Below, piece after piece: positions 1 to 64,000 of a stretch of DNA of 64,000 bases. The stretch's first letter is position 1. Every line of letters begins with the position of its first letter. Made by a program: the position numbers and the translations under genes. The stretch is from assembly GCA_034509925.1 (NCBI GenBank), contig CM067529.1:4969001-5033000 (forward strand), written 5' to 3'. Below the pieces are notes generated by a model that worked only from the letters and a program-made list of their open reading frames with translations, made no database searches and was not told the origin of the DNA. This stretch comes from Hirudinaria manillensis (lineage: Eukaryota > Annelida > Clitellata > Hirudinida > Hirudinidae).

Positions 1-45
1 CATTTAGATAAAATACCCTGCTAACTCAGTCCATCAATTTAAATG

Positions 46-2066
46 CTATTTAAATAAAATGCCGTGATAATGGCGTCTAACCTGAACGATCCATTCTGCT
101 TTTATTTCATTTGGAATTTCAGATTTCTTTACGAATGTGAGAGCATTAGGAAAAGCCGAACATTCGAGTACTATGAAACGTTTGATGGAATTACAAGGAC
201 CCATGCCCAGTAGGTTGGTGATTCTCGAATGTTTTCGGCGCTTCAGTAATTGAATCTCAGGAAGTTGTTCGACGCCACCGTTAACGTCGTTAAGTTCTTT
301 GAGGCAAACGGTCATCAAGTCCGTTTTAGGAGGACATTCTTCGTTAAATAAATCGTTATAAGTCAAATTAATTTTTTTTTTCACACGTTTTATTATGAGG
401 GCAATGCAAACATTGAGAAGGGTAATTTATTGGAGATAATTGCTTGTAATTCTTTTTATTTATTGTTACTATTCAACAAAACATATTGCTCACTTAAATG
501 TCCACTCCATAAGTCGTAAGTGGATTGACAGTATTTTGGCAATTTTTTCAATGAGGACAGCTCATTCCTTTCAATTATTCTCACTTCATTTCCTATTTGA
601 GCATTGTCTGGGTTTTCTGGAAAATTAAAATTGCTTTTAATGTCTTCATCAAGTTTATTTGGGTTAATAAAGTTTCATAAAGTTAAATAGTAACCTTGAT
701 TTTCACAATCTTCTTGTTCGGATGTGTATTCTGGTATTCCATCATCTGAAATTTCAAACTTATAGTTATGCACAATAAATTAATTTATATTAAATATACA
801 TTTATATTTGTTTCCTGTTAAGTAATCTCGTGTACCTTTATAGTCGTTCTGGTATTTAAACGAACTAAATAATAGTCGTTTATCGATTCATTTCTTTACA
901 TGTGATTTTAAAATCAGCAACGTTATTGTAAAAGCTTTAATGAGAATCGTTGTTTGCATTTTTAAAAATTAAATAAGAAATATGAAAGTAAAAGATGTCT
1001 CCATGAATTCATATCATCTGACATGGGTTCCGACAAAATGGTGTAATTGAATTATAAATACGTTGAGGATAGCAAAAAGAAAGTATTACAAGTAATAATA
1101 ATTTAGACGGACGGATAAATATAAATGGATAAAGAAATTGGTTAACATAATAATTTCCAAATCACCAACCGTTATCGTAGGTCATTGAATTGGTTACATC
1201 AGCGAGAATGTCCTCGCTTTTGAAAATGGCAGAAGCGGCAGTTTTTATCTGATGCTCGAGTATCCCGATGTGGTTTTTCAATTTCTCTATTTCCTCATTT
1301 TTAGATCTTAATTGGTTTTCCAAATCATTGATTTTAGTTTTTAATTCCCGCACAATCGGTGGAATTGAAGAATCATTGGCCACGTAAGTTGAAAGTTGCC
1401 TTTCATAGACACGCCTTTCAGAGTTAGGTTGACTTTCATAGACAGATCGCCTTTCATAAACAGGTTGCCTTTCATATACAGGTTGACTTTCACAGACAGG
1501 TTGACTTTCTCTGCGTTCTATAATCAAGTTCTCATAAGTGGAATTTAATAAAGACAATTACATGTAATATACATTATGAATTATACATATTAGATGTCGA
1601 TCAAGCTGAATAACATAAATTCGTTGTTAATGGCGACGGTTATCATTAACTTTCTATAAATATATAATTAAATGCTAATTAATTCAGTGAAATATATTAA
1701 TCAATAAATAAGCAGTAAATGTCTATCAATTGAGTTTAATTTAAAAAAAAACGTAAAGAATTACAGACCAATTTCTATTCGGTTGGCATTCTCGTCGAGT
1801 TCAATGGCAATCCACGGGTAACTGTCTTGCAACGCTTGCTTGAGGAAGGTGAAGGCACAAGGATTGGTTGTGGTGAAGAACTTGTGGAGCATTGTACGGC
1901 ATTTGTCCTGTCTCGTGCCGGCTGTTATTATATTCTCTCGTTCTTCTATTGTTACGACTTTCTTCTCTATTAGGTAGTCGAGGACGAATTTCGGATCAAC
2001 TTCATCAACAAACTTCTTGTAAATTCCCAGGAGACAATATTTCAATTTTTCGTTAAGTGCGTTCAT
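46..2066 (-). CDS. CARD-domain protein with Tyr-repeat and coiled coil
   Basis: Five exons fit with matching phases: 2066-1769, 1517-1170, 745-695, 616-494 and 338-46, about 370 residues. Exon 1 (residues 1-99) reads as a caspase recruitment domain: six-helix spacing, a central YLIEKKVVTIEERENI, then CRTMLHKFF and FLKQALQDSYPWI. Exon 2 starts with about six copies of a six-residue unit of type E-S/R-Q-P-V-Y. A coiled-coil segment of about 45 residues follows (ELKTKINDLENQLRSKNEEI). Exons 3 and 4 are acidic, and exon 5 is basic without a recognised fold. CARDs join homotypic complexes in apoptosis and innate signalling, and CARD plus coiled coil is the layout of CARD9/11-like adaptors. No caspase, NB-ARC or kinase domain is visible. 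The first donor is GTCTGT. The exon 5 acceptor (ACGAAG) has a poor pyrimidine tract and is the weakest join. An adaptor role is inferred. Confidence 0.6.
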
Positions 2067-3847
2067 GTCCTGAATTATTGAGGCATGAAATTAGCAAAAT
2101 CATATGATTACCTATCGTAATCGCTTGTTACGCCTGAATTATAGCTGTTTGGAAGTTATCCACTAAAAGTCAAAAAACTTTTAGCCGAATAATCATTTTG
2201 AATAAGAATTTTGAGAGGTTAATTAGACATAAATCTCTGCTAAATATGACGACGGATATCAAAGAAAAACTTCGCAATTTAAAGCTCCAAAACAGTATTT
2301 CACAACTGAGCTGATTTAAAAATTGAAGATCTTTTTGCAGATCTTAAAGCTCCAATAACCATCGTGTACTCAGTCGAAGCCGTGAGGGCATGATTAAACG
2401 GAGATATCAAGAAATCGAAAAGAAACCCAACCTTTTATTTTGAAAATTAACTACAAATTAATCCTAGAAAAACAAAGAGTGTGCTTCCTTTATTTCACAG
2501 GATACAATCACAAGATGTCTGAATTATTACTCACATTACAGACTTCAATTATATCTTATCCTGCTATTTATTAGTAACAGACATGACAGTGCTTGCAGTC
2601 AAGAGCCAAGCTAATTTTGGTAACAGCCCGACAATAAATACTGCCGCTAGTGTTACGTCATTACCGGTTAATGGCTTTATGGCGAAATTCCTCGTGTCCT
2701 TATAATTAAAGTTAACAAGGATGAGGATTTTTTTCATAAAGGATGGGAAAATCCCAGCTTCATTTATAGAGAGATTCATATAGATTATATTATGCAGGCT
2801 CTATTATACTATAATGCAGACTATGTGATAAGAGTAGAATTACTTGGTTAATTTGACCTACACAAGTGGGTTTAGTATATTTATAGTATATTTATTTATA
2901 TTTAGTTGAAGTTCTGACCGGTGCTCCATTTTTATGTTATCATTTCAGTTTCATTAAATTTTACATCACCATCAATTAACAATACTTTTACAGTACCCTA
3001 CTTGCCTCATAATTAGTTCAGCATGCAAATTCTTGTCTAATTCCTTCTCCTTCTCGAAGTGATTATAGCATCTAATACAATGTATATTAGAGGCTTTCGT
3101 TGAATGGACTGCCTTTTTACAACTCCATATTTATTTATTTCGAGCATTATTGAAAATTTGAAAGTAACTATTATTGAAAAAAATATATATAAATATCTAT
3201 TGTTTTCACCATTTATGGCTTAAATTTTATCACAAACTCTGTCACCATAATAGTTGTCAAAGAGAAACATGAAATAAGATGTGAGATTACAATTCTGATA
3301 TTAAGGAATTCAATCATGCACAACTCTATTATTAATGCAAAAATTTTGGAGATCCTCCGATAGGTTAACATGGTTGATAAATTTAACTTATGACCCCTCT
3401 CCTGATTTAAGAATTCTCTGCAAAACATTATTGTTGCGGATTTGCAACATTAACAAGAAAATATTATATATATAGTATGTTGGTATCTAATGCTAGATAA
3501 TATAAAAGGTACAGATTAATTTCAAATGTTTTGTTGGGACTCACTATGCTAATTTTATTAAGGCATTTTAATTTTAGGATGAAAAACGCTGCAAATAAAA
3601 ATAATGTTTGATAACATTCTTTATAGGAATTTATTTTGGTAATTTGACCAATAAAAACTTTAATAATTTTTTCTTATTTATCTTGATATAAAATTGTAAT
3701 AACGTAATATTAAATTTTTGGCATTTTTACTTTAATTAAAATAACTATTGTCCCAAATTTAATTAAATTTGTTGCAAAAGGTAGATTTAAAGTGCCACTC
3801 AAGGTTCACTTTTGTTTCTAACGAGATGAAGCTTTATTAATGAGAGC
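2067..3847. other. intergenic spacer between divergent genes
   Basis: This AT-rich stretch separates the start of the CARD gene (-) from the start of SLC25A38 (+) and should hold both promoters. One minus-strand reading frame at 2564-2700, preceded by a possible acceptor (AATTATAAG), encodes a hydrophobic stretch (VTLAAVFIVGLLPKLAWLL). I cannot connect it to other exons or to a family, so it is not called as a gene. Nothing else is evident. Confidence 0.5.
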
Positions 3848-5446
3848 ATGTACAGTATTGAGCCGTTGCTTATAGGAGCAGTTTCTGGGGCTGTTTCGAC
3901 ATCTATATTGCAACCTCTAGATGTCATTAAAACTAGGATTCAAATTAAGAAGAATGTGGGGTCTGTTTGTTGGTCATCGCGCTTCATGTCATGTTCTGTG
4001 TGATTCGTGGAAACATTTAAGCCCTTTGAAAATATATTTGCAGTGGGCCAAATTCAAGTTATAAAAAATATCATGGTCTAAAGTTTGTTGTTCAAGATGT
4101 CGTTCGCCAGGATGGGATTGCGGGACTTTGGAAAGGACTTTGTCCGGTGGGTTTTGTAAAGCAGAGGAAATGAAGTGTTATTAATACAATAATTTTCAAA
4201 ATTGTTTTCAGTCTTTGATGCGCACAGTACCTGGAGTAGGAATTTATTTTTTCTCCCTGCATTCCTTAACCCAGACTTTTTGGTCAGTTTGATTTATTTC
4301 ATATTAACATCCTAATTACATAAGAACTATTTAATTAGCCATAACAAGACATGCTCTTCACCTGTTCAATCATTGGTTATTGGTATGGGTGCCAGAACAT
4401 TTGCTGGCTTGGTTACCATGCCGTTTTCTGTACTGAAGACTAGATACGAGGCAAGTATGCTTGGCTTTAAGTTACACTTTTGTCATATTTTAGAATAATG
4501 AAATTTTTTAATTCACATGATGAGTTAAACACATTTAAATTTGTCTGCTTATTCAGAGTGGCCTATTTTCTTATGCCAGTGTCACAAAAGCTTTGGTTAA
4601 GGTTTATAAACTTGAGGGTTCTAAAGGTTAATATTTTTTACTATCCTTACTGAACATTTGAAATGATTTGTAAATGCTTTGTCAGGAATATTCAGAGGGG
4701 TGCTAGCCACATTAACAAGGGATGTTCCTTATTCTGGCTTGTATTTTATGGTTTACAGCTCCTCAAAAAGATTTCTTGTTGAAGGTATCACGAGTCTCAT
4801 ATCTTAGGTTTAATTAACAGATTCTGTGAAGTGTGTCTGTTTCAAATTAATTGTACATTTGTGTCATTTTGACTCATGACAATATCAGAAAATATTTATA
4901 CTAATTTTTAGTGTGAGTTTTCTCAAATTTTATTTTTTCAAAAATTTAAGAATTGAAAGTACATCCTTCGACCATGCTTATCTCGTCTTGTGCCATTTTT
5001 GCTGGCTTCACATCTTCACTATTGACTCACCCACCTGATGTCATTAAAACTCATTTACAAACTTGCCCTGAAACTTGTAATTCTTATTCCAAGGCTTGGC
5101 AGACCACTGTCAAGGTGAGAATGTTGTTTATCATCTATTTTTGAGTGCATGACCTCGAGTGAATTTACAATAGAACCACGGTTATGCTGGATTCTTTCGA
5201 GGCCTCGCTCCCAGACTTGCCAAGAAGACTTTGATGTCAACCATTTCGTGGACAACATTTGAAAAGGTTCGGATGTGATACGAATTTATTGAATGAAATT
5301 TGAATGTTCATTTGTTTTATTGCGAAGTGTTTACTTCATTTTTTTTAAAATGTGACCCTCAAATTAATTTTAGATTCTGGTGTCAAATACTAAACCAAAT
5401 TAATTCTCTTTGCCACTAGGTTATGCATCTGCTTCAAAAAATGTAA
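3848..5446 (+). CDS. SLC25A38: mitochondrial glycine carrier SLC25A38 (Hem25)
   Basis: Nine exons join in phase: 3848-3960, 4044-4146, 4212-4282, 4339-4450, 4557-4626, 4686-4784, 4951-5114, 5174-5266 and 5420-5446, giving about 283 residues (human about 304). The product is a six-helix carrier of the inner mitochondrial membrane that imports glycine for heme synthesis. Three carrier signatures are visible: QPLDVIKTRIQ, MPFSVLKTRYE and HPPDVIKTHLQ. Subfamily-specific blocks are VPGVGIYF, GMGARTFAG, RDVPYSGLYFMVY and FFRGLAPRLAKKTLMSTISW. The nine-base last exon codes for VMHLLQKM and a stop, matching the family's C-terminus better than reading through at 5267. Intron 4 begins with GC (GAG/GCAAGT at 4451), and the conserved RYES junction requires that splice. 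Intron 1 has the donor GTCTGT. A poly(A) signal AATAAA lies near 5646. The family call is firm. Confidence 0.93.
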
Positions 5447-5645
5447 ATTTGTGATGCTTCAGCAAGTCTCAAAGTCTGTGATATTCTCAACGAAGCCAAG
5501 TGAATCTGTAGCTATTTAATTGTTTGTTTCAATTTTGTTCATTTATTTACAAACTTATTTGTTGTGGTTATTATTGACATTTCCATCAATTTTTTCTATA
5601 AAATAATGTTAATTATAAATTTTTTAGGAATTATTCTTTGCATTT

Positions 5646-5653
5646 AAATAAAA
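5646..5653 (+). terminator. poly(A) signal of SLC25A38
   Basis: The sequence AAATAAAA lies about 200 bases after the SLC25A38 stop codon, and the opposing stargazin-like gene ends at 5920. It is the only clear AATAAA between the two convergent 3' ends on this strand. Confidence 0.5.
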
Positions 5654-5919
5654 TTCTTTTCGAGCCAATATTCCGATCCTGTTGTCGTCTCGACCTGTCA
5701 TCTTGAACGAGTCGATTATTTCATTTATACGCAACAATTCGTTTTAACAAATTCTTGACAAAATGCACACATACAAAGAATATTGCTGAAATGCTAAATG
5801 ATTAGAAAAAAGTTTGTTTTTGCTGAAATTTATCCACCATCTCTGTCCGATCTCAATACTTATCTATGTACACCCTAACGGAGTTGACACCTGATGACAT
5901 TTAGGCCCCTGCCAAAAGG

Positions 5920-8900
5920 TTACACAGGAGTGGTCCTCCTGTAAACATTGCTGTCTGGTGTGGACAGTATCCTACCGTGATTAGGAGTGTACCACTCCGC
6001 GCTAGATGGGTTGTTCGGGTTTTCAAAAGTGCCAGACGTCAAGGTGTATCTGGATTGATCCTTTGGAACTTTTATTCCTTGCACAATTATTTGTGAGGTA
6101 GATTCTCCGTAAGTGATGTCTTCGCCATCCTCGATGTAGTCGTTGTAGTTGCTGTAGTCGGTCGCCGAAACCGAAGGATGAAGATCAGCCCCTGACCAAT
6201 GAGGGTGCCCCATCGAACTGGCAGACGAGGGTTTGTTGAGATGACCCATGGGAGTGTAGGGCCAACAGGTGTCTGCAGCAGAGTGATATGACGTCGGCGG
6301 CTCCGAGCGCCTGGCTTCGATAAAAAGAGCCTGGTCATAAGATGGCAAACTAGCTGTGGAGGCGTCGTTCACTAGGTTTTGATGTCCGAGAAGGAAATTG
6401 GCCGCCTCTCCGCTCAGCTGGTTCGTACCGAAGACGTTCATTCCGATGCATCCGTTTGCTCTGCCATTGGAACGCATCTGAAGGGGAGAACGAGTGTTAT
6501 GCGCGTTGGAGTCGAGCGATCTCATCTTCGATTCGCTTTCCGTGGCGTTCGAAAGAGATACCACCGAACGGGAGTGTCGTTGTAGTTGGTTGAACGAATT
6601 TTGGTGTAACCTCTCCGCTTTTTTGCGGTACGAGTGCTTATGCCTGGGAGGGTAAACATTTTTTAAAAATTGTTTTTGCTTCAAAACACAAAATCTCGTC
6701 AACTAACCTTGAAATGTACAAATAAACAGACAGAACTCCAGTGAATTCAGCAGTACTGAAAGAAATGATCGTAAAGACGAATGAGGGTCCGTATTGATAT
6801 TCGAATCTCGGTTTGTCCATGCTAGACTTGGATTTGTTCCCTGCCTCTTCGGTTATGGCCCCAATGTACAGAATTATACCGATAAGAATAAGCAGACCTA
6901 AAAAGCAAGGGTTTCGATTGAAAAGTGATGTTCGAGCAATTGCCAATTTTGTTTGCCACTCCAGAAATTGCATAAAATTGAGAAAATATTTTTTCCTGTA
7001 CTTTAATTGTTAAGATTATTTTACACTGTAAAGATTAACATTCCTACTGATATCGTAATCTATGGAATGCAGCATTTTGTAACAAAAAAATGCAATTAAA
7101 TGTCATTCCAGCGTTGACATATCACATACCTGCGATGACGAAGACAATGCCGGAAACAAAGGTAAGCACCTTCCTGTTTCGATCGCAGTGTGACATGACA
7201 TAAATGACTTGACCGGCCAGAAGAATGCACAAACTTATCAGAGGAAACAGAGTTGATCTTCTCAAGGAAACTGCAATGTTACTATTAGGCTAAGACCAAG
7301 CATTTCACTTTAAAGACTAAGAAATTGATATATCGCACAGTTGGTGTACTGGTGGCCAAACCAGAAGATAGGCCATGATTTCATATAAAATCAAGTTTCA
7401 ACATAAATAAAGAGAATCTACAAGAACTGGACAAGCTAATTTTTTGTGAAACAAAGAGAAATATTTGGTTTAACGAAAGCAATCCGAGCAAAACCCACGC
7501 AAAATGGCGTCTGTCGGTCCCAAACCATCTTTGTCCTGCGACTTGAAATAGTTTATATAGCTGCAATTCTTTGCTTTCGTTACTGGATCTGCATGAAATT
7601 TGTTATTTTGTTGATTGCTACCAATAAAACTAATGTCGTTATTCAACTGTGATGGATTGATAATTGCCGCACAATTTAAATAAAATAATAATGTATTTAT
7701 TTAAATCATTCGGTCTTATTTACTCATACATTAGAGTAGTGAAAATTTATAATCGGGAAAAATTTTGTCTTCTCATAGTGCAGGGGAACTGAATTTGTCA
7801 TAGGCCAGTGTGAGGTCTTCTCTTTGGGTCAGAATTAAACAATTTGAGGAATAGGCGTGAACTTAGTAAGGATGTTTGTATGTTGATTTTTGTATGTAGG
7901 TGTCGTTTGAGTTGCCAATCTATGGACCAAACCAACTGTCAAATTATAATTTAATACAATTAGGTCGAATGCAGCAACAGACAACTAGGGTTAGGCCAGA
8001 TTGAAATAAGTAGCTGGGCCATACCTGGATTAAAGGCTGAAGTTTGCCAAGCTCTGGTTTAAAAGATGCTAAAAGATTACAAAATAACCATTTCTTCCAG
8101 TACAGTCAAGTTCTGACCAGAAACTAGTAAAATCAACTTGTTCTTATAAACGATTATCAGTTTGTTGAGCCATTGCTTCAGTAATATTTAAGAAGATTTC
8201 TTTTTGTAATCTTTCTCACCGTGCAAAAGAAAAAGAAGCATCACCTTTTTGACTATATCAAACTTATCAAAAGATCAGATGGGTGATTACAGCCACCTGT
8301 TATTTACCTTTTCAGAAAGAAATTTAAACTGCAAAGACCGAAAAGCTCCCTCTACCAAATTTGTGCAATTTTGCGTTTACGTTCCCAGCAGGCAACTGAG
8401 AAATGATTTGATATGCTCCGAAAAATATATCAATATTCTGAGACCAAGAAAATCAATGGATCTTTAAAGAAGATTCGCTACCACTTTTTCGAAAAATGTT
8501 TCTGAAATTGAGTTGCTTATCAAAGTTATGATTTCCAGAATAGCATCAGGAAAATACAAAGTCCAGTTTTAGAAAAGGAGAAAGAATAACTCCATGAGTG
8601 ATAATGGTAAGCGTACAAAAACGTAATCCTTCATTTCCAATAAGATAAAATGTTGCAATAAATAAATATATAATCATATAACAAATGAGGCAATAAGTTT
8701 AAATAAAATAAAATTGAAAAGCCCCAATAAAGTTTAGCATCTTGATAGTCCTTTCAGAGTCTGGAGAAAGCGACGGTAAAAGAAATGTTTAAGTTAAATT
8801 TCTATATCGATGCAAAAGTTTAATGACTAAGTGCAGCTGATATTGGAACTCAAGATATCATAATACCAAATTCACGTGAGGCTCAATGTTTAAAAATACA

Positions 8901-9404
8901 ATTGATTCCAGTTCGTGATATTCAGACGGTAGCAATTTTTTTCAAATATTTACTCATGAATTTTAAGATGTTTTTCAAGACATTTTTTGTAAATTATTGT
9001 ATAAAACGTTTAAGTTTTCCCTTTGTGAACATGTGGTTTCTTATACCTTAGTCACAAAATATTCGACAGCGTAACAAATGAATTAAAATAAAAGTGTTTA
9101 AAGAACAATGATTAAAAATGAACAATGATTAATACAAAACGCTAATAAAATAACATCAGTAAAAATGTATCAATTAAGAAATCGATAAAAATGAACCTCG
9201 CTCGTGCTCGACACATTTCCTCCAGAGACCAGTGGTTGTCAGTTTGTAGGTCCAGTTTGTACCTGAGTGGTCCTCTGCATAGCGTTCCCAGGCGTAAAGC
9301 CAATAATCTGTGGAGACTGCAATGCAGAGGCAAATGAATGAGGCGAATCCAAAGACCCCCGTGGCCACTGTCAAGATCACCCTCTTCGAACATTCGGGCA
9401 TCAT
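5920..9404 (-). CDS. CACNG: stargazin-like TARP / CACNG family protein
   Basis: Five exons join in phase: 9404-9197, 7588-7499, 7270-7130, 6897-6708 and 6643-5920, about 450 residues. The product is a four-helix membrane protein of the claudin superfamily, related to stargazin, which traffics and modulates AMPA-type glutamate receptors. Helix 1 (ILTVATGVFGFASFICLCIA) is followed by TDYWLYAW and the extracellular GLWRKCVEH. Exon 2 supplies NCSYINYF and the segment before helix 2. Exons 3 and 4 hold helices 2-4, including FEYQYGPSFVFTIISFSTAE. The roughly 240-residue cytoplasmic tail begins RHKHSYRKKAE and ends RRTTPV, identical to the PDZ-binding end of vertebrate stargazin. Length is close to gamma-8 (about 425) and longer than gamma-2 (323). 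Intron 1 is about 1.6 kb. Channel subunit versus TARP function cannot be told from sequence. Confidence 0.9.
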
Positions 9405-12400
9405 AAAACCAGCTCGGTTTTTTAGACTGGCTTTTTTTAGACCAATATCTCTAAAACGAAGCTTTAAACTTCACTTTGATGGGGAAATGTCACTGATTTC
9501 CAAGGTGCCTTCATGTCCAGGAAACTTGAGTTGCTCCCTCAAATTCACATCAGTTTAAGACCTTTCTGAAGAAGATAGATTCACCAGCTTAGACCAAGTC
9601 ATCGTCAAATAATTCTTTTTCGTTAAAAATGGAAATAAAGTGATTTTAATTTATCGATATCTTCACCCAGGATCGTCTAGGAATGCGATTTACAAGAGAG
9701 AATACTTGGGAGAATACGTACATATGGATTTCTACGTTGACCGACTGCTGCCTAGCCAAAGGCAAGCAAGCTTACTTGTCCTGTGGAGCCAATTCTGTTC
9801 ATTCCCTCTTTTTGTGCACGTTTCGGAGGGTTTCTCTTTCCATCTTCACAGACACACACGTGCACACACACAAACAAAAAACGTATTTCTTCAGCCAATT
9901 AGAAATTCTGAATCATTAACATTCGCGAAATTAATCTCGCGAATACAAGATTCTGATCCAAATTGAATTTTCTGACGAGTCATCCATGTACGATATAATC
10001 TAGTTATATATTCAACAGATTTTTGTGAATGATTGTTTTGATAATAATAATAATAAAAATTAATTTTGTCGCGATCACGTCTAAAAGATAATATTTTTTG
10101 TTATATCCTATACTTAATTCTTACTATTACAATCCAGATAAATACAACTGCTATGGTTTACGAGACAATCATTTAATCAGCAGCTATATTGTGTTAAATG
10201 AATGAAATTCCATTAAAAAAATCAATCAAAATTAATCGAACAAAATTTGAATTTGATTAACCAAATCCATGTCAGAGAAATGAGAATAAATTAGCCTGAA
10301 ACGACATAGTTTTAATCGTACAGCCTCGTCCAAACTGCTGTACGGACGTCTTCTCTATCGATTGTCCACTTTCGGGATGATGGCCATGCCATTTTCTCGA
10401 ACTTCAAACTTTTGCAACACTATAAGTTTTTTTTTTTTTATGGATGGTATTTTTGTACATTGTAATCATTTTATCATGTAATCTAATATAAATTAAAGAC
10501 AGGAAACAAAAAAAACGGTTGACCAACGATAGTCAAAATATATTTCAAGACGTATCCTCGTGGGATTTTAACTTTGCATAATATCAATAATTTTCTGTTC
10601 AGTTATTTCTCAATTTCAAATTTATAAAATAAAAGAGAAGAATATGTCAGAGGCCGTCATTAGAAATTTTTTAAGAAACCAAAGATAGACGAAAACATTG
10701 AAGACATTAAATTTTGGTGCTAATGACTTTCATTACAAATCCATCTCAGTTACGAGATCGCGCGCCCTATGTATTCTTGAAAATGGTGATTTTTAAATTA
10801 AACGATTAAATAATTGTATTGAATTAATTTTATATTATTTCACTAAATTTTGAATAAATGTTTTGCTGAGATTAAAAAAAACTTTACTGCGTGTTGTAAG
10901 CCCAAATAAACTTAATTCTAAATAAAATTTAAAATATTTTAGAAAATTTGAAATAGATTTTTATAAAATCTACCATATACGTTTACATACATCTGTCAAC
11001 GAGGCCTCTTTTTGTTTAAATAAACATAAGAGGATACGTTTACATTTTGACTGATACAATTTCTTTATTTACCATCACCACAAAATGTTAGATGTTAATA
11101 TGTTTACGATTAAGTCTAACAAGTGAATTGAAAGTTACAGTTTAGTAATATTACTTTCGAACAAATAAAAACAATTCAAGCAATGTTTAAGAAGCTCCAA
11201 AACGTGTTGACTCCTGCACACGTGCTCAATCACAATGAACAACAAATGATAAATTAGGAACACTTTTTTCATCGATTCATTTTTCACATATATACTTTTT
11301 TATCACAAAGGACCGATGTATTAAAGGGTGTTAAAGATATTCATCAACATAATTATTGAGATATATGTGAACTGATATTGTATAAACGTGAACAATTACA
11401 TAACTATAAACATTTATTACTTTTCCGTTGTTATATCTTCACGTTATAGTCACTAGAAAATAGTACACCAATCAAAGCTGCAAAAAATAAGTGATATCAG
11501 CGGTATATTCAAAGTTCATTTCCTCGCAAATGAAGATAGAGACGTCACTTTCTGATAACAAAATGTCAAACCTCATTCGTGAATTGTTTCAATAATCTAT
11601 TTATTAATCTATCAATCTACCTACACACAAATTCTAGAAGCTTTCAGAAGAAACATTCTTCCAAGAGAAAGTACATTACTTAGACAGCTCGAGACAATTC
11701 GTTCGTGAAAGATTGTTTATGGAAACTTGAAATTCCTGAATTAATTTGCGTCAAATATTTATTTAATTTTTATTTTCTGTACACAAATTGATTATGCAAA
11801 TTATAAGTACAAAATAGTAAAGTCGGTAACCATTAGCGAAGCCACGGGGTATGGGGGGTGGCCAAATCAACCCGCTGCCTAATTGGATTTTCCCATCTTA
11901 AGTGAATGATTTTTGGCCTGAAGCAAAAAAAAAAAGATGTTATCACCTACATAATTAACATAATTAACTTGAGATAAACAAAACATAACTCCCTAACGCC
12001 GATTAATCACTTCATTATTACTAGTCACTAGTAATATAACCAGTTAGATAAAGTAATCAAACAAATGTCCAGAAATAACAGCAAAGCATCTATAGATGAA
12101 TGAATAGGTGTGGTGACTCTGTTTACAAAATAGCAGTGAAAAGTTGAGATAGTGGGGAACGCTGAACTTGTTTTATAACAAAAATCAAACGAATGACTTA
12201 ACAGGGGTACTTGAGCGATTTATAGCGACAAATACAACACATACGTAAATCACACACCCTACCATGTATCATAAAATGCACGTGCAACATGAAAACATTC
12301 ATTCACTTGTCTTCACTTCGTCCATGAACCGACAGAATGAATCGTTAAGAAATCTTTGGAATTCGTTGCAACGTTGTGTGTAACTTAAAACAATATCCAT

Positions 12401-15169
12401 TTTTATTTATGGAACTGTTGAGTTACAACTGATTGTATCCACAAATGGATACAACACTTGACTTTTTAAAATAGCAGAGGTTTTCTCTGCATTACGTTAA
12501 GACCCTTTCACATCACGACGAAACCAGATTACTCACGATAATAAAATGAACTTTAGGTTTTTGTTAGCCTTTGCTAATTTTTAACACGTTAAAAATGTTG
12601 GTTTTAAAAATTCACTTCTACGAATAAATGGTTGCAGGAATACAACACCTCTTTTGTATTTGATCCATTATTGATTTTCCAAAAAACTTTGATAATTTCA
12701 TATGTGAATCTGTCGAAAAGGTTGTAAATAATGATATGAATGACATTTTAAATGGTTATTATTTCATATTCCAGTGGTTTCCATGGTTATTCTAACTAAA
12801 TTGAATCGGTAGGAATTAATTAATCATTAATTAATTAATTTGGAAGAAACCTAATCAAATCCATTCTAAATCTGTCCAATTTCTCTAACATTAAGCGAAC
12901 CGAATGCTTTGTTCTTGACGAATGTCGGAGACAGGCAGTAATCAACTGGTAGCAATCTATAACTCCTGCCAAGAACACTGATCTAACCTTATCCTATCCT
13001 AACCCTTTCCTAACCTAACCCTATCCTAACCCAATCCTGACTCCTCCTGACTCTGGAAATCCAATGAAATTGATAAAACTATCACATGTGAATTGATTTT
13101 TGCCCATCATTTCGCCAGGCACTACTCTTGACTGGTTGACGGGGTAATGTATTTTTGTCATTAAAGAATCAACTGAAGAACGAAAACCTAGGATAGGACA
13201 TCATTTGAAAACCAATGGAACACTTTTTCTTTTGATGCGCGCTCTTAAATGTTGAAAATCTTACGACCTGGGAGTGACGAGTGAAGAAGTTTTTAACAAT
13301 TTATTTATGAGATTTCATTTCAATGATGGTGGGCAAAGATTTTTTTTAGTAAAGTTGCTATTGTATTTTGATATGATAACTAGCGGCAGCACGTTAAATA
13401 TAACTAGCCATAATCATTGTCAGAAAAAATACTCATCAAGCACTTACGAAATTATTTCAAAACGAATCATTCACAGTTAAGAACGACTGAAGGGTCCATT
13501 GCAATCATCGATTTCACTGAATTTATAAATATTTTAGTTTGTTTTAATCGGGTATTTTGCAAAGTATTTTGAGTTGCTTGATTGACCTTCGAAAAGTGAT
13601 TGTATTTGGGTGTAAAGGTGACTTATGCAACTCAATATCAGAGGCTCGTTTTCATTCAATCATTCAAAATTCACTGCTCAATATTAACCATGAATACAAT
13701 TATTCATCCACAAATGTTTTTTTTTCAAGATGTCATGCAAAGTAAATTGAAAATATTTATTAAGATATTAAGAAAACATTTTATATCCTTCAATTAACCA
13801 CGGTATATTATTAATATTATTATTAGGTTATTGTTACGAATAAAAACCTTTTAATGCCAGGTTTATTTTGTCTGCTTCTTATTAAAAATCAAACGAAAAT
13901 CATGTTTCTTTGAATCCAAGTGGCAAACAAGTGAATTCAATGGGCAGAAAATTTCTCAGAATATTTCAGGGATTTATTTTAGAACTAGCAAAGAATTATA
14001 ACATAGCAGCAATGAATATTGACGGCAACTTGATTTATTAGCATTCTTTAAAAGATATAAGAGTGACAACTGAGTCCAACTCTGGATAACTTCCTCGATT
14101 TCATCAACTGGTGAAATTTTACAATTCCTCAAAAATGGTCGGCATTTTTATTACTTTACAAGTTCCCCGAAGGATGAGAAAAGTGGGCTGAAAAGTATGA
14201 CATGGAGACGTAGGTAAGCAGAGCTCAGACCCCAGAAGAAATTATAATCAGAACAGCTGATTCAAACCAGAGATTCAAAGCAGGCAGCTGCTTATTGCTT
14301 CCCTGTTTCGTCTCATTTGAATTTCACTCACGTGTTGCATTTTTCGGTGCTCATTGTCAGCATCATAAGGTAAATTTCTTTCCAAGATGTCATTTATTTT
14401 TATTTTTTTTTACATGATTTCTATCATCTCACCACAGTAGACTTTAGACTTTAAAAATAAGGTTTCAGTTCAAAATAACGCTCGTATGCCGCGTTGAAAA
14501 AGTGAATTTTTAGGGCGAACATAATGGAAATGTATTTTAAAATATCGATTCGCTAATCGATAGGTATACAGAATAGCCACTGTGGGTCCAATTTAAGCAA
14601 TTAGGCTTCCGTAGATTTTACTTTATTTAGATAAAGAGAGAGCTTAAGGTCTGTCAAATTATTTTTTGATTAAGATGTAGGCAATTATTACATTCGTTAA
14701 ATGTGGATAAGAATAGGCAAATATAATCGCTTATAAGAACTACTAAAATGTCTTGGGAATCTTCACAGCAATTGTATTACATACGACCACGTAAACAAAA
14801 TAATCAGTTCGCTGAGCATTTAAGCAGTCACATTAGAAACGATTACTTAAATGCAACTTTTACTGCAGCATTTGTCTATATTTACAGTGAGCCACTCATA
14901 AGAAATTTGCTTGCGCATATAAAGAACCTCTGGTATGCCCGAAATGAAATTTGATTGATCTCAACGCTCAGCTGCTAGTTGGTATAATTCAATGTGCCTC
15001 AGATATTGTACGTAACAATGTCATTAGGTCCCTTAAATAACTTTAGAGGAAATAAGGATATGTCGATGGATACTGAAAGGACATTGGCGCAGTAAATATA
15101 GAATAATGTCTGCTTTCAAACCTTTCTACGATCACTTGTTGACAATAGTAAGTCTTAACTCAGTAACGG
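9405..15169. other. long non-coding spacer
   Basis: About 5.8 kb lie between the start of the stargazin-like gene and the Sfmbt promoter region. I find only short chance reading frames, none with a recognisable domain or paired splice sites. It contains poly-T and A-rich runs, short inverted TTAATTAA repeats near 12815-12842, and the telomere-like tract listed separately. No RNA gene could be recognised. Confidence 0.5.
12983..13040. repeat. degenerate telomere-like CCTAAC-rich tract
   Basis: The plus strand carries a run of variants of CCTAACC / TATCCTAACC over about 60 bases, including TTTCCTAACCTAACCC and TATCCTAACCC. These resemble the animal telomere repeat TTAGGG read on the other strand, but units are irregular in length and interrupted by CT-rich variants. 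It may be an eroded interstitial telomeric sequence or an ordinary pyrimidine-rich minisatellite. Confidence 0.45.
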
Positions 15170-15198
15170 GCGCATGCGCAAATCTCTGTGCCATCTTG
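15170..15198. promoter_or_regulatory. NRF1-like palindrome plus YY1-like site upstream of Sfmbt
   Basis: GCGCATGCGCA at 15170-15180 matches the core of the NRF1 consensus, a perfect palindrome. GCCATCTTG at 15190-15198 is the reverse complement of the YY1/Pho core CAAGATGGC. Both sit about 480 bases before the Sfmbt start codon in otherwise AT-rich DNA, which suits a TATA-less housekeeping promoter. The first coding exon of Sfmbt follows an acceptor-like TTTTGCAG at 15658, so a 5' non-coding exon near here is likely. Function is inferred from motifs only. Confidence 0.4.
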
Positions 15199-15673
15199 TG
15201 AAATTGAGTGTATTGCTTAGAAGCGTACGGCAGTTTCACGGTTTTAACTTTTCAAATTTGTTGAAACGGAGGCCCGAGGTTAAATTTTCTTTTTATCTTG
15301 CTTTGTATAAACATGTAATAAAACATATAGAGGTATTTTTGAGGCCATTCGATGAAGTATTTTATAATAATTCGTGAAAAACATGAGCGAAGTGTCGGAG
15401 CGGATGTTATTGGGTTTTCGATATCTGCGAGGTACTATTTTTGTTTTAAAAGCGGTTTGCTGGGTCGACGTTTAAGATATTGTTTTCCTTATTTTTTATT
15501 GATTTTCGTTTTGCCAACGCTTCTTTAAAAATGTATTTTTTTTATTTTCTTTGTTTTATTTGAGAATCAGCCCACCAATTAAATTGCGCGAAATAGAATA
15601 TTTTCATGAGAGTTTCCCATTAAGAACGTTTTTAAAGTGATGTATGTGGATTTTGCAGCCGAATTGAACTTTA

Positions 15674-18600
15674 ATGCATCAACCACACAATCCAGATCTA
15701 AGTGCCAAAGGGAATCGTACCTATATAAAAAAGATTTTGGCAAGTCCTTCGTTAGATTCGTTTGAAACCGAACGTGGTGCAACTTATTCAGGAAGCCCAT
15801 CAAGTCTTAATGGCTTTCATGTACACGGTGCCCTATCTTGGGAACCTAAAGCCATCCGAAATCGAAGAGAACCAGAGTTCATCGAAACTGATTTTACGTC
15901 GCCGCTAACCGAATTATCTAGGCCTCTTTCATTAAATGCTAATGATGAATTTATGTCCAGAGAGGCGGACTTACATTCAAACTTAAATAAAAGACCATTT
16001 TCAGCAAATCAGGTGAATTACGTAAATGGTTGTTAATTTTTATATGTTACAATTTGGTTAAAAACCTTGTTTCTAAAAGATTTCAGATGAAGTTATTCTC
16101 AGGAAATCTACAACATTTATGAACATGCCTACAAACTATTCTGCTACACATCAAGACTTTGGAAAGATAAAGTTGGCAGATGGTAATTTCAACTCCAGTA
16201 AAATATCATTCAGTCAGAAAGCTAGTCCAATGCAAATAAGTAATTACATGGCTCAAAATAACAGTCAGAAATTTGTGAGTTCACTCCAAACATGCCATCC
16301 CAGGATATCCCAACTAAATTTGAGTATTCAAAAGTCAAATATTTCAACCAGCTTGCCATTTGCCAAAACCATTCAACCCAGCGACAAGTATGGAGTAGCC
16401 AATTTAAGTAGGAATACTTACATTGAAAGTTCACCATATCCCCTGAAGTGTAATGAGTCTCTGGAAAATCTCCCAGCCAGTTTTATCAGCAACACACCAC
16501 TGAATTTATCCTCAAAGGACAGACCTGGAAAAGGTGATTTATGTCAGCCCAAGGCATTTGATTCTCATTCTGGTTCTGGAGTTGCAACAGTCTCTAAAAC
16601 CTGTGAGCCTGTTGCTCCACTAAACTTGATTTACAAGAAGAGCCCTTTGAACCTGGCAAATGATTTGACCCCGCTTACCAGTCAACCAAATAAATTAGGA
16701 GATCCAAAACTTTTAACTACATCTAGTACAAATGAAATAAACATTTCTCGACCGAGTTCCCTGGAAGCATTAGATGACATTGAAAAACAGGAAAATTGTT
16801 GTGAAACCTCAGACTCTGTTGAGACATCTTCTAGCTTCATACCTTCAACCATCAGTGCTACAACATCTGCCTCAATCAAGGAGATGACTGACCTGAAAAT
16901 GCTCAAACGCTCGCATGACGAGAACGTCTCGTCAGTCTTTCCGGTTAAACAACCGAGGGCTTCATTGAGTCACTTGAATTATTCAGATGTTTCCTTAAAA
17001 GAGGAAGTTGCCAGTTGTAAAAGCCTGGAAGGTCTGTTTTTAATGTTTCTCTTGTTATTTTGCAAAGCATTTGATTGCTTATGAATAATTTGGTCAGACT
17101 ATGAAGAGCATCAACAACCAGAGTCAGATGATGGCAAGTTTATTTGGGACGACTATTTGGAATATTGTGGTGCCACCTCAGTTCCTTCAATTTTGTTTAA
17201 ACATGTCAGTTGAGTTTCAACTTAAGTGTTTCGAATGCGTCCCCGTTTATTCACGAAGTCAATTTAAAATTATAAAAAATTATTTTCTGTAAATAATGAA
17301 TTTAATTTTCGACAAAGGTTGAAAGCAGTTTACAAAATGGCCTGAAGAAAGGCATGATGCTTGAAGTGGCAAACAAGGATCCTTCTGGGACTTTTTGGGT
17401 GGCTTCCATAATCATGTCCTGTGGTCAGTTACTCATGCTGAGGCCTGCTTGTTGTCAGACGGGAGATGTGGGAGCTTCATTAGATTTCTGGTGTGACATG
17501 TCAACATATGAACTCCATCCCATTGGTTGGTGTGCAGCCAATCAAATGCCAATCTGTCCCCCAAAAGGTTACTTCTAATTTCTGCTTGTTATTATTTATA
17601 TGAAATTGTTTATTTATAAATTATTTATGCAAAATTGTTTTAGATTTGGCTGATAAAGTTGCTCAAGAATGGGAGTCTGCATTGCAAGAATCATTGGTCC
17701 AGGCTGTTACACCTCCCTCATACATGCTTGACCAAGTAGGATGCCATTGTTGATCATTACTGACGACTCTCAAACATTTTATTCTTGAATTCAGAAGACA
17801 GGATCATTACCATTCGATCAGATACACGTCGACATGACCTATGAAATACAACACGAGGCAGACCCACAGAAGCTATGGTTTGTTCGAGTCTTGAAAAACG
17901 TTGGTGGGAGATTGTTGTTGCAGTACAAGGGAAGCTCAGATACTTTCTGGATGTTTTACACGAACCACAGATTGCATCCTCTTGGATTTTCATCCGAACA
18001 AAATAAAAAACTGATTCCCCCTTTTGGTGAGTTTATACATGAAAATATGGCAAAATGTTTTGTTTATCATTTCATCTGTTTGGTACTTGCAATTATTACT
18101 TTGCGTATTTACTTTGCATGTTTACAGAAATTCAAAAGAAACTCTCAGAAAATGAAGTGAAAGAAATAAAGCATGATTCAGCAAGCAGTATTGGTCCCCC
18201 TGCAAGGGTTTTTGAGGTTTTGTGCTAGCCTCTTGATCTGAGTTATTTTTAAAATGAATTCTAATTCATAAATTATTCTCTTCTCCAAGGATTGCGATCC
18301 ACTGGAGAAGCACAACTTTCAGGAAGGCTGGAGACTGGAACTGCTCGACACGACAGTCTCTGCCCTCGCGGTTGCCCACGTCTCCAAAATCGTCGACGAA
18401 TTTTATTTCATTGTCGAGCTGGACGGAATGCCGAACGAGTGCCATCAAATGTTTTGTTGCCATCAAAATTCTTCGATTATTTTTCCAGTCGGATGGCACA
18501 AAGAGCACGACGTACGTCTACTTCCACCCTCTGGTAAACGTTAGAATTTGTTTTATATTTGAAGTTTTTCATGAATGACTTTTTCATGATTTTTAGGTTA

Positions 18601-21600
18601 CAACGACGGCCTTGAATTCGATTGGTCGGCTTATTTGAAACGCTTTGATTTTAAACCCGCTCCCTTTGAAAGTTTCACTCAGGTAAATGCTTGTTCGTTT
18701 GATTTTCTTTACAACAATTTTATTAACTCTGCAGATTAAACTGATTTTGAATGCAATATTTTTAGGCTCATGTAATTTTGAGTGACTTTGAGAAGGGCAT
18801 GAAACTGGAGGCCACAGATATCAGAAATCCTGATGAAATATGTGCATCCACCGTTGAGGACATCAAAGGACCCCTGCTTTGGATCAAACTAGATCACGAT
18901 CCCGCTTCCTTAATGGTTGGTCACTTTTATGCGAGCATATGTTCGTTTCCTTTTCCTGTATCTCATTATTTGCTTTTCAGATTGTTCCTTACGATTCTCA
19001 CGACATATTTCCTATTGGTTGGTGCGAAAGCAATAACTATCAGTTGAAGACCCCTCTCTACAGATCTCCAAGCTGCCAAAGCATCGCCTCGAAGGAAGTT
19101 GTGTGCGTATGCTTCGTGCAAATGTTTTTAGAAACTGCTTAATTTGTATATGGAAAATTGAATTTTATTTGCAGTACAAACAAACATTCTAATGGATCTC
19201 ATCTGAATACCACATCAACAAGGAGTTTGTATTTTAATTTAGATTCTGTAATTAGCCTAGATACATGTGGAGTATGGTCTTCTGTTGTCATGGTTTCTTA
19301 CAATTAAAAGAAAATTGCATTTAGCAAAACAATTCTTCAATCTGTTTATACAGGATGTTTGACATCTATATAGGTTTGGCCTTAAAAACACCTAATAAAA
19401 AGACTCTAATTATTATTCTAATATTATTGCTGATAATTCATGCAAAAAGGTTATTGGTAATTCCACAAATTGGGGGTGACTAATCGAATGTTTTCAATTC
19501 TAATTTCTGCTTACTTTTCTATCCTTATTTTCAGAATCTAGCGGATGGTGTCCAAAGATCTATTTCAACACCAAGTGCTACAGCGGACCCTTCTTGAGCA
19601 AATGGCGACTTCACAACTTGCCAAAATCCATCGGTCCCGGTTCTGTCATTTCGGTGATGACGACCGTCATCTCAAAACTCATCGCTTCTGCTTACAAATC
19701 GAGCAGAGTGCTCAGAGAACTTCAGATGGAAGGGCCGCCAAATCCCGGCATGCACCAGCAAATCCTGAAAACAAAGTGATTACTTTTGATCTTCTCGGCC
19801 CCTCTCCTATCTTATGGTTTATGTAAATATCAATATGTTAATTATTTCAAATCCATTTGTATGGATCCTTCTTGAGCTCCTTTTAAGGAATGTAATTACT
19901 TTGCAAACTCTTCTAAATTATAGAGTTTGCTGTTAACTGGAAAAGTTAACTGACATGTTTAAATACAATCCAGGTACAACATGAAAAACTACAGCGCGGC
20001 CGTCGAGATTTGTACGTCTGCCTCGCAAGTCGATCAGTTCTGCAGGGATCTTTGCCGAAGGCTGATTTGCTGTCCCAATCTTATCTCCAGTCACTCGTAT
20101 CCCTCTGTTTGTCCTGAGAACTGCTTGAAGATTGCCAAGTCAAAACACTGTAAGGCATAAAGCACAATGAAAATACCCTATCACTACTCCTAACAATAAC
20201 AGCAATATTACATTTAATGCCTATATTTAGGACCTTAATGGCCTAGCAACTTCTCAAATTCCATTTATGTCTGAAATGAATGTCAGCTTGGCCATCGTAA
20301 CTTGCGCTTTAGATTTCCACTTCGGAGAAAGACGAAAACAAATCGGGAGGCCGAGAGGAGGACACTCGAACATCGAACACGTCCTTCCAGAAGAGCAAAA
20401 TTCTTTGAGCCAAAAACGGAAAAGGAAATACAAGAAAAAGCTCCTGCTAACTCTGAGGAAGAAACACGGGTCCAATTCTGCTCCCACTCGTAGCGGAACT
20501 TCGGATGCCGAAGCGAGCTCCTCCGAGATTTCGTCGAAATATTCCATCGCCCTCGTAAATGGAGTCCAAACGGTCGACTCGGGCGGGCACGCAAAAGAGC
20601 GAGAAGATGCAGATTTCAAGATAGATGATATCAATTCGAAACCTTGCGAATCGGTGACAAAGTTGAAAATTATTTGCAACCAGGAGAAAGAAGATGGTAA
20701 CAAGAGCTACATGGTGTTGAACAACTCTAAAAGTAATTTGCCCCTCGAAAAACCCATTTCGAGGAAAAGGAAACGCGAGGACAACTCCGAATGTCGCAAA
20801 TCCACGGAAATCAAAAGAAAGTACGAGGTCCGGACGAGGGGAATTTCTCTGACGAAGAATTATTCCTTCGAAAAGAAGTCGCACAAGAAGATTTATATCA
20901 TCCCTCCGACGCCGCCTGCCAACCATGTTCCGTTGCTGCCCCAAACTGTGGAGGAAGCAAGCTCGAAGCCTGAAAAAGTTTCTCCGGTAGATATTATCGT
21001 TTTTAAAATGAAGTGCATTTTTTTTAGTTTCTTGATCCATTAAGTTAACTAATTATTCTTATTTGGTGAATATTCATGGATGTTTGTGGCATTCAGCAAG
21101 TGTATTAATATTAAAATAGTATCAGATTAAATAATATCGGATTAAAATAGTAACAAGTTAGAAATTACTTCGAGCTTGTTGAATCCTTCAGTTTTGCTTT
21201 CATTATCCTCTTCATGAAACTTCATTTAGATATTAATTAAGTAATTATTATAAAGTAATAAATTATTAAATATAACTTAATGAAAATAAGTTAATTTCAT
21301 TTCAGAACAAGCCGGTGGGGTCATTGAACTCTCTGAAGTTGACATCAAATCCTGCTGACTGGAGCGTGCAACAAGTCACCGACTTCATTAAAATGACTGA
21401 CTGCTCCAAACTTTCAAAGACCATCAGGGATCAGGTTAGTCTCAGATATAAGTTTATTATTCCAAATGAGCATTAATTACATATATATATATATATATAA
21501 CAATAGAGCATATGCTTATGACTTATTATATTTTCTTTATATATTATTTTGATTAATTGAAGCATTTATTCTGTTTTTAAAAAGGAGATTGATGGAAAAT

Positions 21601-21737
21601 CTTTGCTTCTCCTCACACTTCCAACAGTCCAGGAATTTATCGAGCCAAAGCTTGGACCTGCTGTAAAACTGTGTGATCTTATCGAAAGACTTAGACGTGC
21701 TTTCTTCTGTCAATATGCAAACACAATAACTATCTGA
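15674..21737 (+). CDS. SFMBT: Sfmbt, Polycomb-group MBT-repeat protein
   Basis: Seventeen exons join in phase, about 1361 residues: 15674-16012, 16080-17031, 17098-17204, 17318-17567, 17644-17735, 17795-18026, 18128-18216, 18290-18533, 18597-18682, 18766-18915, 18981-19102, 19175-19224, 19535-19775, 19974-20149, 20313-20986, 21306-21434 and 21585-21737. Sfmbt is the methyl-lysine-reading partner of Pho/YY1 in the PhoRC Polycomb complex. After a Ser-rich N-terminus of about 430 residues, four MBT repeats follow (first begins [14 protein letters not shown]; signatures HPIGWC, HPLGF, FPVGWH, FPIGWC). Then come a SLED domain ([29 protein letters not shown]), a basic linker with [10 protein letters not shown] as in vertebrate SFMBT, and a C-terminal SAM domain ([18 protein letters not shown]). 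No FCS zinc finger, present in fly Sfmbt, is seen in the N-terminus. The start codon lies 15 bases after an acceptor. Confidence 0.93.
21481..21499. repeat. (AT)n microsatellite in last Sfmbt intron
   Basis: A pure AT dinucleotide run of about 19 bases lies in the intron between the two SAM-domain exons of Sfmbt. Confidence 0.8.
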
Positions 21738-23504
21738 ATTCCAATGATTTCTTGACTATTGAGGGCAACTACGAGGTGATGAACATGAATCAAATACCTT
21801 AATAGGTGTGAACATGTGATGCATTCAGCCTTATAAATTTTTTTTATGTGATATTGTTCTGGTTTATTGACTGTTACATTTCTCTTAAATTTGTCGAACC
21901 AATTTGTGTTCTTCAAGGATGTGTCTGTGGCGAATCATCGTTTTTTTGCGAGGCGGATGACGCCTATTGTGCATGTCTGCAAGTATGAAGTTTAGCCATC
22001 GGTTGAAGTAATATTCATGACATTCCTTTTAACAACCTTAGAATAAATACTATGAATAAATAAATAAATAGAATGCATTTCCTGAATAATTTAATTCACT
22101 CGCGTTTAGATTATCAGGAACGCGGGAGAGTCTAGTTATTGTTCCGTCTTAAAATCAATCTACTAATTTGGTTACTTTCATCGCTAATTTCTATAAGTCG
22201 TCCTCTGTAAAAAACGATTAGATGTTTGAGCACATTCGCGGCGCATCGATTCTGCTCTCTATTGAAGATAACGACTTATGTCGCTAATCTTTCGCTATCG
22301 AGGCATGGTGTTTTGCCGCGTCTAAATTTGTATTTCGGTCCAGCAGTTAACCTGCGGAATTAATCAGAAACCTTATCGCTGCGATTAATTTGGCAGTTTA
22401 AAGGCAGAAGGAATTTAATGGACCGGGCTAGGTCTAGGTCAATGAGTACCCTCATAAAGTATTCCATGATGAGTGACGATTAAAACAAAATTTAAATTAT
22501 GTCACTATGAAAGTTCAGAGAAACAACGAAAAGTTCCATGCAAATGTGAAATTTATATCTGATTGCTAAGTTTACTTTTCCTAAAAAAATAATTACCACA
22601 TCCTCCACAGGCACTAATAGAATCCAACGGCCTCACCATAAAAATTTCTTTTTAGTACGTAAAATAAAAAGTTTGGTTAAATATAATGTAAAATTTAAAT
22701 TTAAAGCATTGATTGAAAAACAAAATTTTTTTTACAAATCTGTAAACTTTACAGCCTTAACAACTTAGTTCATTACTAGAATCTCATAACACCTTTTGAG
22801 AGTTTTAACTTCGCAAAACGTTTTTATTAATTTAATATCAAATTTGAAATTTAAGTTACACCAGATTTCTCCATTGTCCGTTGCATTTCCAGCATGTCCG
22901 TTGCGTCGGTTGCTATGAAAGGAAAGACCGTGGATGTAGTTTAGATCTCGAAAAGGTTTTTTTTTTATTCGGATTGTATTGTTTTGGGATTTTATTTAGA
23001 TTTGTTCTCACGCATTTGCCATCAGATCTTGATCATAGAGCTGGAGAGAGTTGAGCTAAAGTAAATTGAATTGTGCTTAAAATTGTACGTCCACGCCTGT
23101 GGCTCCGGCCAATCGATGGTTTGCAGAGAGGTATCGGAAAACCTGCTTTACGATCAGCGAGGGTGTTTGTTGTTTAGGCGTTGATTTTAAAGTCATTGTT
23201 TGAGTGCGCATATTCAGAAGCGAACAGACCGAGAATCTAGAATGTGATTTGCATCTTAAGGCTGAATGCAATGTTGCAATTAATAATATGAGCCAAGGAT
23301 CTAAATATTGATTTTTGATTGTCGAGTATGATTTTGTATTTCAAGTTGTTTGCATGCATTTGTAGTCACTTTAAATGGCCTCCAAAGATGAACTGACATG
23401 TCCTGAAATGTGGTACTAACAGTTTTAACCATAGTTCATCATTTAAAGTAACTAAATTTGTTTGTCCAGACTTTGGGAAGGTGTTTCAAGTAGAGTGTGG
23501 TGTC
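21738..23504. other. Sfmbt 3' region and CNBP 5' region
   Basis: AATAAATAC and repeated AATAAAT signals at about 22042-22068 probably end Sfmbt. The rest is AT-rich. A 5' non-coding exon of CNBP is likely, because the CNBP start codon lies about 35 bases downstream of a clear acceptor (TTTGTCCAG near 23469). I could not place that exon. A GC-richer patch at 22870-22930 is a possible promoter. No coding exon was recognised. Confidence 0.4.
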
Positions 23505-24657
23505 ATGGCTGAAAAGGATGCTTGTTACAATTGTGGAAAGACAGGACATTATGCACGAGACTGTTGGTCCAGAGGGGGAAGAGTGATATCTAGAGGTGGC
23601 AGAGGAGGTGGACCTACAAGAGGTAGAGGCAGGGGATCCAGTAGGACTGGTAAGCAAGATAAATTCTAAGCATTCTATTTATATGAGGTCAGTCCCAAAA
23701 TGTTAACATGTTGTCAAAGGAACATAATTTAGGACTGCATTTAGTTTTTATAAATTTTACACTAATGCTTGTGAATCATGACTGTTTATATTGAAAAGTT
23801 ATTTGGTCACCAAGTGTTAAGATGTAATTTTTTTCACTACTCATGAAGTGTTATTCTCATCTCTCTGTTGAAAAAATAATAAATAGAATGAACTATTTTT
23901 TAGAGTTTTAGTAAACATTGAAATTGGCTATAGATATAATTTAAATATTTTTTTCATACGTTGTGATAATTGACTGACTTGGTTATATCAGATTAAGTTG
24001 CTAAAATGCTTCCAGAGAGGTGCTTCAAATGCAATCGAGTCGGACATTATGCCAGAGATTGTAGAGAAGAACAAGAAAGGTGCTACAAATGCAACCAATT
24101 GGGTCACATTGCCAAGAACTGCAACCAACCTCAGGAAGCAGGCATGTCAATTTGGCCATTTGGGTTACTTTTTTGCAACCCTCTCGGATTATTTTAGAGC
24201 TGCAGAGGTTACGATCAGCAAGACGGATCGAACTTCTATTTATGCTTATAGATTCCTGCTACAACTGTGGACAAGCTGGTCACTTGCAGAGAGATTGTAA
24301 AGCGGGTGATTTGAGGGAGTGTTACCATTGCGGTCAAAGAGGACATTTGGCCAGAGATTGCAAGGGAAAACAGGAGGATTTGAGAGAATGCTACACCTGC
24401 GGTAACACTGGACACCTCTCTAGGAATTGTCCCGAAGCCGGAGATGGCGACTACGAGGATGACGGAGCTTGTTTCAAGTGAGTCGACGCGATCGTGGGTA
24501 GATCGGATCGGCCGAATTACGACCGGTTTCTTGACTTTACAGGTGCGGACAGAAAGGCCACATAGCCAGAAACTGCCCTTCAAAGGGCACTCAGTGTTAC
24601 ACCTGCAAGAAAACAGGACACTTGGCTCAAGACTGTCCTGAAAAGGAAGTCAAATAA
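23505..24657 (+). CDS. CNBP: CNBP (ZNF9), CCHC zinc-knuckle nucleic-acid-binding protein
   Basis: Four coding exons join in phase: 23505-23649, 23998-24141, 24252-24477 and 24543-24657, about 209 residues. CNBP binds G-rich single-stranded RNA and DNA and affects translation. Eight CX2CX4HX4C knuckles are visible: [98 protein letters not shown] and [14 protein letters not shown]. An Arg/Gly-rich segment lies between knuckles 1 and 2, as in other CNBP proteins. Vertebrate CNBP has seven knuckles and about 177 residues. The second intron appears to start with GC (GCAG/GCATGT at 24142); no GT donor there fits the phase of the ATAG acceptor. If that intron were retained, translation would stop early and leave only knuckles 1-3. 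Confidence 0.92.
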
Positions 24658-24910
24658 CTTGATGACTATTACTACTGGTACTAAAGTTGAAGTTACTTTT
24701 GAAGTGTAGTTTTAGTTGCATGGATTTTAGAATTAACATTTGTATCGAGGACTTTTATTTAACAGGTTTCCGATGGCTATTTTTATTGGGTTGTTTGTTC
24801 TTTGCGATCGACATGCCGTTGGAAAATGATTGAAAGGCTGATGACGTGTTTGGAGCTTCTATGTGTTTGCTTGTCTGAAGTCTTCACGACACCTTCTTTT
24901 TCTCCATCAA

Positions 24911-24943
<33 letters not shown>

Positions 24944-25662
24944 TGAGGCTGGTTTCTTTGAGTTGATAGCTTAGTGTCCGAAGCTTCCGCCGAGAAATTT
25001 TCTAACGTAACTCGGCGATGCATTTCGAATAGAGTCGATCGCCTCTCAAAACGGCTCGTGACGTTTTTAATGCTTTTTAATGATTTAATTAGAATTTTGG
25101 ACTGTAGTTCTTAAGGATCTCATTTCGAACAAGAAAATGCTCTGCAGCTCTTGCCCGTAATTGGAAAAGGGAAGTTCCGTCGCGGTCTCGGACGTCCGAC
25201 TCCGCGCTCGCTCGGCACGGCGCCGAGGGGCGATCTTTCCCGGCAATCCGGCAGTTTCCGCCCGACGCATCGAGCATCGGGACGAGATGAGAATCGATAA
25301 TTTTGTTGCATCTTCTTTTGTAATGTGCCTGATCCTGTTCTTGAAACTTAAGTCGTCTTAGAAAGCAAACTCAAGCTCCAGGGGACGTTTCATTCGGATT
25401 ACCTCGATGATGTAATTGTTTCTTATCCTTTCCGAGTTCGATTAAGTTCTTCGGAGGAAAGCGAATTTCTTTTGTTCTAGTTTGATGGGGCAAAGATTTT
25501 CTCTGCTTCTTAAGTTCGTTTGGTGTATTACTTCTTATGACCTTTTTATTTTATTCCAACAAGCATGGTTTACGTGACTATGTTTGAACGAGGGTACGTG
25601 AATTCAAATAAAAATATGTCTAAGATGAGCCCGTTGATCGTTTTGTAAAGATTAGAAAAATT
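24658..25662. other. spacer between convergent CNBP and SAM genes
   Basis: About 1 kb holds the 3' ends of two convergent genes. An ATT-trinucleotide run sits at 24910-24943. A short GC-rich island at about 25170-25280 (GGCACGGCGCCGAGGGGCGA) stands out from the AT-rich surroundings but lies far from any recognised start codon. No exon was recognised. Confidence 0.4.
24910..24943. repeat. (ATT)n microsatellite
   Basis: About eleven perfect ATT units lie downstream of CNBP. Confidence 0.9.
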
Positions 25663-27691
25663 TCACAAAGTGTCGCCAGGAATTGTCGTGGAGAGTAGAT
25701 TCCTAACGATGTTCATGAGGTTTTGGGCAGACGACATACCCAAGCCCAACTCCCTGGTCATTATGTCGAGGGTCAGCATTGGTAACTGGCTTCCGCTGAT
25801 CCCGTGCAGACGAAGTGCCTGAAAGAAATATTAAAGATCAACAAGAGAACGGTAACGACTCTTTTCGAGCAATCGTTTACTTTGGCGGTTTCAGCACATC
25901 CATCAATTTTCTCGACGTAGTCTGAAAGTTCGTCCGGACTCCACTTTAGGAAACTCAAAGCAGGCATAATTGGAGGTTGCAACAACAAGTCGCTGGCCAT
26001 CCATCCCAAATTACCGATAATGTTCGTCGGGAGAGATTTTTGGCTGGCTATGGAATCGTAGGGAGACTTTTTAACGGCTTCTATTCCGTTGTAGTTCTTA
26101 CAATAATCTCTGCAGCTTTCTTTGGGTTCGACATCGGTCGAATTGGCAGTTAATTTGGAGATGGTCGAACTTTTCATAAATTCAGAAAATACTGAGTGGT
26201 GGAGACTGCCCAGGAGGCCATTATCGTTTTCGGCGGCTTCGAAACCCGACCTGGGGTTGAGGGTTCTCCTAATTTTTCGGTTGCAACTCGATTTTGATAA
26301 GTCTAATGCCTTGATGTCAGAGGCGCCTTGCGAGTTCTGGTACTTGCGCTTCAGTTCCTGCGCTGCATCTTCCAGACAAACCTGCGACCAGAAAGGTGGA
26401 GCGGCTTCCGCTGGAAACTTACGCAGAGAAAGTAGGTCCGCACAATTTATTTTATTTGTCTTCAAAGGGTCGCAAGTCAGATTCTTATCGGGAGTCTTGT
26501 TGGACGAGGATTCATTTCTCATTCCTAAGGACACCTTCCTGCTGGTAACAGAGGAGTTTCCAGATCGCGATGGGGACGAGGTCTGCTGTACAAAGTTTAG
26601 CGGGTTGTTGAATGACGGAAGGAATGGGTAGGAAAACACGGATGAGTGATTTTGAAACATCATCGGAAACGAAGAGAAAAACAAGTTGGCATAATAAGCG
26701 CTGAGCCAACTCGATTCTAATGCACCAGTTTCTGCTTTTCTAGCGGAACCTGTACATAATGACGAGAATGAAGGAAGGGCATTAAGTTTCCATGAAATTA
26801 TATCAACTAATCCATCTAATCTCAAATTACCTTGAGAGGAAGGCCACATGTGAGATGACGACAAGTAAGTTTCAGCGCATCTTTTGCCCGCTTTGTGCGC
26901 TTGACCGTTGGATTTGGTCTCCATGAATATTCCGTTCGTTTTCCGGGAACACGTGACAATGGGTGTTTGTAATCTGCTCAGGTTTTTGTCATCGAAACAA
27001 CCTTCTTGCTTAAAATCCGAAGGGGCGCTTTGAAGATGGTATGTTGCTTTCTGAGGAGTGCTTTTCTTCCTTTTGTTCACCGTCTGATTTTCATCTTAAA
27101 TAGCACGTTTGGAAATAATTAATAAGAACATTTCGCAAGAAAATTTCATTCAAATGAACTCAAACTGAAAACTTCACTGTTTTTGTGGCATGCAAGAAAG
27201 CTCTTTGATTCCAAACATTGACGTTTCGTGTGGTCATAAATCAGGCTGGTTCTGGCACAAACATTTCCATCACCGGTGTCCTCGGAATCAAAAGATTTCT
27301 GAATTGAGATCGAGTGATGATCGTATATTTTATTGAATTCAATACTCGATTCTTCGTCGTTTTCAAACGCCAATGGTTGCGGCAGACGAGATTCATCCGA
27401 TGAGGGAAGCTCCGAATGAACATTACCTGATTGAGGATCAGGAATGGAGGAAATTCTGCTCGGACGAATTCCACTGCTTTTAAGATCTTCTGAAGGCTTT
27501 AGAAAGCATTGGTCATTGCCTGATTTGTCGACAGGTTCTTCGTTTGGTTTTGAATCCAACGCTGCGTTGTTGACTTTCTCGGAGGAGTGGAGAACCTGTG
27601 CGTCGCTGACATCGCTTCTGATCGACTGACGCGATTCAACGTTTTCCAGTATTGCCTCTTCAGTGACTCTTCTTTCGATTGTAACATCCAT
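25663..27691 (-). CDS. SAM-domain protein, SAMD7/11- or Polycomb-like
   Basis: Four exons fit in phase: 27691-27178, 27094-26831, 26749-25881 and 25818-25663, about 600 residues. Only the last 65-70 residues are recognisable, a SAM domain: WSPDELSDYVEKIDGCAETA, then HGISGSQLPMLT, then ELGLGMSSAQNLMNIV. The pattern GCAE...GI.G..LP.LT resembles SAMD11/SAMD7 and Polyhomeotic-type SAM domains, which polymerise or pair in chromatin silencing. The rest is Ser/Asn/Lys-rich and probably disordered. The intron at 26750-26830 is 81 bases, in frame and stop-free, so retention would add 27 residues. The start is the first ATG of the frame; a longer TTG-initiated frame was not used. A chromatin role is inferred only from the SAM type. 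Confidence 0.65.
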
Positions 27692-28237
27692 GCAGATGTA
27701 ATTGTCAGCGATGACTGCTCGAATATGTAATGCGACGGCGTTCAAGAATGACTAGTTATGATCTCGTTCAACTCATTAGACGTGTCTCAATTCTCAACTG
27801 CTTACAATGACGAGTTAATAAACGACTTTCGTTTTCATGACGCGTCCGATAATAATTCATTTGGGTCGACTAATTAATTTGGATCAACAACAACAACAAC
27901 GGCAACGACATCTGAGAAAGTGAAAATGGCTCTCGACGGCCACAAGAAAGAACATTCGAAGGGAAGAAGCAATCGTTGAAAATCTTGTCGCTTGACGCAG
28001 TGTATTTAACGCGTATAATTCCTCCCGTACATCGACCGCGTCATTGGATGCACGCTCAAGGAAACTGCAGAAGAGCGTGCTTATACATGGGGGATCAGAC
28101 AATTCTCTTGCAATATTATGTTCCCTCCAAGTTATAATTAGTATCCTGCCTTTCTCACTGTCCTCCATTCAATAGACATGCAGCAAACGACAAGGCGAGT
28201 GACTCAATGCGGTCTTAATAGTCGACTGACCTTCCAG

Positions 28238-28271
<34 letters not shown>

Positions 28272-30399
28272 TTCTCCTTCTTTGTCATCATCATCGACGT
28301 CATCGTTTTATCTTCGTCACATCACCATACAAAAGATTCGGTGAATTATTCTGGAGACTATACCCGCCTAAAGCCAGGCCTAACGATTGTAAAGCCTGCG
28401 ATAACCTAATAAGTGATAATGTCCGCACAATGAATCCAAAATATTTAGAAACATGAGCTTCGATAACAATTCATGCATCCCTGCGTGACATTAAAAAGTC
28501 TCATCGCGTGAATGTTATTAATTGGAAAGCCAAACGTACTTGGAAATACTCAGATTTATCATCATCATCATCATCATCATCATCGCCATCACAATCGCAA
28601 CCACCGCTTATTATCGCTATCGTGATATCAGCACATCATCAATTTCGTCATCATCATCATCATCATCATCATCATCTATCATTTATCACATTATTAAAGT
28701 CAATCGTTATTTTTTTTTTATTAGGAATGTAATTGAAACGTTATCTGCAGAAGCAAAATGTTTCACAGGAGAATTTCCTCAAGAAATCAGTTAAAAGTTT
28801 GAGCAGCAGGTGCACGGAGCATACGTCATTTCCGCCCTTTTCTTGTCCGCCACATTCACGAGCAGACGACAACTCACCGACATATGCAGCGATCAAATAG
28901 ACATACAATTCCGACAACACGGAGCCTCGCGACATTCAGCGTATGAGTCCCGATAATTTCGTATTAAAATCTGCTGCAACGATGAGATATTGTCAGCGTT
29001 TTAAGGCTGCTTCTCCTTTAAGATCTGCACGTGCGGTCCCCACTTCTCTTCTTTCGGCTCCTCATTAAACAGATCTGACAACGTCCAGGGAAAAATGTTC
29101 TTTCGATTTCGTACATACTCTCGCTGGTTTCTCTATGAATTCTCGGGTCACAGGTTTTTAAATTAGCTATTCATTTAAGTGGGTAATTATAACAACAATT
29201 TATCGTAACTACGTCTCTTTTCCCAATACCACATTCTAGTATTAGACGTAATTAGAAAGAAATTGAAGAGTTAAAATATGACAGATTTTAAACATGGTCT
29301 TTCTTGACATTGTTTTAACCGCTGTCCAAATCGCAAACCCAGGGTTGGTCAAGCCGAAGCTTGAACTGACAAAAAAAATCTCATTAAGAATGTACATCAA
29401 ATAATTACATGATAAATTTTCATAACTGCAGAGAAAGATTAAAATTAAAGAACTTAGAATGATAGACAATTGGAAAATTTCTGGAATATCAGAGAAATTG
29501 TTTAGCAACAATGAAACAAGAATTGGCAGCATCGTGAACCAAATAATTAAATTTAATGTGTTCGAAATAATCTCATTTATTCAAGTTTAATTCTTTATTA
29601 AGTGATTTCACAATAAACGAATCAAATTAAGCTTTCAAGCGACAATATTATTCAATATTGCATAACGTAATATAACTTATTATAAATTAATATCGCAAAG
29701 TAATACTATTTAATATTATATTATACGTATTATGTATATTATTGTTTAATGCCGCAAGATATTTATCAAATTGATATTTCACCTCCACATGTTGAATGCA
29801 ATATTTGTCCAGAAGCACGTGTCACCAATCGGCAGGATTTAAAAGTTGGTATGGACCAACTATGAAAACCTTCTACGTATGTGGTTATAATGACCTTTTT
29901 ACTTTTCACACCAAAATTGAATCACCCAAAGGAATCACATACCGACAGGAAAATGAGGAGAGGAAAGTTTCAAAGTTTCTCAAATGTTTTACATGCAACC
30001 TTCTTTAGTTTTGTCTTTGGAATATTTTTTAAATTTGTTTTAATTCCTGGTAATTCGTAAAGCAGAAATATCTGGTATTATCTATAATATACCATATATT
30101 ATCTATAATGAAAGTATTCTAAAGGCACGAACAATCTCAAAATCTCGAAACTTCAAATAGAAAAATTGCAATTTCATTACAAAATTCTCTGAATCATCTT
30201 GTAACAGTTTAATTAACATCAACGTCTTTTAACGAAACGAAGAAATGTTTTAATTTTTAGTTAATAACGAGAAAAAAATGCAATTATTTACAATGCAGCA
30301 AAATTTACTTTGCAATTTCAACAATGCCCCGAAGTTTACCGAGTCTTCAAATCGATTCTCATCGGCCGGTGGCAGATCAGAACTGAGCAGCAGAATATC
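27692..30399. other. microsatellite-rich spacer without genes
   Basis: About 2.7 kb lie upstream of the SAM gene and downstream of the SH3 membrane-protein gene. The left half is dominated by CAT/ATC trinucleotide runs, which generate false poly-His and poly-Ser reading frames. The right half is plain AT-rich DNA. No splice-supported exon or RNA gene was found. Confidence 0.5.
28238..28677. repeat. cluster of (CAT/ATC)n microsatellites
   Basis: Three pure runs of the same trinucleotide occur within 440 bases: 28238-28270 (about 11 units), 28558-28584 (about 9) and 28648-28676 (about 9). Short imperfect copies lie between them. Confidence 0.9.
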
Positions 30400-32484
30400 T
30401 TAAAAGTTGTGTATCTCTTCGTGGCCGACATCGTTACCATGGAGATAATTGTAGATCGGAGGTTCAGAAGTATTGCTGGAAATCATTGAAATCCTTTTCT
30501 TCAGGGAGTCGAGTAGGTTTTTGTTCCGGGAATCAAATCTTTTGAAGACATCTTCGGGAGAGATGCTCACGATTTCATGGCGTTCCTCCATTTTCTTTCG
30601 TAACATTTCATTGAGAGCTGATTTGGTTCTTTCCAAGGATAAGAGTGGTCTTGCCTTGGAGTCTGTGCAGTCTTCTGATGCTGCTATTTCGCCTTTAGAC
30701 AAGCATAGATAAATCAGATGGAACATATTTTCTTTTTAAAGTTCAATGCTCACTTCCACGAGAAATCGTGCGTCCACCAGGTGTTTGGCAAATCATCTTT
30801 AATAATAAATGTGTAAACAATGAGATTAATCCATGGCTTAGTAATAAGCTATAAGTAATAAGTTAGTTAGACCTCGACATAATTAACTGGAAACCACCCT
30901 TCGTCGCTCCCGCAAATTCCTCTCCACCAACCACTTTCCTCCTTTTCCAGGACATCCACAACATCTCCCTCTCTTAATGCCAAATCATCAACTTCTTGAG
31001 GCTCAAAATCGTACAAAGCTAGAAAATATCATACATGTGGATATTTCTAAAGAGTTTCAAAGAGGCTCAAATCTCACCTCGGACTTTTAGCCTATTGCTG
31101 CGATATTCCCTCTGAGAAAAATCAATTCATATCCTAAGATCATTTGATCAAATAAGCAAAATAAATCAAATTAACGAACATGGATGCTCGCCTGTTCTTC
31201 ATTTTCGTGAGAAAGAAATGAGCAACTATTTTCTATGAAGATACCACCTAAAGGAACCTCGTTAACATTGTAACTGCGGTGTTGCAAATGATCTTCAGTA
31301 ATTCCTGATTCAATGCCTAGAACATTAATGGCAATTTTAATTATTAGAATACCCGCAAAAATTCAACTCATTCGAGTTGTATTACGAACCAATTAAGGTA
31401 GCGGTTACCAATTTTATCGATTATACCACGATGATTTAGATAAAATAAAATCGCACCTTCATTTTGGGATGTTCTGAAGTTTAAAATTATGCATTTACCG
31501 AATGACTTTAACAGGTGAAAATGAATATTGTTCATAACAAAAAAGAACCGATCCTTGCCAACCCGATTTAAATATGTTTTCAAGTCTTCGTGGAATGTTT
31601 GACGTGTCCCTGTTTCTCTCGTCATGATCCAAGTTTTTCAGTTTAGCGTCCGATTGCCGACGAACACCATATGGGATGACCTTCGATCTGTTTCCTAAAA
31701 TCTCTACACAATGCTCTCTTGGGGAATCTTCAAAAAATAATTCAATACCTCGATAATTGATGCTAACAAAGCACAATGTAATAGAAGCCAAAAGATAATA
31801 TTGAAGAAACCTTGAGACCCTGGCTGATGAGCTGCTATGACTTCTCTCTGGCAATATCCTTGTTTCTTTACAAATTAAAAAAAACTTGAAAGTTTGTTTT
31901 ATCGGTACACAATTCATAGCGCTTTCACAATCCAGCATGCGTGAATGGAATGCAGAAGAAAGTGAAAAAGCAACGAAATCAGATTAAAAGATAGCATTTT
32001 AGTCAGAGAGATAAAGAGAGTTTATTATTAACGGATGCAAACAAATGAAACTAAAAGTCAAATCGATCACACAACACCAGAATTTTATATGATGATAAAG
32101 TGCAAAATATCATGAATCATAACATTCACTCATTGCACTCACGCATGTAACCTAGTAAATTTTTACAGTGCTTCTATTGCAAATTACATGACATAAAACT
32201 TGCCAGTTTTTTCTTTCTTCTGGATATCACAAGAAAAAACAACAGGAACGTTATGACGGACAGAATTGCCAAAGCAATGGTTAATCCAATCGTGACATCA
32301 TTATTTGAATGTGTCACTTTGCATAGTCCGTCTGAAATGTATATTCACATAACAAAGTGGGCTTTCCTTTGCAAACGTTACTGCAGTACTTTTTAAATCA
32401 AAAGTAGAATGGCTACATACCAGTCTTGTTGTAACGTATCGCAGTCGAAGAGTTCAAATATTCCATTACAGTTTCAAAACGCAT
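30400..32484 (-). CDS. single-pass membrane protein with cytoplasmic SH3 domain
   Basis: Nine exons join in phase: 32484-32421, 32331-32200, 31865-31811, 31717-31563, 31316-31180, 31111-31078, 31018-30879, 30796-30754 and 30692-30400, about 350 residues. The short N-terminus (about 35 residues) has possible N-glycosylation sites NSS and NKT. One hydrophobic helix follows (IGLTIALAILSVITFLLFFL), then a stop-transfer SRRKKK, so the rest should be cytoplasmic. A Ser/Arg/His linker leads to an SH3 domain at about residues 190-240: ALYDFEPQEVDDLALREGD, ESGWWRGICG and EGWFPVNY, with all consensus aromatic positions present. The last 100 residues are charged, possibly helical (SALNEMLRKKMEERHE). I do not recognise the family. 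The layout recalls yeast Fus1 but without detectable relation. An upstream signal-peptide exon cannot be excluded, since AAAG precedes the ATG. Confidence 0.75.
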
Positions 32485-34448
<1,964 letters not shown>

Positions 34449-34822
34449 TTTAGATCCGTTGTGCCGGCTTCGATTGTCCTCAATACCACTGCAGTCTAAG
34501 TATAATTGGCACAAACAAAGTAATTGTACAAGTCTCCATCAACACTTCAGTTCAGTGAGAGATTTGATTTGATAGATTGATTGGACAAGTTTGAAACAAA
34601 TTTAAAAGTTCATTCCATTCTGTGATGCCAGCTTTTGTTTTACGTCCTTACATTGTCAGCTGCTGCGTTTTACTCTGTTGATTTTGTTTATTCTAATTTG
34701 GCTTTAAAAAATATTTCCAGCCAATAATACCAGTGACCGTCGCTGTTTCAAAAGATATCCAAAGTTAGGGTACATTTTCAACTAAACACAATGGCTATCA
34801 CCCTAACGTGCAAGATTAATGT

Positions 34823-34876
34823 ATTATAATCAGTTATAATATTATAATCAGTTATAATATTATAATCAGTTATAAT
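34823..34876. repeat. 18-bp tandem repeat, three copies
   Basis: The unit ATTATAATCAGTTATAAT is repeated three times without change, followed by a degraded fourth copy, about 380 bases after the ELAV stop codon. Each unit contains the inverted pair ATTATAA/TTATAAT, so the array can fold. Confidence 0.85.
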
Positions 34877-35170
34877 ATTTAATAATCAGTTAGCAACTGG
34901 TGTCAATTAATTATATTTGCTGGCATGTGATGCATCAGCCATCTTAGGTTTAATTTTTTTAAGTCCACTGCCACAGGGTCTTATAATCTGACCAGACTAG
35001 AGTTAACCCTACCTTGCCACATGTTCTGCCAAACCCCTCGAGGCATTCAGTTTATTATCATTAACCGATTGCTACCCTCAGATGTTTCGAGACAACAAGT
35101 TGTTTTCTTTTTTTACATTAGTGGCTAGTAACACAAATATCAAGTCTGTGGTTCAAGGGACAAACACCAG

Positions 35171-37130
35171 TTAATGGGGCGATTGTGGTGAGGTGTGTAC
35201 ATCATCATCTGGTTTGAACTCAACTTCAATGGAGCACTTTGCTTCTTGGCATCTTCTATCCTTCTCTGCATCGTCCCTCGATGTCTTTCCGAAATGCCTC
35301 TTCCTCAGCAGAAACCTCTCTTTCAGCAGAAGATGTCCACAGGTTCCGAGTTCGCACCTGGTGGATTTTGGCATCGGTGATGACTCTCTATGATGGTCTC
35401 TACAAGGGGCATCAACTCAACGTCACGTCAACAGTGCAGGTAAAAATAAATACAGGTGTTAGGACTGGTAATTCTCACCCAAGGTAAATGGCAATGCAGT
35501 ACTTGTCAAACGTGACGACATTGGATGGCTCGATCCACTGTACGGTATTGGATTTGTACGAAATCCAAGAGTTTTTAAAGTCTGGCAACATATTTAGGAC
35601 TTCTATCCATCTGCCACCTATCAGAAAATGAGTGACAATAGATGCAACATGCAAAGAGATGGAGAGGGACGTCACATGATTTCTAAACATACCGGATCGG
35701 TCGCCGCAAACCGTGGCAACGTGTTTGTAAGTGATTTGAGGACCACTCTGCAGTAGCATTATTTATATCAATCATCCATCTTACTTTCAATAGTAATAAT
35801 AATGATAATAATAATAGTAATAATAATGATAGCAATTATAATAATGAGGGCATACGTGGAAAGGCTCTTTGAGATCAAAGCTATCGAACTGGATTGTTCC
35901 AGGACTGATCGAGAATATCCAGAACCTACAATTAATGTTTAGCACCGATGATACATCCAATTGAATGCAGGCAGCAAGCTTTGATTTCTTGTTATTTTCA
36001 TTAATTAATTAATGATCTCAGATGTGGGACAAAGTTTTACTATAAATCAATCATTGATGAGTCTATTCCCAAAATGTGTCCAAATATGGAGAGCTCATGT
36101 TTTAAAAAATAATCCTCTAGCAAAAATCTTGAATTTTGTCTGTTTTGCTTAATTTAATTGAGCAGAGGGCATTAATGGCATCTATGTTAAAGCTAGTGAA
36201 TGACCGTGTGAGATCTCACGGGCATGCAGTTTAAACTCACCTTAAACTTACTGCATGCTGTGCTCATTCCAACTTCTCAGGCACCTCAACAAAATGTTTA
36301 TAATCTCAATATATGTGTGCAGCAGTTCTAAACCAACTTTGATGTCTTGCTATCAAATTTAAACTCATACCTCTGCAGTGACAAATGGAGCAATTTCTCT
36401 ATATCTCTATATTCTCTATATTCAAATGGCATGCTTTAATTCTTATAGCTTCTCACCTTGGAGGTATGGCAAATGTCTTTTGAACTTCATGATAGACCCC
36501 TGGCATGAGGCATTGGGATCCACTTTTCAACCACTTGTCAAACAATTCAGACATCTTAACCTGGTCTCCCATCAAACTGCAAATGGAAGTTTATTTAATG
36601 GCTAAATTCAACCAGTACGTGACAACAATACTTTTGTGGCAGTCTGATTATGTCAGGGTTGAGAGTTCTTCTGCATTGGCATCTGCAATCATAAGTCAAA
36701 CATGTAATGCTGGTTTTAGAAAAATTCAAAGCAATTGTTAAATTTGTCAGATAATAACACCTGCCAATTTAAATTAATTTTGGCATTACCTGCTTCCAAA
36801 ATGCAAGTGAATAGCCAACCTTAATGAACTGCCAAAAGACTCCTGTAGAAAGGCAGAGAATGCTTCAGTCTCATCCTGAGCAACAAGATCTGCATTTAGT
36901 TATGTCATAGAAATAACTTGTAAAACAGTGCTAGCTAACCATGTCGGAGTTATTAAAACCCTCCCACAACTTAGATGACAGAGATTCAGAAATACCATTC
37001 TTTATCATCCTCAAGGCTTTTTCATAGTCTTCAGCCAAATTCCTTTGTTGGATTTCTCTATCCTCATAAAGTTCAGGAAGATGAAGAAATGACAACAAGA
37101 AATGTTTCACAGGAAGACCCAATAAGTCAT
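35171..37130 (-). CDS. unrecognised protein, C-terminal part tentatively USPL1-like (5' end not found)
   Basis: Eight exons fit in phase: 37130-36940, 36875-36790 (alternative donor at 36820), 36682-36632, 36576-36457, 35925-35856, 35747-35693, 35617-35479 and 35399-35171. First exons upstream could not be placed; an ATG at 37525 is one candidate. The first visible exon is helical and Leu-rich. The middle has a CQC...W...SGSQC pattern, then KTFAIPPRFWIFSI, a strand ITYKHVATVCGD, GGRWIEV and YCIAIYL. That order loosely follows the second half of the USPL1 SUMO-peptidase fold, but no CW motif with the catalytic Cys is seen. The expected His (THF) is present only if the 75-base intron 35618-35692 is retained. 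The tail of about 75 residues is basic then acidic. The gene call is moderate and the family call weak. Confidence 0.45.
35787..35850. repeat. (AAT)n imperfect microsatellite
   Basis: AATAATAATGATAATAATAATAGT-type repeats lie within an intron of the unrecognised minus-strand gene. Confidence 0.8.
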
Positions 37131-38798
37131 CTGAGATGCTATTATCAAAAGAAAATTATGTAAACATGATGCAATAATAATACAACACCTGCAGAGTTGG
37201 CTAAGACTTATCTTGTTATGTACAACGTTGCTACAATATTCTAACAAAACAAGCAGTAATACATATAAAAAAAATCTCAAATAAATCAAAATGCGCTATC
37301 TGAAACAGACAAAGTCTTGTCAAAGAGGATTATGATCATATTTCCCTCTAGACCATTGTTGTATTTTCACTGCTAAAATTATAGTTACGAAGAACTAAAA
37401 ACAATAAAATTGCAAGCTGTGAGAGTTCAATGTCGCCAATGCAATAAATGGCAAGAAACAACTTATTGCCTGTGAGGTAGGGCGGGCAATGTTTCTCCCT
37501 GCACAGTTCCTTTCCCATTGTCCATTTTAGAAGTCACTCGTTACCCGACCTCCGAAGCAGCAAAAGGTAGCCAATACACGGGCTGGCGGTAAAAGGCTTT
37601 GATGGCCTTATTAGCAAAAGTAAACCTGATTTTTTTTAGAATTGGTCATCTCTTTATTTGCAGTTGCATTTGAATAAAAATAATATTTTACATTAAATTT
37701 GGATATATATAAAATTGTTCGATTTCATAACAGTTATTTGGGTGACATGTCTGAGATCAGAGCCCAATTTACCTGTAAATAAACAAACTTGCACCTCAAT
37801 CAGTGATACTGACTTCTATTGGAAACAAAAGGCATTTGATCTAGTTATAGAAGCCCTGGAGGTTTTACCAAGATGTAGATGATGACAAAGTTATATGGGT
37901 AAATGATATTTAATTTTATGTGTTATTACCCAACTTTTGTTATAAGCTTAATAAATTTTATTTATCAATATCATTGCAATAATTATGATAACCCGGAATT
38001 ATTGTTTCCTTTGAGATTATTTTAGACCTATTTGTCGTTTATCAAATATGTTAAACATAGTTAATTAAGTCATTTAATTGAGATATGTAAAGACATTGTA
38101 AAGTTGCTCCGCAATGCTCCCTGGCTTGCTTTTCCAAGTTTGAAACAGCAGAGTAGCAAGTGCTAAACCTGCAATTGATGATGATTCAGGCAACGATGAT
38201 GATAATGATCATCATCCTCATCATCAACAATAACAAACTTCAATAAGCGTGCACTTATAGCAGCTGTCGAATGCACATATGACTGCAGCTCCCCATGAAA
38301 GTAATTTGAGCCTCTTTTTCCTGTTTTCCTATTCGTCACGATTCGTGGAAAAGTGAATTTTTGAAGGGGCGGTTTGGATAACGATAATTGCATAACGATA
38401 TCGTCGATGTCTAGTTGAGCGTGCTTACCAAACCCATTGGATTTCTTTAAAAGCAAGACTCAGGTGGGATTCGTGGCAAACTTGATTCGTGCGTTGACGC
38501 CGGAATCAAGGACTTTGATTCAATGACTTCCATGTCGGACGAGCTTGGGAGACTGTCACGTGATCTCGAATGCTGGACGATTGTGATACACTGCGATGTC
38601 CTTTGTTTAAACGTTGTTGCTTCGCTGGTGACTCAAGCGAGAGAGGAGCCTGCGAGAGAAAGGGATGGATTTAACAACATGATTTCGGCTGATTAAACCA
38701 TTCCTGGAGTTGATGAAGAAGAATGCGATGTTGAAAGCGGTACGTGGATCTCAGTTGTTTCCTTGTTGCGTTGCAGATGTTTCGATGGCACAGTGACG
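37131..38798. other. upstream region of two divergent genes
   Basis: This interval should contain the unplaced 5' exons of the unrecognised minus-strand gene and the 5' non-coding exon of the Shab gene, whose coding exon follows the acceptor TTGCGTTGCAG at about 38776. Small GAT/CAT microsatellites lie at 38175-38230. No further exon could be supported. Confidence 0.35.
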
Positions 38799-40211
38799 AT
38801 GTTTGGATTGAAGACAATCAAAACCATAAGCGAAGATAATTGGACAAAGGAGCACAACTCAAACGATCAACATCAACATCATCATCATCATCATAATTGC
38901 TCATCGCCGAATGGAAAAGAAGCTGACGACACTGTCGCAACTGCCGATGAATCACAGACGTTCTCCATTATCCCCAAAAGATCACCTCATTCTTCTCTCC
39001 AAGGAAATCCAGAAAAATCTTCAAAATCAACCCTCGGAAAACACGACATCCTCCACGGGGTCACTTCATCCTCGAAACCACTGGGTTTCGTGACTCTGAA
39101 CGTAGGCGGCGAGAAGCATAAAATTTCCTGGGCTTGTGTCGGCAGAATACCCCACGCTCGACTGGGCAAGCTGGCCAGGAGCACGGACAGACTTCAGATT
39201 CAAAGTCTCTGCGACGACTTCGAAATTTCCGGAGGCCACGTCGAATTTTTCTTCGATCGACATCCGAAGTTCTTTGAGACGATACTCAACTTCTACAGGA
39301 CTGGAAAACTGCACCTCACTTCCGACGAAACTTGTGCCATTTCATTTGCAGAGGATTTGGAGTATTGGGGCATTGACGACTTGTACCTCGAGTCCTGCTG
39401 CCAGCACAGGTTGGTCGTATCAAAGGAAAATTAAAACGGACAAATTCAAACAAACAAATCAAATTTTTAAAAAATCTAGAAAAAATTCACTCAGCATTTG
39501 TTTTCATTCCGAGCCAAGCTTTGTTCAAATGTTATCATCGCAATAAACAATCCCATCGTAATCGAGCACCTATCAGATTTCCAAACATTTAGATGTTCTA
39601 TATTTAGACTGCATCGGCGTGCCTTTCGTATCAACACCACGAACTCCGCCATTTGTTTGGTCTGCGTGGAGAAATAAACGAATTGTTTTTGATAACATTC
39701 ACTCAAAATTGCTTCTCAACATTGCTTCTGAATTGCTGTCTAGAACCGTTAATGAAGCAGATAAAACCAAAGCAACCAAAGTAAACCCTGCTGAAACACA
39801 ACAGGCACAACAACAACAACAACAATAATAATAACAATAATAACAATAATAATAATAACAATTATAACAACAATAATAATAAAAATAATAATAAATAACT
39901 CTGATGGAACGCAAATGGAGCATCGCGCAAACAATGAAATCCCTTTGATAAATCATCTTGTGTATTGAATGAATGAATGAACGTGAAATGAACGAATGAT
40001 ACTTAGTATGAATTACTGGATATATCCATGCATGGAATGCTTTAAATACTGCATTTGAGATGATCTTGTATCTGTGTCCACCCACAGTCTCACCTTAAAT
40101 TCTTATTAGGATTCAATTGATCACCGATTGTCTAAGCGGACGTTTATTAATATTTATTATTAGCTTATAATTTGCATCAGCAGCAGTAATAATAATAATA
40201 ATAATAATAAC

Positions 40212-40246
<35 letters not shown>

Positions 40247-41825
40247 TTTAACATTAATCAATGACATAAAATAAATTATATGATTTGCTTAGGTAATAAT
40301 AAATAAAGAATAACACCAAAATCAGGTACCACCAAAAGAAGGAACAGGCCCAGGAGGGTCTGAAGAGAGAAATTGGATGTGAAAGTGATACCGATTTTGA
40401 AGACTTGAACGCCACTCCGAGCACCTGTGCCTACGAACGCTGGAAGAAGAAAGTTTGGAATGCCATGGAAAAACCACGATCATCGAAAGTTGCTCGAGTG
40501 AGAGTTCCCAAATTATACACGTTTCATTAATTATGGAATATTTCCATTATAGAATATTATATGCCGTTAATAAATATTAAGTGCTCCAATGAATATTCAT
40601 TTCGCCGTGTGTCGACGCATCGGGAATCAAAATATCAAAACATAAAAGTACGTTATAGCGCGTGTGTCTATTAACATTATGTCTTATCATAACTCCGTCC
40701 ATCCATCCATCCATCCATCCATCCGTCCGTCCATCCGTCCATCCGTCCATCCGTCCGTCCGTCCATCTACACGTCCATTCATTTATTCATCTTGTTTCCC
40801 TTGCAAGTCCATGGTTTAAACCCATCAAAGGAAAGGCAATCGATGCTGTTGCGTGTCGGGTTCTCAACGAACGAGAAGTTCCTTCGTGTTGTTGTATGGA
40901 GTTTGCCTCCAAAGAACTCTGCATTGGAAATCGTGTCCCTATTATCGCCTTAGCCACGCCATCGCGAGTGTAGGTTCCAGGTAATCGTTTAGAGTGGCAG
41001 CTACACGAAACACATGCGTCTCCATGGTGATTAGCAACAAAGCAAGAGTAATGAACGATGAACTACAAATTGATATATTTCTATTTTCATAATTTTCATT
41101 TATTATTTTTCTTTTAAATTTATGCATAATATTTTCGTCTTTTCTTGTTTCTGCTGTTTTTGCTGTTTTTGCAATGTAATTGAGGTTCTTCCTGGATGCT
41201 CATGACGGAGCTGACGATAGAAGATGACGACGACGACGATGATGACCATGACCATGATGATGATGATGATTATTATTATTATTACACTAGATGTATTAGC
41301 GGTGAGGCTGTGTCAGCTGCAATTTATCATCGGAGGTGGTCACCTCTATGTCGTTTATAATTAAAAAAATTTCTGCTGGTTACGAATATCAATTCTTGTA
41401 AAATATGCAAAATATGCATATTCATTTCAGATATATTAACGTAATAAATATAAATTAATATAATTAATTAATAACGTATGATATCGATACAATTGTGAAA
41501 TGAAATATAATAACGTTTGTATTATATATTTGCTGACCACTGGTCCCAAAGGTCCTTCAGTTTATTGTTAAATAAAATAAATATATTAAATAAACAAATA
41601 AAATAAATATATTAAATAAATAATTAAAATAAATATACTAAATAAATAAACAAAATAAATATGTCAAATAAATAAATATATATATATATATGATATCATA
41701 ATACAAATCGATACAATTATTAGTAATATAATATTACGTTATATTACAACAATTTATGATGAGGTTTCAAGCGATTATATTTCTATCCTAAAGAGGATTT
41801 TAAAAGCTTAAGATTTAGGACGCCT

Positions 41826-41862
<37 letters not shown>

Positions 41863-44800
41863 CGACGACGACGACGGCGATGATGATGATGATGATGATC
41901 GATGTTGTCTTGTCTTTGTCTTTGTTTTGCTTTCCAAATAACGGCCGATAATTTTCTTACCCAGGATTGGAAAGTTATTTCAGTTTTCTTGTTTTTTATT
42001 AATTTCTAGGAATTTCATTAATTTCGTATGCACCGCATCTCTAATTTTCTCTAGATTTGTCCGTAGATGGATTTTATATAATTTAAATTTAATCCTAAAT
42101 ATATAAATATTGACTCCAATAACAAGTCAAATCAAATCTGAACCGAAATCTGAGACGCGTCCACGTGTCCTAAAATCATGGCATTAAATTAAATTAATCA
42201 TTAAAAGTGGTAAATTCTTTTTTTATTCTTTCTTTATTCGTGTTTTTGTGCCAATTTGAATCTTTCAAATGTTTGAAGCTTGTAATTCAAACTTATATTA
42301 AATTTAAAGAATTTTTATGAACCTGGAGAGAAAAAAAGTCTTTTTTTTTTAAATAATATTTTCTTTATTATTATAAATTTATGTTTTTATTATCATCAAT
42401 TTGTGATTTTAATCTCAACAGTTTTCATGTGTTTTTATACCATTAAATCTCCAATCTCCAGAAAAATCTGATTGGTTTCAAATATTTACTCCACCACCTG
42501 AAGAAAACATCTGCAATTTGAAAAATTATCCAGCGAACGTTTATACATAAATAAGGAGTTTTTTTTTCCATTTTGTGATTTTATTCAGCGTAAATAATTT
42601 GTTCGTTACATTATTTGGTTCTTATAAACAATTGGTTATATTTTTTGTTTGATTACATTTCGTTGTTTATTATTTATTTATTTGTTTATATTAATTCCTT
42701 ATTCAACAAGTTTCAAATTCCCGACACGTTCAATCGAAGCAGGAGAGTTATTAATGCTTAAATTGAACTTAGCATCTCCAAGGATGCTAAGCAACCGCTG
42801 AACATGAATAATCAATTTCAACTCATTTATATTCATATTCCGATATAAAATCATTCAGAATTACTTCTTCAAATATGGAAAATCACGACTTTCATAAGCA
42901 AAAGCCATGAAAATAAAATCACTGAGCACACAAAAGAACGATTCCATTTTAACATCAAGAGTTGGTTTAACAAGCACGTAGCAACAATTAATGAAATAAA
43001 TCTATAGTTATTTCTTATAATAATTAACAATCGTTATTTCTTATATTAGCAGAACGGCCTTAGATAAATCGGATCCATTGAAAAACTATCCACTAATGAA
43101 TCTATTGTACATTGTACTTTTGTTAAAGAACAATTTTTATTTTATTAAATAAACATTTTAATGCATTTTGATGATAACGAGTGAAAATAACAGCTGGATT
43201 TGGAGCAGAAGATTGTAAAGATGCCGTGGAATGTACAAATAATTGCTCTTAAGCAGGAATTTCGTCGAAGGAATTTTCAATTGATAAAGTTCAATGTTCC
43301 CAAGTCTCGGAAAATATCTTTTATCTCACGTTTTAAGCAAAGCGCTTCTATTCATAGTCTAAAACTCCAGACTTCTACCACATTTACGACTGAAACTTGT
43401 CTAGGGAGTGTGGCGATAATAATTATGAATAATAATAATAATTATTATTATTATTATTATTATTAATTCCCTTTAGCCGATCTTTTGAGTGTCTTGACAG
43501 GATCTGAACGCACTTCTTGATCGATTCCCATTTGTATAGCGCTGAATATCGAACACGATACACAACGACTGTCACCATAACCACCGCATGCAAAAACTCT
43601 ACCGGTTCGGTCAATCTGCACGCCAATAACAACGATTATTACTTATAATCGCACGTGTTCATCCATCTTGTTTCCTCTCTTTGTTTGTTTTTTGAACGAT
43701 CGGAAAATGAAACTTCTAGGCTCTGGTGGTCATCTCCGTCCTCTTCATCCTCCTCTCAACGGTTTCGCTGTCGCTGAGCACCCTTCCATCGCTGAATTAC
43801 AACTCGACAGACAACGAACATCTGGTCAGGGTGAGTTCAACAGTGCTATTCGCTCAAATCTGTCAACGTTTTCTTTGAATTCCTCCCAGGTTGAAGCGGT
43901 CTGCATCGGTTGGTTCACTATCGAATACGTTCTTCGGTTCTGGTCCGCGCCAGAAAAATGGAAATTTTTCAAAGGTCCTCTGAACCTGATCGACCTCATG
44001 GCCATGTTGCCTTACTACATCGGCTTGTGCTTGAACGTCACCGACAACCACAGCCAAGAACAATTTCATAACGTTCGACGTCTCGTCCAAATTTTCAGGA
44101 TCATGAGAATCTTTCGTATTTTAAAATTGGCGCGCCACTCCATCGGTCTCCAGGCTCTCGGCTACACTCTCCACCAGAGTTACAAAGAACTCGGATTGCT
44201 AGTCAGCTTCATCTCGATCGGCATCATCATCTTCTCCAGCCTTGCTTATTTCGCCGAGAAAGATGCCAACGCTCAGATGTTCCAGAGCATTCCAGAGACG
44301 TTTTGGTGGGCAGCCATCACCATGACAACGGTTGGGTTCGGCGACGTTTATCCCAAAACTGCCTGGGGAAAACTTGTTGGGAGCGTCTGTTGTGTTTGCG
44401 GCGTGCTGGTGATAGCCATGCCAATACCCATCATCGTCAATAATTTTGCTGAATTTTACAAGGAACAGGTGAGGATATATGTAATATTATTATTAGTTCA
44501 TTATTAAGAGATAATGTCGGTACGTTCACGTAATAGTTCATATCATTAATACATATCTTAGCAAGTGCTTATTAAATATAAAATATCACTTTCTATTAGG
44601 TGGAACGAGAAAAGGCAAAAGCAAAAAGAACTCTTTTGGAAAATTGTCGGAAGGAAAACGAATTGCGATTTTTCAAGAACATCAGAGTGTGTATGAAATG
44701 ATTTAAAGTTTTGCCCGATATATGTTTTTGTTCATTTTGATTTTAAAATATATAAAGTTTTAATTTTCGTAGTGCGACGATTTTGTGGAGGTTCCGGATG

Positions 44801-45642
44801 ATCCAGCGGGTCGATTCTACGAGAAAGGGGAGTTCTCGAACGGGGTTTGGATGACCGTCGCCGATGCTGAAGATGCCTTTCCTAACGTGATTGAATCCAG
44901 GTCCTTCTTTGGAACAAGAAAATATTCCCAGAATTTATCTTGGGACTATAAAATGGTGAATTGTTTGTTTAGAATACGAACGTTATTATATTATATTATA
45001 AGTGACCTCAGAAAAAATATCGAGGGAGGTACGTAATTTTGACCATAATTCATCGATGAAATGGAGGCGATGCCGAAAAAATGCCCAGTGTTGACAGAGC
45101 AAACATAGTGAAAATGCCAACTTGTTATCGTGCTAATGTTTATAAAGGCCTTCATAGAAGCTTTCATTGCAGGGATACAACCGGAGGCGATCGAGAGGTG
45201 TTTGCAAAAGGGCTTTCAGGATGCGCTTAAAATCATTCGAATATCCCAGCAAGTAACCTCAAGTGAAATAAATTTCTTTCCTCCGCAACATTTCTAAGGC
45301 AATCGTGTCCTTTATTTGATAGAACCGAAGTACTTTGGTAAAGAACCGAGTAAACAAGCTTCAAAATCTGAGGCTTCTGCTTGGAAAGGCTCAGAATCAA
45401 TTTCAAATGTGACCTCTCGCGCAAACAGGTATCTTCTAGTAAAATGCATTTATATTTGTTATTCCATCTTAATTGGTTGGTTCAAGTTTAATGCAGGTGG
45501 AAAGAATCGACGAAGATCGACTCGAAAATCCCTAGGAGATGAATTCCTACATGCGTCTGCAATTAGGCATCGGAGGCTGCCCTCCCGGCGGCAACAACCC
45601 AAAAGATCTTTACCTCGCAAGAAATTGAACGCCTTTATGTAA
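38799..45642 (+). CDS. KCNB: Shab/Kv2 voltage-gated potassium channel
   Basis: Firm exons: 38799-39409, 40326-40497, 43720-43824, 43890-44468, 44600-44686 and 44773-44955 (or 45028). Kv2 subunits form tetrameric delayed-rectifier K+ channels. The N-terminus has a His run (residues 27-33) and the T1 domain ([29 protein letters not shown]) ending [15 protein letters not shown], a Kv2-specific zinc-binding stretch. S1 is [17 protein letters not shown]4 is [20 protein letters not shown], with gating Arg/Lys at every third position. The pore reads [12 protein letters not shown], with Phe where Kv2 channels have Tyr. S6 carries the Kv2-type PIPI. The linker after S6 is basic. C-terminal exons are uncertain: open blocks at 45174-45252, 45325-45429 and 45490-45642 lie before an AATAAA at about 45680 and probably belong, but phases do not join uniquely. 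The 3.2-kb intron 2 is microsatellite-rich. Confidence 0.92.
39809..39895. repeat. (CAA)n then (AAT)n microsatellite in Shab intron 1
   Basis: A CAA run passes directly into an AAT/AAC run of about 70 bases in the first intron of the Shab gene. Confidence 0.85.
40184..40244. repeat. (AAT)n microsatellite
   Basis: About 18-20 AAT units with one AAC interruption end roughly 80 bases before Shab exon 2. Confidence 0.9.
40698..40770. repeat. (CCAT/CCGT)n tetranucleotide array
   Basis: About 17 tetranucleotide units alternate between CCAT and CCGT in Shab intron 2. The C/T-only transitions within the array suggest CpG decay or repeated conversion between two unit types. Confidence 0.9.
41218..41284. 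repeat. (GAC/GAT)n then (ATT)n microsatellite
   Basis: A compound trinucleotide run in Shab intron 2 passes from GAC through GAT to ATT. Confidence 0.85.
41564..41695. repeat. AAATA-rich minisatellite ending in (TA)n
   Basis: Near-repeats of TAAATAAACAAATAAAATAAATATATT occur about four times over 130 bases and end in a TA dinucleotide run, in Shab intron 2. Confidence 0.75.
41827..41902. repeat. (GAT)n-(GAC)n-(GAT)n microsatellite
   Basis: A compound array of about 24 trinucleotide units in Shab intron 2, with a central GAC/GGC block flanked by GAT blocks. Confidence 0.9.
43428..43466. repeat. (AAT)n(ATT)n inverted microsatellite
   Basis: An AAT run is followed at once by an ATT run, forming a perfect AT-only inverted repeat about 250 bases before Shab exon 3. 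Confidence 0.85.
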
Positions 45643-45938
45643 TGTTAGGTGCTTCGAGGCATTCCATTATCCCAACCAAAATAAATATTTTTGACCAACG
45701 GAAGTTGAACTTCCAGTTGCAGTTTTTATTGCTGGATGGAACCGCCGTGCAAGATCAGCAGTTCCATGTCATTTTATTACGATAAACGTGCGGGCGCAAG
45801 CTTTTGCTTGAGGACTATAATACCCAATCTACAAATTGCATATTCTGCCTTCCGGAAACAGATTATTTCGCTCATTATTTTTATAATAAGTCACTGTTAC
45901 GTTACGTTAAAGTACGGGCACGTATTTTGACCATTTAT

Positions 45939-45950
45939 TTGAATAAAGAA
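45939..45950 (-). terminator. poly(A) signal of WDR3
   Basis: The complement of this stretch reads AAATAAATGG, giving AATAAA about 65 bases downstream of the WDR3 stop codon. On the other strand the Shab signal AATAAA lies at about 45680, so the two convergent genes end about 260 bases apart. Confidence 0.55.
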
Positions 45951-46008
45951 CAACTACGCCTCATCTGTACTTTTAAGAACACCATGCAGTGGCGTAATTA
46001 ATTAGGAG

Positions 46009-49000
46009 TTAGGATTTAATGACGAGCAAGGCTTTCTTCGATTTCCTTTTTGTTTTGTTTCTCTTGATTGCATCTTTAAAGATCTCGGACGAACTGCTCT
46101 CCAAGACCTGCTGCAGAAACTTTAGGCCGACCAAGTTGTATCCGAGAGTGTCCTTCAAATCTTTCAGCTGCGGAACTGCGGTGACGTTGATGCGTTCGAG
46201 GATGGGCTGGAAGAGATTGTTGCTGACAATCTGACCTGCGTGAATTCTCAGCAAGAAAAACAAGCAGTTCGAAACGAGTTCCGGCTCCTGCTTCGTCTCC
46301 GTGAGGTCGCACAAAACGGGCATCAACCTCATGACGTACGAAAACGGCAGCACCAACAGGCACTCGTGCAGCTCGCTCGACCTGATATTCTTAAGGGTTT
46401 CGAGGAGATATTCCTCCGGAGTCGCCGCCTTGAGAGCCTGGAACAGGAGGCTGATGGAGGGCTTCGGCAGGACTTTGTTTTCCAGCTTGCACTTCCTCTG
46501 GTATTCGACTTCTTTTTCCTTTTCCTCTTTGAAAAGGTCGAGCGCGTCGCAGAGTCTCTCGACTGCAAACAACGTTTCTGCCGTTTTTTTCCCGGCAACT
46601 CCAACTTCGAGACCGGCCTCCCCCGGAACTTGAATGTTTTCTCTCAGGTTGCCTTCCTCTGCTTTTTCTTCGGCCTTAAATTAAATTAATTTCCTCAAAT
46701 AAACAAATGATTTGATGCAAGCCATTCAATCTATCGGTTGAGTCTTTACTGTAATTTTTATTGCAATTATTATTATACTTATAGTAATCAGTCACCATTT
46801 ATCAACTAACCATTTCCCTCTCTTCTTCGAGAACCAGAATTTCGTCCGTTTTCGTCCAAAGCCTGACGGACATGTCTGCAGACGCCGAGACGAGCATCTT
46901 GCCGTTTGGACTGACGGAAATCGAGTTCACGGGTCCTTGGTGGCCGTCGAGGGTCATGATTTGCTGGAAATTGTCGCAATCCCACTGCTTCACCTTTCCG
47001 TCTCTTCCGCACGAGAAAGCCATGTGGGTCTTCGGGACGAACCGCAGGCCGGTGATCTTTTCCTCGTGGGCGACTTTGATGATCTTGAGACATTCTCCGA
47101 ACTGCATGGACCAGATTTTTATGTCCTTGTCGCCAGATCCGGTCACGATGAAGCTGGAATCGGTGGATATGTCGATGCAAGTGATGGGCTGGTGGTGGTA
47201 GTAAAGAGTGTGCAGCATCTGAATAAAATGTACAAGTCACGATGTACTTTTCAAAGTTTGACTGAAATGGAGATTCTAATCTCTCACGTTCATGGTGTCT
47301 GCATAAAATACGTAAGCCTTGTTGTCCAAACATCCAATTGCCAGGTATCGCTGGTCAGAACTAAAAGGAAAAGTCACTTCTAGTTTTCAATTCAACCTTC
47401 AAGAACTTTTGATTAACTAACCTGTAACTCATGCACAAGACTTCATCAGCAACCTTAACTCTTCTAGAAGCAGTCAACATGTTTGGACTGTGGAGAATTA
47501 AGCAATCATTAATTTAAATTATTTAAGATTAAATTAAGAAAACAAGACTAGATATCTTGTGTATGGTTAAATTCATATGAATGCTACTTCAACAATAATG
47601 TTTAAGAGATTACAAACCCAACTTTCAGTTCCATATTCCAAAACGTGACGTGCTTGTCACTGCCGCCAGAGACCAAACTCGTCTGCAAAAAAGAACAAAT
47701 TTTTTAAATAAATAATTTACAGTTCTGGTAATGAACGGATTTGGAAAAACTGTGTGAACTGCTAAGAAATGCTAAGAAGTGCTTATTAATCACCTTGCCT
47801 GCTTGGCAAATCACATTGACTGCCTTGGTATGAGCTTCAACACTTTGTATGAGGTCGCTTGATGATATTTCATAAATTTGAATCTTTCCATCCTGTAATT
47901 ATTCTGCCATTAATTTTTTATCATTGACAATTGACTAATTTGCTATTTAATATCGAGTAATTCTTAATTTAATTAGTTAATTTATTAATAATAAATCGAG
48001 TAATGCTTTCGAACCTGGGTTCCCACGACGGCTGCCGTATCTGCCAACGCATACGTCGCGCACCTGGCCAATTTGCACGGAATGGTCCTGAAGCATTGAA
48101 GACTCGTCCTGAAAACAACAAATGAATTTCATAAGAAAAGAAAAATAAGAAAACAAAAGGGTTTCAATTGAATTGATTGTCAAACAACAACTTATGACAA
48201 CATCACCTGTTCCAAACTTTCAAGCTTTCGTGACTGACGGACAGAAAGGCAAAGTTGTCGGAACTGAACGAAACGTCCACGGGTTCCTTCAGGTGTCCGT
48301 GACTCGAGAATACGTTGCCGTCGACGACGTTCTCTTCTTCGGATTTCTTCTTCATTTTCAGCTCGTATCGACCGAACGAATTGTTTCTAAACATGGCCAC
48401 GACCTTTCAAGAAAATGTCGCTCGATTAAAAATCCACGGTTTAATAAATGAATTAAAGATCTTTTAAGTTGTTTAAATAAGTATTAATAATAATAAGTAT
48501 TAATAAAATAAGCCATTAATAAATAATAAGGCAAAATAACGTCCAACAAGTCCACCTTGATTTGCTCTGATTCAATGGAGGTGATTTGAAATGTTTTTAG
48601 AGGATACGGAAGTCTGTAAACTCCAACGTTCCTAAACTCGTCGCTGATGTCTTTACTCATTGAGGAAATGGTTGCTTCATCTTCACCCCTGAATTAATAA
48701 AAAAACATTAATTTAAATGTATATATATTGATACAGTTTTAAAGCATTTTCAATGAAAAGAATGTATTTTATTATATTGTGCCAAACGACATTTCATAAT
48801 ATATTATTATCATTGTTGTTGTTGTAGCCTCTAACTTTAACTTGGCTTTTTTCACCCTCTTCTTAAAATGTTTTTGGCTTTCTTCTTCAGTGTATAATTT
48901 ATAAATTTCAATGTTTCTACCAGTTCCCTGCACAACAATTTGTTAATAATAAATTAATATTAACGAGGTTTATTTATAAATTTGTTTATGACTAACGTGA

Positions 49001-50427
49001 CATCCTAGGTACATTCCGCTTGCATCTTGACACATGGACAATATGTGACCCTGTCTCGTCAGATCCGGTGACCCGTAATTTGATGCTTCGATGACTTCCA
49101 TTTCGGGAACATCTTCATCAAGTTTAATTTTTTTCGAAGCAGATTCTTTGTTGTTCTACAAACACAAATGAATGAGTGAGTGTCAAAACTGATGTTTTAG
49201 CATTGATGAAACCATACTTATGTAAAATATCTACAAACAAACAAAAACAATGTTGATTCTTACAACAAAATCGAGTTTCCAATAAACGATATCACCAGAA
49301 CCCGTAATCAGAACATTATCATTCTTGGCCATGACAAAGTCATATACCTGAAACAGAATTTTGTTAGATTATTTTAATCAACAGATTGTTGCAAACATTC
49401 ACCATTATATATAATCATATATCTGAATATCAAGGCAATGTTAAATAAACATATTCCATCCAAACCTCCTGCGATCCAGTGATCAACGTCTTGAAGCAGT
49501 GCTGTGACGACAAATCCCAGAATTTAACAAAAGTATCTTTTGAGCTGTAGAAAAAAAAAGAATATATAAAATTGCAGTTAATAAATATTGTGTTAATTTA
49601 TTTATAAACTAATGTCACCTTGTCACGAGAATATTTCTGTTCTTCATGAACCGAGCCTGAGTCACGGCTCCCTTGTGTCCCTTCAATCGGTACATGCCCG
49701 ACTGAGTAACCACGTCCCACACGACCACGTCCGTATCCTCAAAATAAATTTAATATGCTTTTAAGATATAAATGTATGTAAATATGGTGATTAATTGAAG
49801 AAAACTGACCATGCCTCCTGAAACAAGTCTCATACCACTGCTATCATAATTGAGACAAGATACGGAGCTTTTATGACCGACGAATGTGATTTCAACCTCG
49901 TTGTCTGAGGTGTTAAAAATCTTTATTGTACCATTTTTGAATCCTGCAGCAACATGCAGACCATCAGGACTTTTAGCAATGCAAGTTGTTTGCTGAACAT
50001 CTTCACTTGAGAGCACCAAGTGCTTTAAGAAGAAAGAAAAAAATTACTAGATTTATTCTTAACAAGATTAAATAAAACTTTTCATCACATTCTAGTTCAG
50101 ATTAACATAATGGAAACAATTATACGTTATTAATGTCACTATTATTATAACTGTTACATGTCAATAATATTGTCGATGTTATATTTTCACGAAATGATTT
50201 AGAGCAATTTATTATAATTTACTGGTTCATTATTACTTGCATGAGCACAAACTCACTTTTTCACTCTTCCTTAAATCCCAAATAGTAACATTTTCGCATG
50301 AACCAACAGCGCAAAATGGGCCTTTGGAGCCGGGTTTGTCAATGACAACAAAATTTGACCATGTACTTGCTACTACATTGCAAATTCCACTTTGCGTATA
50401 TCTCAGATATTGCTTTGTTAACCCCAT
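46009..50427 (-). CDS. WDR3: WDR3/UTP12, small-subunit processome WD40 protein
   Basis: About 16 exons run down the minus strand, approximately at 50427-50257, 50023-49810, 49742-49622, 49547-49467, 49349-49264, 49157-49000, 48929-48829, 48690-48556, 48409-48203, 48109-48015, 47892-47792, 47683-47620, 47487-47432, 47360-47290, 47219-46812 and 46674-46009. WDR3 (yeast Utp12/Dip2) is a nucleolar component of the UTP-B module, needed for 18S rRNA maturation. The start MGLTKQYLRY matches the human protein, and CENVTIWDLRKSEK follows. Repeated GH-WD blades form two propellers, for example ITCIDISTDSSFIVTGSGD and DGHQGPVNSISVSPNGKML. The C-terminal Utp12 domain begins KKTAETLFAVERL and contains SSELHECLLVLPFSYV and CLFFLLRIHAGQIVSN. 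It ends in a Lys-rich nuclear tail. Internal exon edges are approximate; identity is firm. Confidence 0.93.
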
Positions 50428-51170
50428 AGTCGAGTTTCAAACCACGCCAAAATATCTTATATTATCGCTCATATAAAGTAAACACGGCACAACAACAATC
50501 ACAAAACACTAGTGATTTTATGAGAATTGCTTCTTGTTTAAGATAAAAAAAACATTAAACTACGAAATAAATAAAGTCCTGGGAGCTATATTAATTTTTA
50601 AAAACATTGTTGAAATTAATCTTAACAACAAGCTTCAAAGATTTAATTTAATTGATCTAGTACCGAATTTGATGTTGTAATATTTTTGAAACGTTAATTG
50701 GCGGGCCAGACGGGCATGATAAATCTGGGAGCGGGCCGAGCTTGGACAAAAAAAATCTGGCCCTTGCAGGTATCTACTGCCGATCACATAGAGAGTTATA
50801 ACATCCTTATTTTACAATAAACGAAAATCTAAGCTATAGCTAAAGATGCAGCATATGTTATAATAAATAAATGTAATGTTTATATTATATTGTATGTAAT
50901 ATAGTAGCATTTTATACATTGTCATATGTAATATTGAAATTATTATTTTTAAAAATGTTGGAAATGCGCGTGTCCGTAATTTTAGTGCCCAACGGGGGAT
51001 ATGAAGGTCCCACACCTTTTGACGCTCGTAAAAAATAAGCGTTTGACTTTATTTACTTGACATTGTAACAGACATATTGAAGATAATTCTCACAAAAATT
51101 CATTGCAAAATTTTAGAAATGGACCCCGATTTAAAAAAAAAAACAAACTGGGAACAATTGTACTCCCCAC
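50428..51170. other. spacer upstream of WDR3
   Basis: AT-rich DNA lies between the WDR3 start and the left edge of the RNF14 tandem duplication. No exon was recognised. It should include the WDR3 promoter. Confidence 0.4.
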
Positions 51171-51557
51171 TCAGGTATCCAAGGGTTAAAACTGAGCTTA
51201 GAACTCTATCAAATGCTTGTATTGTGGCATTTAGCCCATAAGCGGGAGACTATCTTCACGAGTTGCCTATAGTTCTCTTCACGCTTGGTTTTTTAATGAA
51301 TTCGTGTTTTAAAGCAACACGCGCCCATGCTTTTAAGCTGAGACCTAAGCTGACTAGATTCAATTGGAATTAATGTAATTATCCCTCCCATCAATTTCGA
51401 ACATCACCCCATTTCAAATTTCACTAATATTTAATATTATATAATATATATAATACTTTTCTTCTACTTGATCAAAAGTCATGATCAACCATTAAATGCT
51501 AATCTGGTCTATAAAAATTATGAAAAAAGCACTATTATTTAGCACTATAAACATTAC

Positions 51558-53419
51558 TCATGTCATTTTATTATTTAATGCACAGCTTTTGCCATATGAA
51601 ACTTCTGAAAAATGACTGTAGGGATTTGGACTCTTGATTGCAAACCCACACAGCCAGCAGAAATGTGTATTACACTGACAACAGAACATCTTGTTACATC
51701 CACCAGATTTCTAAAAAGTGAGACAAATGAGAGATGTTAATATTAATGTTAATTCTAAAATTTCAACAATTACCTCAACAATTGCTTTACAATTTGGGCA
51801 TTTTTTACAGTTTGACTCTATCCATCTAACGGCTTCAAAAACAGCTCCGATTTCCTTTAACCTATTTTTTCCATGTATTTCTTCTAATTTTTTCTTGGCT
51901 TCTCCAGTTGCCTTCATATATTCATCCCTCACCCTATCAATGTCAGCTGCAAAATAAAAATGTTTAGTTCTTTAAAGTAAGACCCATAAATAACTCAATT
52001 TTATTTATCCAAAATTGAATGTCCCACAAACCAGTTCTAATTCTGCACTTTTCGACACCATGATAGCTTGACATGCAAAGGACGCAAAAAGCATAATGGC
52101 AAACTTGGCACATCGCAAGATTTTCTTGTTTGTCGATGATAACCGGACTGCCACAAGTAACCCTTGGGCAATATTTGATGTCGCTCATGACATCCAATGT
52201 GCTTTTCAGAAGAAGCCTATCATATCTTTCAAATTGTTCTTCATTAACCAGTCCCTTGATCTGAAGTAGTAAACCAAGCTTTATTAAATCCAGCTGATAT
52301 TATTCATTGGAGGTTTAGTTAGTTGAATCTGTCAAAGGACAGATCTCCAACAAGGCATCATACAAACCACATTTGGATATATCTGGGAATCACATTTTTC
52401 AACAAGGCAATTGAGAAAATTGACATTTCCTTCTGTAATGTGAACTGAGAGAAATCCCAACAAACATTCCTCGCAAAACAGGTGGCCACACTTTCCCAAC
52501 TGAACACATTCCGCTCCTGGTTTCATGGCAAAACAAATAGGGCATTCGTGAAAATCCTTATCAAACACTTCTTTCTCTCTGTTAGAAAAATATATATAAA
52601 ATAACGAATCAAATTATATAACCTTTGTAAATTTATCAAACCTTTGTAAAGTGTATTGTGTGAGAATCCTTAATTTATCTGGTGTCACTCTGAGAGGAAA
52701 TGTAATGTTCAGATATTCAAGAACTTCAGCTTGCAAAAAACCAATCCAGGTAAAGAGAATAACATTGTTGCAATTCTCTATCCACAGCTCTGTCAGTTTA
52801 TTTTTCAAAATTTCAAGCTGAAAATATAACCATTGCATGTAAATTATGCTAAAAGTAATGATTTCATTCAAAAAAGTTCTTGTAAATTATCCTTCAAAAT
52901 TAAATCTCATATTCATTAATTTCAAATTTAACTGATTAAAAGCCAGATTTTAAAATACTTTTTTGTTCCTGCAGCAGTTCATATCAATAACACAAATAGA
53001 AAAACGTTATTGAGATTTTGTCATATGTTTAAGCAATCGAATGGGAATTAAATAATGCTTTGAATTATAAAATACCTGGTCAGAAGTTAACCAGTAACAT
53101 GAGAGTTCACAAATTGGGGGATCCAAAGAAGGATAATCAGAAGGTAATTGAAAATTTAAAACAATTGGAGAAAGGTGCCTCAGTTGATGTATATCACCTG
53201 AACATAAAGTAAACAAATTGAATTTTCCCAAAACCAAAATGCACATAAAAAATGAAACACACCATCACAAATAACATCATGAGTGTTGGAGTTGTCTTGA
53301 GGATTAATAAATACCGTCCCTCTATAGGGTTTTTCTGAAATGTCACAGACAAAAACTTCATCTCCATAAATACTCTGAAGAGCCAATATTTCATCTGCTT
53401 GATCATTTTCATCTGACAT
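51558..53419 (-). CDS. RNF14: RNF14-like RBR E3 ubiquitin ligase, copy A
   Basis: Seven exons, approximately 53419-53264, 53203-53078, 52820-52642, 52579-52366, 52262-52033, 51950-51777 and 51712-51558, give about 410 residues (human RNF14 474). RBR ligases take ubiquitin from an E2 onto a RING2 Cys and then onto substrate; RNF14 acts in transcription and ribosome-linked quality control. An N-terminal RWD domain (residues 1-150) starts MSDENDQADEILALQSIYGD and has LPSDYPSLDPP. RING1 is CPICFAMKPGAEC...CGHLFCEECL. The IBR includes YCPRVTCGSPV and CQVCHYAFCVLC. RING2 is CPNCKAIVE then GGCNKMFCCQC and FCWLC, with the catalytic Cys in GGC. The tail has NPYSHF as in RNF14. All zinc ligands are intact, so this copy should be functional. 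Confidence 0.9.
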
Positions 53420-54119
53420 GTTCTGAAAATATTTTATATATTTTACGAAGATCAGAATGAAATCGATACTAGTACACGAAAAGGTAAAACCTCCATCGTT
53501 TCTACTCGTCCTAATCTAAACCCTTGGACCTGTTTAGTATTAATGAAACTTAACTCCACCCAACGTACTGCCAACCAATGTTGACATGATGCATTACGTA
53601 ATTATTCTGATTGTTCTTTAAATTTAATTCTTAATGAATAATTGTAAAAAAAATTTAAAACAAATTTTTACGATACGTTTGCAGTAATCTGCCCGGAAAA
53701 TTACATATAGACCGAGTGTCAAATATCAACGTATGGAGGTTTTCAGGCATCCAAGGGCTACAACTGAGCTTAGAACTCTATCGAATGCTTATATTGTGAC
53801 ATTTAGCCCATAATAGGGAGACTATCTCCACGAATTACCTATAGTTCTTTTCCCAACTTGTTTGGTTTTTTTTAAAAATAAATTCGTGTTATAAAGCAAC
53901 ACGCGGCCACGCTTTTAAGCTGAGACCTAAGCTGACTAGATCCAATTGGAACCAATGTAATTATCCCTCCCACCAATTTCGAACATCACCCCATTTCAAA
54001 TTTCACTAATATTTAATATTATATAATATATATAATACTTTTCTTCTACTTGATCAAAAGTCATGATCAACCATTAAATGCCTATAAAATTTAGCGCACT
54101 AAACATTACTGATATCATT

Positions 54120-55961
54120 TTATTCAAATAATACACAGCCATTGCCATTTTCTGGAAAATGACTGTAGGGATTTCGACTCTTGATTACAATCCCACACAA
54201 CCAACAGAAATATGTATTACACTGACGACAGAACATCTTGTTACATCCACTAGATTTCTGAAAGTGACAAATGAGATATATTAATGATTAATGTTAATTC
54301 TAAAATTCCAACATTTACCTCAATACTTGTTTTACAATTTGGGCATTCTTTACAGTTTGACTTTATCCAATTTACAGTTTCAAAATTAGCTACAATTTCC
54401 TTTAACCTCTTTTTTCCATATATTTCTTCTAATTTTTTCTTGGCTTCTCCAGTTGCCTTCATATATTCACCCCTCAGCCTATCAATGTCAGCTGCAACAT
54501 AAAAAGGTTTAGTTCTTTAAAGTAAGACCCATAAATAACTCAATTTTATTTATCCAAACTTGGTCCCACAAACCAGTTCTAATTCTGCACTTTTCGACAC
54601 CATGATAGCTTAACATGCAAATGACGCAAAAAGCGTAATGGCAAACTTGGCACATCGCAAGATTTTCTTGTTTGTCGATGATAACCGGACTGCCGCAAGT
54701 AACCCTTGGGCAATATTTGATGTCGCTCATGACATCCAATGTGCTTTTCAGAAGAAGCCTATCATATCTTTCAAATTGTTCTTCATTAACCAGTCCCTTG
54801 ATCTGAAGTAATAAACCAAGCTTTATTAAATCCAGCTGATATTATTCATTGGAGGTTTAGTTAGTTGAATCTGTCAAAGGACAGATCTCCAACAAGTCAT
54901 CATACAAACCACATTTGGATATATCTGGGAATCACATTTTTCAACGAGGCAATTGAGGACGTTAACATTTCCATCTGTAATGTGAACTGAGAGAAATCCC
55001 AATAAACATTCCTTGCAAAACAGGTGGCCACACTTTCCTAACTGGAGACATTCTGTTCCTGGCTTCATGGCAAAACAAATAGGGCATTCGTGAAAATCCT
55101 TATTAAACACTTCTTCCTCTCTGTTAGAAAAATATATATAAAATAAAGAATCAAATTATATAACCTTTGTAAATGTATCAAACCTTTGTAAAGTGTATTG
55201 TGTGAGAATCCTTAATTTATCTGGTGTCACTCTGAGAGGAAATGTAATGTTCAGATATTCAAGAACTTCAGCTTGCAAAAAACCAATCCAGGTAAAGAGA
55301 ATAACATTGTTGCAATTCTCTATCCACTGCTCTGTCAGTTTATTTTTCAAAATTTCAAGCTGAAAATATAACCATTGCATGTAAATTATGCTAAAAGTAA
55401 TGATTTCATTCAAAAAAGTTCTTGTAAATTCTCCTTCAAAATTAAATCTCATATTCATTAATTTCAAATTTAACTGATTAAAAGCCAGATTTTAAAATAC
55501 TTTTTTGTTCCTGCAGCAGTTCATATCAATAACACAAATAGAAAAACGTTATTGAGATTTTGTCATATGTTTAAGCAATCGAATGGGAATTAAATAATGC
55601 TTTGAATTATAAAATACCTGGTCAGACGTTAACCAGTAACATGAGAGTTCACAAATTGGGGGATCCAAAGAAGGGTAATCAGAAGGTAATTGAAAATTTA
55701 AAACAATTGGAGAAAGGTGCCTCAGTTGATGTATATCACCTGAACATAAAGTAAACAAATTGAATTTTCCCAAAACCAAAATGCACATAAAAAATGAAAC
55801 ACACCATCACAAATAACATCATGAGTGTTGGAGTTGTCTTGAGGATTAATAAATACCGTCCCTCTATAGGGTTTTTCTGAAATGTCACAGACAAAAACTT
55901 CATCTCCATAAATACTCTGAAGAGCCAATATTTCATCTGCTTGATCATTTTCATCTGACAT
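54120..55961 (-). CDS. RNF14: RNF14-like RBR E3 ubiquitin ligase, copy B
   Basis: This is the upstream tandem copy, with the same seven-exon layout as copy A, shifted by about 2.54 kb and running from 55961 to a stop at 54120. The RWD exons are identical in protein, and RING1 differs at a few residues (CPICFAMKPGTECLQLGKCG). The IBR differs at CVICMLSYHG versus CVLCMSSYHG. Divergence rises sharply towards the 3' end: the exon before RING2 and the tail (SSGCNKMFCRQC, FCWLCGIVIKSRNPYSHF) have many replacements, and the last residues differ completely (ENGNGCVLFE). The catalytic Cys (SGC) and zinc ligands remain, so the copy is probably active. Both copies carry their own 5' flank, so both may be transcribed. 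Confidence 0.88.
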
Positions 55962-56297
55962 GTTCTGAAAATATTTTATATATTTTACGAAGATCAGAAT
56001 GAAATCGATACTAGTACACGAAAAGGTAAAACCTTGAAAGCCTCCATCGTTTCTACTCGTCCTAACCTAAACCCAGTTATTCCGTAAGACCTGTTTAGTA
56101 TTAATGAGGCTTAACTCCGCCCAACGTACTGCCAATTAATGTTGACATGTTGCAAAATGTAATTATGCAATATGTTCTTTAATTTTAATTTTTAATGAAT
56201 AATTGTAAAATTTTAAAACAAATTTTTACGATAGGTTTGGCCGCTAATCTGCCAGGAAAATTACAAATAGACCGAATGTCAAATATCAACGTGTGGG

Positions 56298-56914
56298 GGT
56301 ACCCGATTTAGTGTCCGGCTTACCGGAATTGGACCACCTCAGTCGGCCAACGACCGGCCGTGCAGCCACTACCGTTCGCTCGGCCGATCCGAATTGCCAT
56401 CAAAAATGCATACCAAAATACCCAATCAATCTTTGCCATCTGGGGTCGTTCGTAAAAGACATCCGCAAAAATGTTTGTTTCGATCCCCCTACCCAACTTC
56501 ACTGTTAAATTAAACCATTCTCCTTCGCAGAATTCAGCAATTTGCCAACAAATTTCTATTACGAATTTTCTATAGGGCTCACATCAAATCCGCAGTTCTA
56601 ATATGAGTTTAGCAAACTAAAGTTTAAGCTTTGTTTGTTTTATAAATATTCAATTTTATTTATTACTGAAGGACTTCGAAGTGGGTTTTTTTCAGTTTTG
56701 TTATGGACCCCTGATTGGGTGCAAACATTTATGTCAATTCATTAAGATATTTCAAAATAATAGAATTACCAAATTAATTGCATGCAATGTATAATAAATA
56801 ATTTTAAATTAAATTAGTAAAAAACTCAAACCTTTAAGTTACAGTCTTTTTTCTGATTATAATGATATATTTCGGACTTTTTGGCTACCTGTTGTGACCC
56901 GATTTATTGTTGTA
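56298..56914. other. spacer between RNF14 pair and SIRT1
   Basis: The first 230 bases are unusually GC-rich (about 56298-56500) next to the edge of the duplication. The rest is AT-rich. The RNF14 copy B gene (-) and SIRT1 (+) diverge here. No exon was recognised; the reading frames over the GC-rich patch have no known domain. Confidence 0.35.
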
Positions 56915-59798
56915 ATGGCGGCGGAGGAATTGGGCGTAAGAAGTGCAGAGAGTGGATCTAAGCAATCACTGAAGAGAGCGTTGGATGATAATTTTGAAGA
57001 TAAACCTCATTTAACAGAGAGCGAATTCTACAAGTGTCCCAAGCGTTCGCGTTTAGACGATCAGCATAATAGCGACATTACAGCACCAACTAGTTGTGAT
57101 TCCCCCATTTTCAATATGACCGGTTAGTGGCTGTTGATGCAGTTGTTTCACAAAACGTACTTTTGAAGCGATCGTGTTCGTGGTGTGTTTGCCTCCAATT
57201 GTTGGTATAATTGAACGCCTTTTAAATCTGGCATGCATAAACTCTTGAAACTTTACCTCAGTGATCGATTTGCCCATTTTATATAAATTGATGTAAAAGC
57301 AATATAAAGATTAACTTTATGTTTGTGGAATTTCTGAATTTTTTTACAACTAATGTCTAAATTGATAGTTTTAAACCTCATCTTATCAGATGATGATAAT
57401 AAAGTAGTCACTTTTATGTTTAAAAATTGTCCATTTACAAATTTCGATGTTTACATTTAACATTTTGAAATTTAGACCCGATCGAGACAGGTGATGAAGA
57501 ATTGGATGAAAACCTTTTGAATGAGATCAGTTCTTTGTTTGACATGAAATCATCGTCATCTCTGGGTTAGACATCATTATAATTTTATAAGGGAATGTAA
57601 TTCTAAATTAGTTGCTGAAAGTGAATAATTTGAGATCTGATTTGACTGCACAAATCACTGACATACAAATATGATAATACCGATTTTGTTGTAGAAATCA
57701 ATGTTTATTTAATTTTGCATTCAATCAATAGCTGCCATGATGTGGATTGAAAGAAGGATGGGATCAGGAGATGATCCAAGATCGATTTTGAAAAACATGA
57801 GTGTCGATGAGAAGGAAATACCAGTCGATTTGGATGATGCAGCCCTATGGAAACTCATAGCAAGTTGTGTGGCTGAACCTCCAAGGAGGAGCAAATTAGA
57901 AAGTGTTTCTACTTATGAAGATGTTGTTGAGCTCATAAAGAAGTCATCAAAGATCGTTGTCTTGACAGGAGCTGGAGTGAGTGACTTGATATTTGATTTT
58001 ATTTCAGTGTATATTTATAACATGTTCACGATCATATTGAGAAGCACTACTTACGTTCCTTAACCAGGTATCGGTGTCTTGTGGGATTCCAGATTTTAGA
58101 TCTCGAAATGGCATTTATGCCAGGCTCTCCGTCGATTATCCTGATTTACCCGATCCGCAGGCGATGTTTGACATCAGTTACTTCAAGAAGAATCCAAAGC
58201 CTTTCTTCAAGTTTGCAAAAGTAATCATTCATCTGAATTGAGCATTTTTTTTCTTTTTGATTTCAATATTGAATAAAGAACACAATATTGATGACCAATT
58301 GCACATTCATTTACTAATAGGAAATATATCCGGGGAAATTTCATCCGTCGTTGAGTCATTTCTTTATCGGAGCATTGGAGAAATCGGGAAAACTTCTGAG
58401 GAACTACACGCAGAATATCGACACCTTAGAACCGTCTGCCGGCATTTCTCGAGTCATCCAATGCCACGGTGAGATGGCAACATTAAATCGACATTAAATG
58501 TTTACGATATTATTTTAATCGTTCGATTAACGTTCATTTTAAGGATCGTTTTCGACGGCCACATGCATGACGTGCAAGCATAAAGTCGATGCAGATGCAA
58601 TAAGAGACGACGTCATGAAACAGGTTGGATCGGAACCTCGTCAAACACGGACACGGTGTTTAATGATTTCGATTGCACGCAGGTCATACCCAGGTGTCCG
58701 ACGTGCCCTCCTGATTGTGACTTTAACATCTTGAAGCCAGACATCGTCTTTTTTGGTGAAAGTCTTCCAGAAGAATTCCAACAGTTTGAACTCGACAAAG
58801 ATGAGTGCGACCTACTCATCGTAATGGGTTCCTCTCTAATCGTTCGGCCCGTCGCCATCATTCCAAGTCGGTTCTCAGAAGTTTTTAACAACAAGTTTTG
58901 ATTTGATTGCCTCAAGTTTCTCAATTTTCAGACGTCCTCCCGTCGCACGTTCCTCAGGTTTTGATCAACCGAGAGAATTTGCCTCACATGAATTTCGACG
59001 TGGAGCTATTGGGAGACTGCGACGGAATCATACAAAGACTCTGCAAAGACCTGGGCGAACCGTTCTCAGAGTTAACGAGCTCCGTCGAAAGTAGTTGTCC
59101 CAAGATCGAGGAGGAAGCGACGGATCGGAGTCCGGAAACCGCGTCGGACGCTCGAGAAGCCAGTTGTTTGGTTACTTCGAATTCGGAAGAACTGCCGACG
59201 CCTCCGTCGACAAATAAGAAATCGGAAGAAAAGGTCGACTGCGACACGACCGTCGACGACGTCGGAGCTTCGAAGGAACCCGACAGTTCGACTCCTCGGG
59301 AGAAAGAGGAGCGCACGAGCGGAGGTTCGCACGGCACGGCGTCCGCATTTTTATATCTGCAGCTTCGATGAGATTTTGTTTATTTTCAGAAGATAAGAAC
59401 AAAGTTGGAACTATAGACTCTGAAGGTTGTAGTGCATCCAATGGTGAAGATGTAAAACCAGAAAGCAAGAAGCTTCTAGACGTCGCAGAACTATTACAAG
59501 GTAAAATCGTCCGATGGACGCCTAGAATTCAAAACTTCGACTCAGCTCGAATCTCGTTTTAGGCAAAGATTACGTGTGCTCGGAGCCACGAAGGTACATA
59601 TTCCAAGGGGCGGAACTGTCGGAGTCGACCGACTCCGAGTGGGAAGAGGACGAGGAAGGCGAGGAAGAAGACGACGAAGCGGACGAGGACTACGAAGCCG
59701 AAAGCGGCGACGCGTGCAAATCGAAGGAATCTCCGTCTAAAGCGGACGGGGAGGTGTCGGAAGCGGAGGACGAGCCTCGTCCCGACGGAAACGAGTGA
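56915..59798 (+). CDS. SIRT1: SIRT1, NAD-dependent protein deacetylase
   Basis: Ten exons join in phase: 56915-57122, 57476-57565, 57732-57976, 58068-58220, 58321-58468, 58544-58623, 58683-58866, 58932-59324, 59390-59500 and 59563-59798, about 615 residues. SIRT1 removes acetyl groups from histones, p53 and other nuclear proteins using NAD+. The N-terminus has a basic CPKRSR, a likely nuclear signal. The catalytic core reads GAGVSVSCGIPDFRSRNG, then TQNIDTLE and QCHGSFSTATC, where His is the catalytic base. The zinc site is CMTC...CPTC, followed by KPDIVFFGESLPEEF, MGSSLIVRPVA, LINRENLPH and ELLGDCDG. The segment YVCSEPRRYIFQGAEL matches the C-terminal activating ESA motif of SIRT1. A Glu/Asp/Ser-rich linker of about 100 residues (exons 8-9) and a very acidic tail are specific to this protein. 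All catalytic residues are present. Confidence 0.95.
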
Positions 59799-59804
59799 AA
59801 AACA

Positions 59805-59862
59805 TTTATTGACAGTCTCGACAATTGTAAATTGGTCGTGTCACGTTTAGCTGTAAATTAAA
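59805..59862. terminator. overlapping opposed poly(A) signals of SIRT1 and GRIP-like gene
   Basis: The minus strand has AATAAA at 59810-59805, only seven bases past the SIRT1 stop codon. The plus strand has the variant ATTAAA at 59857-59862. The GRIP-like stop codon is at 59983-59981. If both signals are used, the two transcripts overlap tail to tail by roughly 100 bases. Confidence 0.45.
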
Positions 59863-59980
59863 AGCATGACCGATGACTGCAGACGACTCTTTTCTAACGA
59901 CGGGTCGCTTACCTAATTTTTTCGGAGGTCGGTCGGACCTAAAAAAAGTACCTAGAAACAGTTACTTGAAAAGTGTAAGA

Positions 59981-62900
59981 TCAGTCAAACGTGGTTCTAT
60001 TTCCTTCGTGTCTGCAAATGACGAGCTCCAACGTACGACCCGCCTCCTTTACGATGCCGATGACGTCGCTCGTAGTCATTGCTCGTAAATCGACTCCGTT
60101 GGCCTGGCAATAAGTATTCCACGTCTGATTGTGGTGTTGATTGCAATCATGCTTTAAATTACTGTTACCTGAATTACTTTGTCGTACACTTCGAGTACGT
60201 TTTCAGCAGGTCCGCCGGGCATAATTCCGCTGATGAATATTCCGGATTCTTGAATTCCGTCCGATAATCCAAATCCAAAACTGTCGGTCGGAAGTCGTCG
60301 CGTGAGTGAGACCACGGCAAAGTCTGTCGCCGGAAGTACTTTCTGTGTTTTGTCTGGTAATTCTGTAGTTGCATGCAATTCTGGTCCTGTTGGCTTTTCT
60401 GGGGGAAAGGTGTGGTGCTCGTTTGTTATGTCGATGACTGGAGAGCACGATCGGAATTGCTTCGGATCTTCTGGACGCTTCGGCAACGCGTCCGTAGAGA
60501 CGGTCACGTTTTCGCTGCATTCCACGCTGTCGCCAAAGCTCTCGACGCTGGGGAACTGTATGCTTTCAAACAGTTTCGACCACTGGTCGTAATATGATTC
60601 TGCTTGGGGAAAGCTACCACGTTGTTTAAGTTTTGGAGGGGGAACCACTGCACGGATTTCTTTCTTGCTTGAGCTCACCGTAGTACCTCTGGCTGGATAA
60701 GGGTAGTTTTGGGTTGATGAGTCTCCTCTAGGACTGCCGTTTGTGTGTTTGGTTGTCGTCGTGGCCGAGGTGGAACAGGTCAAGTAAGTCAGAGAACAGA
60801 CGCATCTATTTGTGGTCTTCGAACATTCTGCGTTGCGTTTCGCACCAAGCGGCTTGACGATTTGAGGTTCAGGCTGAGGCGATTTGGAACTTTCTGGAAC
60901 AGAATTCTTGGCTTGGCTTCCTTTGCATTCTTCATGTGAGGGACCATCAAAAACTCTTTCCAAATCATCCTCAGAGTCCAGGAAGTCAAACAAACTTGAA
61001 AGTCTTGCCGCTGGTGACGATGGATCGGAGTCTATGTGGTGGAGAGTGGGAAGAAGCATTTCTAATTTGTTGTCTTGCAACGCATCGGTGTAGTTCTTCT
61101 CCGACTTTGCATTATTTAAAGAGTCTTCTTGGTAAGTTGCCCTGGTAAGATCGTCTTCAACTATTTGTTCATTCGTTTCTGCTTTTATTTCAAGATCGGC
61201 CCTTGGTCCGTTGTCATCAGAAAACGTTTGAGAAGTTTCGTTTGGTCTGTTGCAGTTCGTTTCTGGAAGTGGACTTACTGTTGGTTCAACTCTCACTTGA
61301 CTTGGAGACGAGCAAAATGGTATTGGTTCACTCATCGTAGACATCTTTAAGTTGGGATATCTTCCCAGGTCGTCCAGTGAATGATGGACGACAGCCTTCA
61401 CGTCGAAGCCTTAAAGGACGTTTGTTTTCTTATGTCTAATAAAAGCATAGGAAACGTCTGATTACTAACGTGGTTTCCCAATGTGGAAGTTTTGGCGAGG
61501 GTTGAAACGGTGGTTATTTACAATTTCGATCGGTTGATTTTTCTCCAATCCTGGAGCATCGTCCATAATCTACAAATTTATTTGCTTCATTTTTTTAATG
61601 CAAATAATCTAAAATGAAACTGATTTTAATTAAAGGTCAGGCAGGTGAGCCTGTATTGTCAGAAATATCACTTAAATGGCCAATACATATAGTTTTACGA
61701 CTGAATAATCTAAGAGTATTGTTGAAAAATTGAGGCTGAGAAAAACAATGCCATATGAATACATATTTGTTACAATAAATTACTTTTGAGGGACATGGCG
61801 CTACATATCGAAAATAATTTAATTCTGAGGTTAGAAGATCAATAATGTGTCATGGGAATGTTATTATTAAAATTGATGTTCACATTTAAATATTTAGATT
61901 TTAATGTCACCTCTTGGACAGGCATCTTGCGGCGCTTACTTTCGTCTGAAAATTATGCAAACGAGAAGAGAAGATTATTTTGTTTTTAAATAATAATGAT
62001 CAAAAAACTACTTGTTTGTTGAAATATCTTTCTGATGACTAAGCATAATTCATCACTCGTCGAAAATTCCCTCGAAATCATCATTTGAGCCGTTTCGCTT
62101 GGAAGTCCGTACAAATTGAGACCATTGACTCTCAAAATTTCATCGCCGACGTGTATGGCTTTCGTTCTGCCAATCAAATATGACCGTCTTAAAGGTACTT
62201 AAAATTTATCAAATGATTTATTCGCGCTAATAATTTCAACCAACTGGTCAGCGAGGCTGAACTCCTGAACTTCCCGGATGACATTTCTTTTGTCGTTGCC
62301 ATGACACCCTATAAGAATACCGAGATCTACAGTTTCCTGCGGCTTAGTTAAAAGGACCGAGTACATCAAGTCTGGAACTCTCGTTGAAACTAAAGATTGA
62401 AACATCTTCAGCTTTAGAAACTTCCACGTTGATGTCCGATGATGAATCGCTACATTTTTACTTTAAAAAACTCCAAGCTTATCAAGTTATTTCATGTTTA
62501 ATTTTAGACAATTCAATTACTTCGAAAGATTTAATAATTTTTACAATTAATAATTGGACGATGAACTTAATGTAAAATTATTTCCTTTTACCCTACACAT
62601 CCCTAAAGCATCCAAACGTTTACGTGACTTACGTCTGGTCGGCGCTAAACCCCCGTTGTCTGGGATGTTTGAGACGTTTGGACCGTTTTGAACGCAGTTG
62701 TTTTGAAGGTAATTCTCGTTGACATTGTGAGCTTGTTTGTGACGAGAGTCATGATGACTGGGTCGAAAACAGCTTATTTCGTGACATGTATTGTGGAACT
62801 CGCCATTTTTCTTTGAAGCCAAGTCTCCGTGGCTTGACGAACAGAACGAGTGTTTGAGTGGGTCACAGTTGTTAAAAACGTTCCTAATGGCTTTGAAATT

Positions 62901-63744
62901 AAATTTCGCTACTGGGAAGTTAGGATAACAAGATGTGGTTTGATTGGTCCAATGACGTTTGTTCGTGTTGATTCTCGCCACGTCAGGATAATTGTCGGCC
63001 GATAGAGAATATTTGATTTCGTTTGAGGTCTTGAGACCTAAGTAAGGAGAAGGCAATGAGAAATTCAGAAGATTTCGTTAGCTATGGACGTTTTCATTAC
63101 TTTTCTCCATCCTCGCGGGAAACCGAATCTCCCGATGCTTAGGTATTATTATCATTTCCATCCAGAAGTCTTGGAATGTACTGTTCAGAATTTCATTGGC
63201 TGCCTGGAGAGAGGTCACTCTTTTTCCATTTATTTCGAGTATTTGATCACCGACATTCAACAATCCCATCCTATTGCGAAACAAAACGATCTGATTTATT
63301 TTTTATATTTTCAGGCAATTTTCTACCTTTCCGTCATGCCGGCTTCGTAGATGCTGTCAACAACGACAACGGCTTCTCCGTCGTTCCTTTCCGAACGAGC
63401 CAAAGTAACATCCAAGCTTTTGCCTGCAACTTTTGAGAGATGGATTCGCAACGGGAGGCTTCTGGTACAGCTGAAATCTATTGGAGTTTAAGGTTCTTTC
63501 GTTTTAATTTCATCGTTTATTATTATTATTATAAAAATGATTGTTTGTTATAATTCTTATCATTATCATTATTTATAAGTTATAAATTATCTTCTAACCT
63601 AACTTATTTATTCTGTACTGGATGAGCAAGACAGCGAAGTTTCCAGACTGTTGCAGGAGTTGGAGAATCATTTTGGGGGTCATGCTATCCACCGAAACTC
63701 CGTTTACTTCCAGGATACGATCTCCCACTTGTAAAGTACCCTCC
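59981..63744 (-). CDS. GRIP: GRIP-like multi-PDZ scaffold, 3' part (continues past right edge)
   Basis: Ten exons join in phase: 63744-63604, 63470-63327, 63270-63101, 63037-62633, 62386-62245, 62166-62012, 61945-61911, 61569-61470, 61409-60169 and 60103-59981. The gene starts beyond the window. Four PDZ domains appear. The first is a C-terminal half (EGTLQVGDRILEVNGVSV). The second is complete (LRIHLSKVAGKSLDVTLA... GLLNVGDQILEINGKRV). The third is LLTKPQETVDLGILIGCH... AIHVGDEILRVNGLNLYG. The last, at the C-terminus, has DSFGFGLSDGIQESGIFISG and RTLELVICR. The last closely follows GRIP PDZ7, and the third resembles GRIP PDZ6 (AIHVGD). GRIP scaffolds AMPA receptors and other membrane proteins. 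A 135-residue linker between the second and third PDZ and a linker of about 460 residues before the last are Ser/Pro-rich; the former is unlike vertebrate GRIP, so another multi-PDZ family is possible. Confidence 0.7.
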
Positions 63745-64000
63745 CTTAAATTGTAAACTTTCATTACAAATTACGGTCAATTTCAGATCACTTACGATTA
63801 CATTAGCTTAGCAAATTAGAATTTTTTTAATTTCAACTTATTAAGTGTTTATAGAAACATTAAGACGATATCAACTCAAAATTAATCTCGAGTTGTTCAT
63901 CCTGCAAAGCACTTAGAACAGAGAACAGTTTATCTGCAAACTCAGTTAACTTTGGTTATCGAATGCACTTTTAAAACATGGATGGAAGTGGCCAGATTGT
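63745..64000. other. right window edge, intron of the GRIP-like gene
   Basis: The exon ending at 63744 starts inside a PDZ domain, so this stretch should be intron with the preceding exon outside the window. No exon was recognised in it. Confidence 0.5.

What the first reader, a model, noticed from the sequence alone, without database searches (positions are those of the whole stretch)
30400..32484. Unassigned single-pass membrane protein with a cytoplasmic SH3 domain
Nine exons join in phase to give about 350 residues: a short glycosylatable N-terminus, one transmembrane helix with a basic stop-transfer, a Ser/Arg linker, a complete SH3 domain (ALYDFEP, GWWRGICG, GWFPVNY) and a charged tail. 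Animal SH3 proteins with a transmembrane helix and almost no ectodomain are rare, and I cannot name a family with this order. By analogy with fungal Fus1/Sho1, it could recruit Pro-rich partners to a membrane patch. The exon joins are seen in sequence; the role is inference.
Basis: partly seen in the sequence, partly recalled or inferred. Interest (0 to 1): 0.75.

Follow-up and report, generated by a model that had tools for sequence, protein, structure and literature searches.

The report
Small membrane-anchored SH3 adaptor gene
An animal gene that most likely encodes a small protein held in the membrane by one helix, with an SH3 docking module facing the cell interior; its parts are ordinary, the combination matches no named family that could be checked, and whether all exons belong to one transcript is unproven.

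Summary
Minus strand, 32484 to 30400. A complete SH3 domain (Pfam SH3_1, 1.1e-16), a coding tail exon and a strongly hydrophobic helix followed by RRKKK are there. The start exon plus helix exon is hard to get by chance: the only such arrangement in 263 kb on both strands, 0 of 300 resamples (thresholds set after seeing the locus). But the helix-to-SH3 join is unproven: the same weak scoring puts a helix-free SH3 protein starting at 31202 about 20 nats higher, and a model with its own first exon 3 nats higher. A two-gene reading stays at 25%. No Pfam family beyond SH3 passes its cut-off; the own-genome searches found no paralogue of the ends and a separate PEX13. The host is probably a lophotrochozoan, perhaps a leech; no relatives are held, so conservation is untested. 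Likely role: a membrane docking adaptor with a helical tail and an overlapping PPxY/YxxPhi motif. New variant of a known kind, moderate interest.

The parts
32421..32484 (-). Exon 1: ATG, short N-terminal segment with sequons NSS and NKT; no signal peptide seen
   Evidence: Donor CTG|GTATGT 5.39, 73rd percentile of 220 reference introns; in-frame TAA upstream with four codons between
32188..32331 (-). Exon 2: one transmembrane helix (TIALAILSVITFLLFFLVI) and basic RRKKK; 3' end at 32188 preferred, uncertain
   Evidence: Acceptor 3.94 (45th percentile), donor at 32187 2.89 (19th percentile); only such ATG-exon/helix-exon pair in 263 kb both strands, 0 of 300 resamples; coding score 71st percentile of 417 open noncoding segments
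31563..31748 (-). Exon 3 (my model): charged linker in frame 1; 5' end may instead be 31727 or 31717
   Evidence: 162-codon open frame, 1 of 2000 shuffles; coding-like codon-position composition here, not upstream in the same frame; acceptor 2.45 (15th percentile), donor CGG|GTTGGC 4.82 (58th); coding score 87th percentile of 194 open noncoding segments
31180..31316 (-). Exon 4: linker (IESGITEDHLQ...EEQASIH)
   Evidence: Acceptor 2.86 and donor 3.05, 22nd and 23rd percentile; coding score 84th percentile of open noncoding segments
31078..31111 (-). Exon 5: REYRSNRLKVR, leads into the first SH3 strand
   Evidence: Acceptor 4.67 (59th percentile), donor 7.11 (96th)
30873..31018 (-). Exon 6: SH3 domain (ALYDFEP ... 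GWWRGICG ... GWFPVNYVE)
   Evidence: Pfam SH3_1 1.1e-16, SH3_9 3.5e-13; PDB best Grb2 7.5e-21; donor only 12th percentile
30754..30796 (-). Exon 7: 43 nt, bridges the SH3 exon to the tail in phase
   Evidence: Donor GAA|GTGAGC 4.74 (56th percentile), acceptor 2.49 (15th); chosen by the gene finder and, with the SH3 exon forced; not in the free run nor
30400..30692 (-). Exon 8: charged tail, two predicted helices, then PPIYNYL; stop codon
   Evidence: Coding score +9.5 in frame 1 against -26.7 and -19.7 in the others; helices at residues 17-40 and 45-71 of a single-sequence model, mean pLDDT 69.0, pTM 0.27
33092..34448 (+). Divergent neighbour: ELAV-like three-RRM gene (label recalled), bounds the locus upstream
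   Evidence: Gene finder exons, partly mis-set; sequence reading

Best explanation
One gene of eight exons encodes a 348-residue single-pass membrane protein that enters the membrane N-terminus out without a cleaved signal (type III, reverse signal-anchor). It exposes about 34 residues with two glycosylation sequons outside, and keeps a charged linker, one canonical SH3 domain and a helical tail inside. It most likely acts as a constitutive membrane docking site: the SH3 domain recruits Pro-rich partners, the tail helices pair or bind a partner, and the overlapping PPxY/YxxL motif in EPPIYNYL lets Nedd4-type ligases or AP-2 remove it. Shown: the SH3 domain, a hydrophobic helix exon, a coding tail, and in-phase joins. 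Inferred: one transcript, topology, and every functional step.
For: SH3 domain. Start exon plus helix exon unique in 263 kb and 0 of 300 resamples. All seven introns GT-AG and in phase. RRKKK after the helix and no other run of four basic residues. No PxxP in the protein, so the SH3 ligand would be in trans; PPIY and YNYL in the tail. Tail helices. Exon 3 composition (R1 0.61, GC1 0.46) resembles the SH3 exon (0.69, 0.62), exon 4 (0.60, 0.51) and tail (0.62, 0.45); the stretch upstream in the same frame does not (0.49, 0.33).
Against: No transcript or relative was available. My self-trained gene finder never chose this model: it called no gene here, took the SH3 exon in another frame (free), or began a short gene at 31202 with a trimmed SH3 exon. 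With SH3 forced (+60) it scored 61.4 without exon 2; with exon 2 also forced (+120) 114.4, about 7 nats worse, and it cut exon 2 to 14 bases, without the helix. Scored as fixed models: eight exons -22.3, short cytosolic model from 31202 -1.8, long first exon from 31938 -19.4. Exons 2, 3 and 4 lie at the 71st to 91st percentile of open noncoding segments and below all 44 or 48 self-predicted coding exons of their size; the certain SH3 exon (94.5th) is below all 48 too, so this test is weak. Weak sites: donors of exons 2 and 6 (19th, 12th percentile), acceptors of exons 3 and 7 (15th each). In-phase joining has a one in three chance and many sites are on offer.
Confidence: 0.56

Rival explanations
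1. Two genes. Exons 1-2 encode a complete 73-residue membrane peptide that ends at the TAG at 32176-32174; a separate cytosolic SH3 adaptor begins downstream, for example at ATG 31202 (178 residues).
For: Exon 2 reads into a stop ten codons after RRKKK; AATAAA lies at 32026-32021; the scoring prefers a helix-free SH3 model by about 7 nats in the search and about 20 nats as fixed models; the finder chose ATG 31202.
Against: Exons 3 and 4 look coding by codon-position composition, which the model from 31202 leaves unexplained apart from the last 23 bases of exon 4. Each extra short exon costs about 11 nats in this scoring by construction, and it also misses the certain SH3 exon when free. AATAAA is common in AT-rich sequence.
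Confidence: 0.25
2. The frame-1 ORF from ATG 31938 is the first exon, giving a 342-residue SH3 protein with one weak N-terminal hydrophobic segment and no link to exons 1-2.
For: 162 open codons; six exons only; donor 31562 4.82; scores -19.4, 3 nats above the eight-exon model.
Against: 31983-31749 has intron-like codon-position composition and its hydrophobic peak is only 1.32; coding score of 31865-31563 in frame 1 is -8.5.
Confidence: 0.09
3. One reading: the helix exon joins a Ser/Arg exon (31865-31811), then short exons in frames 0 and 2, then the SH3 part.
For: It closes in phase without an inner stop and gives 355 residues; donor 31498 CG|GTAAAT is fair (33rd percentile) and the acceptor could be 31609 (6th percentile).
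Against: Donor after the helix exon 0.26, below all 220 reference donors; acceptor 31615 0.35; frame-2 exon at the 43rd percentile of open noncoding segments; total -44.1 or -42.9; the 162-codon ORF would be a coincidence (1 of 2000 shuffles).
Confidence: 0.05

Closest known systems
PEX13
   Same: Animal integral membrane protein with a transmembrane region and a C-terminal SH3 domain (PMC11024197, passages)
   Different: No Peroxin-13_N match here; this genome has a separate Peroxin-13_N locus at C4:7835551-7836161
Sho1 / Fus1 (fungi)
   Same: Membrane anchor followed by a cytoplasmic SH3 domain that docks signalling partners (Fus1 recalled)
   Different: Sho1 has four helices (PMC4411306, start of abstract in search listing); no sequence comparison with either was made
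MIA / TANGO1 family
   Same: SH3 fold in proteins of the secretory route
   Different: MIA is extracellular (PMC10453029, passages); TANGO1's luminal SH3 is recalled; here the SH3 is predicted to be cytoplasmic with canonical ligand residues
Transmembrane adaptor proteins such as LAT and NTAL (recalled)
   Same: Tiny ectodomain, one helix, long cytoplasmic scaffold without enzyme
   Different: Those offer phosphotyrosines to SH2/SH3 adaptors; this one would carry the SH3 itself
Grb2-type adaptor SH3 domains
   Same: Best PDB sequence matches
   Different: No SH2 match, single SH3, membrane helix

Membership tests
SH3 domain proteins | SH3 domain above the curated cut-off with the ligand-pocket residues | tested here: met
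   60.6 bits against a cut-off of 22.9; ALYDF, WW, P and NY present in the translation (their roles recalled)
PEX13 | Peroxin-13_N domain (PF04088) | tested here: not met
   Not reported in the Pfam scan of two model proteins up to E 10; found at a different locus
PEX13 | Location in the peroxisomal membrane | not testable with these tools
   Needs imaging
Sho1 | Four transmembrane helices | tested here: not met
   One hydrophobic segment with windows at or above 1.6 in the eight-exon model
MIA/TANGO1 | SH3 on the luminal or extracellular side | tested here: inconclusive
   Charge pattern (RRKKK directly after the helix) predicts a cytoplasmic SH3; topology was not measured
Grb2-type adaptors | SH2 domain between SH3 domains | tested here: not met
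   Only SH3 families above the cut-off; four sub-threshold matches over the two models, none SH2
Single-pass membrane proteins | One helix encoded in the same transcript as the SH3 domain | tested here: inconclusive
   Helix exon strong, join in phase, but not supported by the gene finder

The most novel reading that the evidence does not exclude
A lineage-specific (annelid or wider lophotrochozoan) family of minimal membrane adaptors that combine a reverse signal-anchor helix, a canonical cytoplasmic SH3 domain, a helical-hairpin tail and an overlapping PPxY/YxxPhi removal signal: an animal layout that works like fungal Fus1 but arose separately.
Probability: 0.33. Interest if true: 0.45.

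Novelty: new variant of a known kind. Interest (0 to 1): 0.33.

Why it matters
Animal SH3 adaptors are usually soluble and brought to membranes by receptors (general knowledge). One that is built into the membrane, with almost nothing outside, would be a ready-made docking patch and an independent counterpart of the fungal layout. It also shows a practical point: a motif-rich exon chain read by eye can have the right ends and a doubtful middle.

Tried and rejected
Self-trained gene finder on 263 kb with the locus cut out of the training sequence: useful for scoring sites, too weak to call this gene. In one search the splice matrices drifted; they were held to a recalled generic matrix. It mis-set part of the ELAV-like neighbour in both. 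The starting matrices were meant as insect-like, before the host proved not to be an insect. In one search four of the twenty single-site lines (exon 2 donor, second exon-5 acceptor, exon 6 donor, exon 9 donor of that script) were one base off; I used the full site list of the same call instead, and for the donor at 32199. In one search the long-first-exon model was entered one base off; redid it.

Paralogues: tail, N-terminal half and SH3 in the own genome. Apart from the locus itself the next tail match is at E 0.67 and the next N-terminal match at 0.146. For SH3, 35 of 64 scored candidates pass E 0.01, this one included; the best other is 53% identical, and its locus (L005) reads like a CAP/vinexin gene (recalled label).

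Viral contigs for the tail: 11 pattern matches, none a relative. PDB with tail and linker: two matches each, best E 2 and 0.95. SH3 exon folded alone without its first strand: poor model (pLDDT 62.7). Neither it nor the tail model (pTM 0.27) was sent to a fold search.

Papers: eight searches. Searches listed 15 of 108, 15 of 729, 15 of 25, 15 of 29, 5 of 6, 1 of 1 and 10 of 10 papers; from titles and starts of abstracts, PEX13 was the only animal membrane protein with a cytosolic-side SH3 that I recognised. One search was for the host. The listings are partial and only open-licence text is held, so this is no proof of absence from print.

Host: insect assumed at first, rejected: no match to a five-unit TTAGG array, many TTAGGG matches, including arrays near both ends of contig C1 and several inside it (capped list). 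In COX1, 3 of 6 AGR codons face Ser in the best PDB match and none faces Arg or Gly. Tunicate considered: no GH6 match (the control rang nowhere, so not conclusive) and no exact match to a recalled Ciona leader. Leech is a guess from size and contig lengths (PMC10087013, passages: 13 pseudo-chromosomes and 157.5 Mb for H. manillensis) and a recalled COX1 look. One search used a wrongly recalled Pfam accession (moricin) and says nothing.

Full report
What is there. The locus is on the minus strand, between 32484 and 30400, head to head with an ELAV-like gene that starts near 33092 on the plus strand. The SH3 exon (31018-30873) is certain: Pfam SH3_1 with 60.6 bits against a cut-off of 22.9, and 102 distinct PDB sequences at E 1e-8 or better, 60 of them shown, Grb2 first. 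The tail exon (30692-30400) is coding in one frame: +9.5 nats against -26.7 and -19.7. A 43-nt exon at 30796-30754 brings the two into phase; the gene finder chose it and, with the SH3 exon forced.

The membrane helix. Exon 1 (32484-32421) joins exon 2 (from 32331) with a donor at the 73rd and an acceptor at the 45th percentile of 220 introns predicted in this genome. Exon 2 encodes a 19-residue stretch with hydropathy 2.91, followed by RRKKK. I scanned 263 kb on both strands for an ATG exon joined to a helix exon with a basic run, at three threshold sets. The strict and middle sets gave one acceptor each, which is this locus (it passes both), and the loosest gave six. In 300 order-2 resamples of the region none had a hit at any set. 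The thresholds were chosen after seeing the locus, so the figure is a guide, not a p-value.

The middle. I rebuilt a 355-residue version from the wording; it is my reconstruction. Its weak points are a donor of 0.26 after the helix exon, below all 220 reference donors, an acceptor at 31615 (0.35) or 31609 (1.81, 6th percentile), and a frame-2 exon at the 43rd percentile of open noncoding segments. The reference introns were picked with score cut-offs, so they hold no very weak sites by construction. Against this version stands a frame-1 ORF of 162 codons (31983-31495). In 2000 dinucleotide shuffles of the region the longest ORF averaged 77 codons, and one shuffle reached 162. Only the 3' part of this ORF has coding-like composition: purine at codon position 1 is 0.61 for 31748-31563 and 0.49 for 31983-31749, against 0.69 in the SH3 exon and 0.62 in the tail. 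An exon 31748-31563, with alternative starts at 31727 and 31717, joins the helix exon upstream and exon 31316-31180 downstream in phase. The resulting eight-exon gene has seven introns of 59 to 439 nt, each GT-AG, and translates to 348 residues.

Results against this reading. My gene finder, trained on 263 kb with the locus cut out, never chose the full model. It called no gene here, took the SH3 exon in another frame (free) or began a short gene at 31202 with a trimmed SH3 exon. With the SH3 exon forced it scored about 7 nats better without exon 2 than with it, and it then cut exon 2 to 14 bases, without the helix. As fixed models, a short cytosolic protein from 31202 stands at -1.8, about 20 nats above the eight-exon model, and a six-exon model that starts inside the frame-1 ORF at 31938 stands at -19.4, 3 nats above it. 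Each extra exon costs about 11 nats in this scoring. Exons 2, 3 and 4 fall at the 71st to 91st percentile of open noncoding segments and below all 44 or 48 self-predicted coding exons of their size class. The certain SH3 exon is below all 48 too (94.5th percentile), so the test has little power for this gene. A two-gene reading is possible: exon 2 runs into a TAG at 32176-32174, with an AATAAA at 32026-32021.

Likely workings. I see no signal peptide, the basic run follows the helix, and two of the four sequons lie in the short N-terminus, so N-out/C-in is the likely topology. The model protein has no PxxP motif, so the SH3 domain should bind partners in trans. The tail has two predicted longer helices (residues 17-40 and 45-71 of the exon; single-sequence model, pLDDT 69.0, pTM 0.27) and holds EPPIYNYL, where a PPxY and a YxxPhi motif overlap. 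From established knowledge (recalled), such motifs bind Nedd4-type WW domains and AP-2. A membrane docking adaptor with its own turnover signal is therefore the simplest mechanism; all binding steps are inference.

Compared with what is known. PEX13 also carries a transmembrane region and a C-terminal SH3 domain (PMC11024197, passages), but no Peroxin-13_N match was reported for this protein and the genome has a separate locus for it. Sho1 has four helices (PMC4411306, start of abstract in the search listing). MIA is an extracellular SH3 protein (PMC10453029, passages). That compilation counts 298 SH3 domains in 221 human proteins; I read passages, not its tables. Pfam reports nothing beyond SH3 above its cut-offs (four sub-threshold matches over two models, best E 0.035); NCBIfam, a prokaryote library, reports nothing. 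In seven literature searches, whose listings were mostly partial, PEX13 was the only animal protein I recognised with a related layout.

Host. The window comes from a 148.4-Mb genome in 23 contigs. It has TTAGGG arrays (928 forward and 1877 reverse matches, among them arrays near both ends of contig C1) and no match to a TTAGG array. A 15,581-base contig, taken as mitochondrial, holds COX1 with nine in-frame TGA codons, and 3 of its 6 AGR codons face Ser in the best PDB match, none Arg or Gly. A lophotrochozoan is likely and a leech is a guess. No relative is held, so conservation, the one decisive test, could not be run.

Verdict. A new variant of a known kind, moderate interest, waiting on one transcript.

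Noticed in passing
51711-53515 and 54250-56066, minus strand: Two closely similar neighbouring copies (reading frames compared by eye) of a gene with an IBR domain (second copy tested; RWD and RING parts recalled by look), apparently a recent tandem duplication of about 2.5 kb.
   Followed up: partly
44331-44444, plus strand: Rfam potassium-channel RNA-editing element RF00485, 63.1 bits, inside a coding frame of a Shab/Kv2-like channel gene (label recalled).
   Followed up: no
33092-34448, plus strand: Divergent ELAV-like three-RRM gene (label recalled); starts about 600 bases from the SH3 gene, so the two may share a promoter.
   Followed up: no
1761-2090, minus strand: CARD domain frame (Pfam CARD 1.6e-11), possibly the start of an Apaf-1-like or other apoptosis gene (guess).
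   Followed up: no
G000:C9:3026446-3027786, C23:31-1371 and C3:11667942-11668139: Three COX1 matches, two with the same score (408.4 bits): C23 looks mitochondrial by size, so C9 holds a nuclear copy or an assembly duplication; C3 holds a fragment.
   Followed up: no
25773-27751, minus strand: Long Ser/Asn-rich reading frames (440 and 201 aa) predicted as one protein of about 552 residues; the 440-aa frame matches no Pfam family at E 0.01.
   Followed up: partly
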